The notes under the pieces: model-generated
Told to the model about the DNA's origin: nothing
Databases searched by the model: none
Seen by the model: the letters and a program-made list of their open reading frames with translations, nothing else
In this document: piece after piece, positions 1-37,563 of the stretch
Numbering within the stretch: position 1 is the first letter of the stretch
How the letters are laid out: every line of letters starts with the position of its first letter
Translations under genes and position numbers: made by a program
Virus record (IMG/VR): IMGVR_UViG_3300044729_001284
Coordinates: 1-37,563 of that record
From: a virus
Strand: one strand, 5' to 3'
Length of the DNA stretch: 37,563 nucleotides

Positions 1-127
1 CTGGGCGCAGGAGCTGGCGAACTTCAGCGACAACCCGGAATGCTTTCGCGCCGCACTGCGGGCAATGATCGACGAGAGCAAGTTTCCGCCGACGCTGCCA
101 GAGTTCGTCGTCCTCTGCCGTAAGCAC
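1..127. repeat. Terminal overlap, left copy
   Basis: These 127 bases are identical to the last 127 bases of the window. The overlap lies inside one reading frame and restores an intact gene when the ends are joined. The simplest reading is a circular assembly with a k-mer-length overlap, not a biological terminal repeat. The unique circle is 37,436 bp. Confidence 0.97.
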
Positions 128-283
128 TACGTCAGGCCACCATCGCAGCAGATCGCGCTGCCGGACATGCCGCCCAAGCCGGACGCGTTCCCGTCTCGCG
201 ATGAGGCACGGCGCCGCCTGGCTGAGCTGAAAAAGAAATTCCCGTCGATGACGCGGGCGCTCGACGAGATCAAGGTCGAGTGA
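1..283 (+). CDS. Lambda P-like replication protein (helicase loader), C-terminal part
   Basis: This is the 3' portion of a gene that starts at 37291 and crosses the circular junction; base 1 is the third base of a codon. Joined, the protein has 142 residues. The sequence here holds the short motif FPPTLPEFVVLCRKH, resembling the lambda P-type N-terminal segment in which a helical bundle ends in a 'PP/PSP..F...CR' signature. The remainder is a charged tail rich in Arg, Lys and Glu. Proteins of this type recruit the host DnaB helicase to the phage origin. The position directly after a DUF1376 initiator-like gene matches the lambda O-P order. The stop overlaps the GTG start of the next gene by four bases. 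The family call is by motif and context; the helicase partner is inferred. Confidence 0.75.
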   Translation, partial: WAQELANFSDNPECFRAALRAMIDESKFPPTLPEFVVLCRKHYVRPPSQQIALPDMPPKPDAFPSRDEARRRLAELKKKFPSMTRALDEIKVE

Positions 284-480
284 CGGAATGCGATCTGTGC
301 TTGAGCCGGTCGGCGATCTTGGACTTCAACCGAACATGCTGTCGGGTGCGGTTCGTGATGTCGCTGCCGGGCAGAGCGCAGCGGGCCGGATGGCTGGAGC
401 GATGGAGAACGAAGGACGGGCCAGCGTTGGCCGAGGAAATCGAGAGGGAGGTCAAGGAGCGATGGAAACAGCGGATTTGA
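280..480 (+). CDS. Small Cys-containing conserved phage protein, unknown function
   Basis: This 66-residue product starts at GTG 280 in a GTGA overlap with the upstream gene. It has an N-terminal cysteine pair (CDLC, residues 4-7) and a CC pair at residues 20-21, which together could bind zinc, then a basic, tryptophan-rich helical C-terminus. GC-rich third positions favour this frame over the +2 frame that runs through the same DNA as an N-terminal extension of the RusA frame. I recognise the general pattern from other phage replication modules but know no function. The location between the helicase loader and RusA suggests a role in DNA metabolism. Confidence 0.7.
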   Translation: MTECDLCLSRSAILDFNRTCCRVRFVMSLPGRAQRAGWLERWRTKDGPALAEEIEREVKERWKQRI

Positions 481-1052
481 TGAGGACGCACGGCGGCAGG
501 CCGATGACGTTGCAGGAGTGCATGGAGGCGGAATTGGCAGCGCCGGCTCCCGATGATCGCGCGTGCGCGCATTTGCCGGGCTTCGAGCCGGAGCGCAGGA
601 CGAAGCTCGCGATCGACTTCGTTGTCCCGGGCGAGCCGAAGGGCAAGGGCCGGGCGCGCAGCCGGATCGCGAAGATGGGCGACGGTCGCCAGTTCGTGAC
701 GCACTACACGCCGAAGGACACGGTTGAGTACGAGAACCTTGTCCGCATGGCGGCGCACGAGGCGATGCGTGGCGAGGCACCGACCAGCCATCCCTGCCGC
801 GTGAAGCTGATCGCCTACTGCTCGATCCCGGCTTCCTGGTCGAAGAAGAAGCAGGCGCGAGCGCTGGCCGGTCAGGTCTTCCCGACTGGCAAGCCAGACC
901 TGGACAACACCGAGAAGGCTGTGCTCGACGGGATGAACAAGATCGTCTTCCGCGACGATTCGGTCGTCTGCGATGTGTCGAAGGCGAAGCGCTACAGCTC
1001 GATCCCGCGCGTCGAGGTCTGGGTGATCGAGCTCGACGGCGAGCCGGCCTGA
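462..1052 (+). CDS. rusA: RusA-like Holliday junction resolvase
   Basis: RusA enzymes are dimeric, metal-dependent endonucleases that cut Holliday junctions made in phage recombination and replication. With the start at ATG 462, the core begins at VVPGEPKGKGRAR (about residue 54). The acidic motif KPDLDN (residues 144-149) and FRDDSVV (about 163-169) supply the conserved aspartates. Start 462 has GGGAGG ten bases upstream; ATG 480 is the alternative, in a TGATG overlap with the preceding stop. The same frame is open back to 288, but those first 58 codons overlap the preceding gene and look non-coding. The roughly 45-residue N-terminal extension before the core is longer than in E. coli RusA. 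It fits with the leftward exonuclease and annealing genes as part of the phage's recombination set. Confidence 0.92.
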   Translation: METADLMRTHGGRPMTLQECMEAELAAPAPDDRACAHLPGFEPERRTKLAIDFVVPGEPKGKGRARSRIAKMGDGRQFVTHYTPKDTVEYENLVRMAAHEAMRGEAPTSHPCRVKLIAYCSIPASWSKKKQARALAGQVFPTGKPDLDNTEKAVLDGMNKIVFRDDSVVCDVSKAKRYSSIPRVEVWVIELDGEPA

Positions 1053-1055
1053 CCG

Positions 1056-1298
1056 ATGCAGCGGCGCGTCGATTGGTTCCGCATCCTCGACGATCTGAAG
1101 CGTCAGGGCTTCAGCCTCTACGCGCTGGAGGCGCAGGTCGCGATCCCGAAATCGACGCTGATCGGCTACAAGCAGGGCGCCGAGCCGAAGCACCTGGACG
1201 GCGAGAAGCTGATCGGCTTCTGGTGCCAGGTGACGGCCAACGAGCGCGGCGGAATCCCGACCGCAATCGTCACGCTCTCGGCGGCTCGGTCGAAATAA
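1056..1298 (+). CDS. Small helix-turn-helix protein
   Basis: The product has 80 residues. Residues about 18-45 (FSLYALEAQVAIPKSTLIGY) fit a helix-turn-helix in which a Ser/Thr-rich recognition helix follows a short turn, and the next segment KQGAEPKHLDGEKL looks like an XRE-type continuation. Similar small proteins sit just downstream of RusA in other beta- and gammaproteobacterial phages, from memory. Standing at the end of the replication genes and before the structural block, it is a reasonable candidate for a late-gene regulator, but nothing in the sequence proves this. Only three bases separate it from RusA. Confidence 0.72.
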   Translation: MQRRVDWFRILDDLKRQGFSLYALEAQVAIPKSTLIGYKQGAEPKHLDGEKLIGFWCQVTANERGGIPTAIVTLSAARSK

Positions 1299-1308
1299 AG
1301 GAGGAATC

Positions 1309-1797
1309 ATGGGAAATATCACGGTCTCAGAACTTCAGCGTCGCTTCGACTACCGAGACGACGGCGTGCTGGTGCGCAAGGTCAGGGCAAGCAACCAGCC
1401 AGCCGGAACAGTGGCCGGGAGCATTGCGAATACCGGCTACGTCATGATCAGCATCGACAGGCGCGATTACCTTGCGCACCGTCTCGTCTGGCTGCATTTT
1501 CGCGGCGAGTGGCCTGATGGCGATCTGGATCACATCAACGGAATCAAGCACGACAACCGGATCGAGAACCTTCGCCTGGCGACGAAGATGCAAAACATGG
1601 CGAACATCGGACGCTTTTCCAGCAACACGTCAGGGGCAAAAGGCGTGCATTGGCTTGCGAGCAAGCGGAAATGGCAGGCAAGGATCAGGATCGACGGTCG
1701 CCGCGTCCATCTGGGGTATTTCGACACATTGACGGCGGCAGCCAAGGCATACGACGAGGCCGCTTTGAAGCACCGTGGAGAGTTCGCGCGAATTTAG
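1309..1797 (+). CDS. HNH homing-type endonuclease with AP2 DNA-binding domain
   Basis: The product has 162 residues. The N-terminal half carries an HNH_3-like core: HRLVWLHFRGEWPDG, then DLDHINGIKHDNRIENLR around residues 72-90, with the His, Asn and the second His/Asn of the nuclease fold. The C-terminal part (about 105-160: GAKGVHWLASKRKWQARI, then HLGYFDTLTAAAKAYDEAA) is a typical AP2 DNA-binding domain. This HNH-AP2 architecture is that of free-standing phage homing endonucleases. A strong ribosome site (AGGAGG) precedes ATG 1309. Its stop codon TAG is the first three bases of a 19-bp sequence that recurs at two other gene borders. It is probably a selfish insertion between the replication and head genes. 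Confidence 0.9.
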   Translation: MGNITVSELQRRFDYRDDGVLVRKVRASNQPAGTVAGSIANTGYVMISIDRRDYLAHRLVWLHFRGEWPDGDLDHINGIKHDNRIENLRLATKMQNMANIGRFSSNTSGAKGVHWLASKRKWQARIRIDGRRVHLGYFDTLTAAAKAYDEAALKHRGEFARI

Positions 1798-1813
1798 TCG
1801 GGAATCCGACCGC
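1795..1813 (+). repeat. 19-bp late-region repeat, copy 1
   Basis: The sequence TAGTCGGGAATCCGACCGC contains the inverted repeat GTCGG-GAAT-CCGAC. Identical copies occur at 6946-6964 and 23075-23093, all in plus orientation. After 14 further bases each copy is followed by a looser ATYGSC-type stretch (ATCGGCAC here). This copy begins with the stop codon of the HNH gene and lies 59 bases before the first gene of the structural block. It could be an operator or promoter element, an RNA hairpin or an endonuclease-related site; the function is unknown. Confidence 0.85.
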
Positions 1814-1872
1814 CTAGCGCTCCGACAATCGGCACCGATCCCGACCCATCACCCACGACCACGGAGACGAAC

Positions 1873-2142
1873 ATGGCGAAACCCAAGCTGACCCCGCAAA
1901 CCCCCGGCGAGCCGGTGCAAGACCCCGCCGAGCTGACCAGCCCGGCAGCCGAAGCCGAAGCGGCAGCCCCCGAAGCCGATCAACCCACGACCACGGAGAC
2001 GGTCGAGGCCGTGACTGAGGCGCCCGCCGTGGTGGCTCCTGCTCCTGGCGAGCTGCCCGACGAGTCAGAGATCGACCCCGCTGCCATCGAGCGCCCGGTG
2101 CTCTCGAAGAAGGGATGGGTTGTTCCGCACAAGGCAGCCTGA
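1873..2142 (+). CDS. Small acidic Pro/Ala/Glu-rich protein before the portal
   Basis: The product has 89 residues with low-complexity composition rich in Ala, Pro, Glu and Thr through residue 65, ending in a short ordered-looking VLSKKGWVVPHKAA. It is preceded by a purine-rich ribosome site (GGAGACGAAC). Small proteins with a C-terminal 'L.K.GW.VP' tail occur beside podovirus portal genes, from memory, but have no known role. It is probably disordered and virion- or assembly-associated. Confidence 0.7.
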   Translation: MAKPKLTPQTPGEPVQDPAELTSPAAEAEAAAPEADQPTTTETVEAVTEAPAVVAPAPGELPDESEIDPAAIERPVLSKKGWVVPHKAA

Positions 2143-2144
2143 TC

Positions 2145-2399
2145 ATGGGCGGAATTATCGATGCGATCCTGGGCGGCGGCGACAAGCCATCAACGCCCCA
2201 GGTCGTGCCGCAAGACCCGAAGGCCGACGCAGCCAAGTCCGAAGCAGAAGCCGCGTCGAAGGCCAACGCGGCACGGATCGCCACGAAGCGGGCGAAGGCA
2301 GGCGGTAGCAGCCTGCTCGCGTCTGGCGCCAAGGGCGTCGGCGGAACTGCCGAGACATCCTCGGCACTTGCAACCGGCAAGACCACCCTGGGGCAGTGA
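2145..2399 (+). CDS. Small Gly/Ala/Lys-rich protein before the portal
   Basis: The product has 84 residues. It begins MGGIIDAILGGGDKP, a short amphipathic or hydrophobic N-terminus, followed by an Ala/Lys-rich helical stretch (about 30-55) and a Ser/Gly-rich tail ending GKTTLGQ. The start is ATG 2145, two bases after the preceding stop, so the genes are probably translated together. The stop TGA overlaps the portal ATG (TGATG). I assign no function. The composition resembles small head-tail or internal virion accessory proteins of podoviruses. Confidence 0.65.
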   Translation: MGGIIDAILGGGDKPSTPQVVPQDPKADAAKSEAEAASKANAARIATKRAKAGGSSLLASGAKGVGGTAETSSALATGKTTLGQ

Positions 2400-4024
2400 T
2401 GGAAAACGAACTCGCGAGTCAGATCATCCGGCGCCTGTCTGCGCTGAAGCAACTGCGCTCGCCGCATGAGACCGTCTGGCGCGAGTGCTTCGATCACACC
2501 TACCCGTTGCGCGGCTCCGGCATCGACGGCGACAAGCTCGATGCGCAGTCCGGGCAGACCCGCAAAGCGAACCTGCTCGATGCGACGGCGACCGACTCGT
2601 CGCGCATCCTGGCCTCGGCGATCATGTCGGGCCTCACTCCGGCGAATTCGCGCTGGTTCCAGCTCGATGTCGGCACCGAGTCGGACGACGAGCGGCGCTG
2701 GCTGGACGACTCGGCACAGGCGCTGTGGGAGAACATTCACGCGGCGAACTTCGACGCGGCCGGCTTCGAGTGCTGCGTCGATGTCGTGTGCGGCGGATGG
2801 TTCGCGCTCTACATCGACGACGACCGCGACGAGGGCGGGTTGCGCTTCGAGCAGTGGCCGCTGGCTGGCCTGTATTGCTCCAGCACCAACGCAGGCGGGC
2901 AGGTCGATACCGTCTATCGCAACTACACGCTGACCGCCGAGCAGGCCGTCAAGGAATTCGGCGAGCCCAACGAACCCGGCGAGAAGAGCTACAGCGTCAG
3001 CGCCAAGACCGCCAAGCTGGCGAAGGACAAGCCCGACGAGAAGATCGAATTCGTGCAGGCGATCTATCCGCGCCGGCCGTACATCGTCAATGCCCGCATG
3101 GCAAAGAACCTGCCGATCGCGAGCTGCACCGTCGAGGTCGGCGCGAAGAAGATCGTCCGCGAGTCCGGCTATCACGAAATGCCCGTCGTCGTGCCGCGCT
3201 GGATGCTGATCCCCGATTCGGTCTATGGCGTCGGCCCGGTCTATGACGCGCTGCCGGACATCAAGACGCTGAACGAGATCAAGCGCATGGAGCTGGCCGC
3301 TGCCGATCTGGCAATCTCCGGCATGTGGATCGCCGAAGACGACGGCGTGCTCAACCCGCGCACGGTCAAGGTCGGCCCGCGCAAGATCATCGTCGCCAAC
3401 AGCGTCGATTCGATGAAGCCGCTCTTGAGCGGTAGCGACTTCAAGGTCGCCTTCACCCAGGCGCAGCAGCTCCAGGCCGCGATCCGCAAGACGTTGATGG
3501 CCGACCAGCTCCAGCCGCAAGACGGCCCGGCCATGACGGCGACCGAAGTGCATGTGCGCGTCGGCCTGATCCGGCAACTGCTCGGCCCGATCTACGGCCG
3601 GCTGCAAGCCGAGTACCTGCAACCGATGATCGAACGCTGCTTCGGCCTGGCCTACCGTGCCGGCGTCTTCGGCGTCGCCCCCGACAGCCTGGCCGGTCGG
3701 GACTTCACCGTCCGCTACATTTCCCCCCTGGCGCGTGCCCAGAAGCTCGAAGACGTGACGGCCATCGAGCGCTTGAGCGTGAATGTCGGCCAGCTCGCCC
3801 AGGTGCAGCCCGAAGTGCTCGATCTGATCGACGGCGATCAGTCGGTGCGCGTGCTGTCCGATGCCCTGGGCGTACCGCAGAAGATCATCCGCAAGCCCGA
3901 GGACGTGCAGACCCTGCGCGAGAACCGGGCGCAGCAGCAGAAGGCAGCCATGCAGCAGGCGCAAGCCGCACAGATGCAGCAGGTCGCCGGTGAGGCGATG
4001 GTCAAGAAGGCAGCCGGCGCATGA
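2399..4024 (+). CDS. Portal (head-tail connector) protein, podovirus type
   Basis: The product has 541 residues and matches the podovirus head-to-tail connecting family (T7 gp8-like, recalled as PF12236). Its N-terminus includes RECFDHTYPLRGSG and LLDATATDSSRILASAIMSG, with the family's 'LTPANSRWFQL' segment. It has a long central wing/stem region and a Gln/Ala-rich helical C-terminus (about 500-541). Twelve copies form the ring through which DNA enters the capsid, docked by terminase during packaging and later by the tail adaptor. ATG 2399 overlaps the upstream stop; the frame is open one codon earlier, at GTG 2396. The length is normal for the family. The next gene starts in an ATGA overlap. 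Confidence 0.93.
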   Translation: MENELASQIIRRLSALKQLRSPHETVWRECFDHTYPLRGSGIDGDKLDAQSGQTRKANLLDATATDSSRILASAIMSGLTPANSRWFQLDVGTESDDERRWLDDSAQALWENIHAANFDAAGFECCVDVVCGGWFALYIDDDRDEGGLRFEQWPLAGLYCSSTNAGGQVDTVYRNYTLTAEQAVKEFGEPNEPGEKSYSVSAKTAKLAKDKPDEKIEFVQAIYPRRPYIVNARMAKNLPIASCTVEVGAKKIVRESGYHEMPVVVPRWMLIPDSVYGVGPVYDALPDIKTLNEIKRMELAAADLAISGMWIAEDDGVLNPRTVKVGPRKIIVANSVDSMKPLLSGSDFKVAFTQAQQLQAAIRKTLMADQLQPQDGPAMTATEVHVRVGLIRQLLGPIYGRLQAEYLQPMIERCFGLAYRAGVFGVAPDSLAGRDFTVRYISPLARAQKLEDVTAIERLSVNVGQLAQVQPEVLDLIDGDQSVRVLSDALGVPQKIIRKPEDVQTLRENRAQQQKAAMQQAQAAQMQQVAGEAMVKKAAGA

Positions 4025-4260
4025 ACCAGCCGCAGGCGCTTCCCCCCGAGGCCTATGCCCGCGTCTTCGAGAACCATGCCGAAGGCCGGCAAATCCTTGA
4101 AGAGCTGACGCGGCGCTTCGCCCGTCCTGCGGTGACGACTGGCGGCATTGACGCCGTGCTCCAGACCTACCAGCGCGACGGCTCGCGCAAGGTCGTCGAG
4201 TTCATCGTCGCCCGCATCAACCAGGCCGCAGGCCTCGACACTCCGGAGATCGACGAATGA
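4021..4260 (+). CDS. Bbp19-like small phage protein
   Basis: The product has 79 residues: EAYARVFENHAEGRQILEELTRRFAR followed by a variable loop and a helix GSRKVVEFIVARINQAAG. The pattern 'Y.R.F....G..IL..L...F' followed by 'G.R.VV..I...I' resembles the Bbp19-type domain found next to portal genes in BPP-1-like phages. The role is not established. It overlaps the portal stop by four bases and the next gene's start by four bases, so it is translationally coupled to both. Confidence 0.72.
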   Translation: MNQPQALPPEAYARVFENHAEGRQILEELTRRFARPAVTTGGIDAVLQTYQRDGSRKVVEFIVARINQAAGLDTPEIDE

Positions 4261-5525
4261 GCACAGACGGGTTTATAAAGATCAACCCGGAATCTGCTGG
4301 CCCTGCGATAGACAATGCTGTGTTCATGCGCGACGGTAAGAAGATATATCGCCAGCGCGTCGAGATGTATCCGTCCGCCATGATCAGCTTGGATGCTGGC
4401 GGGCGCTCTCGCGTTTCACAAATCACTACGCTGTTCGACGGAAAGACGCTCCGGCAGGAGGACGTCGACCTATGGGATACCAAGGGAACAGGAACGCGGA
4501 CGTTCGAGGATGGATCGATCAATAAACTGGATGTCGCCGCCGGGCAATATCTCGTGCGGCAGTCGAAGCAATACATGCCGTATTTCTCCGGCAAGAGCCA
4601 GATTATTGAACTGACATTTGACACATTCGGCCTTGAGATTGGCATCATTAAGCGGTACGGCTACTTCTCCAGCAACGCCGTCGCGCCTTATGCCAGCAAC
4701 CTTGATGGCTGGTATATCGAGAGCAACGGCGACACCGAGCAGTTCTATCTTGTCGTGGTCAATAACGGCACCGAGAAGCTGCGCCTCGACTGGACACAGT
4801 GGAGCAACTACGAGGCTATCGCCAGTCTCGACTGGGATAACTTCAACGTTAGCCTGATCGACTTCCTCTGGTTAGGCGGCGCGATCCTGCGGGCCTTCCA
4901 GAAAATGCCGACGGGCGGGTTTCCTGAGGCGCATGTCTATGACTATGCCGGGTCAGCTCCAGGCGTATTCATGCGCTCACCTAATCAGCCGGTGCGGTAC
5001 GAGATTCGCAGCACAGGCGGAACCGGAACCTTCCGAGCCATCTGCTCGGTAGTCGGCACTGAAGGCAGCTTGAACAACCAGTCAAAACCGTTGGTACTGC
5101 GGCATGACACACTGATCTTGGCCAACTCGGTCGGCACGATCTACGCAGTCAAGGGCGTGAAGAAGCGCGCGGACTTCCGCGATATTCCTGTCGAGATCAA
5201 TCAATTTGGCGGTTCGATGACAGCCACGGCAGATGCCGGTGTCTGGTTGCTATTGCTCAACCCAACGCTATCGGCCCCGCTCACCTACATACAGAAAAGT
5301 GCGGTCGATGAAGCCACAGCCACAAACCAGACAGTGACGAATGTAGGCCGCGAAATTGGCATCATTCACGTCAATCAAGCGGGTGTATCTATTCCGTTCG
5401 CGGACAATCAGCTTGCTTGGATGGGAATCAATATCGACAACACGCCGGACGAGTATGTGCTTGCATACCAGCCTCTGACGTTGAATCAGTCGATCAATGG
5501 GGCAATGACGCTTCAAGTGTTCTGA
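4257..5525 (+). CDS. Putative virion structural protein inserted in the head operon
   Basis: The product has 422 residues and is beta-rich throughout. A region around residues 75-140 (INKLDVAAGQYLVRQSKQYM, then FSGKSQIIELTFDTFG) resembles a family of phage structural proteins that share a 'Q....Y..GKSQ' signature and occur as capsid or neck decorations in many uncultured phages; this is from memory. No catalytic motif is visible. The codon use is visibly less GC-rich at third positions than the flanking portal and scaffold genes, so this gene and perhaps the next may have been acquired. It starts in an ATGA overlap and stops in a TGATG overlap. It could be a capsid fibre, decoration or receptor-contacting protein. 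Confidence 0.6.
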   Translation: MSTDGFIKINPESAGPAIDNAVFMRDGKKIYRQRVEMYPSAMISLDAGGRSRVSQITTLFDGKTLRQEDVDLWDTKGTGTRTFEDGSINKLDVAAGQYLVRQSKQYMPYFSGKSQIIELTFDTFGLEIGIIKRYGYFSSNAVAPYASNLDGWYIESNGDTEQFYLVVVNNGTEKLRLDWTQWSNYEAIASLDWDNFNVSLIDFLWLGGAILRAFQKMPTGGFPEAHVYDYAGSAPGVFMRSPNQPVRYEIRSTGGTGTFRAICSVVGTEGSLNNQSKPLVLRHDTLILANSVGTIYAVKGVKKRADFRDIPVEINQFGGSMTATADAGVWLLLLNPTLSAPLTYIQKSAVDEATATNQTVTNVGREIGIIHVNQAGVSIPFADNQLAWMGINIDNTPDEYVLAYQPLTLNQSINGAMTLQVF

Positions 5526-5920
5526 TGCTGCTCGATCTTCTGTTTCATTACGAGGCGCGCACATCCGGATCAGTCTCACGCAACTGGAGATTATTCGACG
5601 ATCTCCAGCAGTCTCCAGGTAAGAAAACTGCCGAATCAGTCGCTAGCCAAAGCGTTCGCCGAAAGCAAATGCGACTGTTCAAGTCGGCATGGTGGAAGCG
5701 ACTCAACATCGCACCCGAGCTGCTGCCCTACGTCGAACCGATCAAGCCATTCGAGACCATCGATGCCGTCCCGCCAGCGCCGACTTTTCCTTCAGCCTCA
5801 CTTATTCGCACTCGCGCCCGCACAGGCAAGGCGAGACTGCACCGAACCGCAGCACCGGAAATCCTTCCGGCTGCGCTTATCAGGTCGAAACCGACCTATC
5901 TTCCCTTGATTAGGAGCTAA
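5525..5920 (+). CDS. Hypothetical basic protein, unknown function
   Basis: The product has 131 residues, with ATG 5525 overlapping the upstream stop (TGATG). The same frame is open further upstream, but that part overlaps the structural gene. The N-terminus LLDLLFHYEAR is followed by a basic, tryptophan-containing middle (FKSAWWKRLNIAPELLPYVE) and a Pro/Arg-rich tail ending KPTYLPLIRS. Base composition matches the preceding gene more than the scaffold gene, suggesting the two travelled together. I recognise no family. It may be a partner or chaperone of the preceding structural protein. Confidence 0.55.
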   Translation: MLLDLLFHYEARTSGSVSRNWRLFDDLQQSPGKKTAESVASQSVRRKQMRLFKSAWWKRLNIAPELLPYVEPIKPFETIDAVPPAPTFPSASLIRTRARTGKARLHRTAAPEILPAALIRSKPTYLPLIRS

Positions 5921-5922
5921 CA

Positions 5923-6882
5923 ATGTTCAGGAGAAAATATGTTTTCATGGATCAGGCCAATGATGGCACGCAGGGCGGCGCGGGCGGCGGTGCAGCAGGC
6001 GCAGGCGCTCAAGGTGCAGCGGGCGCTGCTGGAGCAGGCCAGGCTGGCGCGGACGGTGCGGCAAGTGGTGCTGCTGGAGCATCTGGTAGCGCGCTGGCTG
6101 CCGGTCAGGCTGCGGCCGGAAGTGGTCAAGGCGCTGCAAGCGGCGCTGCTGCTGGCCCAAACGACTGGATTCCCGAGAAGTACCGCGTCACGAAAGCCGA
6201 CGGCGCACTCGACATCGAAGCGTCGGCGCGCAAGGTAGCGGACGCGCATCGCCACCTGGAACAGCGCCTCGGCGCGGGCGACGTGCCGCCGAAGTCGGCC
6301 GAAGAGTACGAGCTGAAGGGTCTGCCCGAGACGATCAAGATCGAGGACATCAAGGCCGATCCGGAAATGCAGAGCTTCCTCAAGTCGGCGCACGGCAAGG
6401 GCCTGACGAATGAGCAGGTCAGCTTCGTGCTCAACGAGTATCTGCAACGGGCGCCGAAACTGGTCGAGAACGGTGCCAGGCTGTCGGCGGAAGACACGAC
6501 CCGGGCGCTGAAGGATGTCTGGAAGAACGAGAGCGACTACGGCCAGAACATGGGCCACGCCTACCGGGCAGCCAGCGCGATCGCCGACAAGGCCGGCGTC
6601 AGCTTCGAGGAACTGGAGAAGTCCGGCCTCGGCAATCACCCGACTTTCATCCGCCTGATGGCGAGCATCGGCCCCGAGCTGGCCGAGGATGCGATCCCGA
6701 ACGGCGGGCAAGGCGTCAGCGCTGGAGACTTCGACGCCCAGGTCGCGGCGATCCGCGCAAACCCGGCTTACAACGATCCGAAGCACCCCGAGCACAAGCA
6801 GATCATGCAGAAGATGGACGCGCTCTACACCCGCAAGCACGGCACCAAGCCGCAGAAACTCTTCTCGGGCGTCGGCCACTAG
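5923..6882 (+). CDS. Capsid assembly scaffolding protein (T7 gp9-like)
   Basis: The product has 319 residues. Residues about 12-78 are a Gly/Ala/Gln-rich low-complexity arm, followed by NDWIPEKYRVTKADG, an opening typical of podovirus scaffolds, and a long acidic helical body containing PEMQSFLKSAHGKGLTNEQV. The C-terminal ~50 residues (DAQVAAIRANPAYNDPKHPE and beyond) form the short helical tail that in this family contacts the coat. Start 5923 has AGGAG seven bases upstream; the internal ATG 5947 is the alternative. It directs shell assembly and is lost before DNA filling. It sits just before the coat gene, as expected, and a terminator follows. Confidence 0.85.
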   Translation: MFRRKYVFMDQANDGTQGGAGGGAAGAGAQGAAGAAGAGQAGADGAASGAAGASGSALAAGQAAAGSGQGAASGAAAGPNDWIPEKYRVTKADGALDIEASARKVADAHRHLEQRLGAGDVPPKSAEEYELKGLPETIKIEDIKADPEMQSFLKSAHGKGLTNEQVSFVLNEYLQRAPKLVENGARLSAEDTTRALKDVWKNESDYGQNMGHAYRAASAIADKAGVSFEELEKSGLGNHPTFIRLMASIGPELAEDAIPNGGQGVSAGDFDAQVAAIRANPAYNDPKHPEHKQIMQKMDALYTRKHGTKPQKLFSGVGH

Positions 6883-6910
6883 ATCAATCGAATCCTCCTG
6901 TAGCACCTTC

Positions 6911-6940
6911 GCCCCGGCCAGTCCGGGGCTTTTTCTTTCC
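6911..6940 (+). terminator. Rho-independent terminator after the scaffold gene
   Basis: The stem GCCCCGG (6911-6917) pairs with CCGGGGC (6923-6929) around a five-base loop, followed by a T-rich run TTTTTCTTT. It lies 29 bases after the scaffold stop. It probably reduces transcription into the coat gene from upstream, or sets the 3' end of the portal-scaffold message. The 243-base gap up to the coat gene otherwise holds only the second 19-bp repeat and the coat ribosome site. Confidence 0.85.
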
Positions 6941-6945
6941 GCAAA

Positions 6946-6964
6946 TAGTCGGGAATCCGACCGC
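6946..6964 (+). repeat. 19-bp late-region repeat, copy 2
   Basis: This is an identical copy of the sequence at 1795-1813, lying between the scaffold terminator and the capsid gene, 161 bases before its ATG. ATTGCGCG follows after 14 bases, at the same spacing as the related stretches after copies 1 and 3. The intergenic location immediately after a terminator is what one would expect of a promoter or activator site for the capsid message, but no clear sigma-70 boxes are visible. Confidence 0.85.
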
Positions 6965-7125
6965 CCTCCAGATTGATGATTGCGCGCACCGGCCTGAAGT
7001 GGTCAGCAGACACCCGGAGCAGCACGACCCGCAGCGTCGTTGAAAGCCGAACGAAGAGCGCGACTGATGCAGGCCCAGAAATGGACACCCTGACCGGCTG
7101 ACCTTTCATCCTTCAGGAGAACGCT

Positions 7126-7989
7126 ATGCAATACATTACCGAAGCGTTCGTGCAGCAGTTCGCAGACAACTTCCTGCACGTCGCGCAGCAAAGCAATTCC
7201 CGCCTCGAACCGGCCGTCTTGACGGAATCCGGCATCGTGGGCATGTCCAAGTCCATCAACCGCCTCGGTCAGCGTACCGCGCAGCGTCGCATCGCTCGCC
7301 ACGCCGACACCCCGATCAACGATCAGCCGCACTCTACCCGCTACGTCGACCTGTTCGACTGGGAAGATGGCGACATGATTGACGACCAGGACAAGATTCG
7401 CCTGCTGGTCGATCCGTCAAGCGACTACGTGAAGGCGATCGTCAATTCGCTGAACCGCGCCAAGGACGACGTGATCATCGCCGCCATGCAGGGCAATGCT
7501 CGCGCCTCGACCGGCAACATCGCTCTGCCTGCCGGGCAGAAGATCGCCGTCGGCGGCACTGGCTTGACCAAGGCGAAGATGATCAGCGCTCGCAAGCTGT
7601 TCCGCCAGAACGAAGCTGACGCCGAAGCCGGCGAAGAGCTGTTCATGGCCTACGGCTCGACGCAGCTCTCCGACCTCTTGACGGACACGTCGCTGACCAA
7701 CACCGAAGTCAACACGGTGCTGTCGCTGATGTCCGGCTCGATCCCGAACGCGACACTCATGGGCTTCAAGATGATCCCCATCGAGCGCCAGCCGAAGGTC
7801 AGCACGACGCGCTACTGCTACGCCTGGGCAAAGTCCGGCGTGACTCTGGGCGTCGGTCAGGAAGTCAAGACCCGCATCGGCGAAGACCCAGGCAAGGGCT
7901 TCAACGTCCGCCTCTACGCCAAGATGAGCATCGGAGCGGTGCGCATCGAGGAAGAGAAGGTCGTCGAAGTCGCCTGCGTCGAATCCTAA
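7126..7989 (+). CDS. Major capsid protein
   Basis: The product has 287 residues, most likely an HK97-fold coat protein of the podovirus type. It opens ITEAFVQQFADNFLHVAQQ, has the N-arm segment RYVDLFDWEDGDMIDDQD, a helical spine with VKAIVNSLNRAKDDVIIAAM, and a C-terminal beta-rich domain ending MSIGAVRIEEEKVVEVACVE. That ending ('GA.R...E.V..I.C') is typical of such coat proteins. The ribosome site AGGAG precedes ATG 7126. The length is short but usual for small T = 7 podovirus coats. It follows the scaffold, with a head accessory gene 24 bases downstream. Confidence 0.85.
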   Translation: MQYITEAFVQQFADNFLHVAQQSNSRLEPAVLTESGIVGMSKSINRLGQRTAQRRIARHADTPINDQPHSTRYVDLFDWEDGDMIDDQDKIRLLVDPSSDYVKAIVNSLNRAKDDVIIAAMQGNARASTGNIALPAGQKIAVGGTGLTKAKMISARKLFRQNEADAEAGEELFMAYGSTQLSDLLTDTSLTNTEVNTVLSLMSGSIPNATLMGFKMIPIERQPKVSTTRYCYAWAKSGVTLGVGQEVKTRIGEDPGKGFNVRLYAKMSIGAVRIEEEKVVEVACVES

Positions 7990-8013
7990 TCAACCGACTG
8001 AAAGGAGAAAGAC

Positions 8014-8538
8014 ATGGCAGTCGTTACCACCAAGGCCACCGCCGTCACCAACGGCGACGCGGCCACGCAAACCAACAACTCGCAGCGCATTGCAGGCGGT
8101 CGCCTGCGTGAGTCGGTCGGAGTCGTCGAAGCTGTATCCGGCGATTCCATCGGCTCGGTCTACCGCCTGGCGCGTGTCAGCTCTCGCGATCGTATCTCGC
8201 GCGTGCTGCTCTCGTGCGATGCGATCACGACCTGCGCCGGTGATGTTGGCATCTATGACATTGCCGCCGTGAATAGCGGCGCGGTCGTCGATGTCGACTT
8301 CTTCGCCTCGGCGCAATCGCTGGCCTCGGCCCTCGTCAATCAGGACGTGACGCACGAAGCAGACGCGGCTGACGCTGGCGCCGGCTTCGGTCTCGCCGAT
8401 GTCGAGAAGCCCTTGTGGCAGGCGCTCGGCCTGACTACCGATCCCAACAAGTTCTACGACATTGCCGTCACCCTGACGGCTGCCGCAGGCTCTGCTGGAA
8501 CCGTGGCCGGGAAAGTGCAATACGTGGATGGCAACTGA
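8014..8538 (+). CDS. Putative head decoration or capsid accessory protein
   Basis: The product has 174 residues, beta-rich, with no catalytic motif. It starts MAVVTTKATAVTNGDAATQT, has a central SIGSVYRLARVSSRDRIS stretch and a helical middle (ADVEKPLWQALGLTTDPNKF), and ends in a short beta segment TVAGKVQYVDGN. It has a strong ribosome site (AAAGGAG) and lies directly between the coat gene and a terminator. Proteins in this place in podoviruses are usually abundant head proteins. The specific role is inferred from position only. Confidence 0.65.
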   Translation: MAVVTTKATAVTNGDAATQTNNSQRIAGGRLRESVGVVEAVSGDSIGSVYRLARVSSRDRISRVLLSCDAITTCAGDVGIYDIAAVNSGAVVDVDFFASAQSLASALVNQDVTHEADAADAGAGFGLADVEKPLWQALGLTTDPNKFYDIAVTLTAAAGSAGTVAGKVQYVDGN

Positions 8539-8561
8539 TCGCCTCCGCTTCGTGTGACATG

Positions 8562-8590
8562 CCGGGGGCTTCGTGCCCCCGGTTTTACTT
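8562..8590 (+). terminator. Rho-independent terminator after the capsid genes
   Basis: The stem CCGGGGGC (8562-8569) pairs with GCCCCCGG (8575-8582) around loop TTCGT, followed by TTTTACTT. It lies in the 63-base gap after the accessory head gene. It would let the capsid genes be made as their own abundant transcript between this site and the terminator at 6911. Confidence 0.87.
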
Positions 8591-8601
8591 GAGGGCCTGC
8601 A

Positions 8602-9180
8602 ATGACGACTAGCGTATCCATCGCCTCGAATGCGCTGCTGATGCTCGGCGCGCAGCCGATCAACGACTTCAATGAAGATTCCGACCGGGCCCGGCTGGCA
8701 TCGAACCTGTACGAACCGGCGCGCGATCTGCTGCTGCGCTCGCACCCCTGGAATTGTGCCATCAAGCGCGTCGTGCTGTCGCCTGATACAGACGCCCCGG
8801 CCTTCGGCTACAGCTACCAATTCACGCTCCCCGGCGACTGGCTGCGCACGCTGTCGGTCGGCGACTACGGCGAAGAGATCGACTACCGCATCGAGGGCCG
8901 CAAGATTCTGGCCGACGACGCGGTGCTCTATCTGCGCTACATCTTCCGCAACGATCAGGAATCCACCTGGGACACGATGCTGATCGACGCCATGACGAAA
9001 ACGATGTCGGCGACGATGGCCTACGCGATCACCCAAAGCACCAGCAAGGAAGAGCTGGAGTTCAAGAAGCTGGAAATGGCGCTGAAGCAGGCCCGCGCCG
9101 TCGATGGGCAGGAAGACCCGCCCGAGACCCTGGGCGACTTCCGGCTGCTGGCCGCGCGCAGCTCTGGCCGGAGCTGGTAA
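8602..9180 (+). CDS. Tail tubular protein A-like adaptor (T7 gp11-like)
   Basis: The product has 192 residues. The opening MTTSVSIASNALLMLGAQPI, then DSDRARLASNLYEPARDLLLR and SHPWNCAIKRVVL, is the typical start of podovirus tail adaptors. In these a helical bundle binds the portal and a beta loop (FTLPGDWLRTLSVGDYG) faces the tail nozzle. Twelve copies usually form the ring between portal and nozzle. It lies two genes ahead of a nozzle-like protein, with a homing endonuclease gene in between. Confidence 0.85.
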   Translation: MTTSVSIASNALLMLGAQPINDFNEDSDRARLASNLYEPARDLLLRSHPWNCAIKRVVLSPDTDAPAFGYSYQFTLPGDWLRTLSVGDYGEEIDYRIEGRKILADDAVLYLRYIFRNDQESTWDTMLIDAMTKTMSATMAYAITQSTSKEELEFKKLEMALKQARAVDGQEDPPETLGDFRLLAARSSGRSW

Positions 9181-9183
9181 GCC

Positions 9184-9636
9184 ATGCCGCGCCCAGAGAA
9201 CAAGACCATCGAAGATATGTACCTGTCCCGCGTGATTCGCCAGGATGGCGGCGAGTGTTGGGGATGGGCAGGATCAGTGCATGTGTTTGGGTATGGTGTT
9301 TTCGGAAAGTCCGGCTCTTCTGGCATGTATGCCCATCGCGTCTCTTATCAGATGCACGTCGGCGAGATACCGGCCGGCAAGGACGTGATGCACTTGTGCC
9401 ACAACCCGGCATGCAGCAACCCGGCACACCTGGCGCTCGGCGACCGCAAGGAGAACATGCGGACATCGTTTGAGGCCGGACGCTTGCAGCGGAAGATTCC
9501 ACTTGAGGCGCTATCTCAAATCAGGCAGCAGCGAGCGCGAGGCGTGACACTGAAAGCCATTGGCGAAATGTTCGGATGCACGAAACAGGCTATCCGTCAC
9601 ATGCTCAACAGTCATCCGGAGATCGGCAATGCCTAG
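9184..9636 (+). CDS. HNH homing-type endonuclease
   Basis: The product has 150 residues. ECWGWAGSVHVFGYGVF and MYAHRVSYQMHVGEIPAG lead into DVMHLCHNPACSNPAHLALG, the HNH_3 core with its His, Asn and zinc-type cysteines. The C-terminal part (residues about 105-145: LSQIRQQRARGVTLKAIGEM, then GCTKQAIRHMLN) is a helix-turn-helix for target binding. It separates the adaptor and nozzle genes, which normally adjoin, so it is most likely a free-standing homing endonuclease insertion. Its last eight bases overlap the next gene's start, so it has not damaged that gene. Confidence 0.9.
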   Translation: MPRPENKTIEDMYLSRVIRQDGGECWGWAGSVHVFGYGVFGKSGSSGMYAHRVSYQMHVGEIPAGKDVMHLCHNPACSNPAHLALGDRKENMRTSFEAGRLQRKIPLEALSQIRQQRARGVTLKAIGEMFGCTKQAIRHMLNSHPEIGNA

Positions 9637-11800
9637 GGTTTCATTAATTCAGACAAATTTTACGGCTGGCGAGCTGGCGCCGCGCCTGATGGGCCGCGTC
9701 GATATTGCCCGCTATCAGAACGGCGCCAAGACCATCGAGAACGCGCACCCGCTGACGCATGGCGGATGTATTCGCCGGCCCGGCACGCTGTTCGTGGCAG
9801 CAACCAAAGACAGCACTAAGCGCTCCCGGCTGATTCCCTACATCTTCAACCGCGACCAGGCCTACATGCTGGAGTTCGGCGATCAATACCTGCGCGTCTT
9901 CAAGGACAGCGGACAGGTCGAGTCCTCGCCCGGCGTGCCCTACGAGATCGCGACGCCCTACACCGAGGCCATGCTGCCCGATCTCGACTATGTGCAGGGC
10001 GCCGATACCATGTTCATCGCGCACCCGAGCGTGCCGATCTACCGCCTGCGCCGATTCGATCATGCCTCGTGGGACTTGTCGGCCGCGCCCTTCACGGTGA
10101 CGCCCTTCGACGAGATCGGCAACAACCCGGCGACCACGCTCACGCTGTCGTCTGCGGCGGTCGGCGCTGGCCGTACCTTCACCGCTGGCGCTGCCGCCTT
10201 CCAGGCCTCCGACGTGGGGCGCGAAATCTGGTCATCGGCCGGCGTCGCTACCATCACCGGCTACACCAGCACGACGGTCGTCACCGGCACGATCACGGTC
10301 GCCTTCCCGAGCACCAGCGCAGCATCCGGCGCCTGGACGATTGCCGGCAGCCCGCAGACCACATGCACGCCGTCGGCGAAAGACCCGATCGGCGCCTCGA
10401 TCACCCTGACCCTGGGCGCTGCCGGATGGAATGCGGCCGATGTCGGCAAGTTCGTCAAGATCAACGACGGCCTCGCCAAGATCACCGGCTACACGTCTGC
10501 GACCATCGTCAATGCCTCGATCGTGCAGGAACTTACCGCCATAGTCGCGGCGCCGGCAATGGCCTGGTCGCTGGAGTCCGCCGTCTGGAACGCGACCAAC
10601 GGCTACCCGCGCGCCGTCACCCTGCACGAGCAGCGCCTGATCGCTGCCGGATCGGACGGCTTCCCGCAAACCATCTGGGGCAGCAAGACCGGCGTCTATC
10701 TGGACTTCACCCAGGGCACGGCCGACGACGACGGCTTCAGCTTCAAGATCGCCTCGAATCAGGTCAATCCGATCACGCACCTGGGGCAGATCAAGCAAAT
10801 GCTGGTGCTGACTTACGGCGGCGAGTTCTCCGTCGAGGGCGGCGTCGAGAAGCCCGTCACCCCGACGAACGTGCAGGTCAAGAGCCAATCGGCCTATGGC
10901 TGCAACTCCGCACGCCCGGCGCGGATCGGCAACGAGCTGCTGTTCGTGCAGCGCTCCGGCCGCAAGGTGCGGGCGATGGCGTATCAATACACGAATGACG
11001 CCTTCGGCTCTCCCGACCTGACCGTTCTGGCGCAGCACATCACCGAGAGCGGCATCGTCGATATTGCCTACCAGCAGGAGCCCGACTCGCTGCTCTGGTG
11101 CGTGCGGGCCGATGGCGTGCTGGTCTCGCTGACCGTCGAGCGCGAGCAGGATGTCGTCGGATGGGCGCGGCACACGACTGACGGCACCTTCGAGGCGGTC
11201 GCCACGATCCCGGTCGCTGATGGCGAGCAGGTCTGGGCCATCGTCAAGCGCACCATCAACGGCGTGACGAAGCGCTACATCGAGATTCTGGACACGACGG
11301 TGAACACCGACTGCGCCGTGCTCGGCGATCACCCGACTGGCGCAAGCGTCTGGTCTGGCCTCGATCACCTGGAAGGAAAGACGGTGGACATCGTGGCCGA
11401 TGGCGCCGTGATGGAGCAGCAGGTCGTCACCGCCGGGCAGATCACCCTGCCGCGCAATGCGCTGGCCGTCGAGATCGGCCTGCACTACGAAAGCGTGATC
11501 GAGCTGCTGAACATCGAGATCAACAGCGGCACCGGCACCGCCCAGGGCAACGCCGTCCGTACTGGCGAGGCGACTGTGCGCCTGCTAAATTCCTCGGGCT
11601 GCGACATTCAGGGCCAGCCGATCCCGTTCCGGCGCTTCGGTGCTGGCGTACTCGATCAAGCCGTGCAGTCCTTCACCGGCGACAAGCGCATCGAGCTGCT
11701 TGGATGGGAGCGCAGCGGCGGCTCGATCACCATCCGCCAGACGCAGCCGCTGCCGATGCACATCGTCGCCGTGATTCGCAAGGTATCGGTCAATGATTAG
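9629..11800 (+). CDS. Tail nozzle / tail tubular protein B-like
   Basis: The product has 723 residues. The start ATG 9629 gives MPRVSLIQTNFTAGELAPRL, the usual opening of this family; the frame is open to 9560 but that part overlaps the HNH gene. The N-terminal segment NGAKTIENAHPLTHGGCIRR, then the RPGT motif, is characteristic. The centre carries Ig-like or beta repeats: two similar stretches, each with a 'GYTS' motif (about 205-240 and 285-320), occur before VTLHEQRLIAAGSDG. Proteins of this family form the hexameric nozzle below the adaptor ring. The C-terminus ends in beta strands PMHIVAVIRKVSVND. It is close to T7 gp12 in length. Confidence 0.85.
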   Translation: MPRVSLIQTNFTAGELAPRLMGRVDIARYQNGAKTIENAHPLTHGGCIRRPGTLFVAATKDSTKRSRLIPYIFNRDQAYMLEFGDQYLRVFKDSGQVESSPGVPYEIATPYTEAMLPDLDYVQGADTMFIAHPSVPIYRLRRFDHASWDLSAAPFTVTPFDEIGNNPATTLTLSSAAVGAGRTFTAGAAAFQASDVGREIWSSAGVATITGYTSTTVVTGTITVAFPSTSAASGAWTIAGSPQTTCTPSAKDPIGASITLTLGAAGWNAADVGKFVKINDGLAKITGYTSATIVNASIVQELTAIVAAPAMAWSLESAVWNATNGYPRAVTLHEQRLIAAGSDGFPQTIWGSKTGVYLDFTQGTADDDGFSFKIASNQVNPITHLGQIKQMLVLTYGGEFSVEGGVEKPVTPTNVQVKSQSAYGCNSARPARIGNELLFVQRSGRKVRAMAYQYTNDAFGSPDLTVLAQHITESGIVDIAYQQEPDSLLWCVRADGVLVSLTVEREQDVVGWARHTTDGTFEAVATIPVADGEQVWAIVKRTINGVTKRYIEILDTTVNTDCAVLGDHPTGASVWSGLDHLEGKTVDIVADGAVMEQQVVTAGQITLPRNALAVEIGLHYESVIELLNIEINSGTGTAQGNAVRTGEATVRLLNSSGCDIQGQPIPFRRFGAGVLDQAVQSFTGDKRIELLGWERSGGSITIRQTQPLPMHIVAVIRKVSVND

Positions 11801-12257
11801 ACCCGCCAACTACGAAGACATCCCTCGCCTGGTCGAGCTTGGCGAGGTCATGCACGGAGAATCCCGCTACCGCGTGCTTCCTTACGCCCCGAACAAGGTA
11901 TTCGGCCTGCTGGCGAACATGATCGAGAAGGACGACGGCCTGCTGATCGTCTCCGAGAAGAACGGCGAGATCGTCGGCGGCTTTGCCGGCCTGGTCGTCG
12001 AGCATTGGTTCTCGAACAGCCGGATCGCGACCGACTTCGCCCTGTTCATCCATCCCGATCACCGGGGCGGCATGACAGCCGCGCGCCTGCTGAAGGCCTT
12101 CGTCACCTGGGCACGCGAACGGGGGGCGGTGCTGATTACTGCCGGCATCACAACCGGCGTCACTACCGATTCATCGACACGGCTTTATCAGGCCATCGGC
12201 TTCGAGCCTGTCGGGATCGCTTTCAACATGGAGGGCAGCAATGTGCACAGGACTTGA
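11793..12257 (+). CDS. GNAT-like acetyltransferase fold protein in the injection gene block
   Basis: The product has 154 residues. MIRPANYEDIPRLVELGEVM is a typical GNAT first strand and helix. FALFIHPDHRGGMTAARLLK contains an acetyl-CoA loop like the family's 'V.P.yRg.G.a..Ll', and LYQAIGFEPVGIAFNMEG is the last beta strand with 'GFe'. The loop reads DHRGGM, close to the consensus, so cofactor binding is plausible. Its place between nozzle and internal virion proteins matches T7 gp13, an early virion-assembly protein. Either a structural role or real acetyltransferase activity is possible. It overlaps both neighbours. Confidence 0.75.
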   Translation: MIRPANYEDIPRLVELGEVMHGESRYRVLPYAPNKVFGLLANMIEKDDGLLIVSEKNGEIVGGFAGLVVEHWFSNSRIATDFALFIHPDHRGGMTAARLLKAFVTWARERGAVLITAGITTGVTTDSSTRLYQAIGFEPVGIAFNMEGSNVHRT

Positions 12258-12720
12258 AATGCTGATGGTCGCATCGTCCGCAGTCTCGGCGATCGGCGCG
12301 CTACAGCAAGGGCAGCAGCAAAAGGAATATGCCAACTATCAGGCGGCACAGACCGAAGCGGATGCGCGGGCCGAGCGCGACGCGGCCGAGGTTCATGCCG
12401 ACAAGATCAGGAAGGCGGCACGGCTGCAAGCCAGCGAGGCGCGGGCGGCGATGGCCGGCTCCGGCGTCGATGTCGGTGCAGGCACGGCGGTCGACATCAA
12501 CTCCAGCATCTACAAGAACGCCGAAGAGGATGCCTGGAGCGCGATCCTCGGCGGCAAGAACAAGGCCGCGTCGATGGATGCCCAGGCGCAAGGGATGCGA
12601 ATCTCCGGCGACAACGCCGAGACCGCCAGCTACTTCAGCGCAGCCGGCTCTGCGCTCAGTGGTGCGGTGCAGATTGGTAAGGGCTGGAAGGCTTCCGCAT
12701 CGGGAGCCAAGACATCATGA
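12241..12720 (+). CDS. Internal virion protein, T7 gp14-like
   Basis: The product has 159 residues. A hydrophobic N-terminal helix (MLMVASSAVSAIGALQQGQQ) is followed by a long Ala/Glu/Arg-rich coiled-coil-like helix (about 35-75), the segment MAGSGVDVGAGTAVDI and a C-terminal Ala/Ser region. The same layout is found in podovirus gp14-type proteins, which leave the capsid first and build the outer-membrane part of the DNA ejection channel. It overlaps the preceding gene by 17 bases and the next by four. Confidence 0.78.
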   Translation: MCTGLEMLMVASSAVSAIGALQQGQQQKEYANYQAAQTEADARAERDAAEVHADKIRKAARLQASEARAAMAGSGVDVGAGTAVDINSSIYKNAEEDAWSAILGGKNKAASMDAQAQGMRISGDNAETASYFSAAGSALSGAVQIGKGWKASASGAKTS

Positions 12721-14798
12721 GAATCCCTGTCGGTAATTTCGGATTCCAGACGGCCCCGACCTCGCGCACGCAGGTCGACATCGGCGGCGTCGATGCCATT
12801 GGGCGCGGCATGCAGCAGCTCGGCAATATCGGCATGCAGGCATCGGCCGACCTGATGGCCGAGAAGCGGCGCGAGGATGAAGCGCTGGCGCGAGCCAAGG
12901 CATCGAATGCGCTGCTCGACCACGAGATACAGGTCAAGACGCTGGCGACCGACATCGAGAGCAAGCTGACCGACCGCTCGCTGTCCTACAGTGACGCGCC
13001 GGCCGCGTTCAAGGCCGGCTATGCCACCATCGAAAAGCCGAAGGTCGAAGGCCTCGATCCGGCAACGCTGGAGACCTTCGACAAGGGCATGAAGCGCACC
13101 GAGTTCTCCGGCTTCTCCCATGTGCAGCAGTCCTCCGAGAAGGCCAAGCGCGCCGACTTCAAGGGGCAGGCCGACATCGCCCTCGACAAGCTCGGCAAGC
13201 TGGCCGGCATGCCTGGCGGTGACATCGAGAAGATCAACACGCAAGCCGACACGCTCGACCCCCTGGGGCGCGTCGCCTACGGTGCGAACTGGGACAAGGC
13301 GAAGCAGGACTTCAAGGATCGCAACTGGCTGAACCATGCGACGCAGCGAGCGATGGAGTCGAAAGACAGTCTTGAGGCCATCGGCCAGCTCGAACAAGAC
13401 CTGACGGCAGCCGACGGCTTCTATGCCGGCAAGCTCGACACCGACAAGCGCAACGCTGTCCTGCGCTCCGTGATCAACGACCGGCTGCGCATCGAGAACA
13501 AAATCCAGCACAACGCCGACCGGATGGAGGCCAAGGCCGAGAAGACCATCAACGAGATCGACCGGCAGATCGCCAGCGGGATACCGGCAAGCGCCGACAT
13601 GTGGGCAGCCTGGGGCAGCAAGATCAAGGGCACGGCATTCGAGGCCGACTTCAAGCAGCGCCTTACCGATGAGGCCGAAGTGCAGGACGTGCTGCGCCTG
13701 CCCATCGAGCAGCAGCGCGCCTTCGTGCAGAAGAAGGAAGCGGCCCTGCTCAACGGCGGCGGATCGGTGCGCGACAAGGCCAACACTGACCGCCTGAAGT
13801 CGGCCGTCGATGCGAACCTGAAGCAGCTCCAGGAGTCGCCCCTGCTGTTCGCCCAGAACCGCACCGGCCAGCCAGTGCAACCGCTCGACATTGCAGCGCT
13901 GGCGCAACCAGGAGGCGGCGACGCCGTGCGGGAGAACCTGCGCGATCGCGTCGCCAGCATCACGGCCCTGCAAAAGCAGTACGGCGCCCAGGTGCAGATG
14001 AAGCCATTCCTCCCGCAGGAGTCGCAATTCATCACCAGCGCACTGAACCAGGCGAACCCGAAGCAGCAGGTCGAGCTGTTCGGCACGCTGCGCATGGCCT
14101 TCGGCGACGACACGGCCTACATGGCAGCCATGCAGCAGATCGCCCCGGATTCCCCCGTCAAGGCGCTGGCCGGCATGCTGATGGCGAAGCAGCGCAAGAT
14201 CACCCTGGAGAAGAACTGGATCGCCGACGACGTGACATCCAACAGCGGCGACGTGGCGACGACGGTGCTCGAAGGCGAGAACCTGATCAACAAGACCAAG
14301 GGCCAGAAGTCGGAAGACGGCAAGCCCCTGCGCAGCCTCTACATTCCACCGATCAAGGACTTCGAGAACGAGTTCGCCAAGTACGTCGGCGATGCCTTCG
14401 CCAGCCGGCCGGGCGCTCTCGATGTCGCCGTGCAGTCGGCCTATGCCTACTACGTCGGCAAGTCGTCCAAGACCGGGCGCCTCAACACCGACGCCAAGGA
14501 CATCGACGGCAAGCTGCTTAACGAGGCGCTGACGGCTACGCTCGGCGCTCCGGTAGCCTACGGCAGCGGCGGCACCGTGTTCGCGCCCTGGGGTATGGAT
14601 AAGGGCACCTTCAAGGACAAGGTGCGCGAATCCTTCAATGCCGAGGTCAAGGCGCGCGGCATGCCAGACAGCACGAAAGACCAGCTCCCGGCGCTCGGCC
14701 TGCGCAACCTCGGCGACGGCAGCTACTACGTCACCCAGGGCAGAAACTTCCTCTATGACGGCAAGGGCCAGCCGGTAACGATCAAGGTGCAGCCATGA
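12717..14798 (+). CDS. Internal virion protein, T7 gp15-like
   Basis: The product has 693 residues, largely helical and highly charged. It begins MRIPVGNFGFQTAP and contains a helical region EKRREDEALARAKASNALLD plus long heptad-like stretches. The C-terminal part ends with DGSYYVTQGRNFLYDGKG, a small beta unit seen at the end of similar ejected proteins. No enzyme motif was found. In T7 the equivalent forms the periplasmic ejection tube together with gp16. ATGA overlaps link it to the genes on both sides, so the ejected proteins are made in fixed order from one message. Confidence 0.75.
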   Translation: MRIPVGNFGFQTAPTSRTQVDIGGVDAIGRGMQQLGNIGMQASADLMAEKRREDEALARAKASNALLDHEIQVKTLATDIESKLTDRSLSYSDAPAAFKAGYATIEKPKVEGLDPATLETFDKGMKRTEFSGFSHVQQSSEKAKRADFKGQADIALDKLGKLAGMPGGDIEKINTQADTLDPLGRVAYGANWDKAKQDFKDRNWLNHATQRAMESKDSLEAIGQLEQDLTAADGFYAGKLDTDKRNAVLRSVINDRLRIENKIQHNADRMEAKAEKTINEIDRQIASGIPASADMWAAWGSKIKGTAFEADFKQRLTDEAEVQDVLRLPIEQQRAFVQKKEAALLNGGGSVRDKANTDRLKSAVDANLKQLQESPLLFAQNRTGQPVQPLDIAALAQPGGGDAVRENLRDRVASITALQKQYGAQVQMKPFLPQESQFITSALNQANPKQQVELFGTLRMAFGDDTAYMAAMQQIAPDSPVKALAGMLMAKQRKITLEKNWIADDVTSNSGDVATTVLEGENLINKTKGQKSEDGKPLRSLYIPPIKDFENEFAKYVGDAFASRPGALDVAVQSAYAYYVGKSSKTGRLNTDAKDIDGKLLNEALTATLGAPVAYGSGGTVFAPWGMDKGTFKDKVRESFNAEVKARGMPDSTKDQLPALGLRNLGDGSYYVTQGRNFLYDGKGQPVTIKVQP

Positions 14799-17700
14799 GC
14801 GTGTTCGACCTCGACCAGAAGGGGCAGCAGACGCTTGCCGACGAGGCCCGGCTGAATCCGCTCGATGCGTCCCAGGTGCAGCCGTCGGCCTTCACTGGCG
14901 TCGGGACTGGCATCGGCATGGGCCTGATGAAGGGCGGCGCTCGCGTCGGGCAATTTGTCGGTATGGCCGGCGCGACTGTCCCGATGGCGATCGACAAGCT
15001 GGTCGGCGACGACAATCTCAGCGGCAAGTCGCTGACCGATGGCTACTTCGAGGGACTGGATGCGAGCGTCAATCGTGCGGCCGACTACTGGACACCCGGC
15101 CATGCGGAAGTCGGCAAGGCGGGCCAGATACTCGGCGGCTTGTCCGAGATCGTCCTGCCGATGCTGGCAGGCGGCGGCAACCCGGCAGCGACTGCGACGA
15201 TGGTCGCCGGATCGCAGACGGCCGGCACCGGCACCGACCTGGTGAAGCAAGGCGTCGATGGCAACACGGCCGGCACCGTCGCAGCGATTCAGGGCGTCGC
15301 GGCCTATGCCGGCTTCAAGATTCCATTCCTCGGCAACTCGCTGGCCTCGCGCATGGGCAGCGGAGTCGCGGGCAACCTGGTGACGAATGCCGGCGGCGCA
15401 GCCGTGCAAAGCAAGGTGCTCGAAGGTGACGGGTACAAGGATCAGGCGAAGCAGTTCGATCCGCTCAACCTCGAAGCCCGCGCAATCGACGTGCTGACCG
15501 GCCTGGTCTTCGGCGGCTTCGCGCACTGGTCAGCCGGGCGCACCGGGCAGCCGATCAAGCCGTCGGACGCCGATGCCGTGCTGACCGCCAGCAACGCCAA
15601 GCACTTCCAGCACGACACGGCACCCGGCACGCCGGCCAATGCAGGAGCCAGCGCAGCGCATCAGTCAGCGCTGGAGACCGCCATCGAGCAGATGATGCGC
15701 GGCGAGCGCGTGAATGTCTCCGACTCGATCACGGCTGCCGAATTCGTCAGGAAGCCCGAGTCGCCGATCGCGTCGGCCATCCGCGAGGCCTACGGCATAG
15801 AGGCCCCGACGGCCCCCGTCAGCGGCGTGCGCGGCATCCGCAACAACAACCCGGGAAACATCGAGATCGGCGGGCAAGTGTGGCAAGGGCAGGTCGCCGG
15901 CAACGATGCGCGCTTCGCGACCTTCGAGACGCCCGAGGCCGGCATTCGCGCCCTGGCGAAGAACCTGATCACCTACCAGGACAAGCACGGCCTGAACACG
16001 GTCGAGGGCATCATCAACCGATGGGCGCCAGCGAAGGAGAACCAGACCAGCGCTTATGTGGCTGCCGTCGCCAAGGAGCTCGGCGTCGCGCCTGGCGATG
16101 GGCTCAATGTCCGTGATCCGGCGACGCTCTCCAAGCTGACGACGGCCATCATCCGGCACGAGAACGGCGGGCAGCCTTACGATGCCGCGACCATTGACAC
16201 CGGCGTCAAGGCGGCGATCTCTGGCGTGCTGCCGCGCAAGCCGGATGCAATGCTGGCCGAAATGCCCAGGGCGAAGGCGCTCCCCGAGCTGGATCGCAAG
16301 ATCGAATCCAGTCTGGCCGGCAAGATCGCCAGCGACTACCCGGGCTCCGTCGCCGAATACAACGCGCTGCCGGACGCAATGGGCGGCAAGGTGCTCAACG
16401 TCGACACGGCCCGCGAGCTGTCGCCCGACTACGCAACCAGCAAGGAATCCCGCGCGCTGCTCTCAGCGGCCGTGCATGAGCCGGCGAGCTACTTCATCAA
16501 GCAGGTCTATGCCGACCGTCTCGCCGAAATGCCGCCGAATAGCACGGTGATGTTCACGTCAGGCGGCACTGGCGCCGGCAAGTCGACGGCCATTACCAAC
16601 GTGCCTTCTGCTGCTCAGGCGATGGATGCCGCACACATCGTCTACGACACGAACATGAACGGCTTAGAGTCGGCGCAGAAGAAGATCGAGCAGGCGCTTG
16701 CCGCTGGCGCGAAGGTCGACATCTGGCACGTTCAGCGCGATCCGGTCGATGCCCTGGTGAATGGGGCTCTGCCGCGAGCCGCACGCTATGGCCGAGCCGT
16801 TCCGCTGGATGCCCACGAAGCGACACATGTCGGATCAGCACAGACCGTCGTGCAGCTCGCCGAGCTCTATCAAAACGACCCCCGCGTCAGCATTCGCATC
16901 CTCGACAACACCCGAGGCAAAGGCAACGCTGGAGAGGCGAATATTGAGTTCATTAAGACATTCGACTACAATGGGCTCAGAGAGAGGTTAGTTTCAGCTC
17001 TCGACAAGGAGTATCAGAATGAACGCATCAACGATGCAATCTACCGTGGCACCCTCGGTGCAACTGATGCCGGACGGCAGGACAGTAGCGCAAGCCTGGC
17101 AGGACAGCGACCGCAAGGAATGGCGGATGGGCTACCCCTACGCCAGCGAAGCCGAGATTCAAATGCTGATGGACGCGGAGAGCAAGAACGGCTACCCGCC
17201 CAAGAACCTCCAGCACGCCAAGGAAATTCTCGGCAAGGCTTAAACGCCAAAGCGTTCCCCGTCCGAGGGAACGAATCGACCGCCGTCACCGAGCGCGGCG
17301 GCACCATCACAACGCAGTTCGTCGTCGTCGAGGCAGATCGCCTCGTCACGTCGCACGACAACTCCCTCAAGCCGAATGCCGACTTCCCGCGCGAGCTGCA
17401 ACCGCGCGACCGGGCGCGTGCCGCCTCCGAGGCGCAGATCACCAAGATCGAGAACGGCATCAATCCCGAGCTGCTGGCAGAATCGCCGAAGGCTTCCGAC
17501 GGCGCTCCGATCATCGGCACCGATAAGGTCGTCGAGTCAGGCAACGCCCGCACCATTGCCCTGCGTCGCGCTTACGAGTCCGGCAAGGCAGACGCCTATC
17601 GGCAGTGGCTGATCGACAACGCCGAGCGCTTCGGCATCGATGCGGCCAAGGTGGCGAAGCTCAAGCGCCCGGTGCTGGCGCGTGTCGGCCTGGGGGAATA

Positions 17701-18649
17701 CGACCGCGCCGAGTTCGCGCGTCAGGCCAACGAGTCGGCCGTCGCTCAGATGTCCGTCACCGAGACCGCGAAGGCTGACGCGGCACGCATGCCCGACCTG
17801 ATGGGCCTGATCACCAACGAAGACGGCACCATCAACCCGACGCAATCGCAGCCGTTCATTCGCTCGTTCATTGCCAACGTGGTCAGCTCGTCGGAGCACG
17901 GCGCGATGATGGCGGCGGATGGCGCGCTGTCGCAGCAGGGCCTTCAGCGCATTCGCAATGCCGTCTTCGCCAAGGCGTACGGCGATCCCGAGATCGTCGC
18001 CATGATGGCCGAGAGCACCGACGCCAACGTCAAGAACATCCTGGCCGGAATGCTGCGCGCGGCCCCTGGCGTCGCCCGTCTTAAAGACCTGATCGAGGCC
18101 GGCGCCCGGCATCCGATAGACATCACTGGCGACCTGGTGCAAGCCGTCCGGCAGTTCTCGAAGATCAGGGCCGAAGGCATGACGGTCGATCAGTTCCTGG
18201 CGCAGCAGTCGCTCTTCGATGCCGGCGTCACGCCCGAGGTCAATAACCTGATGATCGGCCTCCAGGAGAATGCCCGGGCACCGAAGCGCGTCGCCGAAAT
18301 GATCGGCCGCGTGGTCGATTCCGTCGATCAGCTTGGCGACCCGAGGCAGGCCGGCATGTTCGACAGCATGCCGCAGCCGAAGCCGCAAGACCTGATCGCC
18401 GATGCCATCGAGACATTGCGCGCCCAGGGCGAAGCCAAGCAGAGCGGCGATCTGTTCAAGTCGCCCGAGTTCGATGCGGCCAGGCAGGTCGCCGAGCAAT
18501 CGCCCGACATGCGGGTCGTGCTCGAAGACGGCAGCGAAGTCTCGGTGCGCGAGGCAATGGATCGAGCCCGCGCCGATCTCGAACAATCCGACGTGGACGT
18601 GAAGGCATTCGATGCCGCCGTCACCTGCTACTTGAGGAACCTCACATGA
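14795..18649 (+). CDS. Large ejected polyvalent protein: transglycosylase-like, zeta-kinase-like and DdrB/ParB-like segments
   Basis: The product has 1284 residues. Residues about 30-250 are Gly/Ala-rich and hydrophobic, suiting membrane insertion. Residues about 346-480 begin RGIRNNNPGNIEIGG and contain FETPEAGIRALAKNLITYQD, a phage structural lysozyme or transglycosylase-like unit that would open peptidoglycan during entry. Residues about 520-740 hold a P-loop kinase unit with Walker A GGTGAGKS (590-597), HVQRDPVDALVNGALPRA and a C-terminal helix, resembling zeta-toxin-type domains. Residues about 826-960 (NESTAVTERGGTI, FVVVEADRLVTSHDNS, RNART-like VESGNARTIALRRAYESG) match the DdrB-like ParB-superfamily unit of polyvalent proteins. 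The rest is helical. In residues 742-817 third-position bias is lost and another frame is coding. It is probably the gp16 equivalent; the effector roles are inferred. Confidence 0.82.
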   Translation: MSVFDLDQKGQQTLADEARLNPLDASQVQPSAFTGVGTGIGMGLMKGGARVGQFVGMAGATVPMAIDKLVGDDNLSGKSLTDGYFEGLDASVNRAADYWTPGHAEVGKAGQILGGLSEIVLPMLAGGGNPAATATMVAGSQTAGTGTDLVKQGVDGNTAGTVAAIQGVAAYAGFKIPFLGNSLASRMGSGVAGNLVTNAGGAAVQSKVLEGDGYKDQAKQFDPLNLEARAIDVLTGLVFGGFAHWSAGRTGQPIKPSDADAVLTASNAKHFQHDTAPGTPANAGASAAHQSALETAIEQMMRGERVNVSDSITAAEFVRKPESPIASAIREAYGIEAPTAPVSGVRGIRNNNPGNIEIGGQVWQGQVAGNDARFATFETPEAGIRALAKNLITYQDKHGLNTVEGIINRWAPAKENQTSAYVAAVAKELGVAPGDGLNVRDPATLSKLTTAIIRHENGGQPYDAATIDTGVKAAISGVLPRKPDAMLAEMPRAKALPELDRKIESSLAGKIASDYPGSVAEYNALPDAMGGKVLNVDTARELSPDYATSKESRALLSAAVHEPASYFIKQVYADRLAEMPPNSTVMFTSGGTGAGKSTAITNVPSAAQAMDAAHIVYDTNMNGLESAQKKIEQALAAGAKVDIWHVQRDPVDALVNGALPRAARYGRAVPLDAHEATHVGSAQTVVQLAELYQNDPRVSIRILDNTRGKGNAGEANIEFIKTFDYNGLRERLVSALDKEYQNERINDAIYRGTLGATDAGRQDSSASLAGQRPQGMADGLPLRQRSRDSNADGRGEQERLPAQEPPARQGNSRQGLNAKAFPVRGNESTAVTERGGTITTQFVVVEADRLVTSHDNSLKPNADFPRELQPRDRARAASEAQITKIENGINPELLAESPKASDGAPIIGTDKVVESGNARTIALRRAYESGKADAYRQWLIDNAERFGIDAAKVAKLKRPVLARVGLGEYDRAEFARQANESAVAQMSVTETAKADAARMPDLMGLITNEDGTINPTQSQPFIRSFIANVVSSSEHGAMMAADGALSQQGLQRIRNAVFAKAYGDPEIVAMMAESTDANVKNILAGMLRAAPGVARLKDLIEAGARHPIDITGDLVQAVRQFSKIRAEGMTVDQFLAQQSLFDAGVTPEVNNLMIGLQENARAPKRVAEMIGRVVDSVDQLGDPRQAGMFDSMPQPKPQDLIADAIETLRAQGEAKQSGDLFKSPEFDAARQVAEQSPDMRVVLEDGSEVSVREAMDRARADLEQSDVDVKAFDAAVTCYLRNLT
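17019..17243 (+). CDS. Nested small gene inside the polyvalent-protein gene, unknown function
   Basis: The frame encodes 74 residues, shifted relative to the polyvalent gene that contains it. ATG 17019 has AGGAG eight bases upstream. The product has balanced composition (for example KEWRMGYPYASEAEIQMLMD and PPKNLQHAKEILGKA). By hand count about three quarters of its third codon positions are G or C, whereas the host frame here is rich in A- and T-ending codons and yields a Gly/Arg/Gln-rich, linker-like translation. This suggests the small frame is the real coding frame and the long protein reads through it. It lies directly after the zeta-kinase-like segment, so a companion or antitoxin-like role is conceivable but unproven. 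Confidence 0.6.
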   Translation: MNASTMQSTVAPSVQLMPDGRTVAQAWQDSDRKEWRMGYPYASEAEIQMLMDAESKNGYPPKNLQHAKEILGKA

Positions 18650-21183
18650 AGCCCCAGTGCATAGACGCAGTGAATAGCGCGGTCGGCCGCGAGCTGAACG
18701 AAGCCGAGCTGAAGGGAGTCGAGGAACGCATCACCCGGCACTTGCGCCAGAACGCAGCGCGCGATCCGCAGGCAACGCTCGCCATGACACCCGAGCAGCG
18801 CTTCGTCGAGGCAGCGAAAACAGCCTCTGAAGAGTTCCAGGCCGAGCAGGCGAAGAAGGCGCAGCGCGTCGCCCTGCAAGTGATGGCGAACGCCAAGATC
18901 GAGCAGCACCTGTCCCAGTTCGGCGGCGACAAGCTCGACGGGCTGGCGCGCGTGGTTGCCTTCCATGCCGACGGGAAAGGAAACTTTCTGTCCGTCGAGA
19001 GCCAGGCCAAGGCCATCGAGCGCGACTCGCTGCGCCAGATGATCGGCACGATGGAGGCCACCAATCCGAAGTTCTTCGGCCTGTTCGAGAACAAGGACGG
19101 CGTGCGCGCCCTGGTGAAGGAGCTCTTCGGCGAGGACTCCGGCGTCAAGGAGGCCAAGGACGGCGCTGCCCAGTTCAAGGCCGTGGCCGAGGCCCTGCGC
19201 CAGCGCTTCAACCGTGGCGGCGGGGAAGTCGGCCAGCTCGAAGACTGGGGCATGCCGCACCATCATTCGCAGCTCAATGTCGCCAAGGCGGGGCGCGAGC
19301 AGTGGATTGCCGACATCCTGCCGAGGCTCGACCGCAGCCGCTACACCGGGCCGGACGGCGCCCGCATGACGGATCAGGAGCTGGATGTCTTCCTGACGCA
19401 TGCCTGGGAGACGATCGCTACCGGCGGCGTGAACAAGATCGAGCCGGGCCGACCAAACGGCAGCGGCATGCGCGCGAACCGTGGCAACGAAGGCCGGCAG
19501 ATTCACTTCAAGGATGCCGACAGCTATCTCGGCTATCAGGAAAAGTACGGCGATCACACGCCTTACGAAGTGATGGTCGGCCATATCTCCGGTGTCTCCA
19601 AGGACATCGCCCTGGTCGAGACCCTGGGCCCGAATCCCGACCATGCCTTCCGGATGTTCCGCGACATCGGCATGAAGGAAGCGACGCTCGCCGATCCGGC
19701 CAAGGCCGGCAAGGTGCAGAAGCAGATCGTCGGCCTCGAAAACCTCTACAACCTGACCGCCGGCAAGACGCTGCCGGTCGCCTCCGAGCACCTGGCGAAA
19801 TCCTTCGACACCCTGCGCTCGTGGCTGGTGGCCTCGCGCCTCGGCTCGGCGGTGATCTCGTCGCTGTCGGACGAGGCGACGCTGTACCTGACCGCGCACG
19901 TCAATAACCTGCCCGAGCTGCGCGTCTTCGCGAACGAGCTGTCGGCCATGAACCCGGCGAACCAGATGGAAAAGCGCATGGCGCTGCGTGCCGGCCTCGC
20001 CATGAATACGATGATCTCGTCGCTGAACCGCTTCGGCCAGGACGGGCTAGGCGCTTCGTTCTCGTCGAAGCTGGCCTCGTCGGTGCTGCGCGCCTCTGGC
20101 CTGAATGCCCTGACGGAAGCCCGCAAGCGTGCCTTCGGCGTGACGATGATGTCGAGCCTCGGCCAGATCACGAAGGACTTCGACAACCTCGGCAAGCTGG
20201 ACAAGGCCGATCATCGCATCCTGCTCTCGAAGGGCATCACCGAGACCGAGTTCGCCGTCTGGCGCAAGGCAGCGCTCGAAGACTGGGGCGGCGGCAATAG
20301 CACGATGCTGACGCCGGAGTCGATCTACCGCATCCCTGACGAGGCGCTGAAGGGGCTGGCCGACGATCTGTTCCCGAATATGCCGGTCGATGCCCGCACC
20401 CTGAAGGAACGCGCTGCGACCAAGCTGCTCGGCGTGGTGCTCGAAGAGACCGACGTAGCCGTGATCGAGCCCGGCGTCAAAGAGCGTGCGCTGATGCTGT
20501 CGAATCTCCAGCGCGGCACCTGGAAGGGGGAATTATCCCGTTCGTTCTTCCTGTTCAAGTCCTTCCCCATTGCCATGCTGACGCGACACTGGATGCGCGG
20601 CATGAACATGGAGACCTCGGGCGGCAAAGCAGCCTATATCGCCTCGCTGATGGCCGGCACGACGATGCTCGGCGCGGCGGCGCTACAGATCAACGAAGTG
20701 CTGTCCGGTCGCGATCCGCGCAACATGAACCCGGCCGAGAAGGGCGGCGTGCGCAACTGGATTCAGGCCATGATGAAGGGCGGATCGCTCGGCATCTATG
20801 GCGACTTCCTGTTCTCCGAATCGACGCAGCACGGCCAGAGCCCGGTCGCATCTGTCATGGGGCCGGTCATCGGCATGGGCGAGGACTTGTTCAATCTGAC
20901 GCAAGGCAACCTGGTGCAGCTCGCCCAGGGCAAGAAAACGCATGCCGGCGCCGAGCTGGTGAAGTTCGCCAAGAGCAACATGCCCGGCGCAAACCTTTGG
21001 TACACGAAGGCCGCGCTCGATCACATGGTCTTCCATCAGCTTCAGGAGTATTTTTCGCCGGGCTATCTGGCGACGATGCGCTCGCGGGCTTATCGCGAAT
21101 TCGGACAGCAGTATTGGTGGGAACCCGGCCAGGTGGCGCCAGATCGCGCGCCGAACCCGGTCGCAGCCGTAGGGGGGCGATGA
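18646..21183 (+). CDS. Very large internal/ejected virion protein
   Basis: The product has 845 residues, mainly helical. The N-terminal third is charged (TPEQRFVEAAKTASEEFQAE), and the middle contains DWGMPHHHSQLNVAKAGREQ, a histidine-rich loop seen in large ejected phage proteins. Region about 385-420 (SWLVASRLGSAVISSLSDEA) and region about 665-690 (AAYIASLMAGTTMLGAAALQ) are hydrophobic enough to contact membranes. It ends in RAPNPVAAVGGR. It continues the ejection operon by an ATGA overlap and precedes the small terminase-like gene. I recognise no enzyme motif. Related proteins are annotated as internal virion protein D or polyvalent-associated, and the exact family is uncertain. Confidence 0.68.
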   Translation: MKPQCIDAVNSAVGRELNEAELKGVEERITRHLRQNAARDPQATLAMTPEQRFVEAAKTASEEFQAEQAKKAQRVALQVMANAKIEQHLSQFGGDKLDGLARVVAFHADGKGNFLSVESQAKAIERDSLRQMIGTMEATNPKFFGLFENKDGVRALVKELFGEDSGVKEAKDGAAQFKAVAEALRQRFNRGGGEVGQLEDWGMPHHHSQLNVAKAGREQWIADILPRLDRSRYTGPDGARMTDQELDVFLTHAWETIATGGVNKIEPGRPNGSGMRANRGNEGRQIHFKDADSYLGYQEKYGDHTPYEVMVGHISGVSKDIALVETLGPNPDHAFRMFRDIGMKEATLADPAKAGKVQKQIVGLENLYNLTAGKTLPVASEHLAKSFDTLRSWLVASRLGSAVISSLSDEATLYLTAHVNNLPELRVFANELSAMNPANQMEKRMALRAGLAMNTMISSLNRFGQDGLGASFSSKLASSVLRASGLNALTEARKRAFGVTMMSSLGQITKDFDNLGKLDKADHRILLSKGITETEFAVWRKAALEDWGGGNSTMLTPESIYRIPDEALKGLADDLFPNMPVDARTLKERAATKLLGVVLEETDVAVIEPGVKERALMLSNLQRGTWKGELSRSFFLFKSFPIAMLTRHWMRGMNMETSGGKAAYIASLMAGTTMLGAAALQINEVLSGRDPRNMNPAEKGGVRNWIQAMMKGGSLGIYGDFLFSESTQHGQSPVASVMGPVIGMGEDLFNLTQGNLVQLAQGKKTHAGAELVKFAKSNMPGANLWYTKAALDHMVFHQLQEYFSPGYLATMRSRAYREFGQQYWWEPGQVAPDRAPNPVAAVGGR

Positions 21184-21566
21184 TGAGACAGGACCAATTC
21201 GAGAAGCTGCAAGCGCTGTCGGAGAAGCTGACCGATGTCGTGATCGACGAGGCCGATCCGGATAACTGGCCGGGCTCGGGATGGAAGCCGGTCGAGCTGA
21301 CCAAGGAGCAGCGCGGCGACCGCTACTGGTCGAAGAAGAACGCCGTCGCTACCCTGTCGCTGATCGGGCGCATCTACCAGCTCACCGACGCGATCCGCAT
21401 GGCGAGCAATTCAGGCACCGGCGGCGCGGCCGTCACCGACAGCGAAGACGAGCTCGACGCCGAAGTCGCAGCCGCCGAGAAGGAAGCAACCAAGCTGCTC
21501 GACGAGCTGCAACGCAAAACCCGAAAAGCCGAGTTCGATAAGCGCGTACATGGCAAACCGTCGTGA
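21180..21566 (+). CDS. Putative terminase small subunit
   Basis: The product has 128 residues. ATG 21180 lies directly behind an AGGGGGG ribosome site and overlaps the previous stop; ATG 21183 is equally possible. The frame is open further upstream but only in overlap with the previous gene. The N-terminal helix (QFEKLQALSEKLTDVVIDEA) is followed by WPGSGWKPVELTKEQRGDRY and a C-terminal coiled helix rich in Glu, Lys and Ala. Its position immediately before and overlapping the large terminase gene is the main reason for the call. It would recognise packaging DNA and regulate the motor. No clear helix-turn-helix is visible. Confidence 0.6.
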   Translation: MMRQDQFEKLQALSEKLTDVVIDEADPDNWPGSGWKPVELTKEQRGDRYWSKKNAVATLSLIGRIYQLTDAIRMASNSGTGGAAVTDSEDELDAEVAAAEKEATKLLDELQRKTRKAEFDKRVHGKPS

Positions 21567-23154
21567 TGTCTCGTTTCTTACGTTCTTCCTGATCTGGGCG
21601 AAGCTGCAAGGCTGGACAGTCCCGCTCCTGCACGTTCGCATCTGTCAGTGGCTCGATACCTGCTCCGATCGCGTGCGGGTGCTGATGGTCTTCCGTGGTG
21701 CGGCGAAGTCGACGCTCTATGCGATCTATAAGGCCTATAAGCTCTACCGTGCCCGGACGCATCGCTCGCTGATCTACGCGGCCGACGACAAGCTCGCCGG
21801 CAAGCTGACCCGCGACACCCTGGCCGTGCTGCGCCGGCATCCGCTGTGCGTCGGCATGCTGCCGCCAAGCCCCGGCGCGCTGTCCTTCTGGGTCAATGGC
21901 TCAACCGATGCGCGGAACCCGAGCATGGAGGCCGTCGGCGTCAATTCCAACGCGACCGGATCGCGCGCCGATGATGCCGACTTCGACGACATCGAGATTC
22001 CGAAGAACATCAAGACGCCAGAAGCCCGGATGAACCTGCGGCAGAAGATCGAGGAATCGACGCACATCCTCGTGCCAGGCTGGCAGAAGACCTTCGTCGG
22101 CACGCCGCACACGCACGACAGCATCTATACCGAGCAGATCGAGGGGGGCGCGGCCGTGCTGAAAATCCCGCTGTTTGAACACGTCCGGCGCTACACCGAC
22201 ACCAGCACGCGGAAGCGCTACCGCTTCGACTTCACGCCCGGGGCCGATGGCCTCTATGTGATGGCCGGCATCTACAAGTTCGCGCGCATGCTGGTCGAGG
22301 GCAAGGACTTCCGCGTCGAGGGCGACGAGATCGTTTTCGACAAGCCGCCCGGCGTGGTGCTGGACATCTGCGCCGTCTGCGCCTGGCCGGAGCGCTTCAC
22401 TCGCGAGGAAGTCGCCCTCAAGCGCCAGGAGACGCGCACGCTCAATGCCTGGGATTCACAGTACCAGCTCGAAGCCAAGCCGGTCAGCGAAGTGCGGCTC
22501 GATCCGGCGCGCATCATTCCCTACGACTGCCAGCCGATCATCCGCCGGGCGAACAACGAAGTCGGCATGTGGCTCGGCGCGACCCGGATCGTCGGCGCGG
22601 CCGCGTACTGGGATTGCTCCCTGGGCAAGGTCAAGTCGGACGCCTCGGCCTTCACGCTGCTGCTGACCGACGAGCGCGGGCAGCTCTACTGGCACGCGGC
22701 CGAAGGCCTGACCGGCGAGCTGGACGAGCAATGCAAGCGCATCCGCGAGCTGGTGATCAAGCTCCAGATTCCGCGCGTTACCGTCGAGACCAACGGCCCG
22801 GGCGGCTTCGTGCCGGCGATCTTGCGCAAACACCTGGCCGGGACGGGCTGCGCCGTGGCCGAGCAGTTCTCGGTCTCCAACAAGCAGGCCCGCATCCTCG
22901 ATGCCTTCGAGCCGGCGCTGTCGTCGCGCTTCCTGTGGGCGCATGTAGACGTGCTGGAGGGGCCGGTCTGGGATCAGATGAAGGATTTCAACCCGGCTCT
23001 GCGCGACCAGCCGGACGACTACCTCGACAGCGGGGCCGGGGCCATCGCCTCGACGCCTGTCCGGATCGGAAAGATAGTCGGGAATCCGACCGCTGCCATG
23101 CGCGAAGATTGGCGCCCAAGTGGTGGCGTCCATGAAGTGACGCTGGAGTTCTAG
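21550..23154 (+). CDS. terL: Terminase large subunit
   Basis: The product has 534 residues, a podovirus (T7 gp19-like) packaging motor. Walker A is FRGAAKST (about residues 48-55), and an acidic Walker B-like strand DDADFDDIE lies at about 141-149. Motif FVGTPHTHDSIYTEQI is the ATPase coupling segment. The nuclease half begins at YWDCSLGKVKSDASAF (about 353-368), with its metal-binding Asp. Length and motif order are normal. It translocates DNA into the head through the portal and cuts concatemers. The last part of the gene contains the third copy of the 19-bp repeat, read as IVGNPTA. Confidence 0.93.
   Translation: MANRRDVSFLTFFLIWAKLQGWTVPLLHVRICQWLDTCSDRVRVLMVFRGAAKSTLYAIYKAYKLYRARTHRSLIYAADDKLAGKLTRDTLAVLRRHPLCVGMLPPSPGALSFWVNGSTDARNPSMEAVGVNSNATGSRADDADFDDIEIPKNIKTPEARMNLRQKIEESTHILVPGWQKTFVGTPHTHDSIYTEQIEGGAAVLKIPLFEHVRRYTDTSTRKRYRFDFTPGADGLYVMAGIYKFARMLVEGKDFRVEGDEIVFDKPPGVVLDICAVCAWPERFTREEVALKRQETRTLNAWDSQYQLEAKPVSEVRLDPARIIPYDCQPIIRRANNEVGMWLGATRIVGAAAYWDCSLGKVKSDASAFTLLLTDERGQLYWHAAEGLTGELDEQCKRIRELVIKLQIPRVTVETNGPGGFVPAILRKHLAGTGCAVAEQFSVSNKQARILDAFEPALSSRFLWAHVDVLEGPVWDQMKDFNPALRDQPDDYLDSGAGAIASTPVRIGKIVGNPTAAMREDWRPSGGVHEVTLEF
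23075..23093 (+). repeat. 19-bp late-region repeat, copy 3
   Basis: This is identical to the copies at 1795 and 6946 but lies within the last codons of the terminase gene, 102 bases ahead of the tail-fibre start. ATTGGCGC follows after 14 bases, matching the spacing seen in the other copies. It shares one more upstream base (A) with copy 2. Because it is coding here, either terL tolerates a control site or the other copies derive from this coding segment. Confidence 0.85.
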
Positions 23155-23194
23155 CGTCGGCGTCCGGCCGGCGCTCAACGAGCGCGAGGTCGGC

Positions 23195-24826
23195 ATGTCA
23201 GTCACAGCACAAACCCCTTATAACGGCTACACGGCCAACGGTGCGACGACCGTCTTCCCGTATGGCTTTCTTCTGCTCGATACCGACGACCTGACTGTCA
23301 CCGTCGATGGCGTCGAGAAAGCCCTGACGACCGACTACACGGTCTCGGGCCTCAACAACCCGAGCGGTGGCAATGTTACCTTCCTGGTGGCACCGGCCGA
23401 CACCACGAAGGTGCTGCTCTCCCGGCTGCTGACAATCCAGCGCCTGACCGACTACCAGGACAACGGCGACCTGTTCGCCGCGACCATCAACCAAGACCTT
23501 GACCGCCTCTGGCTGGCGCTCCAGCAGCTCCAGCAGAATGACATCCGCGCGCTGAAGTTGCCTTATGACACGTCGACGGATCAGGTTCTCACGCAGGACG
23601 CCGCAGCGCGGGCGAACAAGGGCATTCGGTTTGATGCGTCCGGAAACATGATCATCAGCACCTACGACCCAGATGGTGCGCAAGCATCGGCCGCAGCCTC
23701 TGCAAGTGCCGCTTCTTCCAGCGCCAGCAGCGCCAGCGGATCGGCAAGCTCGGCCTCGGCAAGCGCTTCGACGGCCACGACTCAGGCAGGCATTGCGACT
23801 ACGCAAGCCGCGAATGCTGCCGCCAGCGCCGCTTCTGTCGGCTTCACGCTGACGAGCACGAGCACGTTCCAGAACAAGACCATGACGGCCGCTGGCGGGA
23901 ATTCCGTTGAGGCGACTAGCGGGCCGGGCGCTTCTCAGTTCTCGCTACGCAACAAGATAATCAACGGCGGCATGCAGATCATTCAGCGCGGCGCTGTCGC
24001 GTTGAGCGCCACGGCCAACACAACCTATTGCGCCGACCGAATCACGGTGCAGGCCGCTGGCGGTACTGGCCTCGCGGGAAATGGCGCGAACGCTACCAGC
24101 GGCGGGAATACTCGATCTGGCTACATTGCCGGCGCGATGGCCTGCAACTGGACAAACGCCACGATGAAGGTTCAGACGCGCCTGGAAGACGTGAATGTCA
24201 TCGCGCTGAACAGCAAGACCGTCACGGTTTCAGGAAGGCTCTACCACGACATCGGAAGTTCCCGCACCTGTCAGGTTGTGATCCAGAAGGCCAACAGCGC
24301 GAATAATTTCTCTGGCGTGACAACCCTCGGAACGAGCGCAACCTTCGCGGCTGCGAGCGGTGCCTATACCTCCTTCAGCTACACGCTTGCACTCGGCGGA
24401 TCGGATGCCACGAACGGCCTACTAATCAGCGTCGAGGACACGGCGACATCGACGGCGACCGGAAAGACCTTTGCCGTCGGTGACTTTCAACTTGAGGAAG
24501 GAGCGACCGCTACGCCGTTTGAAGTTCGGCCTGTTGGTATCGAGCTTCCATTGTGCCAGCGATATTACGAGACCTCCACGCGCTCGCTTTGGAGCGGGCA
24601 GACCACCAGCGGAAATCCATATTACCTATCAATTCCGTTCAAGGCGGTGAAGCGTATCGCACCAACAGGCGCAACAGTAGCGAGTGCTGGCGCCGCAGGT
24701 TTCCCCGCAACAGCATCGACATTCAACACCGGAAACGCATGGGCCTTCGAGCTGACAAGAACGGCCAATGCGACGACAGCAAGCGGAATTTTTGCCGACA
24801 GTTGGTCGGTGGATGTGGAGCTATAA
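23195..24826 (+). CDS. Tail fibre protein
   Basis: The product has 543 residues. Residues 1-150 (YNGYTANGATTVFPYGFLLL, then FAATINQDLDRLWLALQQLQ) match the T7-type fibre N-terminal domain that anchors to the tail. Residues about 160-215 are an Ala/Ser-rich repetitive linker. After a short NKTMTAAGGN turn, residues about 250-450 form a carbohydrate-binding-like beta sandwich (IINGGMQIIQRG to FAVGDFQLEEGATATPFEVR), common at fibre tips. The C-terminal 90 residues begin LPLCQRYYETS. It contacts the host surface and likely sets host range. A small chaperone-like gene follows immediately. Confidence 0.88.
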   Translation: MSVTAQTPYNGYTANGATTVFPYGFLLLDTDDLTVTVDGVEKALTTDYTVSGLNNPSGGNVTFLVAPADTTKVLLSRLLTIQRLTDYQDNGDLFAATINQDLDRLWLALQQLQQNDIRALKLPYDTSTDQVLTQDAAARANKGIRFDASGNMIISTYDPDGAQASAAASASAASSSASSASGSASSASASASTATTQAGIATTQAANAAASAASVGFTLTSTSTFQNKTMTAAGGNSVEATSGPGASQFSLRNKIINGGMQIIQRGAVALSATANTTYCADRITVQAAGGTGLAGNGANATSGGNTRSGYIAGAMACNWTNATMKVQTRLEDVNVIALNSKTVTVSGRLYHDIGSSRTCQVVIQKANSANNFSGVTTLGTSATFAAASGAYTSFSYTLALGGSDATNGLLISVEDTATSTATGKTFAVGDFQLEEGATATPFEVRPVGIELPLCQRYYETSTRSLWSGQTTSGNPYYLSIPFKAVKRIAPTGATVASAGAAGFPATASTFNTGNAWAFELTRTANATTASGIFADSWSVDVEL

Positions 24827-25183
24827 ATGAACTGGAAATTCACAAACCAAGGCAAGCAGGTCGCGTTCCGCACGCTCGAAGACGGTCGCATACAGTCTGT
24901 TCTAGCGTCATCTTTGCCGGATGATGAGATCATCGAGTCTGCCGATCCAGAACCGATTCCGTCCGTCGTCACCATGCGCCAGGCCCGTCTTGCCCTGCTG
25001 CAAACCGGCATGCTCGCGCAGGTCAATGCCGCCGTGGCGGCTGCCGACGAGGCGACGAAGATCACCTGGGAATTCTCCAGCGAAGTGCAGCGAAATAATG
25101 CACTTGTCGCGACGCTGGCCGCTGCGCTCAGTCTGACCGACCAGCAGCTCGACAACCTCTTCGCCCTGGCGGCAACGCTATGA
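24827..25183 (+). CDS. Tail-fibre-associated small protein (probable chaperone)
   Basis: The product has 118 residues. The N-terminal part (MNWKFTNQGKQVAFRTLEDG) is a short beta unit. The C-terminal 70 residues (VTMRQARLALLQTGMLAQVN, then TKITWEFSSEVQRNNALV and LSLTDQQLDNLFALAATL) are a helical unit found downstream of tail fibre genes in many phages. It starts immediately after the fibre stop (TAAATG). A fibre assembly or attachment role is inferred from context. Confidence 0.75.
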   Translation: MNWKFTNQGKQVAFRTLEDGRIQSVLASSLPDDEIIESADPEPIPSVVTMRQARLALLQTGMLAQVNAAVAAADEATKITWEFSSEVQRNNALVATLAAALSLTDQQLDNLFALAATL

Positions 25184-25638
25184 GCGTCAAGGTCGGATTC
25201 GCTTACGGTCGCAAGCCGTCTTCGACGCTGACGAAGCTCTTCACCGGCTCGACCTGCTATCACGTCTTCTTCGTCGATGAGGGCGCCGGCCGCCTATACG
25301 ACATGAACCTGCTGCGCCGTCGCCGGCTGTGGCCGCACTATCCGCCCGAGCGCGTGATCCTGGCCGACTGCCCGGTCGACGTGCCTGCCGATTACATGGA
25401 ACACATGCTCGACATCGACGAGGCGACCTACGGCTGGCGCGACTATCTGCTGTTCGCGCTGCGTCCGCTCTATCACCTGGTCGGCAAAAGCACGCGCAAC
25501 GTCGGCGGCGTGATCTGCTCTGAAATGGTCGCCAATGACCTGATCGCCCTCGGCTGGCGTGTGCGCTTCCCAGAAGTGCCAAGCCCGGCCGATCTTGAAA
25601 TCGCAATCCTCGGAAGGAAGGACGCCATCAATGGCTGA
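25180..25638 (+). CDS. Permuted NlpC/P60-like (YiiX-type) protein
   Basis: The product has 152 residues. It has the layout of circularly permuted papain-like proteins. A His in a strand near the N-terminus (STCYHVFFVDEGAGRLYDM, His28) precedes a helix-end Cys near the C-terminus (GGVICSEMVANDL, Cys113), with a helix DEATYGWRDYLLFALRPLYH between. Relatives cleave peptidoglycan peptides or act on lipids. Its position between tail fibre and lysis genes could mean either a virion entry hydrolase or an accessory lysis enzyme. No signal peptide is seen. It overlaps both neighbours (ATGA and an 8-base overlap). Confidence 0.7.
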   Translation: MSVKVGFAYGRKPSSTLTKLFTGSTCYHVFFVDEGAGRLYDMNLLRRRRLWPHYPPERVILADCPVDVPADYMEHMLDIDEATYGWRDYLLFALRPLYHLVGKSTRNVGGVICSEMVANDLIALGWRVRFPEVPSPADLEIAILGRKDAING

Positions 25639-25900
25639 AAAGTGCAACGCTTTTAACCAGGGCGAATGCCCCCAGGCCGAGCAGGCCGCCGATCATGCTG
25701 TGCGGAAGGTGTTCGCCATTTTGGGCGTCGACATCGACAAGCCTGAATCCGTCGAGGAATTCCGCGAAGACCTGCGCTTCGGCAAGAAGCTGCGCCGGGT
25801 GGCAGATCATTCCCTGCTCGCTCTGTTCGGCGTCGTCATGGCTGGCCTTGCTGCTGCCGTATGGGCCGGCATCGTTCAGAACATCACGAAGGGGCATTGA
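25631..25900 (+). CDS. Small membrane-anchored protein, holin-like or lysis accessory
   Basis: The product has 89 residues from ATG 25631; the frame extends upstream only into the preceding gene. The soluble part contains two cysteines (KCNAFNQGECPQ) and a charged helix (ESVEEFREDLRFGKKLRRVA). It is followed by one transmembrane segment LLALFGVVMAGLAAAVWAGI and a short tail NITKGH. This N-in or N-out single-span layout fits a pinholin, antiholin or spanin-like role. The location immediately before a 3TM holin supports a lysis function. I cannot tell which. Confidence 0.65.
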   Translation: MAEKCNAFNQGECPQAEQAADHAVRKVFAILGVDIDKPESVEEFREDLRFGKKLRRVADHSLLALFGVVMAGLAAAVWAGIVQNITKGH

Positions 25901-25901
25901 C

Positions 25902-26366
25902 ATGCTGACAATCCTTTCCTTCCTCGGTGGCAACGCCTTCCGGCTGATCTTCGGCGAGATCATGGCCTTCATCAACAAGAAGCAGGATCACGCGCTGGAG
26001 ATCGAGCGCATGAAGATGCAGGGCCAGCTCGACGCCGAGCAGCATGCACGGCACCAGGAGGCCATCAGGACGCAGGCCGAGCTGGGCGTCAAGGTCATCC
26101 AGGTACAGCGCGACGCCGATCTCGACCGGATCGACGCGAGCGCCTGGGCCGAAGCCGTCGCTTCCGTCGGCAAGCAGACCGGCATCAAGTTCCTCGACAT
26201 CTGGAACGGCAGCATCCGGCCGCTGCTGGCGACGCTGGCGATCCTGGTCGTGGTGTTCGAGATCATGCGCAACGGCTTCGTGCTGTCCGACTGGGACAAG
26301 GAGCTGGTCGGCGCGATCCTGGGCATCTATGTGGCAGACCGCAGCCTGTCGCGTCGCGGCAAATGA
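25902..26366 (+). CDS. 3TM-type holin
   Basis: The product has 154 residues from ATG 25902, just after a GGGG-type ribosome site. A hydrophobic N-terminal segment (MLTILSFLGGNAFRLIFGEI) is followed by a long charged helix (residues about 25-75, rich in Glu, Gln and Arg) and two C-terminal hydrophobic helices (IRPLLATLAILVVVFEIM and LVGAILGIYVADRS). This matches the 'holin of 3TMs' family found in phages and gene transfer agents (recalled as PF11351). It would form the lesion that frees the endolysin encoded by the next gene, which starts in an ATGA overlap. Confidence 0.8.
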   Translation: MLTILSFLGGNAFRLIFGEIMAFINKKQDHALEIERMKMQGQLDAEQHARHQEAIRTQAELGVKVIQVQRDADLDRIDASAWAEAVASVGKQTGIKFLDIWNGSIRPLLATLAILVVVFEIMRNGFVLSDWDKELVGAILGIYVADRSLSRRGK

Positions 26367-26803
26367 GCGCCATTGAGGTCGCCGCAGCGCTGGCCCGTCG
26401 CTTCGAGGGCTTCTATTCCGCCCCGTATCTCTGCCCGGCTGGCGTCGCGACGATTGGCTATGGCTGCACTCGCTACGAGGACGGAACCGCCGTCACCCTG
26501 CACGACGCCCCGATCACCCGCGAGCGCGCCGAGCAGCTTCTTCTGTGGGAAGTGCAAACCGTCTGCCTGCCTGCCGTGCTGAAACTCTGTCCGGCCGTCG
26601 ATAACGCGAACCGGCTGGCTGCGCTGATCGACTTCACCTTCAACCTGGGAAGCGGGCGCCTGCGCATCAGCACGCTACGCCAGCGGGTCAATGCCGGTCG
26701 ATGGGAGGATGTCCCGACCGAGCTGCGCAAATGGGTCAAGGGCGGCGGCAGGGTGCTTTCTGGCCTGGTAAAGCGGCGCGAAGCTGAGGCGGTGCTGATA
26801 TGA
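26363..26803 (+). CDS. Endolysin, GH24 lysozyme
   Basis: The product has 146 residues, a phage lysozyme of the T4/P22 type that hydrolyses the NAM-NAG bond. The catalytic Glu is E15 in RRFEGFYSAPYLCPAGVATI; the second residue is C24 in the usual 'YLCPAG' and T30 lies in ATIGYG, the conserved E-(8)-D/C-(5)-T triad. Later motifs are LIDFTFNLGSGRLRISTLRQ and WVKGGGRVLSGLVKRREAEA. There is no signal or SAR segment at the N-terminus, so it should depend on the holin. It is linked to the holin by an ATGA overlap. Confidence 0.93.
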   Translation: MSAIEVAAALARRFEGFYSAPYLCPAGVATIGYGCTRYEDGTAVTLHDAPITRERAEQLLLWEVQTVCLPAVLKLCPAVDNANRLAALIDFTFNLGSGRLRISTLRQRVNAGRWEDVPTELRKWVKGGGRVLSGLVKRREAEAVLI

Positions 26804-26934
26804 GATCGGGCATCCTGCGCTGCTACATCAGCACGCTCAAGCTGCGGGCGAATGCCCCATTCCCGAGCGAGATCGCGCGCAGACAGCGGTACGCCATGAA
26901 GCTGCTGCGGTCAGTCCATCTTAGACGTGTCTAA
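26800..26934 (+). CDS. Possible 44-residue basic protein after the endolysin
   Basis: This short frame starts in an ATGA overlap with the endolysin stop and encodes 44 residues rich in Arg and Lys (MRSGILRCYISTLKLRANAP to LLRSVHLRRV). Its stop lies in the inverted repeat of the attachment region. The tight coupling argues for translation. There is no recognisable family and no signal peptide or coiled coil to suggest a spanin, so it may be incidental. Confidence 0.4.
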   Translation: MRSGILRCYISTLKLRANAPFPSEIARRQRYAMKLLRSVHLRRV

Positions 26935-26947
26935 CATGGCGTCTAAC
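26921..26947. repeat. Candidate integrase arm sites, lysis side of attP
   Basis: TTAGAC-GT-GTCTAA (26921-26934) is an inverted repeat, followed by a further GTCTAAC (26941-26947). The same TCTAAG/TTAGAC motif recurs on the other side of attP (27098-27104 and 27162-27167). Repeats flanking an attachment core are typical of arm-type sites bound by the N-terminal domain of tyrosine integrases. Confidence 0.6.
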
Positions 26948-26960
26948 AAAGCAAAGAAAA

Positions 26961-26994
26961 AGGCCACCTTACGGTGGCCTAACTCTTTGTTTTT
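26961..26994. terminator. Bidirectional terminator between lysis genes and attP
   Basis: AGGCCACC (26961-26968) pairs with GGTGGCCT (26973-26980) around loop TTAC. To the right lies AACTCTTTGTTTTT, and reading leftward the stem is followed by TTTTTCTTTG. It can therefore end both the late message and transcripts running out of the integrase operon or the host genome. Confidence 0.85.
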
Positions 26995-26995
26995 A

Positions 26996-27042
26996 TGGCT
27001 CCCCGACCTGGGCTCGAACCAGGGACCTACGGATTAACAGTC
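26996..27042 (-). other. attP: attP core carrying the 3' half of a tRNA-Asn(GUU) gene
   Basis: Read on the minus strand, these 47 bases run from the anticodon stem and loop (GACTGTTAATCCG, anticodon GTT) through the T arm (CTGGTTCGAGCCCAG) to an encoded CCA end. That is the 3' half of tRNA-Asn, without the 5' half. Phages integrating into tRNA genes carry exactly such a piece to restore the gene. Identity to a normal tRNA-Asn ends at 27042. It lies 120 bases from the integrase stop and is flanked by candidate arm sites. The predicted bacterial site is therefore the 3' end of a host tRNA-Asn gene. Confidence 0.9.
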
Positions 27043-27095
27043 GGTCTGTCGCAAGTGCCTTAGAACGAGGCGCATCATACATAAAAACGATCGAC

Positions 27096-27169
27096 CTGTC
27101 TAAGATGAAACCCGCTTTTTGCTGAAATTCCGAACGAAGCCACGCGGGTTTCGGGTCGATCTTAGACAG
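27096..27169. repeat. Inverted repeats between attP and integrase (candidate arm sites)
   Basis: CTGTCTAAGAT (27096-27106) is mirrored by ATCTTAGACAG (27159-27169), and inside them GAAACCCGC (27107-27115) is mirrored by GCGGGTTTC (27144-27152). The outer pair carries the TCTAAG motif also present on the far side of the core, and it overlaps the integrase stop codon. It is probably part of the integrase-binding attP arm; the inner hairpin could also stall transcription. Confidence 0.62.
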
Positions 27170-28274
27170 CCATTTCGACCATATTGGGCGCTGCCGTCTC
27201 TCTCCAGCGCTGCTTGATATACATCTCGGTCGTGGTCTTGTCCTCGTGGCCGCAGAGCAGTTGAATCTCTTCGATGGGGATTCCGGCCAGCCACATGTCG
27301 GTGGCGCCCTTGCCCTTCAGATCACGAAAGCCGAAGGACGGGATCGGCTCGATGCCCTGCTTCTTGCGCTCGACGTTGGCCTTCTTGATGGCGCGCTTCA
27401 GCATGGCGCTGATGCCGTCATAGGTGTAGGGCTTGCCGGCGAACTCGCCACGGCTGGCGCAGATCAATCGGCGTCCGATCTTGGGAACCTCGCCGACCAA
27501 ACGACGCAGCAGGGCATCCAGATCGGGCGACAGCGCAATATCAACGACGCGCCCAGTCGTACCCCTGACCTTTGCCTGCTCGACGCGCAGGATGCGCTTG
27601 CCGTCCTTCGTTGCCAGATTGGCGACCGTCCAGTCGAGGATGTCGCTCTCGGGGCGCTGGAGCGTGCGATAGGTCAGCTCCATCATGGCCTGCACCTGGG
27701 CGGGTGCCTGGGCGAACACGTCGCGATATTCGTCATGCGTGACGTAGCGCTCGCGCTTCCGCTCCGGGTTGCGCTTGATGCCGCTGGCGCGAAGGCAGGG
27801 ATTGATCACCAGGCCGTCGACATGGCCGGAGCGGATAAGCCACGACATGCACGACGATAAGCACGCCTTCTGCCGGTTCGCTCGAACGGGATGCCCGGCT
27901 GCTGCGCCGATGGCGAGATAGTCCTGCACATGGTTCGGCTCGATGTCGGTCGGCAGCATCGGCGGGGCGAAGTAGAGCTTCAGCGGCTCGATGTCGGTCT
28001 TGTAGTCTTCGACGGTACGATCTGACAGAGTGCCGGCCTTGGCGCGCTGCTCGCAATCGACGACGAACAGGTCGAGCCAGTAGGCGACCGTACCGTAGAT
28101 GCCTTGGGTATCGTTGTAGAGCCGGGCGCGCTCGTTGGCCTTGCCCAGATCGGTGCCGAGCTTTTCCCATCGGCCATCGCGGTGGACGTAGTGGAAGGCG
28201 CCATGCTTGGCATAGACGCGGGGCTCCAGCCCGAGGGGATTGTTCTTGCGACGGCCAGCCATAGAGCGGGCCAT
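27162..28274 (-). CDS. int: Tyrosine recombinase (phage integrase)
   Basis: The product has 370 residues. Residues 1-65 are a small arm-binding domain, 70-170 a SAM-like core-binding domain (YWLDLFVVDCEQRAKAG, ending CLSSCMSWLIRSGHVDGLV), and 190-360 the catalytic domain. The first Arg is in LQRPESDIL (R207). The second box reads GFRDLKGKGATDM, where the usual His-x-x-Arg positions are R317 and K320. It is followed by LLCGHEDKTTTEMY, with H343 and nucleophile Y352. Start 28274 is used; ATG 28262 is the alternative. It drives integration at the adjacent tRNA-Asn attP. It is the last gene of the leftward early operon and follows DUF4224, a common pairing. Confidence 0.95.
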   Translation of the reverse strand: MARSMAGRRKNNPLGLEPRVYAKHGAFHYVHRDGRWEKLGTDLGKANERARLYNDTQGIYGTVAYWLDLFVVDCEQRAKAGTLSDRTVEDYKTDIEPLKLYFAPPMLPTDIEPNHVQDYLAIGAAAGHPVRANRQKACLSSCMSWLIRSGHVDGLVINPCLRASGIKRNPERKRERYVTHDEYRDVFAQAPAQVQAMMELTYRTLQRPESDILDWTVANLATKDGKRILRVEQAKVRGTTGRVVDIALSPDLDALLRRLVGEVPKIGRRLICASRGEFAGKPYTYDGISAMLKRAIKKANVERKKQGIEPIPSFGFRDLKGKGATDMWLAGIPIEEIQLLCGHEDKTTTEMYIKQRWRETAAPNMVEMAV

Positions 28275-28275
28275 C

Positions 28276-28521
28276 TTACGCCGCCCGGGCGAACGACGCT
28301 ATCAGGCCCGTCCGGTTCGGCTCGCGCTTGGGTTTTGCTGCCGGCTTGGCGCTCGGGTTCATCACTTCCTCGACGTGGGAGCGCAGCACCAGGGGCGCGC
28401 CGTTCGGCTTGGTGCGCACGGTCAGGCCCTGCTCGCGCATGTACCTGATCTGCGCGGCCGACTGCTTGAGCGGTTCGCAGAGGTCGTCGACTTCGGCTTG
28501 GGATAGCCAGGGGGTCATCAT
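28276..28521 (-). CDS. DUF4224-like protein
   Basis: The product has 81 residues (start 28521, overlapping the upstream stop; 28518 is possible). LSQAEVDDLCEPLKQSAAQI and RYMREQGLTVRTKPNGAPLV match the DUF4224 pattern, in which a helical pair is followed by 'G.......G.pvv.r..ve'. It ends in a Lys/Pro-rich tail. Proteins of this kind are regularly encoded directly upstream of phage integrases and are thought to be excisionase-like DNA-binding partners, though this is not proven. It ends one base before the integrase start codon. Confidence 0.8.
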   Translation of the reverse strand: MMTPWLSQAEVDDLCEPLKQSAAQIRYMREQGLTVRTKPNGAPLVLRSHVEEVMNPSAKPAAKPKREPNRTGLIASFARAA

Positions 28522-29078
28522 CCGATCCGCTTGAACTCGACGACCCAGACCCAAGGATTTTCATGCCAAGACAGCTCACCATTGATCGACTGCCAGAGGC
28601 GGCAGAAGGAATCGCGAGCGTCTGGCGCCGGATTATCGCATCCGCACGGTTCTGGATTTCCGCAATTCAGACACCCGCCGTCGATGATGCCCTCGGCGCG
28701 TGAGTCTGCTTCGCTGATGTTCTGCAACTTCTGGACACGAACGCTGATGATCTCCAGCATGATGCGCGATGCCCATCTTGGCATGTGGATGGAGGGCTTC
28801 GGGCGAGTGAAGTCGCCATGATCAGGATTCCCGTCTGCCCAATACCAAACGGGAGCGCCCACATCATCCTTGGTGCAGTCGTGCGTGTAGGAGAATCCCT
28901 CGCGGACATAGAGTAGGTCTCTCGGCTGCCCGTATGGACACGGCAAGAATGACAGGCGACCATCTTCATCGAAACTGACTGCCTCTGTCTTTTTGACGAT
29001 ACGCCGCGTCTGCGTCTTTGTGCCGGCGAGGATGGCGCGCACCATCGGCGCGCTGAATAGGATCGGACGTTCTTTCAT
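28518..29078 (-). CDS. ASCH-domain phage protein
   Basis: The product has 186 residues. MKERPILFSAPMVRAILAGT followed by KTQTRRIV is the standard opening of phage ASCH-type proteins, which form a small beta-barrel thought to bind RNA or modified nucleotides. The body contains LLYVREGFSYTH and, near the end, SWHENPWVWVVEFKRI. Residues about 130-150 hold a cysteine cluster (GGCLNCGNPEPCGCDNPAPD) of possible zinc-binding type. It overlaps neighbours on both sides by four bases. Function in the phage is unknown; RNA regulation or nucleotide-modification evasion are guesses from the fold. Confidence 0.82.
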   Translation of the reverse strand: MKERPILFSAPMVRAILAGTKTQTRRIVKKTEAVSFDEDGRLSFLPCPYGQPRDLLYVREGFSYTHDCTKDDVGAPVWYWADGNPDHGDFTRPKPSIHMPRWASRIMLEIISVRVQKLQNISEADSRAEGIIDGGCLNCGNPEPCGCDNPAPDARDSFCRLWQSINGELSWHENPWVWVVEFKRIG

Positions 29079-29275
29079 GTCGCCGTCTCGCCAGCGCCGG
29101 CTTCCTGCTCGATGTCTTCGGCCCACTCGTGCGCGACGAGGCCGGCGCCGACCAGTTCGCGGCCGTGCTGCACCATGCGCCCGTCGAAGCCGCCGAAGTA
29201 ATCCATCGCCGTGCCGAGCGTGATCATTTCGCCGGACAGGGCTCGAAGGCGAGCGACGATCTCGACCTGCGTCAT
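29075..29275 (-). CDS. Small hypothetical protein
   Basis: The product has 66 residues, starting MTQVEIVARLRALSGEMITL and ending in an acidic tail (EDIEQEAGAGETAT). It is probably a short helical pair. ATGA overlaps connect it to both neighbours, which supports its being translated. I recognise no family. The same DNA is open further upstream in this frame, but that part overlaps the next gene. Confidence 0.65.
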   Translation of the reverse strand: MTQVEIVARLRALSGEMITLGTAMDYFGGFDGRMVQHGRELVGAGLVAHEWAEDIEQEAGAGETAT

Positions 29276-29466
29276 GCTGATGCCCTCGTCCGGTAAGTGA
29301 GAATGTCGCGAGCCGTCCAGACCGAGCAGGCGTACAGGTCTGCGATCACCTGATACGAGCAGCGCAGCCGCGCATGGTCTTGTCGCATGCGGCGCACCTG
29401 GTCGTCGCTCAACTTCGCTCGCTGGTGGCACTCTCCGACGCGGTGCCCGGTGTGGTTTCGCTTCAT
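29272..29466 (-). CDS. Small helix-turn-helix protein
   Basis: The product has 64 residues. After MKRNHTGHRVGECHQRAKLS, residues about 20-58 read as a helix-turn-helix (DDQVRRMRQDHARLRCSYQV, then IADLYACSVWTARDILTYRT). The pattern is like the DNA-binding tail of HNH endonucleases ('GE.H..AKLTDe.V' followed by 'IA..f..S..TV..I'), but no nuclease part is present. It could be a regulator or a remnant of such a nuclease that now stands alone. It is two bases from the upstream stop. Confidence 0.65.
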   Translation of the reverse strand: MKRNHTGHRVGECHQRAKLSDDQVRRMRQDHARLRCSYQVIADLYACSVWTARDILTYRTRASA

Positions 29467-29468
29467 GG

Positions 29469-29777
29469 TCAGAACGGCATGCTGTCGTCTGGATCGCCGT
29501 AGCCCCCGGCCTGCGAACTCGGCGCCTGTTTTTGTGCAGGCTTGCTTGCATTATTCCCGCTGCCTTCTTCTTTCGGCTCGAACATGCTGATCATGATCTG
29601 ATCGCGGCCGTCCTCAACCGGCACGCCGGCCGGGTTGAAGGTGCGGTCGATCAGAATCACCTTGCCGCCGTCCTTGGTCTGGACGACGCTGCCGATGTTC
29701 TTCCAGCGCTTTTTCTCGTCGCCGCTCTTGTTGGTGTAGCTGCCGACAGCGACGGCCAGATCGTAGAGTTTCGCCAT
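29469..29777 (-). CDS. Single-stranded DNA-binding protein-like
   Basis: The product has 102 residues. The N-terminal part (LYDLAVAVGSYTNKSGDEKK, then WKNIGSVVQTKDGGKVILID) looks like a small OB-type beta barrel. It is followed by a Gly/Gln/Ala-rich linker and the acidic tip DPDDSMPF. A linker ending in acidic residues and Pro-Phe is the hallmark of SSB proteins that recruit partners through the C-terminus. It is encoded with an annealing protein candidate and an exonuclease. The barrel is short, so a minimal SSB or SSB-tip mimic are both possible. Confidence 0.62.
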   Translation of the reverse strand: MAKLYDLAVAVGSYTNKSGDEKKRWKNIGSVVQTKDGGKVILIDRTFNPAGVPVEDGRDQIMISMFEPKEEGSGNNASKPAQKQAPSSQAGGYGDPDDSMPF

Positions 29778-29778
29778 G

Positions 29779-30297
29779 TCAGGCAGCCTTCAGCAGATCG
29801 TCGGCCTGCTGCTCTTCGGTCGGCTCGATCAGCGACAGCTCGACATCGGTCTGGATCATTTCGCACAGCCGGCCGAGTGCCTTGGCTTCGGGATGCGCGA
29901 TCACGCGGAAGGCGACGACGACGGTGCCGCCGTCCTGGCAATCGAAGCGGAACTGATCGACCTGGCACGTCGCCAGATGGATGTCTTCCTTGCCGCTGAT
30001 GCCGTAATGCACGACGACCTCATAGCCGGAGAAGTCCTTGCCCCACTTCACCGGGCCCATGAGCGGGAACTTGAGCGCCGGCAGATGGCCGGGCTCGTTG
30101 AGCAGCTCGGTCTGGCCGGAGCCGTCCTGCTTCTTGTAGAGCGAGAACTTGAGCGACGGATCGAACTCGGACAGAACATCGTTGCTGACCTTGATCTCGA
30201 ACTTGAGATCGGCAGCCATCACCTTGTCGGTGCCGTGAATCTCTGCTCGCGGATTGACGCTCGTGAGCTTGGCGTTTTGTTTTTCGAGGCTGAACAT
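29779..30297 (-). CDS. Conserved phage recombination-module protein, unknown function
   Basis: The product has 172 residues. It opens MFSLEKQNAKLTSVNPRAEI, followed by HGTDKVMAADLKFEIKVSN and a beta-rich body with FDCQDGGTVVVAFRVIAHPE near the end. Proteins with this 'NPR.E.HG...  A.DL.' start occur in the recombination modules of many phages, from memory, and have no assigned function. One base separates it from the SSB-like gene, with which it may act. An AAGGA ribosome site precedes the start. Confidence 0.75.
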   Translation of the reverse strand: MFSLEKQNAKLTSVNPRAEIHGTDKVMAADLKFEIKVSNDVLSEFDPSLKFSLYKKQDGSGQTELLNEPGHLPALKFPLMGPVKWGKDFSGYEVVVHYGISGKEDIHLATCQVDQFRFDCQDGGTVVVAFRVIAHPEAKALGRLCEMIQTDVELSLIEPTEEQQADDLLKAA

Positions 30298-30324
30298 GTA
30301 AGGATTCCTTGTCAGTTGGATTGA

Positions 30325-31401
30325 TTACTCTGCGGCCTTGAACTCGGCCAGACGGCGCTTGACGATGGCGCCAAGCTCTTCGCGCTGCTGGAGGTCGGCG
30401 ACGTACTGGATCAGATCGCAGGCGGCGTCGAAGTCGTCGCGGGCTTTGGCGGCTTCGAGCTGGCCGGCGACTTCGGCGTAGGTCATCACGCCCGCGCCTT
30501 GCTCGACCTGCTTGAGCGCTTCGTCCTGCTGATCAACTGGCGTGGCCGCTTGCTCTGCTGCCGGCTTCTTCCCGCGTAGCTTGTCCTTCACGGCTTCGGT
30601 TCGCGACGCTCCAGCGGATTCCTCCTGCTGCTCTACCTCGAACCATTCCTCGGGCTTGCTCATTCCGTCGCGAAGGCTGGCGTAAATCTTCTTCAGGCTC
30701 ACAACCTGTGCTGGCTGGATCGCGTCGAGGCGGCGCTGAATGCGCTTCTCGATCTGCTCGCGCGTGACTCCGAAGGCATCGAACGCATCGAGCATCTTCT
30801 TCATTGCTTCGGGAGACGTGTCGGCCTTGGTGCGCATCGTGGTCTCGCACTGGGCGACGGCGGCTTCGGTGACATCACCAGGGATCACGGCGAGGATGCA
30901 GGCACGCAGCCGGCGGGCGCCCTGATTCGCGACCATTTCGTATATGTCGCGCGGGTCTTCGAGTTTGTAGCTGCCCTTCTTGGTGTAGCGGACGTGCGGC
31001 ACCTGAAATGTGACTTCGCGCCGGGTGTTGGTCTCGACATCCCAGGCAAAGGCCTGCACGGTGCTTTCGCCGTTGCGCTGATCCAGCTCGCGGATGCCGA
31101 ATTGCATGTTTCCCCATGATTGAGCCATCGCTTCGGCAAGGCGGATGCTTGGGCCGGAGACATCAGAGCCGCCGCGCGAGTAGGTATAGACCGCAGAATC
31201 GGCCAGCGTCGGGCGGGTGCATGCGTTCAGGATGCGATCCATCGCGGCGATCAGGTCGCGCGGATTCATGCGGGCGATCATCATCGCGGCTTGAACTTCG
31301 GCAACGGCGCGCTGCTGGTCTGAGTTGGCAACGGCGTTTCCGCTGTTGCGGGCCTGCGCGGGGAGCGAGGCGGCGAATGGATTGGCTGCGACTTCGTTCA
31401 T
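30325..31401 (-). CDS. Probable single-strand annealing recombination protein
   Basis: The product has 358 residues. A conserved N-terminal core reads AVAEVQAAMMIARMNPRDLI and ILNACTRPTLADSAVYTYSR, then SWGNMQFGIRELDQRNGEST, TNTRREVTFQVPHVRYTKKG and VANQGARRLRACILAVIPGD. These are shared with a phage family found beside YqaJ exonucleases, from memory. The C-terminal 120 residues are charged and variable. Its place next to the exonuclease and SSB-like genes suggests the annealing partner (Red beta/RecT role), but the sequence is not an obvious RecT or Erf, so the function is inferred. Start ATG 31401 follows AGGAG. Confidence 0.65.
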   Translation of the reverse strand: MNEVAANPFAASLPAQARNSGNAVANSDQQRAVAEVQAAMMIARMNPRDLIAAMDRILNACTRPTLADSAVYTYSRGGSDVSGPSIRLAEAMAQSWGNMQFGIRELDQRNGESTVQAFAWDVETNTRREVTFQVPHVRYTKKGSYKLEDPRDIYEMVANQGARRLRACILAVIPGDVTEAAVAQCETTMRTKADTSPEAMKKMLDAFDAFGVTREQIEKRIQRRLDAIQPAQVVSLKKIYASLRDGMSKPEEWFEVEQQEESAGASRTEAVKDKLRGKKPAAEQAATPVDQQDEALKQVEQGAGVMTYAEVAGQLEAAKARDDFDAACDLIQYVADLQQREELGAIVKRRLAEFKAAE

Positions 31402-31408
31402 GGTGCGA

Positions 31409-31618
31409 TCACTCCTTGACGGTGGCGGGGGCGGTGGCGTCCTCGACGACGGCGCCGGACTGCATGAGGCTGACGACCTCCATGCTGTTCGCGACCATGC
31501 AATCGAGGCGGGCGGCGGCAATGTGGCGAACCGCCTGGGCTTGATTGGTGGCCTTGACCAGGTGCTTTGTGCTGACGGTCTTGTCGGTGACGATGTAGAT
31601 GCGGGCTGCGGATGACAT
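31409..31618 (-). CDS. Small conserved phage protein
   Basis: The product has 69 residues: ARIYIVTDKTVSTKHLVKAT, then NQAQAVRHIAAARLDCMVAN and a short acidic tail. The 'YIV.D' strand and 'A.T..QA.RH.A' helix form a compact alpha/beta unit that I have seen beside recombination genes in other phages, always uncharacterised. It is seven bases before the annealing-protein start. Confidence 0.72.
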   Translation of the reverse strand: MSSAARIYIVTDKTVSTKHLVKATNQAQAVRHIAAARLDCMVANSMEVVSLMQSGAVVEDATAPATVKE

Positions 31619-31631
31619 GCGGGACTGCTCC

Positions 31632-32606
31632 TTACTTGATGAGGAAACGACGGCTGGCTTCGCCGGCCTTGAGGTACTGCTGATAAAGCTCGGGATAGGC
31701 GATCTGGAAGGCCTTGGCGTCGAAGCGCATGGCCGGCTTGGCACTCTTCCAGGTGATCAGGTCATCACCGCCCAGGACGAGGCGCGAGGCGTCGCCCATG
31801 TAGGCCTTTAGGCTGCCGATCACGCCGATGCTGCCGGCCTTCTTGTCGCCATCCAGCTCGACTTCAAGCGCGGCGATCTGCGCCTTCAGTTCGACAGCGC
31901 GGGCGATCAGCTCCAGCGTCTTCGGGTTCGCTTCGACGGTGCCGCCGTTGTCGGCCGGATAGAGGCGCTTGATGTCCGACTCGCAGGTCGGCTCGGGCGG
32001 TACGTCGGCGACGATGTGACGATTCCACCACTCCGAGGCGCGGGCGATGATCTCGCCCTCCAGCTCGGCGTCGCGCTTGAGGTTGTAGACGCGCACTTCC
32101 TGATTGCCGAAGAGCACGGCCAAGTCCCACAACGGGCAGCCGGTCAGCGCCATGTAGGTCGCGCACTGCACCAGGTAGGACGGCGGAATCTGATCGGTGC
32201 CTTCTTCGCCCCAGTCGTCGGCATTGAAGGCGGCGAAGGCGTTGGCGGTCTTGCACTCCAGCCCGCGATCGGTGCGAATCTCGGTTTTGTGGCTGGCGAT
32301 CTTCTGTCCTTCGGGAATCACCAGGCGGTCGACATTGCCGAGCACCGGCGCCGATGCGTGATGCAGCATCGAGGTAAAGCGCTGCACGGCATTGCCGGTC
32401 TTGACCGTGTATTCTCGGGCGACGAACTCTTCCGCGTAGGTGCCGAAGCGCATCTGCAAGGTCTCTTCCTGACCCGGGGCGCGGCCGGTCTTCTCGGCCC
32501 AGACATCGACCGGCGTGCGGTAAGGCGACAGGCCGAGGATCGCGCCAAGGTCAGAACCGCCGAGGCCGGCGCGACGCTGGAGCAACCATTCTTCACGAGC
32601 ATTCAT
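31632..32606 (-). CDS. YqaJ-type exonuclease (lambda exo-like)
   Basis: The product has 324 residues from ATG 32606, which follows AAGGAG. The start WLLQRRAGLGGSDLGAILGL and PYRTPVDVWAEKTGR are the YqaJ signature. The PD-(D/E)XK nuclease core follows, with Asp in VLGNVDRLVI and Glu-x-Lys in GLECKTANAF, then PPSYLVQCATYMALTG. The C-terminal third is a helical extension with coiled-coil character (ELKAQIAALEVELDGDKKAG) and a beta tail. These enzymes resect double-stranded ends 5'-3' for annealing-type recombination. It forms a module with the downstream candidate annealing protein and SSB-like genes. Confidence 0.93.
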   Translation of the reverse strand: MNAREEWLLQRRAGLGGSDLGAILGLSPYRTPVDVWAEKTGRAPGQEETLQMRFGTYAEEFVAREYTVKTGNAVQRFTSMLHHASAPVLGNVDRLVIPEGQKIASHKTEIRTDRGLECKTANAFAAFNADDWGEEGTDQIPPSYLVQCATYMALTGCPLWDLAVLFGNQEVRVYNLKRDAELEGEIIARASEWWNRHIVADVPPEPTCESDIKRLYPADNGGTVEANPKTLELIARAVELKAQIAALEVELDGDKKAGSIGVIGSLKAYMGDASRLVLGGDDLITWKSAKPAMRFDAKAFQIAYPELYQQYLKAGEASRRFLIK

Positions 32607-32620
32607 GCTGCTGTTCTCCT

Positions 32621-32710
32621 TCAGAGAGTGACGCGCGCAAGGCGCAGGGATTGGCGCACGCCGTAGCCGCGCCGCAGGTAATAGATGAAGTCGGCGAGGA
32701 ACTTGCGCAT
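32621..32710 (-). CDS. 29-residue conserved phage micro-protein
   Basis: The product is MRKFLADFIYYLRRGYGVRQ followed by SLRLARVTL. The pattern of an aromatic-basic first helix, 'RRGY', and a final 'a.RLAR.TL' resembles very short proteins encoded in early regions of many phages, from memory. It starts in a TGATG overlap with the upstream gene and ends 14 bases before the exonuclease start. Function is unknown. Short length limits certainty, but the coupling and motif support it. Confidence 0.62.
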   Translation of the reverse strand: MRKFLADFIYYLRRGYGVRQSLRLARVTL

Positions 32711-32868
32711 CAGTCGTCCTCCCCGTCGTCGGCCTCGGGCTCGGCAATCTCTTCGTCGTCGTCCTCGGGCTCGGGGTTGTAGTAGCCGCGCGTCGGGCTG
32801 TAGGCCACGAGGTAGCCTTGATCAGGGCCGCAGCTCGGGCAGTCGGTGGCGCCGCACATGCAAGCCAT
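32710..32868 (-). CDS. Small zinc-ribbon-like acidic protein
   Basis: The product has 52 residues. MACMCGATDCPSCGP places four cysteines (positions 3, 5, 10 and 13) in a tight metal-binding-like knuckle. The second half is strongly acidic (EPEDDDEEIAEPEADDGEDD). The start overlaps the upstream stop by one base (TAATG). A zinc knuckle with an acidic tail can mimic DNA or bind a nucleic-acid enzyme; no specific role is known. Confidence 0.68.
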   Translation of the reverse strand: MACMCGATDCPSCGPDQGYLVAYSPTRGYYNPEPEDDDEEIAEPEADDGEDD

Positions 32869-33287
32869 TACGCAGCCCTCCGCAGGTTGCACGTTTGCAC
32901 CGGCTCGACCTTGACCCGGAAGCTCTGCGGCTTCTCGGAATCGAAGTCACCGAAGACCATTTCGACGACGCGAATGTTCGCGTGGCAGGCATCGGTCGCG
33001 AGGATGTTGATCTGCTCGGTGCGATCAGGCAGCGTGACGGTGACGCGGAACGGGATCAGCTTGCGATTCAGCTCGTTGAGCAGTCGCTGCTCGTCCGGCC
33101 CGAGCTTGCCCATGTACTCGTCGGAACTCATAGTTCCGAGCTCCAGCGCTAATTCGTGCTCCGCATCGGCGAGTGCCTGGATACTCTCGACCAGCTCGTC
33201 GTCGGAGTATTGGCGATTGATCGGCAGACCGAGGCGCACGGCCTGGGCTTCGTTCGTCTTGCGCATCAGGTCGAAGAGGCTGCTCAT
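32868..33287 (-). CDS. Hypothetical early protein
   Basis: The product has 139 residues. The N-terminal two thirds are helical (DDELVESIQALADAEHELAL); the C-terminal third is beta-rich (ANIRVVEMVFGDFDSEKPQS, FRVKVEPVQTCNLRR). The start overlaps the previous stop (ATGA) and the stop overlaps the next start. No family recognised. It sits in a run of small uncharacterised early genes where host-takeover or anti-defence proteins are often found. Confidence 0.7.
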   Translation of the reverse strand: MSSLFDLMRKTNEAQAVRLGLPINRQYSDDELVESIQALADAEHELALELGTMSSDEYMGKLGPDEQRLLNELNRKLIPFRVTVTLPDRTEQINILATDACHANIRVVEMVFGDFDSEKPQSFRVKVEPVQTCNLRRAA

Positions 33288-33574
33288 GCTGCGAACTCCG
33301 CTTTACATCCGGCATTGCATTCCCAGTGCTTGACCGGGCCGCATGTGCACTTCGATTCGAACGGTATCCGGGTCGGAAGGATGAAGCCCCGACCGCTCGG
33401 CTCGTCGCGCCCGATCAGGCTGCCGACGCCGACGGGTAATTCCTCGCGCAGCAGGCCGGAGGCATCAGCGAGACGCCAGGCTGCCGCGCTGTTGAAGTGC
33501 GGATCGTTCGACTCCAGGCACGCGATTGCGCTGTAGAGCAGGTTGATGATCTCTTTCTTCTGGTTCGCGTTCAT
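33284..33574 (-). CDS. Small protein with C-terminal cysteine cluster
   Basis: The product has 96 residues from ATG 33574 (ATGA overlap with the upstream stop). The N-terminal half is a helical unit (KKEIINLLYSAIACLESNDP, then AAWRLADASGLLREELPV). The C-terminal part KCTCGPVKHWECNAGCKAEF holds four cysteines and a histidine in a zinc-binding-like arrangement. Unknown function. Confidence 0.7.
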   Translation of the reverse strand: MNANQKKEIINLLYSAIACLESNDPHFNSAAAWRLADASGLLREELPVGVGSLIGRDEPSGRGFILPTRIPFESKCTCGPVKHWECNAGCKAEFAA

Positions 33575-34164
33575 GCCAGCGCCCCTTCGGAGAGGGCGCC
33601 GACTTGGCTGCATCCGTCGTTGCCGAGATAGATCACCTTGCCGGCGGTCTTGCTGTTCTCGACCTTCATCCGGTCGGAATTCTTAGAGAGCTTCCGATTG
33701 ATCAGCTCGCCCCATCCCCAATAGTTGCCGGACATCGCCGGGATCGCCATCGAGAACGTGCGGCCCATCTGGTAATCATCGACGGTCGGGATCACTGCGC
33801 CGTCGGCCTTGAGGTTGCCGGCGTACTCCCGAGCAACGGAGTCGATCGCCTTCTGTATCGCTGCTGCGGAATAGCTCCGGTTACAGAACACGAAGTCGGC
33901 GCCGAAGCTCGTCACCTGACCATCGAGCAGGCTGTAGCACGAGCCTTGATAGTCGATCATGCCGTCGAAGTATCCGCCCTCGAAGACCTTGGCGACGGCC
34001 TCGACCTGCCGGGTGTTCGGGCCATCTGTCCACTTGACCCGAATCGAAGCGCCGCCGCTATAGACATCAGAGCGGACGCTGAACTTCACGTCTGGGAATG
34101 CTTCCTTGAGCGCCTGCCGGATCAGCTTTGCCGTATCAGCGCAGGAAATGTATTGGGTTGCCAT
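33571..34164 (-). CDS. Stand-alone LPD29-like protein
   Basis: The product has 197 residues. TAKLIRQALKEAFPDVKFSV, then RSDVYSGGASIRVKWTDGP and VEAVAKVFEGGYFDGMIDYQ, match the LPD29 unit (large polyvalent protein-associated domain 29) as I recall it. That unit is usually fused into giant anti-defence proteins of phages and conjugative elements. Here it occurs alone with a C-terminal extension (FVFCNRSYSAAAIQKAIDSV and beyond). Function of the domain is not established. It is the second gene after PL, a place where host-takeover and anti-defence genes are common. Confidence 0.75.
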   Translation of the reverse strand: MATQYISCADTAKLIRQALKEAFPDVKFSVRSDVYSGGASIRVKWTDGPNTRQVEAVAKVFEGGYFDGMIDYQGSCYSLLDGQVTSFGADFVFCNRSYSAAAIQKAIDSVAREYAGNLKADGAVIPTVDDYQMGRTFSMAIPAMSGNYWGWGELINRKLSKNSDRMKVENSKTAGKVIYLGNDGCSQVGALSEGALA

Positions 34165-34177
34165 GATCCGCCCCCCC

Positions 34178-34366
34178 TTACGCTGCGAGCTTCTGGAAAA
34201 CCTGCTCGACCTCGAAACCGAGGGCGCGAATCAGGTTCAGGTCGCTCTTGTCGAGCGTCTTTTTGCCGGCGATCTTGGCGAAGATTTGAGCGGCCTCGTT
34301 GGCCGGGTAAATCAGGGTGTTGCCATAGACGCTGCGGACTTCGATTTCTACTGTCTTGGTTTCCAT
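34178..34366 (-). CDS. First gene of the leftward operon, small conserved protein
   Basis: The product has 62 residues from ATG 34366 behind GGAGG; the frame upstream runs into the promoter. METKTVEIEVRSVYGNTLIY, then PANEAAQIFAKIAGKKTLDK, is a pattern I have seen in uncharacterised phage early proteins. It is not Arg-rich like lambda N, so an antitermination role is not supported. Being first after PL it should be strongly expressed on infection and repressed in the lysogen. Confidence 0.75.
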   Translation of the reverse strand: METKTVEIEVRSVYGNTLIYPANEAAQIFAKIAGKKTLDKSDLNLIRALGFEVEQVFQKLAA

Positions 34367-34401
34367 GATTGCCTCCGTCTGTTTAATCAATCCACGACTG
34401 A

Positions 34402-34433
34402 ATTAAACACCACGTTTAAACGGAAGTCAAACA
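34402..34433 (-). promoter_or_regulatory. PL promoter and operator
   Basis: On the minus strand TTGACT (34430-34425) and TTTAAT (34407-34402) are separated by 17 bases, a good sigma-70 promoter reading leftward into the 34366 start. A perfect palindrome CGTTTAAACG (34413-34422) lies in the spacer, and TAAAC half-sites flank it. Positions 34403-34433 are an inverted copy of 35737-35767 with 29 of 31 bases matching. The palindrome between the promoter boxes is the expected target of CI and Cro. Confidence 0.88.
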
Positions 34434-34471
34434 GTTTGTTTAAATTTCTTTCACGCTATGAGTTGAGGACG

Positions 34472-34496
34472 AAAAAAAGCCCGCCGGAGCGGGCTT
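34472..34496 (-). terminator. Terminator of the repressor operon
   Basis: Read on the minus strand, AAGCCCGC pairs with GCGGGCTT around a four-base loop and is followed by TTTTTT. It lies 21 bases beyond the stop of the small membrane protein gene and just before PL, so it insulates the leftward early operon from repressor-operon transcription. Confidence 0.9.
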
Positions 34497-34516
34497 GATG
34501 CGGAGCTGGTGATCAG

Positions 34517-34729
34517 TCAGCGCTTGCGGCGTCTATCGGCCAGGTCGTGCAGAAACTTCCCGGTGTAGTAGCAGGCGAAGATCGAGGCGACGGATACAAC
34601 CCCGAGCAGGTAGGGCTCGAAGTCCTCTCCGACATCCAGCGCCTTGACGCCGGCGCCGAGCACCCAGAAGGCGCCAGCTCCTGCCAGGATCATGATCAGC
34701 AGGAAGAGATTTACGGCGAGCCACTGCAT
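34517..34729 (-). CDS. Small two-helix membrane protein in the repressor operon
   Basis: The product has 70 residues from ATG 34729. Two transmembrane helices are visible: LAVNLFLLIMILAGAGAFWV and YLLGVVSVASIFACYYTGKF, with a charged loop (DVGEDFEP) and a basic tail RRRKR. It begins four bases after the lipoprotein stop and ends before a terminator, so it is the third gene of the CI operon and should be made in the lysogen. No family recognised. Likely roles are superinfection exclusion or partnership with the lipoprotein. Confidence 0.7.
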   Translation of the reverse strand: MQWLAVNLFLLIMILAGAGAFWVLGAGVKALDVGEDFEPYLLGVVSVASIFACYYTGKFLHDLADRRRKR

Positions 34730-34733
34730 GAGA

Positions 34734-35039
34734 CTACTTGCAGGAAAAGGCTTGCGCGTGCTGCGATGTGCCGCCGTAGGCGGTTTCCGACTGGGTGAAG
34801 ACGATGTGCGTTGCGTTCGCTGCTTCAGCCTCGGCGATGATCTTGTCTCGCGTCTCCTGCATTGCCTTGCCGGCGAAGACGCCATAGAACGGCGAGGTCG
34901 CCGAAATGCTTTTGATGAGGCTACACGACGCGACTTGCTGCGCCGTTGCCTCTCGCACGGTTGAGCTAGTCGAGCTGACGACAGTAGCACAGCCGCAAAG
35001 CAACGAGATCGAGATCAGTAGAAGCGGTCTTGCGGTCAT
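34734..35039 (-). CDS. DUF4156-like lipoprotein expressed with the repressor
   Basis: The product has 101 residues from ATG 35039, in an ATGA overlap with the cI stop. MTARPLLLISISLLCGCATV is a classic lipoprotein signal with lipobox LCGC. The mature part (VASCSLIKSISATSPFYGVF, and NATHIVFTQSETAYG) resembles the DUF4156 family of short outer-membrane lipoproteins, which is a recalled assignment. Co-transcription with the repressor means it should be present in lysogens: a likely lysogenic conversion gene, for example blocking a receptor, though no target is visible. Confidence 0.78.
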   Translation of the reverse strand: MTARPLLLISISLLCGCATVVSSTSSTVREATAQQVASCSLIKSISATSPFYGVFAGKAMQETRDKIIAEAEAANATHIVFTQSETAYGGTSQHAQAFSCK

Positions 35040-35692
35040 CCATGCACCCATTTGCCAATAGCGACGCCGCAGATCGTAGCATTTCCATTGATCGGGATCA
35101 TCCTCGGCTGCCAGTCCGGATTCAGTGGCCGCAGGTATTTCCGCCCGTCCTCGACGACGAGCTGCTTGAAGGTCGCCTGGTTCTCGTCATCAAGGCGCAC
35201 GACGACATTGCTGCCGTGCTCGGCCGGGACATCAGGATCGACGAAGATAATGTCGCCGTGCTGGTATTTCGGCTCCATTGAAATGCCCGAGACGCGCAGC
35301 GCGAAGGCCTTGGGCCCGAGCTTCTTCGGGTAGAACAGCCAGTCCTCGGCTTCGCCTGGTTGAAAGTTATCGACGATGCTGCTCCAGTCGCCGGCCTGTA
35401 CCGACGAGATCAGCGGGACGCGGCCGAAAAGATCAGGCGCTGGCTCGACGTTGTAGATCGCGGACGACTCGCTCGCGGCCAGCAGCATCGACCCGCCGCC
35501 GGTCTCGATCCAGTCCGCCGAGCAGCCGATCACCCGCTGCGCCTCGATCATTCCCTGCTTCGAGACGCCGCGCGACTCCCAATTCTTGACGGTCTGCGGC
35601 GAGGCGTTGAGCGCCCGGGCCAGCTCTGACTGCCCGGTGATCCCCTTCAGCTCTCGCGCTGCCTCATAGAGGCGCTTCATTTGTTCGTGCAT
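35036..35692 (-). CDS. cI: CI-type phage repressor, self-cleaving (LexA/S24 family)
   Basis: The product has 218 residues from ATG 35692; the frame is open upstream but through the operator. Residues about 10-60 form the helix-turn-helix (GQSELARALNASPQTVKNWE). Cleavage would occur at Ala100-Gly101 in SSVQAGDW. The catalytic dyad is Ser138 in SGISMEP and Lys176 in ATFKQL. RecA-stimulated self-cleavage should link induction to DNA damage. ATG 35680 is an alternative start. The leader upstream carries the PR operator, and a second operator lies beyond the operon's far end. Confidence 0.95.
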   Translation of the reverse strand: MHEQMKRLYEAARELKGITGQSELARALNASPQTVKNWESRGVSKQGMIEAQRVIGCSADWIETGGGSMLLAASESSAIYNVEPAPDLFGRVPLISSVQAGDWSSIVDNFQPGEAEDWLFYPKKLGPKAFALRVSGISMEPKYQHGDIIFVDPDVPAEHGSNVVVRLDDENQATFKQLVVEDGRKYLRPLNPDWQPRMIPINGNATICGVAIGKWVHG

Positions 35693-35736
35693 GTCGCTGA
35701 TTCTCCGCGTACTAAACAGCGCGTTGTTAAACGGCG

Positions 35737-35768
35737 TGTTTGACTTTCGTTTAAACGTGGCGTTTAAT
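35737..35768 (+). promoter_or_regulatory. PR promoter and operator
   Basis: TTGACT (35740-35745) and TTTAAT (35763-35768) are separated by 17 bases and read rightward into the Cro-like gene at 35801. The palindrome CGTTTAAACG (35748-35757) lies in the spacer. Further TAAAC-type half-sites occur toward cI (35713-35733), which may be a second operator and the site of the repressor's own promoter. The block is an inverted copy of the PL block. Confidence 0.9.
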
Positions 35769-35800
35769 TGAGGGGAGTTCATTACACAGAGGGTTTCCAA

Positions 35801-36010
35801 ATGTCCGAAGACGGGGCACTAATCGAGTCGCTTGGCGGGCCGGCAAAGGTCGCCGAGCTGCTTGGCTACGACAAACAGGGCGGGGTGCAGCGAGTCCATA
35901 ACTGGATCACTCGCGGCATTCCTCCACGCGTGAAGCTGGAGCATCCCGACGTTTTCTTGCGTGAGGGGAAAGTCGGCCATGACGAGACGGCAATCAGAGC
36001 GGCGGCGTGA
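35801..36010 (+). CDS. Cro-like regulator
   Basis: The product has 69 residues from ATG 35801; the frame extends upstream only over the promoter. SLGGPAKVAELLGYDKQGG followed by VQRVHNWITRGIPPRVKLEH is the typical Cro/YdaS helix-turn-helix, with 'G....A..LG....VHNW..RGIP...K'. It is the first gene from PR and divergent from cI, so it should act as the lytic-side repressor on the shared operators. A terminator begins inside its stop codon region. Confidence 0.88.
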   Translation: MSEDGALIESLGGPAKVAELLGYDKQGGVQRVHNWITRGIPPRVKLEHPDVFLREGKVGHDETAIRAAA

Positions 36011-36042
36011 GTTCGTTTTCATGCCGCCATTCTCTTTTTTTG
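36001..36042 (+). terminator. Terminator after the Cro-like gene (tR1-like)
   Basis: GGCGGCGTGA (36001-36010) pairs with TCATGCCGCC (36019-36028), including one G-U pair, around an eight-base loop, followed by ATTCTCTTTTTTTG. The stem includes the cro stop codon. It lies where lambda has tR1, so transcription into cII and replication genes probably needs partial readthrough or antitermination. Confidence 0.82.
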
Positions 36043-36054
36043 TCCCGAGTTCGT

Positions 36055-36083
36055 CTGTCCGAAGCTGTCCGAAAAAGTCGGAC
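36055..36083 (+). other. Short repeats and hairpin between cro and cII-like gene
   Basis: CTGTCCGAA occurs twice ten bases apart (36055-36063 and 36065-36073), and the second copy forms GTCCGA-AAAAG-TCGGAC (36067-36083). It could be an RNA hairpin, an antitermination (nut-like) element or an operator. There is no evidence to choose. Confidence 0.5.
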
Positions 36084-36105
36084 GACGCGGGAAGGGGGTT
36101 AAAAA

Positions 36106-36485
36106 ATGCAGCAGGCACTCTTCCATGAGTCGCTGAACGACGCCCTGCGCGATGTCGTGCAGACGCTAGGCGGAACCAAGAAAGTCGGCGCCATGATGCG
36201 CCCGGAGAAGTCGCCAGACGAGGCTGCGCGCTGGATCAGCGACTGCCTGAATACGGATCGGCGCGAGAAGTTCGACCCCGAGCAAGTGCTGTGGTTGTTG
36301 CGCGAGGGCCGCAAGATCGGCTGCCATTCCGGCATGCACTTCATTTGCGCCGAGTCTGGCTATTCACCGGCGCAACCCGTCGAGCCAAAGGACGAGCTGG
36401 CCGAGCTTCAGCGCAACTTCATCGAGGCATCGAAGCATCTTAGCCGCATGGCTGATCGAATCGAGCGGATCAGCGGCGGTCAGGC

Positions 36486-36489
<4 letters not shown>
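36106..36489 (+). CDS. CII-like regulator (Phage_CP76 family)
   Basis: The product has 127 residues. HESLNDALRDVVQTLGGTKK, then VGAMMRPEKSPDEAARWISD and CLNTDRREKFDPEQVLWLLR, match the CP76/CII family of phage regulators, in which a lambda-repressor-like helical unit is followed by a C-terminal coiled helix (AELQRNFIEASKHLSRMADR). It is the second gene from PR, a suitable place for a decision factor that promotes lysogeny. AAGGGGG precedes the start. It overlaps the next gene by four bases. Confidence 0.85.
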
Positions 36490-37337
<848 letters not shown>

Positions 37338-37436
37338 TGCGTGGATCGAGAAAATATTCGGGCACATGTCGGCCTACTACGGCTCGCTGTTCTCTGATCG
37401 CTGGCGTGGATTCGATCTCGTCGAGGTCAAGCGCAT

Positions 37437-37563
37437 CTGGGCGCAGGAGCTGGCGAACTTCAGCGACAACCCGGAATGCTTTCGCGCCGCACTGCGGGCA
37501 ATGATCGACGAGAGCAAGTTTCCGCCGACGCTGCCAGAGTTCGTCGTCCTCTGCCGTAAGCAC
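37437..37563. repeat. Terminal overlap, right copy
   Basis: Identical to positions 1-127; removing one copy closes the circle. Confidence 0.97.

Follow-up and report, generated by a model that had tools for sequence, protein, structure and literature searches.

A protein encoded in the ejection operon of a temperate phage carries a kinase domain assigned by its modelled fold to the topologically rewired zeta class. The antidote of that kinase is probably encoded by another, small gene (17019..17243), which lies nested at the 3' end of the kinase coding region and is read in the +1 frame. The window, that is, the whole stretch of DNA analysed, comprises the 37,563 nucleotides of IMG/VR record IMGVR_UViG_3300044729_001284, and all features described below lie on its plus strand. 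Taken as a whole, the reading of an ejected UDP-sugar kinase whose antitoxin gene is entangled in the kinase gene is considered here to be rather probable. Because of the nested gene, the kinase unit resembles a toxin-antitoxin cassette and not the lone counter-defence enzyme implied by a previous, sequence-only reading, in which the kinase was recognized and its partner gene passed unseen. For the kinase-bearing protein, nothing was found that bears specifically on host defence.

The open reading frame (14795..18649) encodes 1284 amino acids, and its limits are exactly those given in the sequence-only reading. Residues 1-330 (14795..15784) form a constant region similar to gp16 of epsilon15 (phrog_1145, 3.1e-44 over residues 1-341), which is kept in relatives carrying different domains downstream. 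This region had been described as hydrophobic; it is rich in Gly and Ala, but since the Kyte-Doolittle mean over 19 residues nowhere exceeds 1.28 it contains no clear membrane segment, and a membrane N-terminus was rejected. A MuF toxin was also rejected, as the protein has no MuF match in Pfam and its N-terminus is that of phrog_1145. There follow a lysozyme/muramidase-like domain at residues 336-475 (15800..16219), which matches the PHROG 'endolysin' family phrog_873 (6.7e-63) and, in the PDB, Gp29 (9vvp, 4e-31) and an endolysin (7q47, 2.3e-23); the kinase at residues ~490-757 (16262..17065); a DdrB-like ParB domain at residues 835-964 (17297..17686; Pfam PF18763, 2.7e-36); and a C-terminal tail at residues 1216-1284 (18440..18646), shared by several relatives whose middle domains differ. 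The protein thus joins unrelated effector domains (lysozyme, zeta kinase and DdrB-ParB) in a single phage polypeptide, as is characteristic of polyvalent proteins. The earlier proposal of a polyvalent ejection protein with these three domains is supported, while the rewired class of the zeta domain and the nested gene had been overlooked.

The genomic context is that of an epsilon15-type ejection operon. According to the PHROG assignments, the genes for a nozzle protein (phrog_376) and a GNAT protein are followed by those for a gp14-like internal virion protein (12241..12720; phrog_418), a gp15-like ejection protein (12717..14798; phrog_992), the 1284-aa protein with its phrog_1145 N-terminus and a virion structural protein (18646..21183; phrog_684), whose homologue in phage Piluca is annotated as pilot protein. 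This succession agrees with the gp14-gp15-gp16 order noticed previously, and both the gene order and the N-terminal family are those of an epsilon15-type gp16.

The kinase matches Pfam Zeta_toxin (6.3e-5) and the Neisseria toxin ng_zeta1 (PDB 6eph; phmmer, 8e-8; profile of the family, 1.6e-18), in accordance with the zeta context earlier ascribed to its P-loop, GGTGAGKS. The AF2 model (pLDDT 85; Foldseek 2.8e-14) aligns by VIA-align with ng_zeta1 over 258 residues at Z 25.6, against Z 11.6 for canonical zeta, a result contrary to the outcome that, according to the earlier reading, would have refuted it (lack of a structural match between residues 520-740 and zeta). In the profile alignment to 6eph, the block with the predicted catalytic Asp537 (16403..16405; Asp56 of ng_zeta1) precedes the P-loop at residues 590-597 (16562..16585). 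The canonical epsilon/zeta class (zeta of S. pyogenes, PezT), in which the Asp block comes after the P-loop, was rejected on this reversed order. Conservation of the active site was counted over 32 non-redundant relatives of the kinase: Asp537 and the P-loop Lys596 (Lys115 of ng_zeta1) are present in 32/32, and Arg661 and Arg667 (16775..16795; Arg175 and Arg181) in 31/32 and 32/32, respectively. The domain is under purifying selection (omega 0.15-0.20). In genome samples drawn around a Stenotrophomonas genome and scanned at a threshold of 1e-10, it was present in 0 of 398 from the phylum and in one of 299 from the order, although absence in such scans carries little weight; a search of genome contigs with the kinase alone gave no match.

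The best reading of the domain, by analogy with ng_zeta1, would be that of a UDP-sugar kinase. ng_zeta1 phosphorylates the 4'-OH of UDP-sugars, is lytic and is neutralized by a small antitoxin (PMC5923241). It could be argued instead that the kinase acts on nucleotides or cofactors (e.g., NAD or polynucleotide ends) against host defence and not as a cell-wall toxin, since its structural neighbours also include AvrRxo1, an effector of the zeta fold (Z 12.4), and bacterial polynucleotide kinases (Z 9.3), and since Asn75 of ng_zeta1 is replaced, by Ser in 24/32 and by Ala in 7/32 relatives. Asn75 and Lys59 contact UDP-N-acetylmuramic acid (UNAM) in ng_zeta1 and favour it; in the window they are changed to Ser and to Arg (Arg in 29/32 relatives), which may tell against UNAM as substrate. 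This alternative appears unlikely, however, as ng_zeta1, a UDP-sugar kinase, is by far the nearest neighbour, the equivalents of Asp56, Lys115, Arg175 and Arg181 are retained and the Lys59 position stays basic.

The nested gene encodes a candidate antitoxin or immunity protein of 74 aa, and its ATG lies 7 nt downstream of a Shine-Dalgarno sequence, AAGGAG (17006..17011). Before the nested start there is also a weak sigma-70-like match (9/12; 16944-16972). Similar small genes accompany the kinase widely. Among 108 unique kinase loci, 107 have an ORF in the +1 frame that spans the end of the kinase, compared with 0/108 for the +2 frame, and all 48 internal kinases nest it completely. The start codon is ATG in 101/107 of these ORFs, against 16.7% at control anchors (50/54 among cluster representatives, P=2e-24), and a Shine-Dalgarno match of at least 4 nt precedes 68% of the starts, the frequency at other +1 ATGs being 13% (P=2.7e-12). 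The small-ORF profile was built from the non-overlapping tails, i.e., the parts beyond the kinase stop codon; short ORFs added to the kinase alignment became misaligned. In fused loci these ORFs were the top 9 of 5,547 fragments against this tail profile, and in 53 held-out loci every match at E<=1 was one of them. For the nested and overlapping ORFs no PDB match, to ng_epsilon1 or to other solved antitoxins, was obtained at E<=10, a search of low power with such short sequences.

A real small gene could also encode a chaperone or a packaging adaptor, needed for loading the kinase-bearing protein into the head or for holding it unfolded until ejection, as in many phages it comes after the kinase of a large virion-type protein. 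We hold this to be distinctly unlikely. The gene also stands beside stand-alone kinases of 320-360 aa, beside a plasmid-borne kinase of Pandoraea (L008) and with a polyvalent protein encoded in the genome of a bacterium (L099). Furthermore, in the sister phage L004 the match to the window ends at 16224 and resumes at the nested stop codon, at 17241, with 94.8% identity before this block and 77.5% after it. The exchanged block (16224..17241) contains both the kinase and the nested ORF, which were replaced together, while the upstream delivery domains stayed in place. In two other relatives (L013 and L015) a different effector occupies the same slot of the epsilon15-type protein.

The antidote reading also has to be weighed against that of a relic, in which fusion of the kinase to downstream domains would have read through an old overlapping antitoxin gene whose expression was then lost. 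Where the kinase stands alone, its stop codon is overlapped by the small gene over 17-119 nt, so that fusion to further domains would enclose the small gene as a linker. When the fused loci are shuffled by synonymous codons, moreover, ORF length alone is not unusual for the fixed amino acids (Fisher P=0.10), and openness by itself is not decisive. This outcome is attributed to the main-frame linker sequence having itself been moulded by the overlap, and reliance is therefore placed on homology, Shine-Dalgarno, codon-position and control-anchor tests. Among the window and the relatives L002 and L003, omega of the nested frame is 0.31-0.49, whereas over these bases the main frame is relaxed in the pairs that include the window (omega 1.24-1.26), with a codon-position shift in both (P=2.5e-4 and 3e-3). 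Between L002 and L003 there is no such relaxation of the main frame (omega 0.44), and the codon-position test does not reach significance (P=0.07). This selection, together with the good Shine-Dalgarno sites and the frame being open in every internal kinase, makes a relic very improbable. The nested protein of the window is predicted with low confidence as three helices (pLDDT 66); it has no relative in Pfam, the PDB or a phage tblastn search, and its match in PHROG is weak (phrog_5306, E 0.005). It falls outside the W..ELV.NLN profile, to which many of the other nested ORFs conform, and its link to them therefore rests on position, frame, size, Shine-Dalgarno sequence and constraint.

We infer the following course of ejection, substrate use, toxicity, antitoxin activity and timing. 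At infection, the epsilon15 gp16-type protein would leave the head along with the DNA, and its lysozyme domain would aid in opening the peptidoglycan. The rewired zeta kinase would reach the cytoplasm and phosphorylate UDP-sugar precursors of the wall at the 4'-OH, by analogy with ng_zeta1, stalling wall synthesis in the new host, while the DdrB-ParB domain may act on DNA or host factors. In the producing cell, ribosomes would start on the nested gene at its own Shine-Dalgarno site in the late mRNA that it shares with the kinase, and its product would silence the kinase. As this product is not part of the ejected polypeptide, the kinase should arrive unguarded, although the antitoxin could instead remain bound and be packaged too. 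That the injected kinase is a hostage device, harming any cell in which the incoming DNA is destroyed and with it the sole source of the antitoxin, would fit an antidote encoded in phage DNA only and the sigma-70-like match, but is hardly to be expected of a gene in a late operon with so weak a promoter match.

Nesting the antidote in the +1 frame would make toxin and immunity inseparable, so that both travel together among ejection proteins and the antidote is left behind at ejection, the enzyme being silent in its maker and active in the next host; our assessment leans slightly towards this being a general route. If true, it would represent a general and apparently undescribed way of encoding self-immunity for virion-delivered effectors. 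How a phage survives while making many copies of such a kinase is not addressed in the portions of the literature consulted, and a nested partner would answer this directly. The signature of the overlap (low synonymous rate, open +1 frame and Shine-Dalgarno sequence inside the toxin domain) may help to find the self-immunity genes of further phage effectors, genes that routine annotation will probably overlook.

Several known systems share parts of this arrangement. Polyvalent proteins of phages and conjugative elements also combine lysozyme, DdrB-ParB and zeta-like kinase domains, for instance DdrB with lysozyme in an Acinetobacter prophage and kinases of the zeta type in MuF phages as well as in conjugative elements (Iyer et al., 2017, PMC5512222, in the sections available). 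Such zeta-type kinases are already known, and have been conjectured to weaken the cell wall at entry; those sections make no mention of a nested partner, of the rewired class or of a kinase in an epsilon15-type ejection protein. DdrB of phage P1 is 34% identical over residues 819-1223, in the DdrB-ParB region, but lacks a kinase match; it is a multidomain protein of another kind, with a metallopeptidase at its C-terminus (PMC5512222). The gp16-type proteins of epsilon15 and the Alcaligenes phage Piluca share the N-terminal region and the gene order; that of epsilon15, however, matches only up to residue 475 and is split over two genes, and that of Piluca has DdrB and no kinase. ng_zeta1/ng_epsilon1 of N. 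gonorrhoeae (PMC5923241; PDB 6EPG/6EPH/6EPI) shares the order of Asp before P-loop, the fold, the four active-site equivalents and a small partner gene, whereas the window kinase is embedded in the ejection protein of a phage, where a linker and DdrB come after it instead of an OB domain, and its partner is nested and has no detectable similarity to solved antitoxins. In Apk2, finally, a head-associated MuF protein of a temperate phage also bears a toxic domain, a pyrophosphokinase, whose active site is occluded by the immunity protein IapK (PMC12226406); there, the N-terminus and the enzyme are different, and the immunity genes are separate and downstream, while in the window the candidate antidote is written into the kinase gene itself.

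The candidate polyvalent effector is a 1284-aa ORF at 14795-18649 (+), as a sequence-only reading had proposed, and its placement in an ejection operon agrees with the epsilon15-type gene order found here: nozzle, GNAT acetyltransferase, gp14-like phrog_418, gp15-like phrog_992, the 1284-aa protein, and phrog_684. Downstream lie terminase, tail fibre, endolysin, and integrase genes, so the phage is probably temperate. The GNAT gene (11793-12257 (+), phrog_1249, Pfam 7.5e-10) lies between the nozzle and gp14-like genes, and an acetyltransferase is annotated at the same position in TPWB-05 and Piluca. Two HNH endonuclease genes (1309-1797, and 9184-9636 between tail genes) are possible homing elements. 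Within the effector, the same reading had correctly recognized a lysozyme-like segment (phrog_873, 6.7e-63 at residues 336-475; PDB endolysin 7q47, 2.3e-23), a P-loop kinase in a zeta context (Zeta_toxin similarity, Pfam 6.3e-5), and a DdrB-like ParB domain (2.7e-36); the hydrophobicity it assigned to the N-terminus is present but weak. The lysozyme domain (15800-16219) sits in the gp16-like protein here, whereas the epsilon15-type matches divide across two adjoining genes; this domain has likely moved between ejection proteins.

The kinase belongs to a particular fold class. With a profile of nine relatives, the Neisseria gonorrhoeae kinase ng_zeta1 was the sole significant PDB match (1.6e-18), and the AlphaFold2 model (pLDDT 85) bears out the zeta assignment structurally (Foldseek 2.8e-14 to ng_zeta1; VIA Z of 25.6 over 258 residues, versus 11.6 to streptococcal zeta). 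In ng_zeta1, two blocks of sequence have exchanged positions, a "topological rewiring"; the enzyme phosphorylates the 4'-OH of UDP-sugars, with UDP-N-acetylmuramic acid preferred, and causes lysis in E. coli, and ng_epsilon1 neutralises it (PMC5923241). The window kinase has the same rewired block order. Across 32 non-redundant relatives, the residues matching Asp56, Lys115, and Arg181 (ng_zeta1 numbering) do not vary and Arg175 is kept in 31; Lys59 is replaced by Arg in 29 (Lys in 3), and Asn75 by Ser or Ala (Asn once). Kinase omega is 0.15-0.20. From these data we take the enzyme to be active, possibly with a sugar specificity other than that of ng_zeta1.

A nested gene was exposed by an anomaly in the domain-wise rates: in window pairs, the linker at residues 757-815 has a synonymous rate of about 0.2, versus 0.5-0.9 elsewhere, and a high non-synonymous rate. 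Here a +1-frame ATG ORF of 74 aa (17019-17243) follows AAGGAG at 7-nt spacing. Among the window and the related loci L002 and L003, its own-frame omega is 0.31-0.49; main-frame omega on the same bases is 1.24-1.26 for the window versus either locus and 0.44 for L002 versus L003 (codon-position shift, P=2.5e-4 and 3e-3 for the window versus L002 and L003, 0.07 for L002 versus L003).

Kinase loci were collected by an IMG/VR kinase-profile scan (62 loci) and a broader scan (218 confirmed, 80 kept). In 107 of 108 unique loci, the kinase end is straddled by a +1 ORF 40 or more codons long, the single exception being a contig end; such an ORF occurs in the +2 frame in 0/108. This ORF overlaps the stop codon of C-terminal kinases (59/59) and is wholly nested at internal ones (48/48). 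ATG-only starts occur in 101/107 loci, compared with 16.7% for control anchors within those genes; with one representative per 65% cluster, and nine loci of L004 type (the sister phage) or window type counted as single cases, the figure is 50/54 (P=2e-24 against a looser control rate of 26.8%). A Shine-Dalgarno match of at least 4 nt precedes 68% of nested starts versus 13% of other +1 ATGs (OR 13.8, P=2.7e-12). In synonymous shuffles, the length of the ORF does not by itself stand out. Stand-alone kinases and the partner gene overlapping them are followed by a second small conserved gene, cysteine-rich with TCLTCEFFRNAQVMG.CRRYP (L044:3160-3411, homologues in L047-L058).

Homology of the small proteins was assessed with a tail profile built solely from the parts encoded past the kinase stop codon, because overlap cannot force similarity there. 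Of the 5,547 six-frame fragments from 27 fused loci, the nine that it scored best were without exception nested ORFs located at the end of the kinase. In 53 held-out loci, all matches at E<=1 (40 of 7,018 fragments) were +1 ORFs at the kinase end, eight of them fully nested and none elsewhere. The common motif is about W..ELV(D/N)NLN, and by eye a +1 ORF ending with DGWVQGMVRTMNGLSKN was also seen in L099, which is a polyvalent protein from a bacterial genome. The small proteins showed no similarity to ng_epsilon1 or to any chain of solved structure. The nested protein of the window forms a sequence type of its own, in which the motif profile finds no match, and it is therefore assigned by position and rate evidence.

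In the sister phage L004, the DNA matches the window at about 95% identity as far as 16224; beyond that point L004 carries another rewired zeta kinase (31% identity), so that the upstream junction is sharp. Alignable similarity returns at 17241 (77.5%), 185 nt short of the end of the contig; this downstream end may be a recombination point, or the DdrB part may have been exchanged as well. Kinase and nested gene were replaced within one block, as would be required of a cognate pair.

The relatives have the N-terminal region in common, and often the tail at the C-terminus too, around a variable stretch. This holds lysozyme-zeta-DdrB in the window, L002, and L003; zeta with the C-tail and without DdrB in L009, L010, L011, L014, L016, and L038; DdrB then zeta in L037; zeta then DdrB in L041 and L083; DdrB without a kinase in Alcaligenes phage Piluca (L007) and, together with an SLT domain, in Acinetobacter phage TPWB-05 (L005); and an ADP-ribosyltransferase in L031. 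The latter (L031:5875-12105) is a 2077-aa ORF related by its N-terminal region, with an ART-PolyVal domain (2.9e-33). In the kinase-less relatives L013 (7600-8199) and L015, the slot domain contains ALKHIHDSRPD and has no Pfam match.

The analysis establishes the sequence, the fold class, the conservation, the constraint on the overlap, and the linkage of kinase and nested gene; from these we infer ejection, kinase activity, neutralisation, and their timing as follows. In producing cells, the late-made ejection protein would poison the cell's own wall synthesis unless a small antitoxin, translated off the same mRNA, kept it in check; a new cell would receive the ejected protein without the antitoxin. 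A limited search of the open-access literature turned up no earlier description of an ejected effector with an antitoxin nested in it. Polyvalent proteins as such, and zeta domains within them, are already known (PMC5512222), and MuF toxins are phage-head toxins with immunity genes downstream (PMC12226406).
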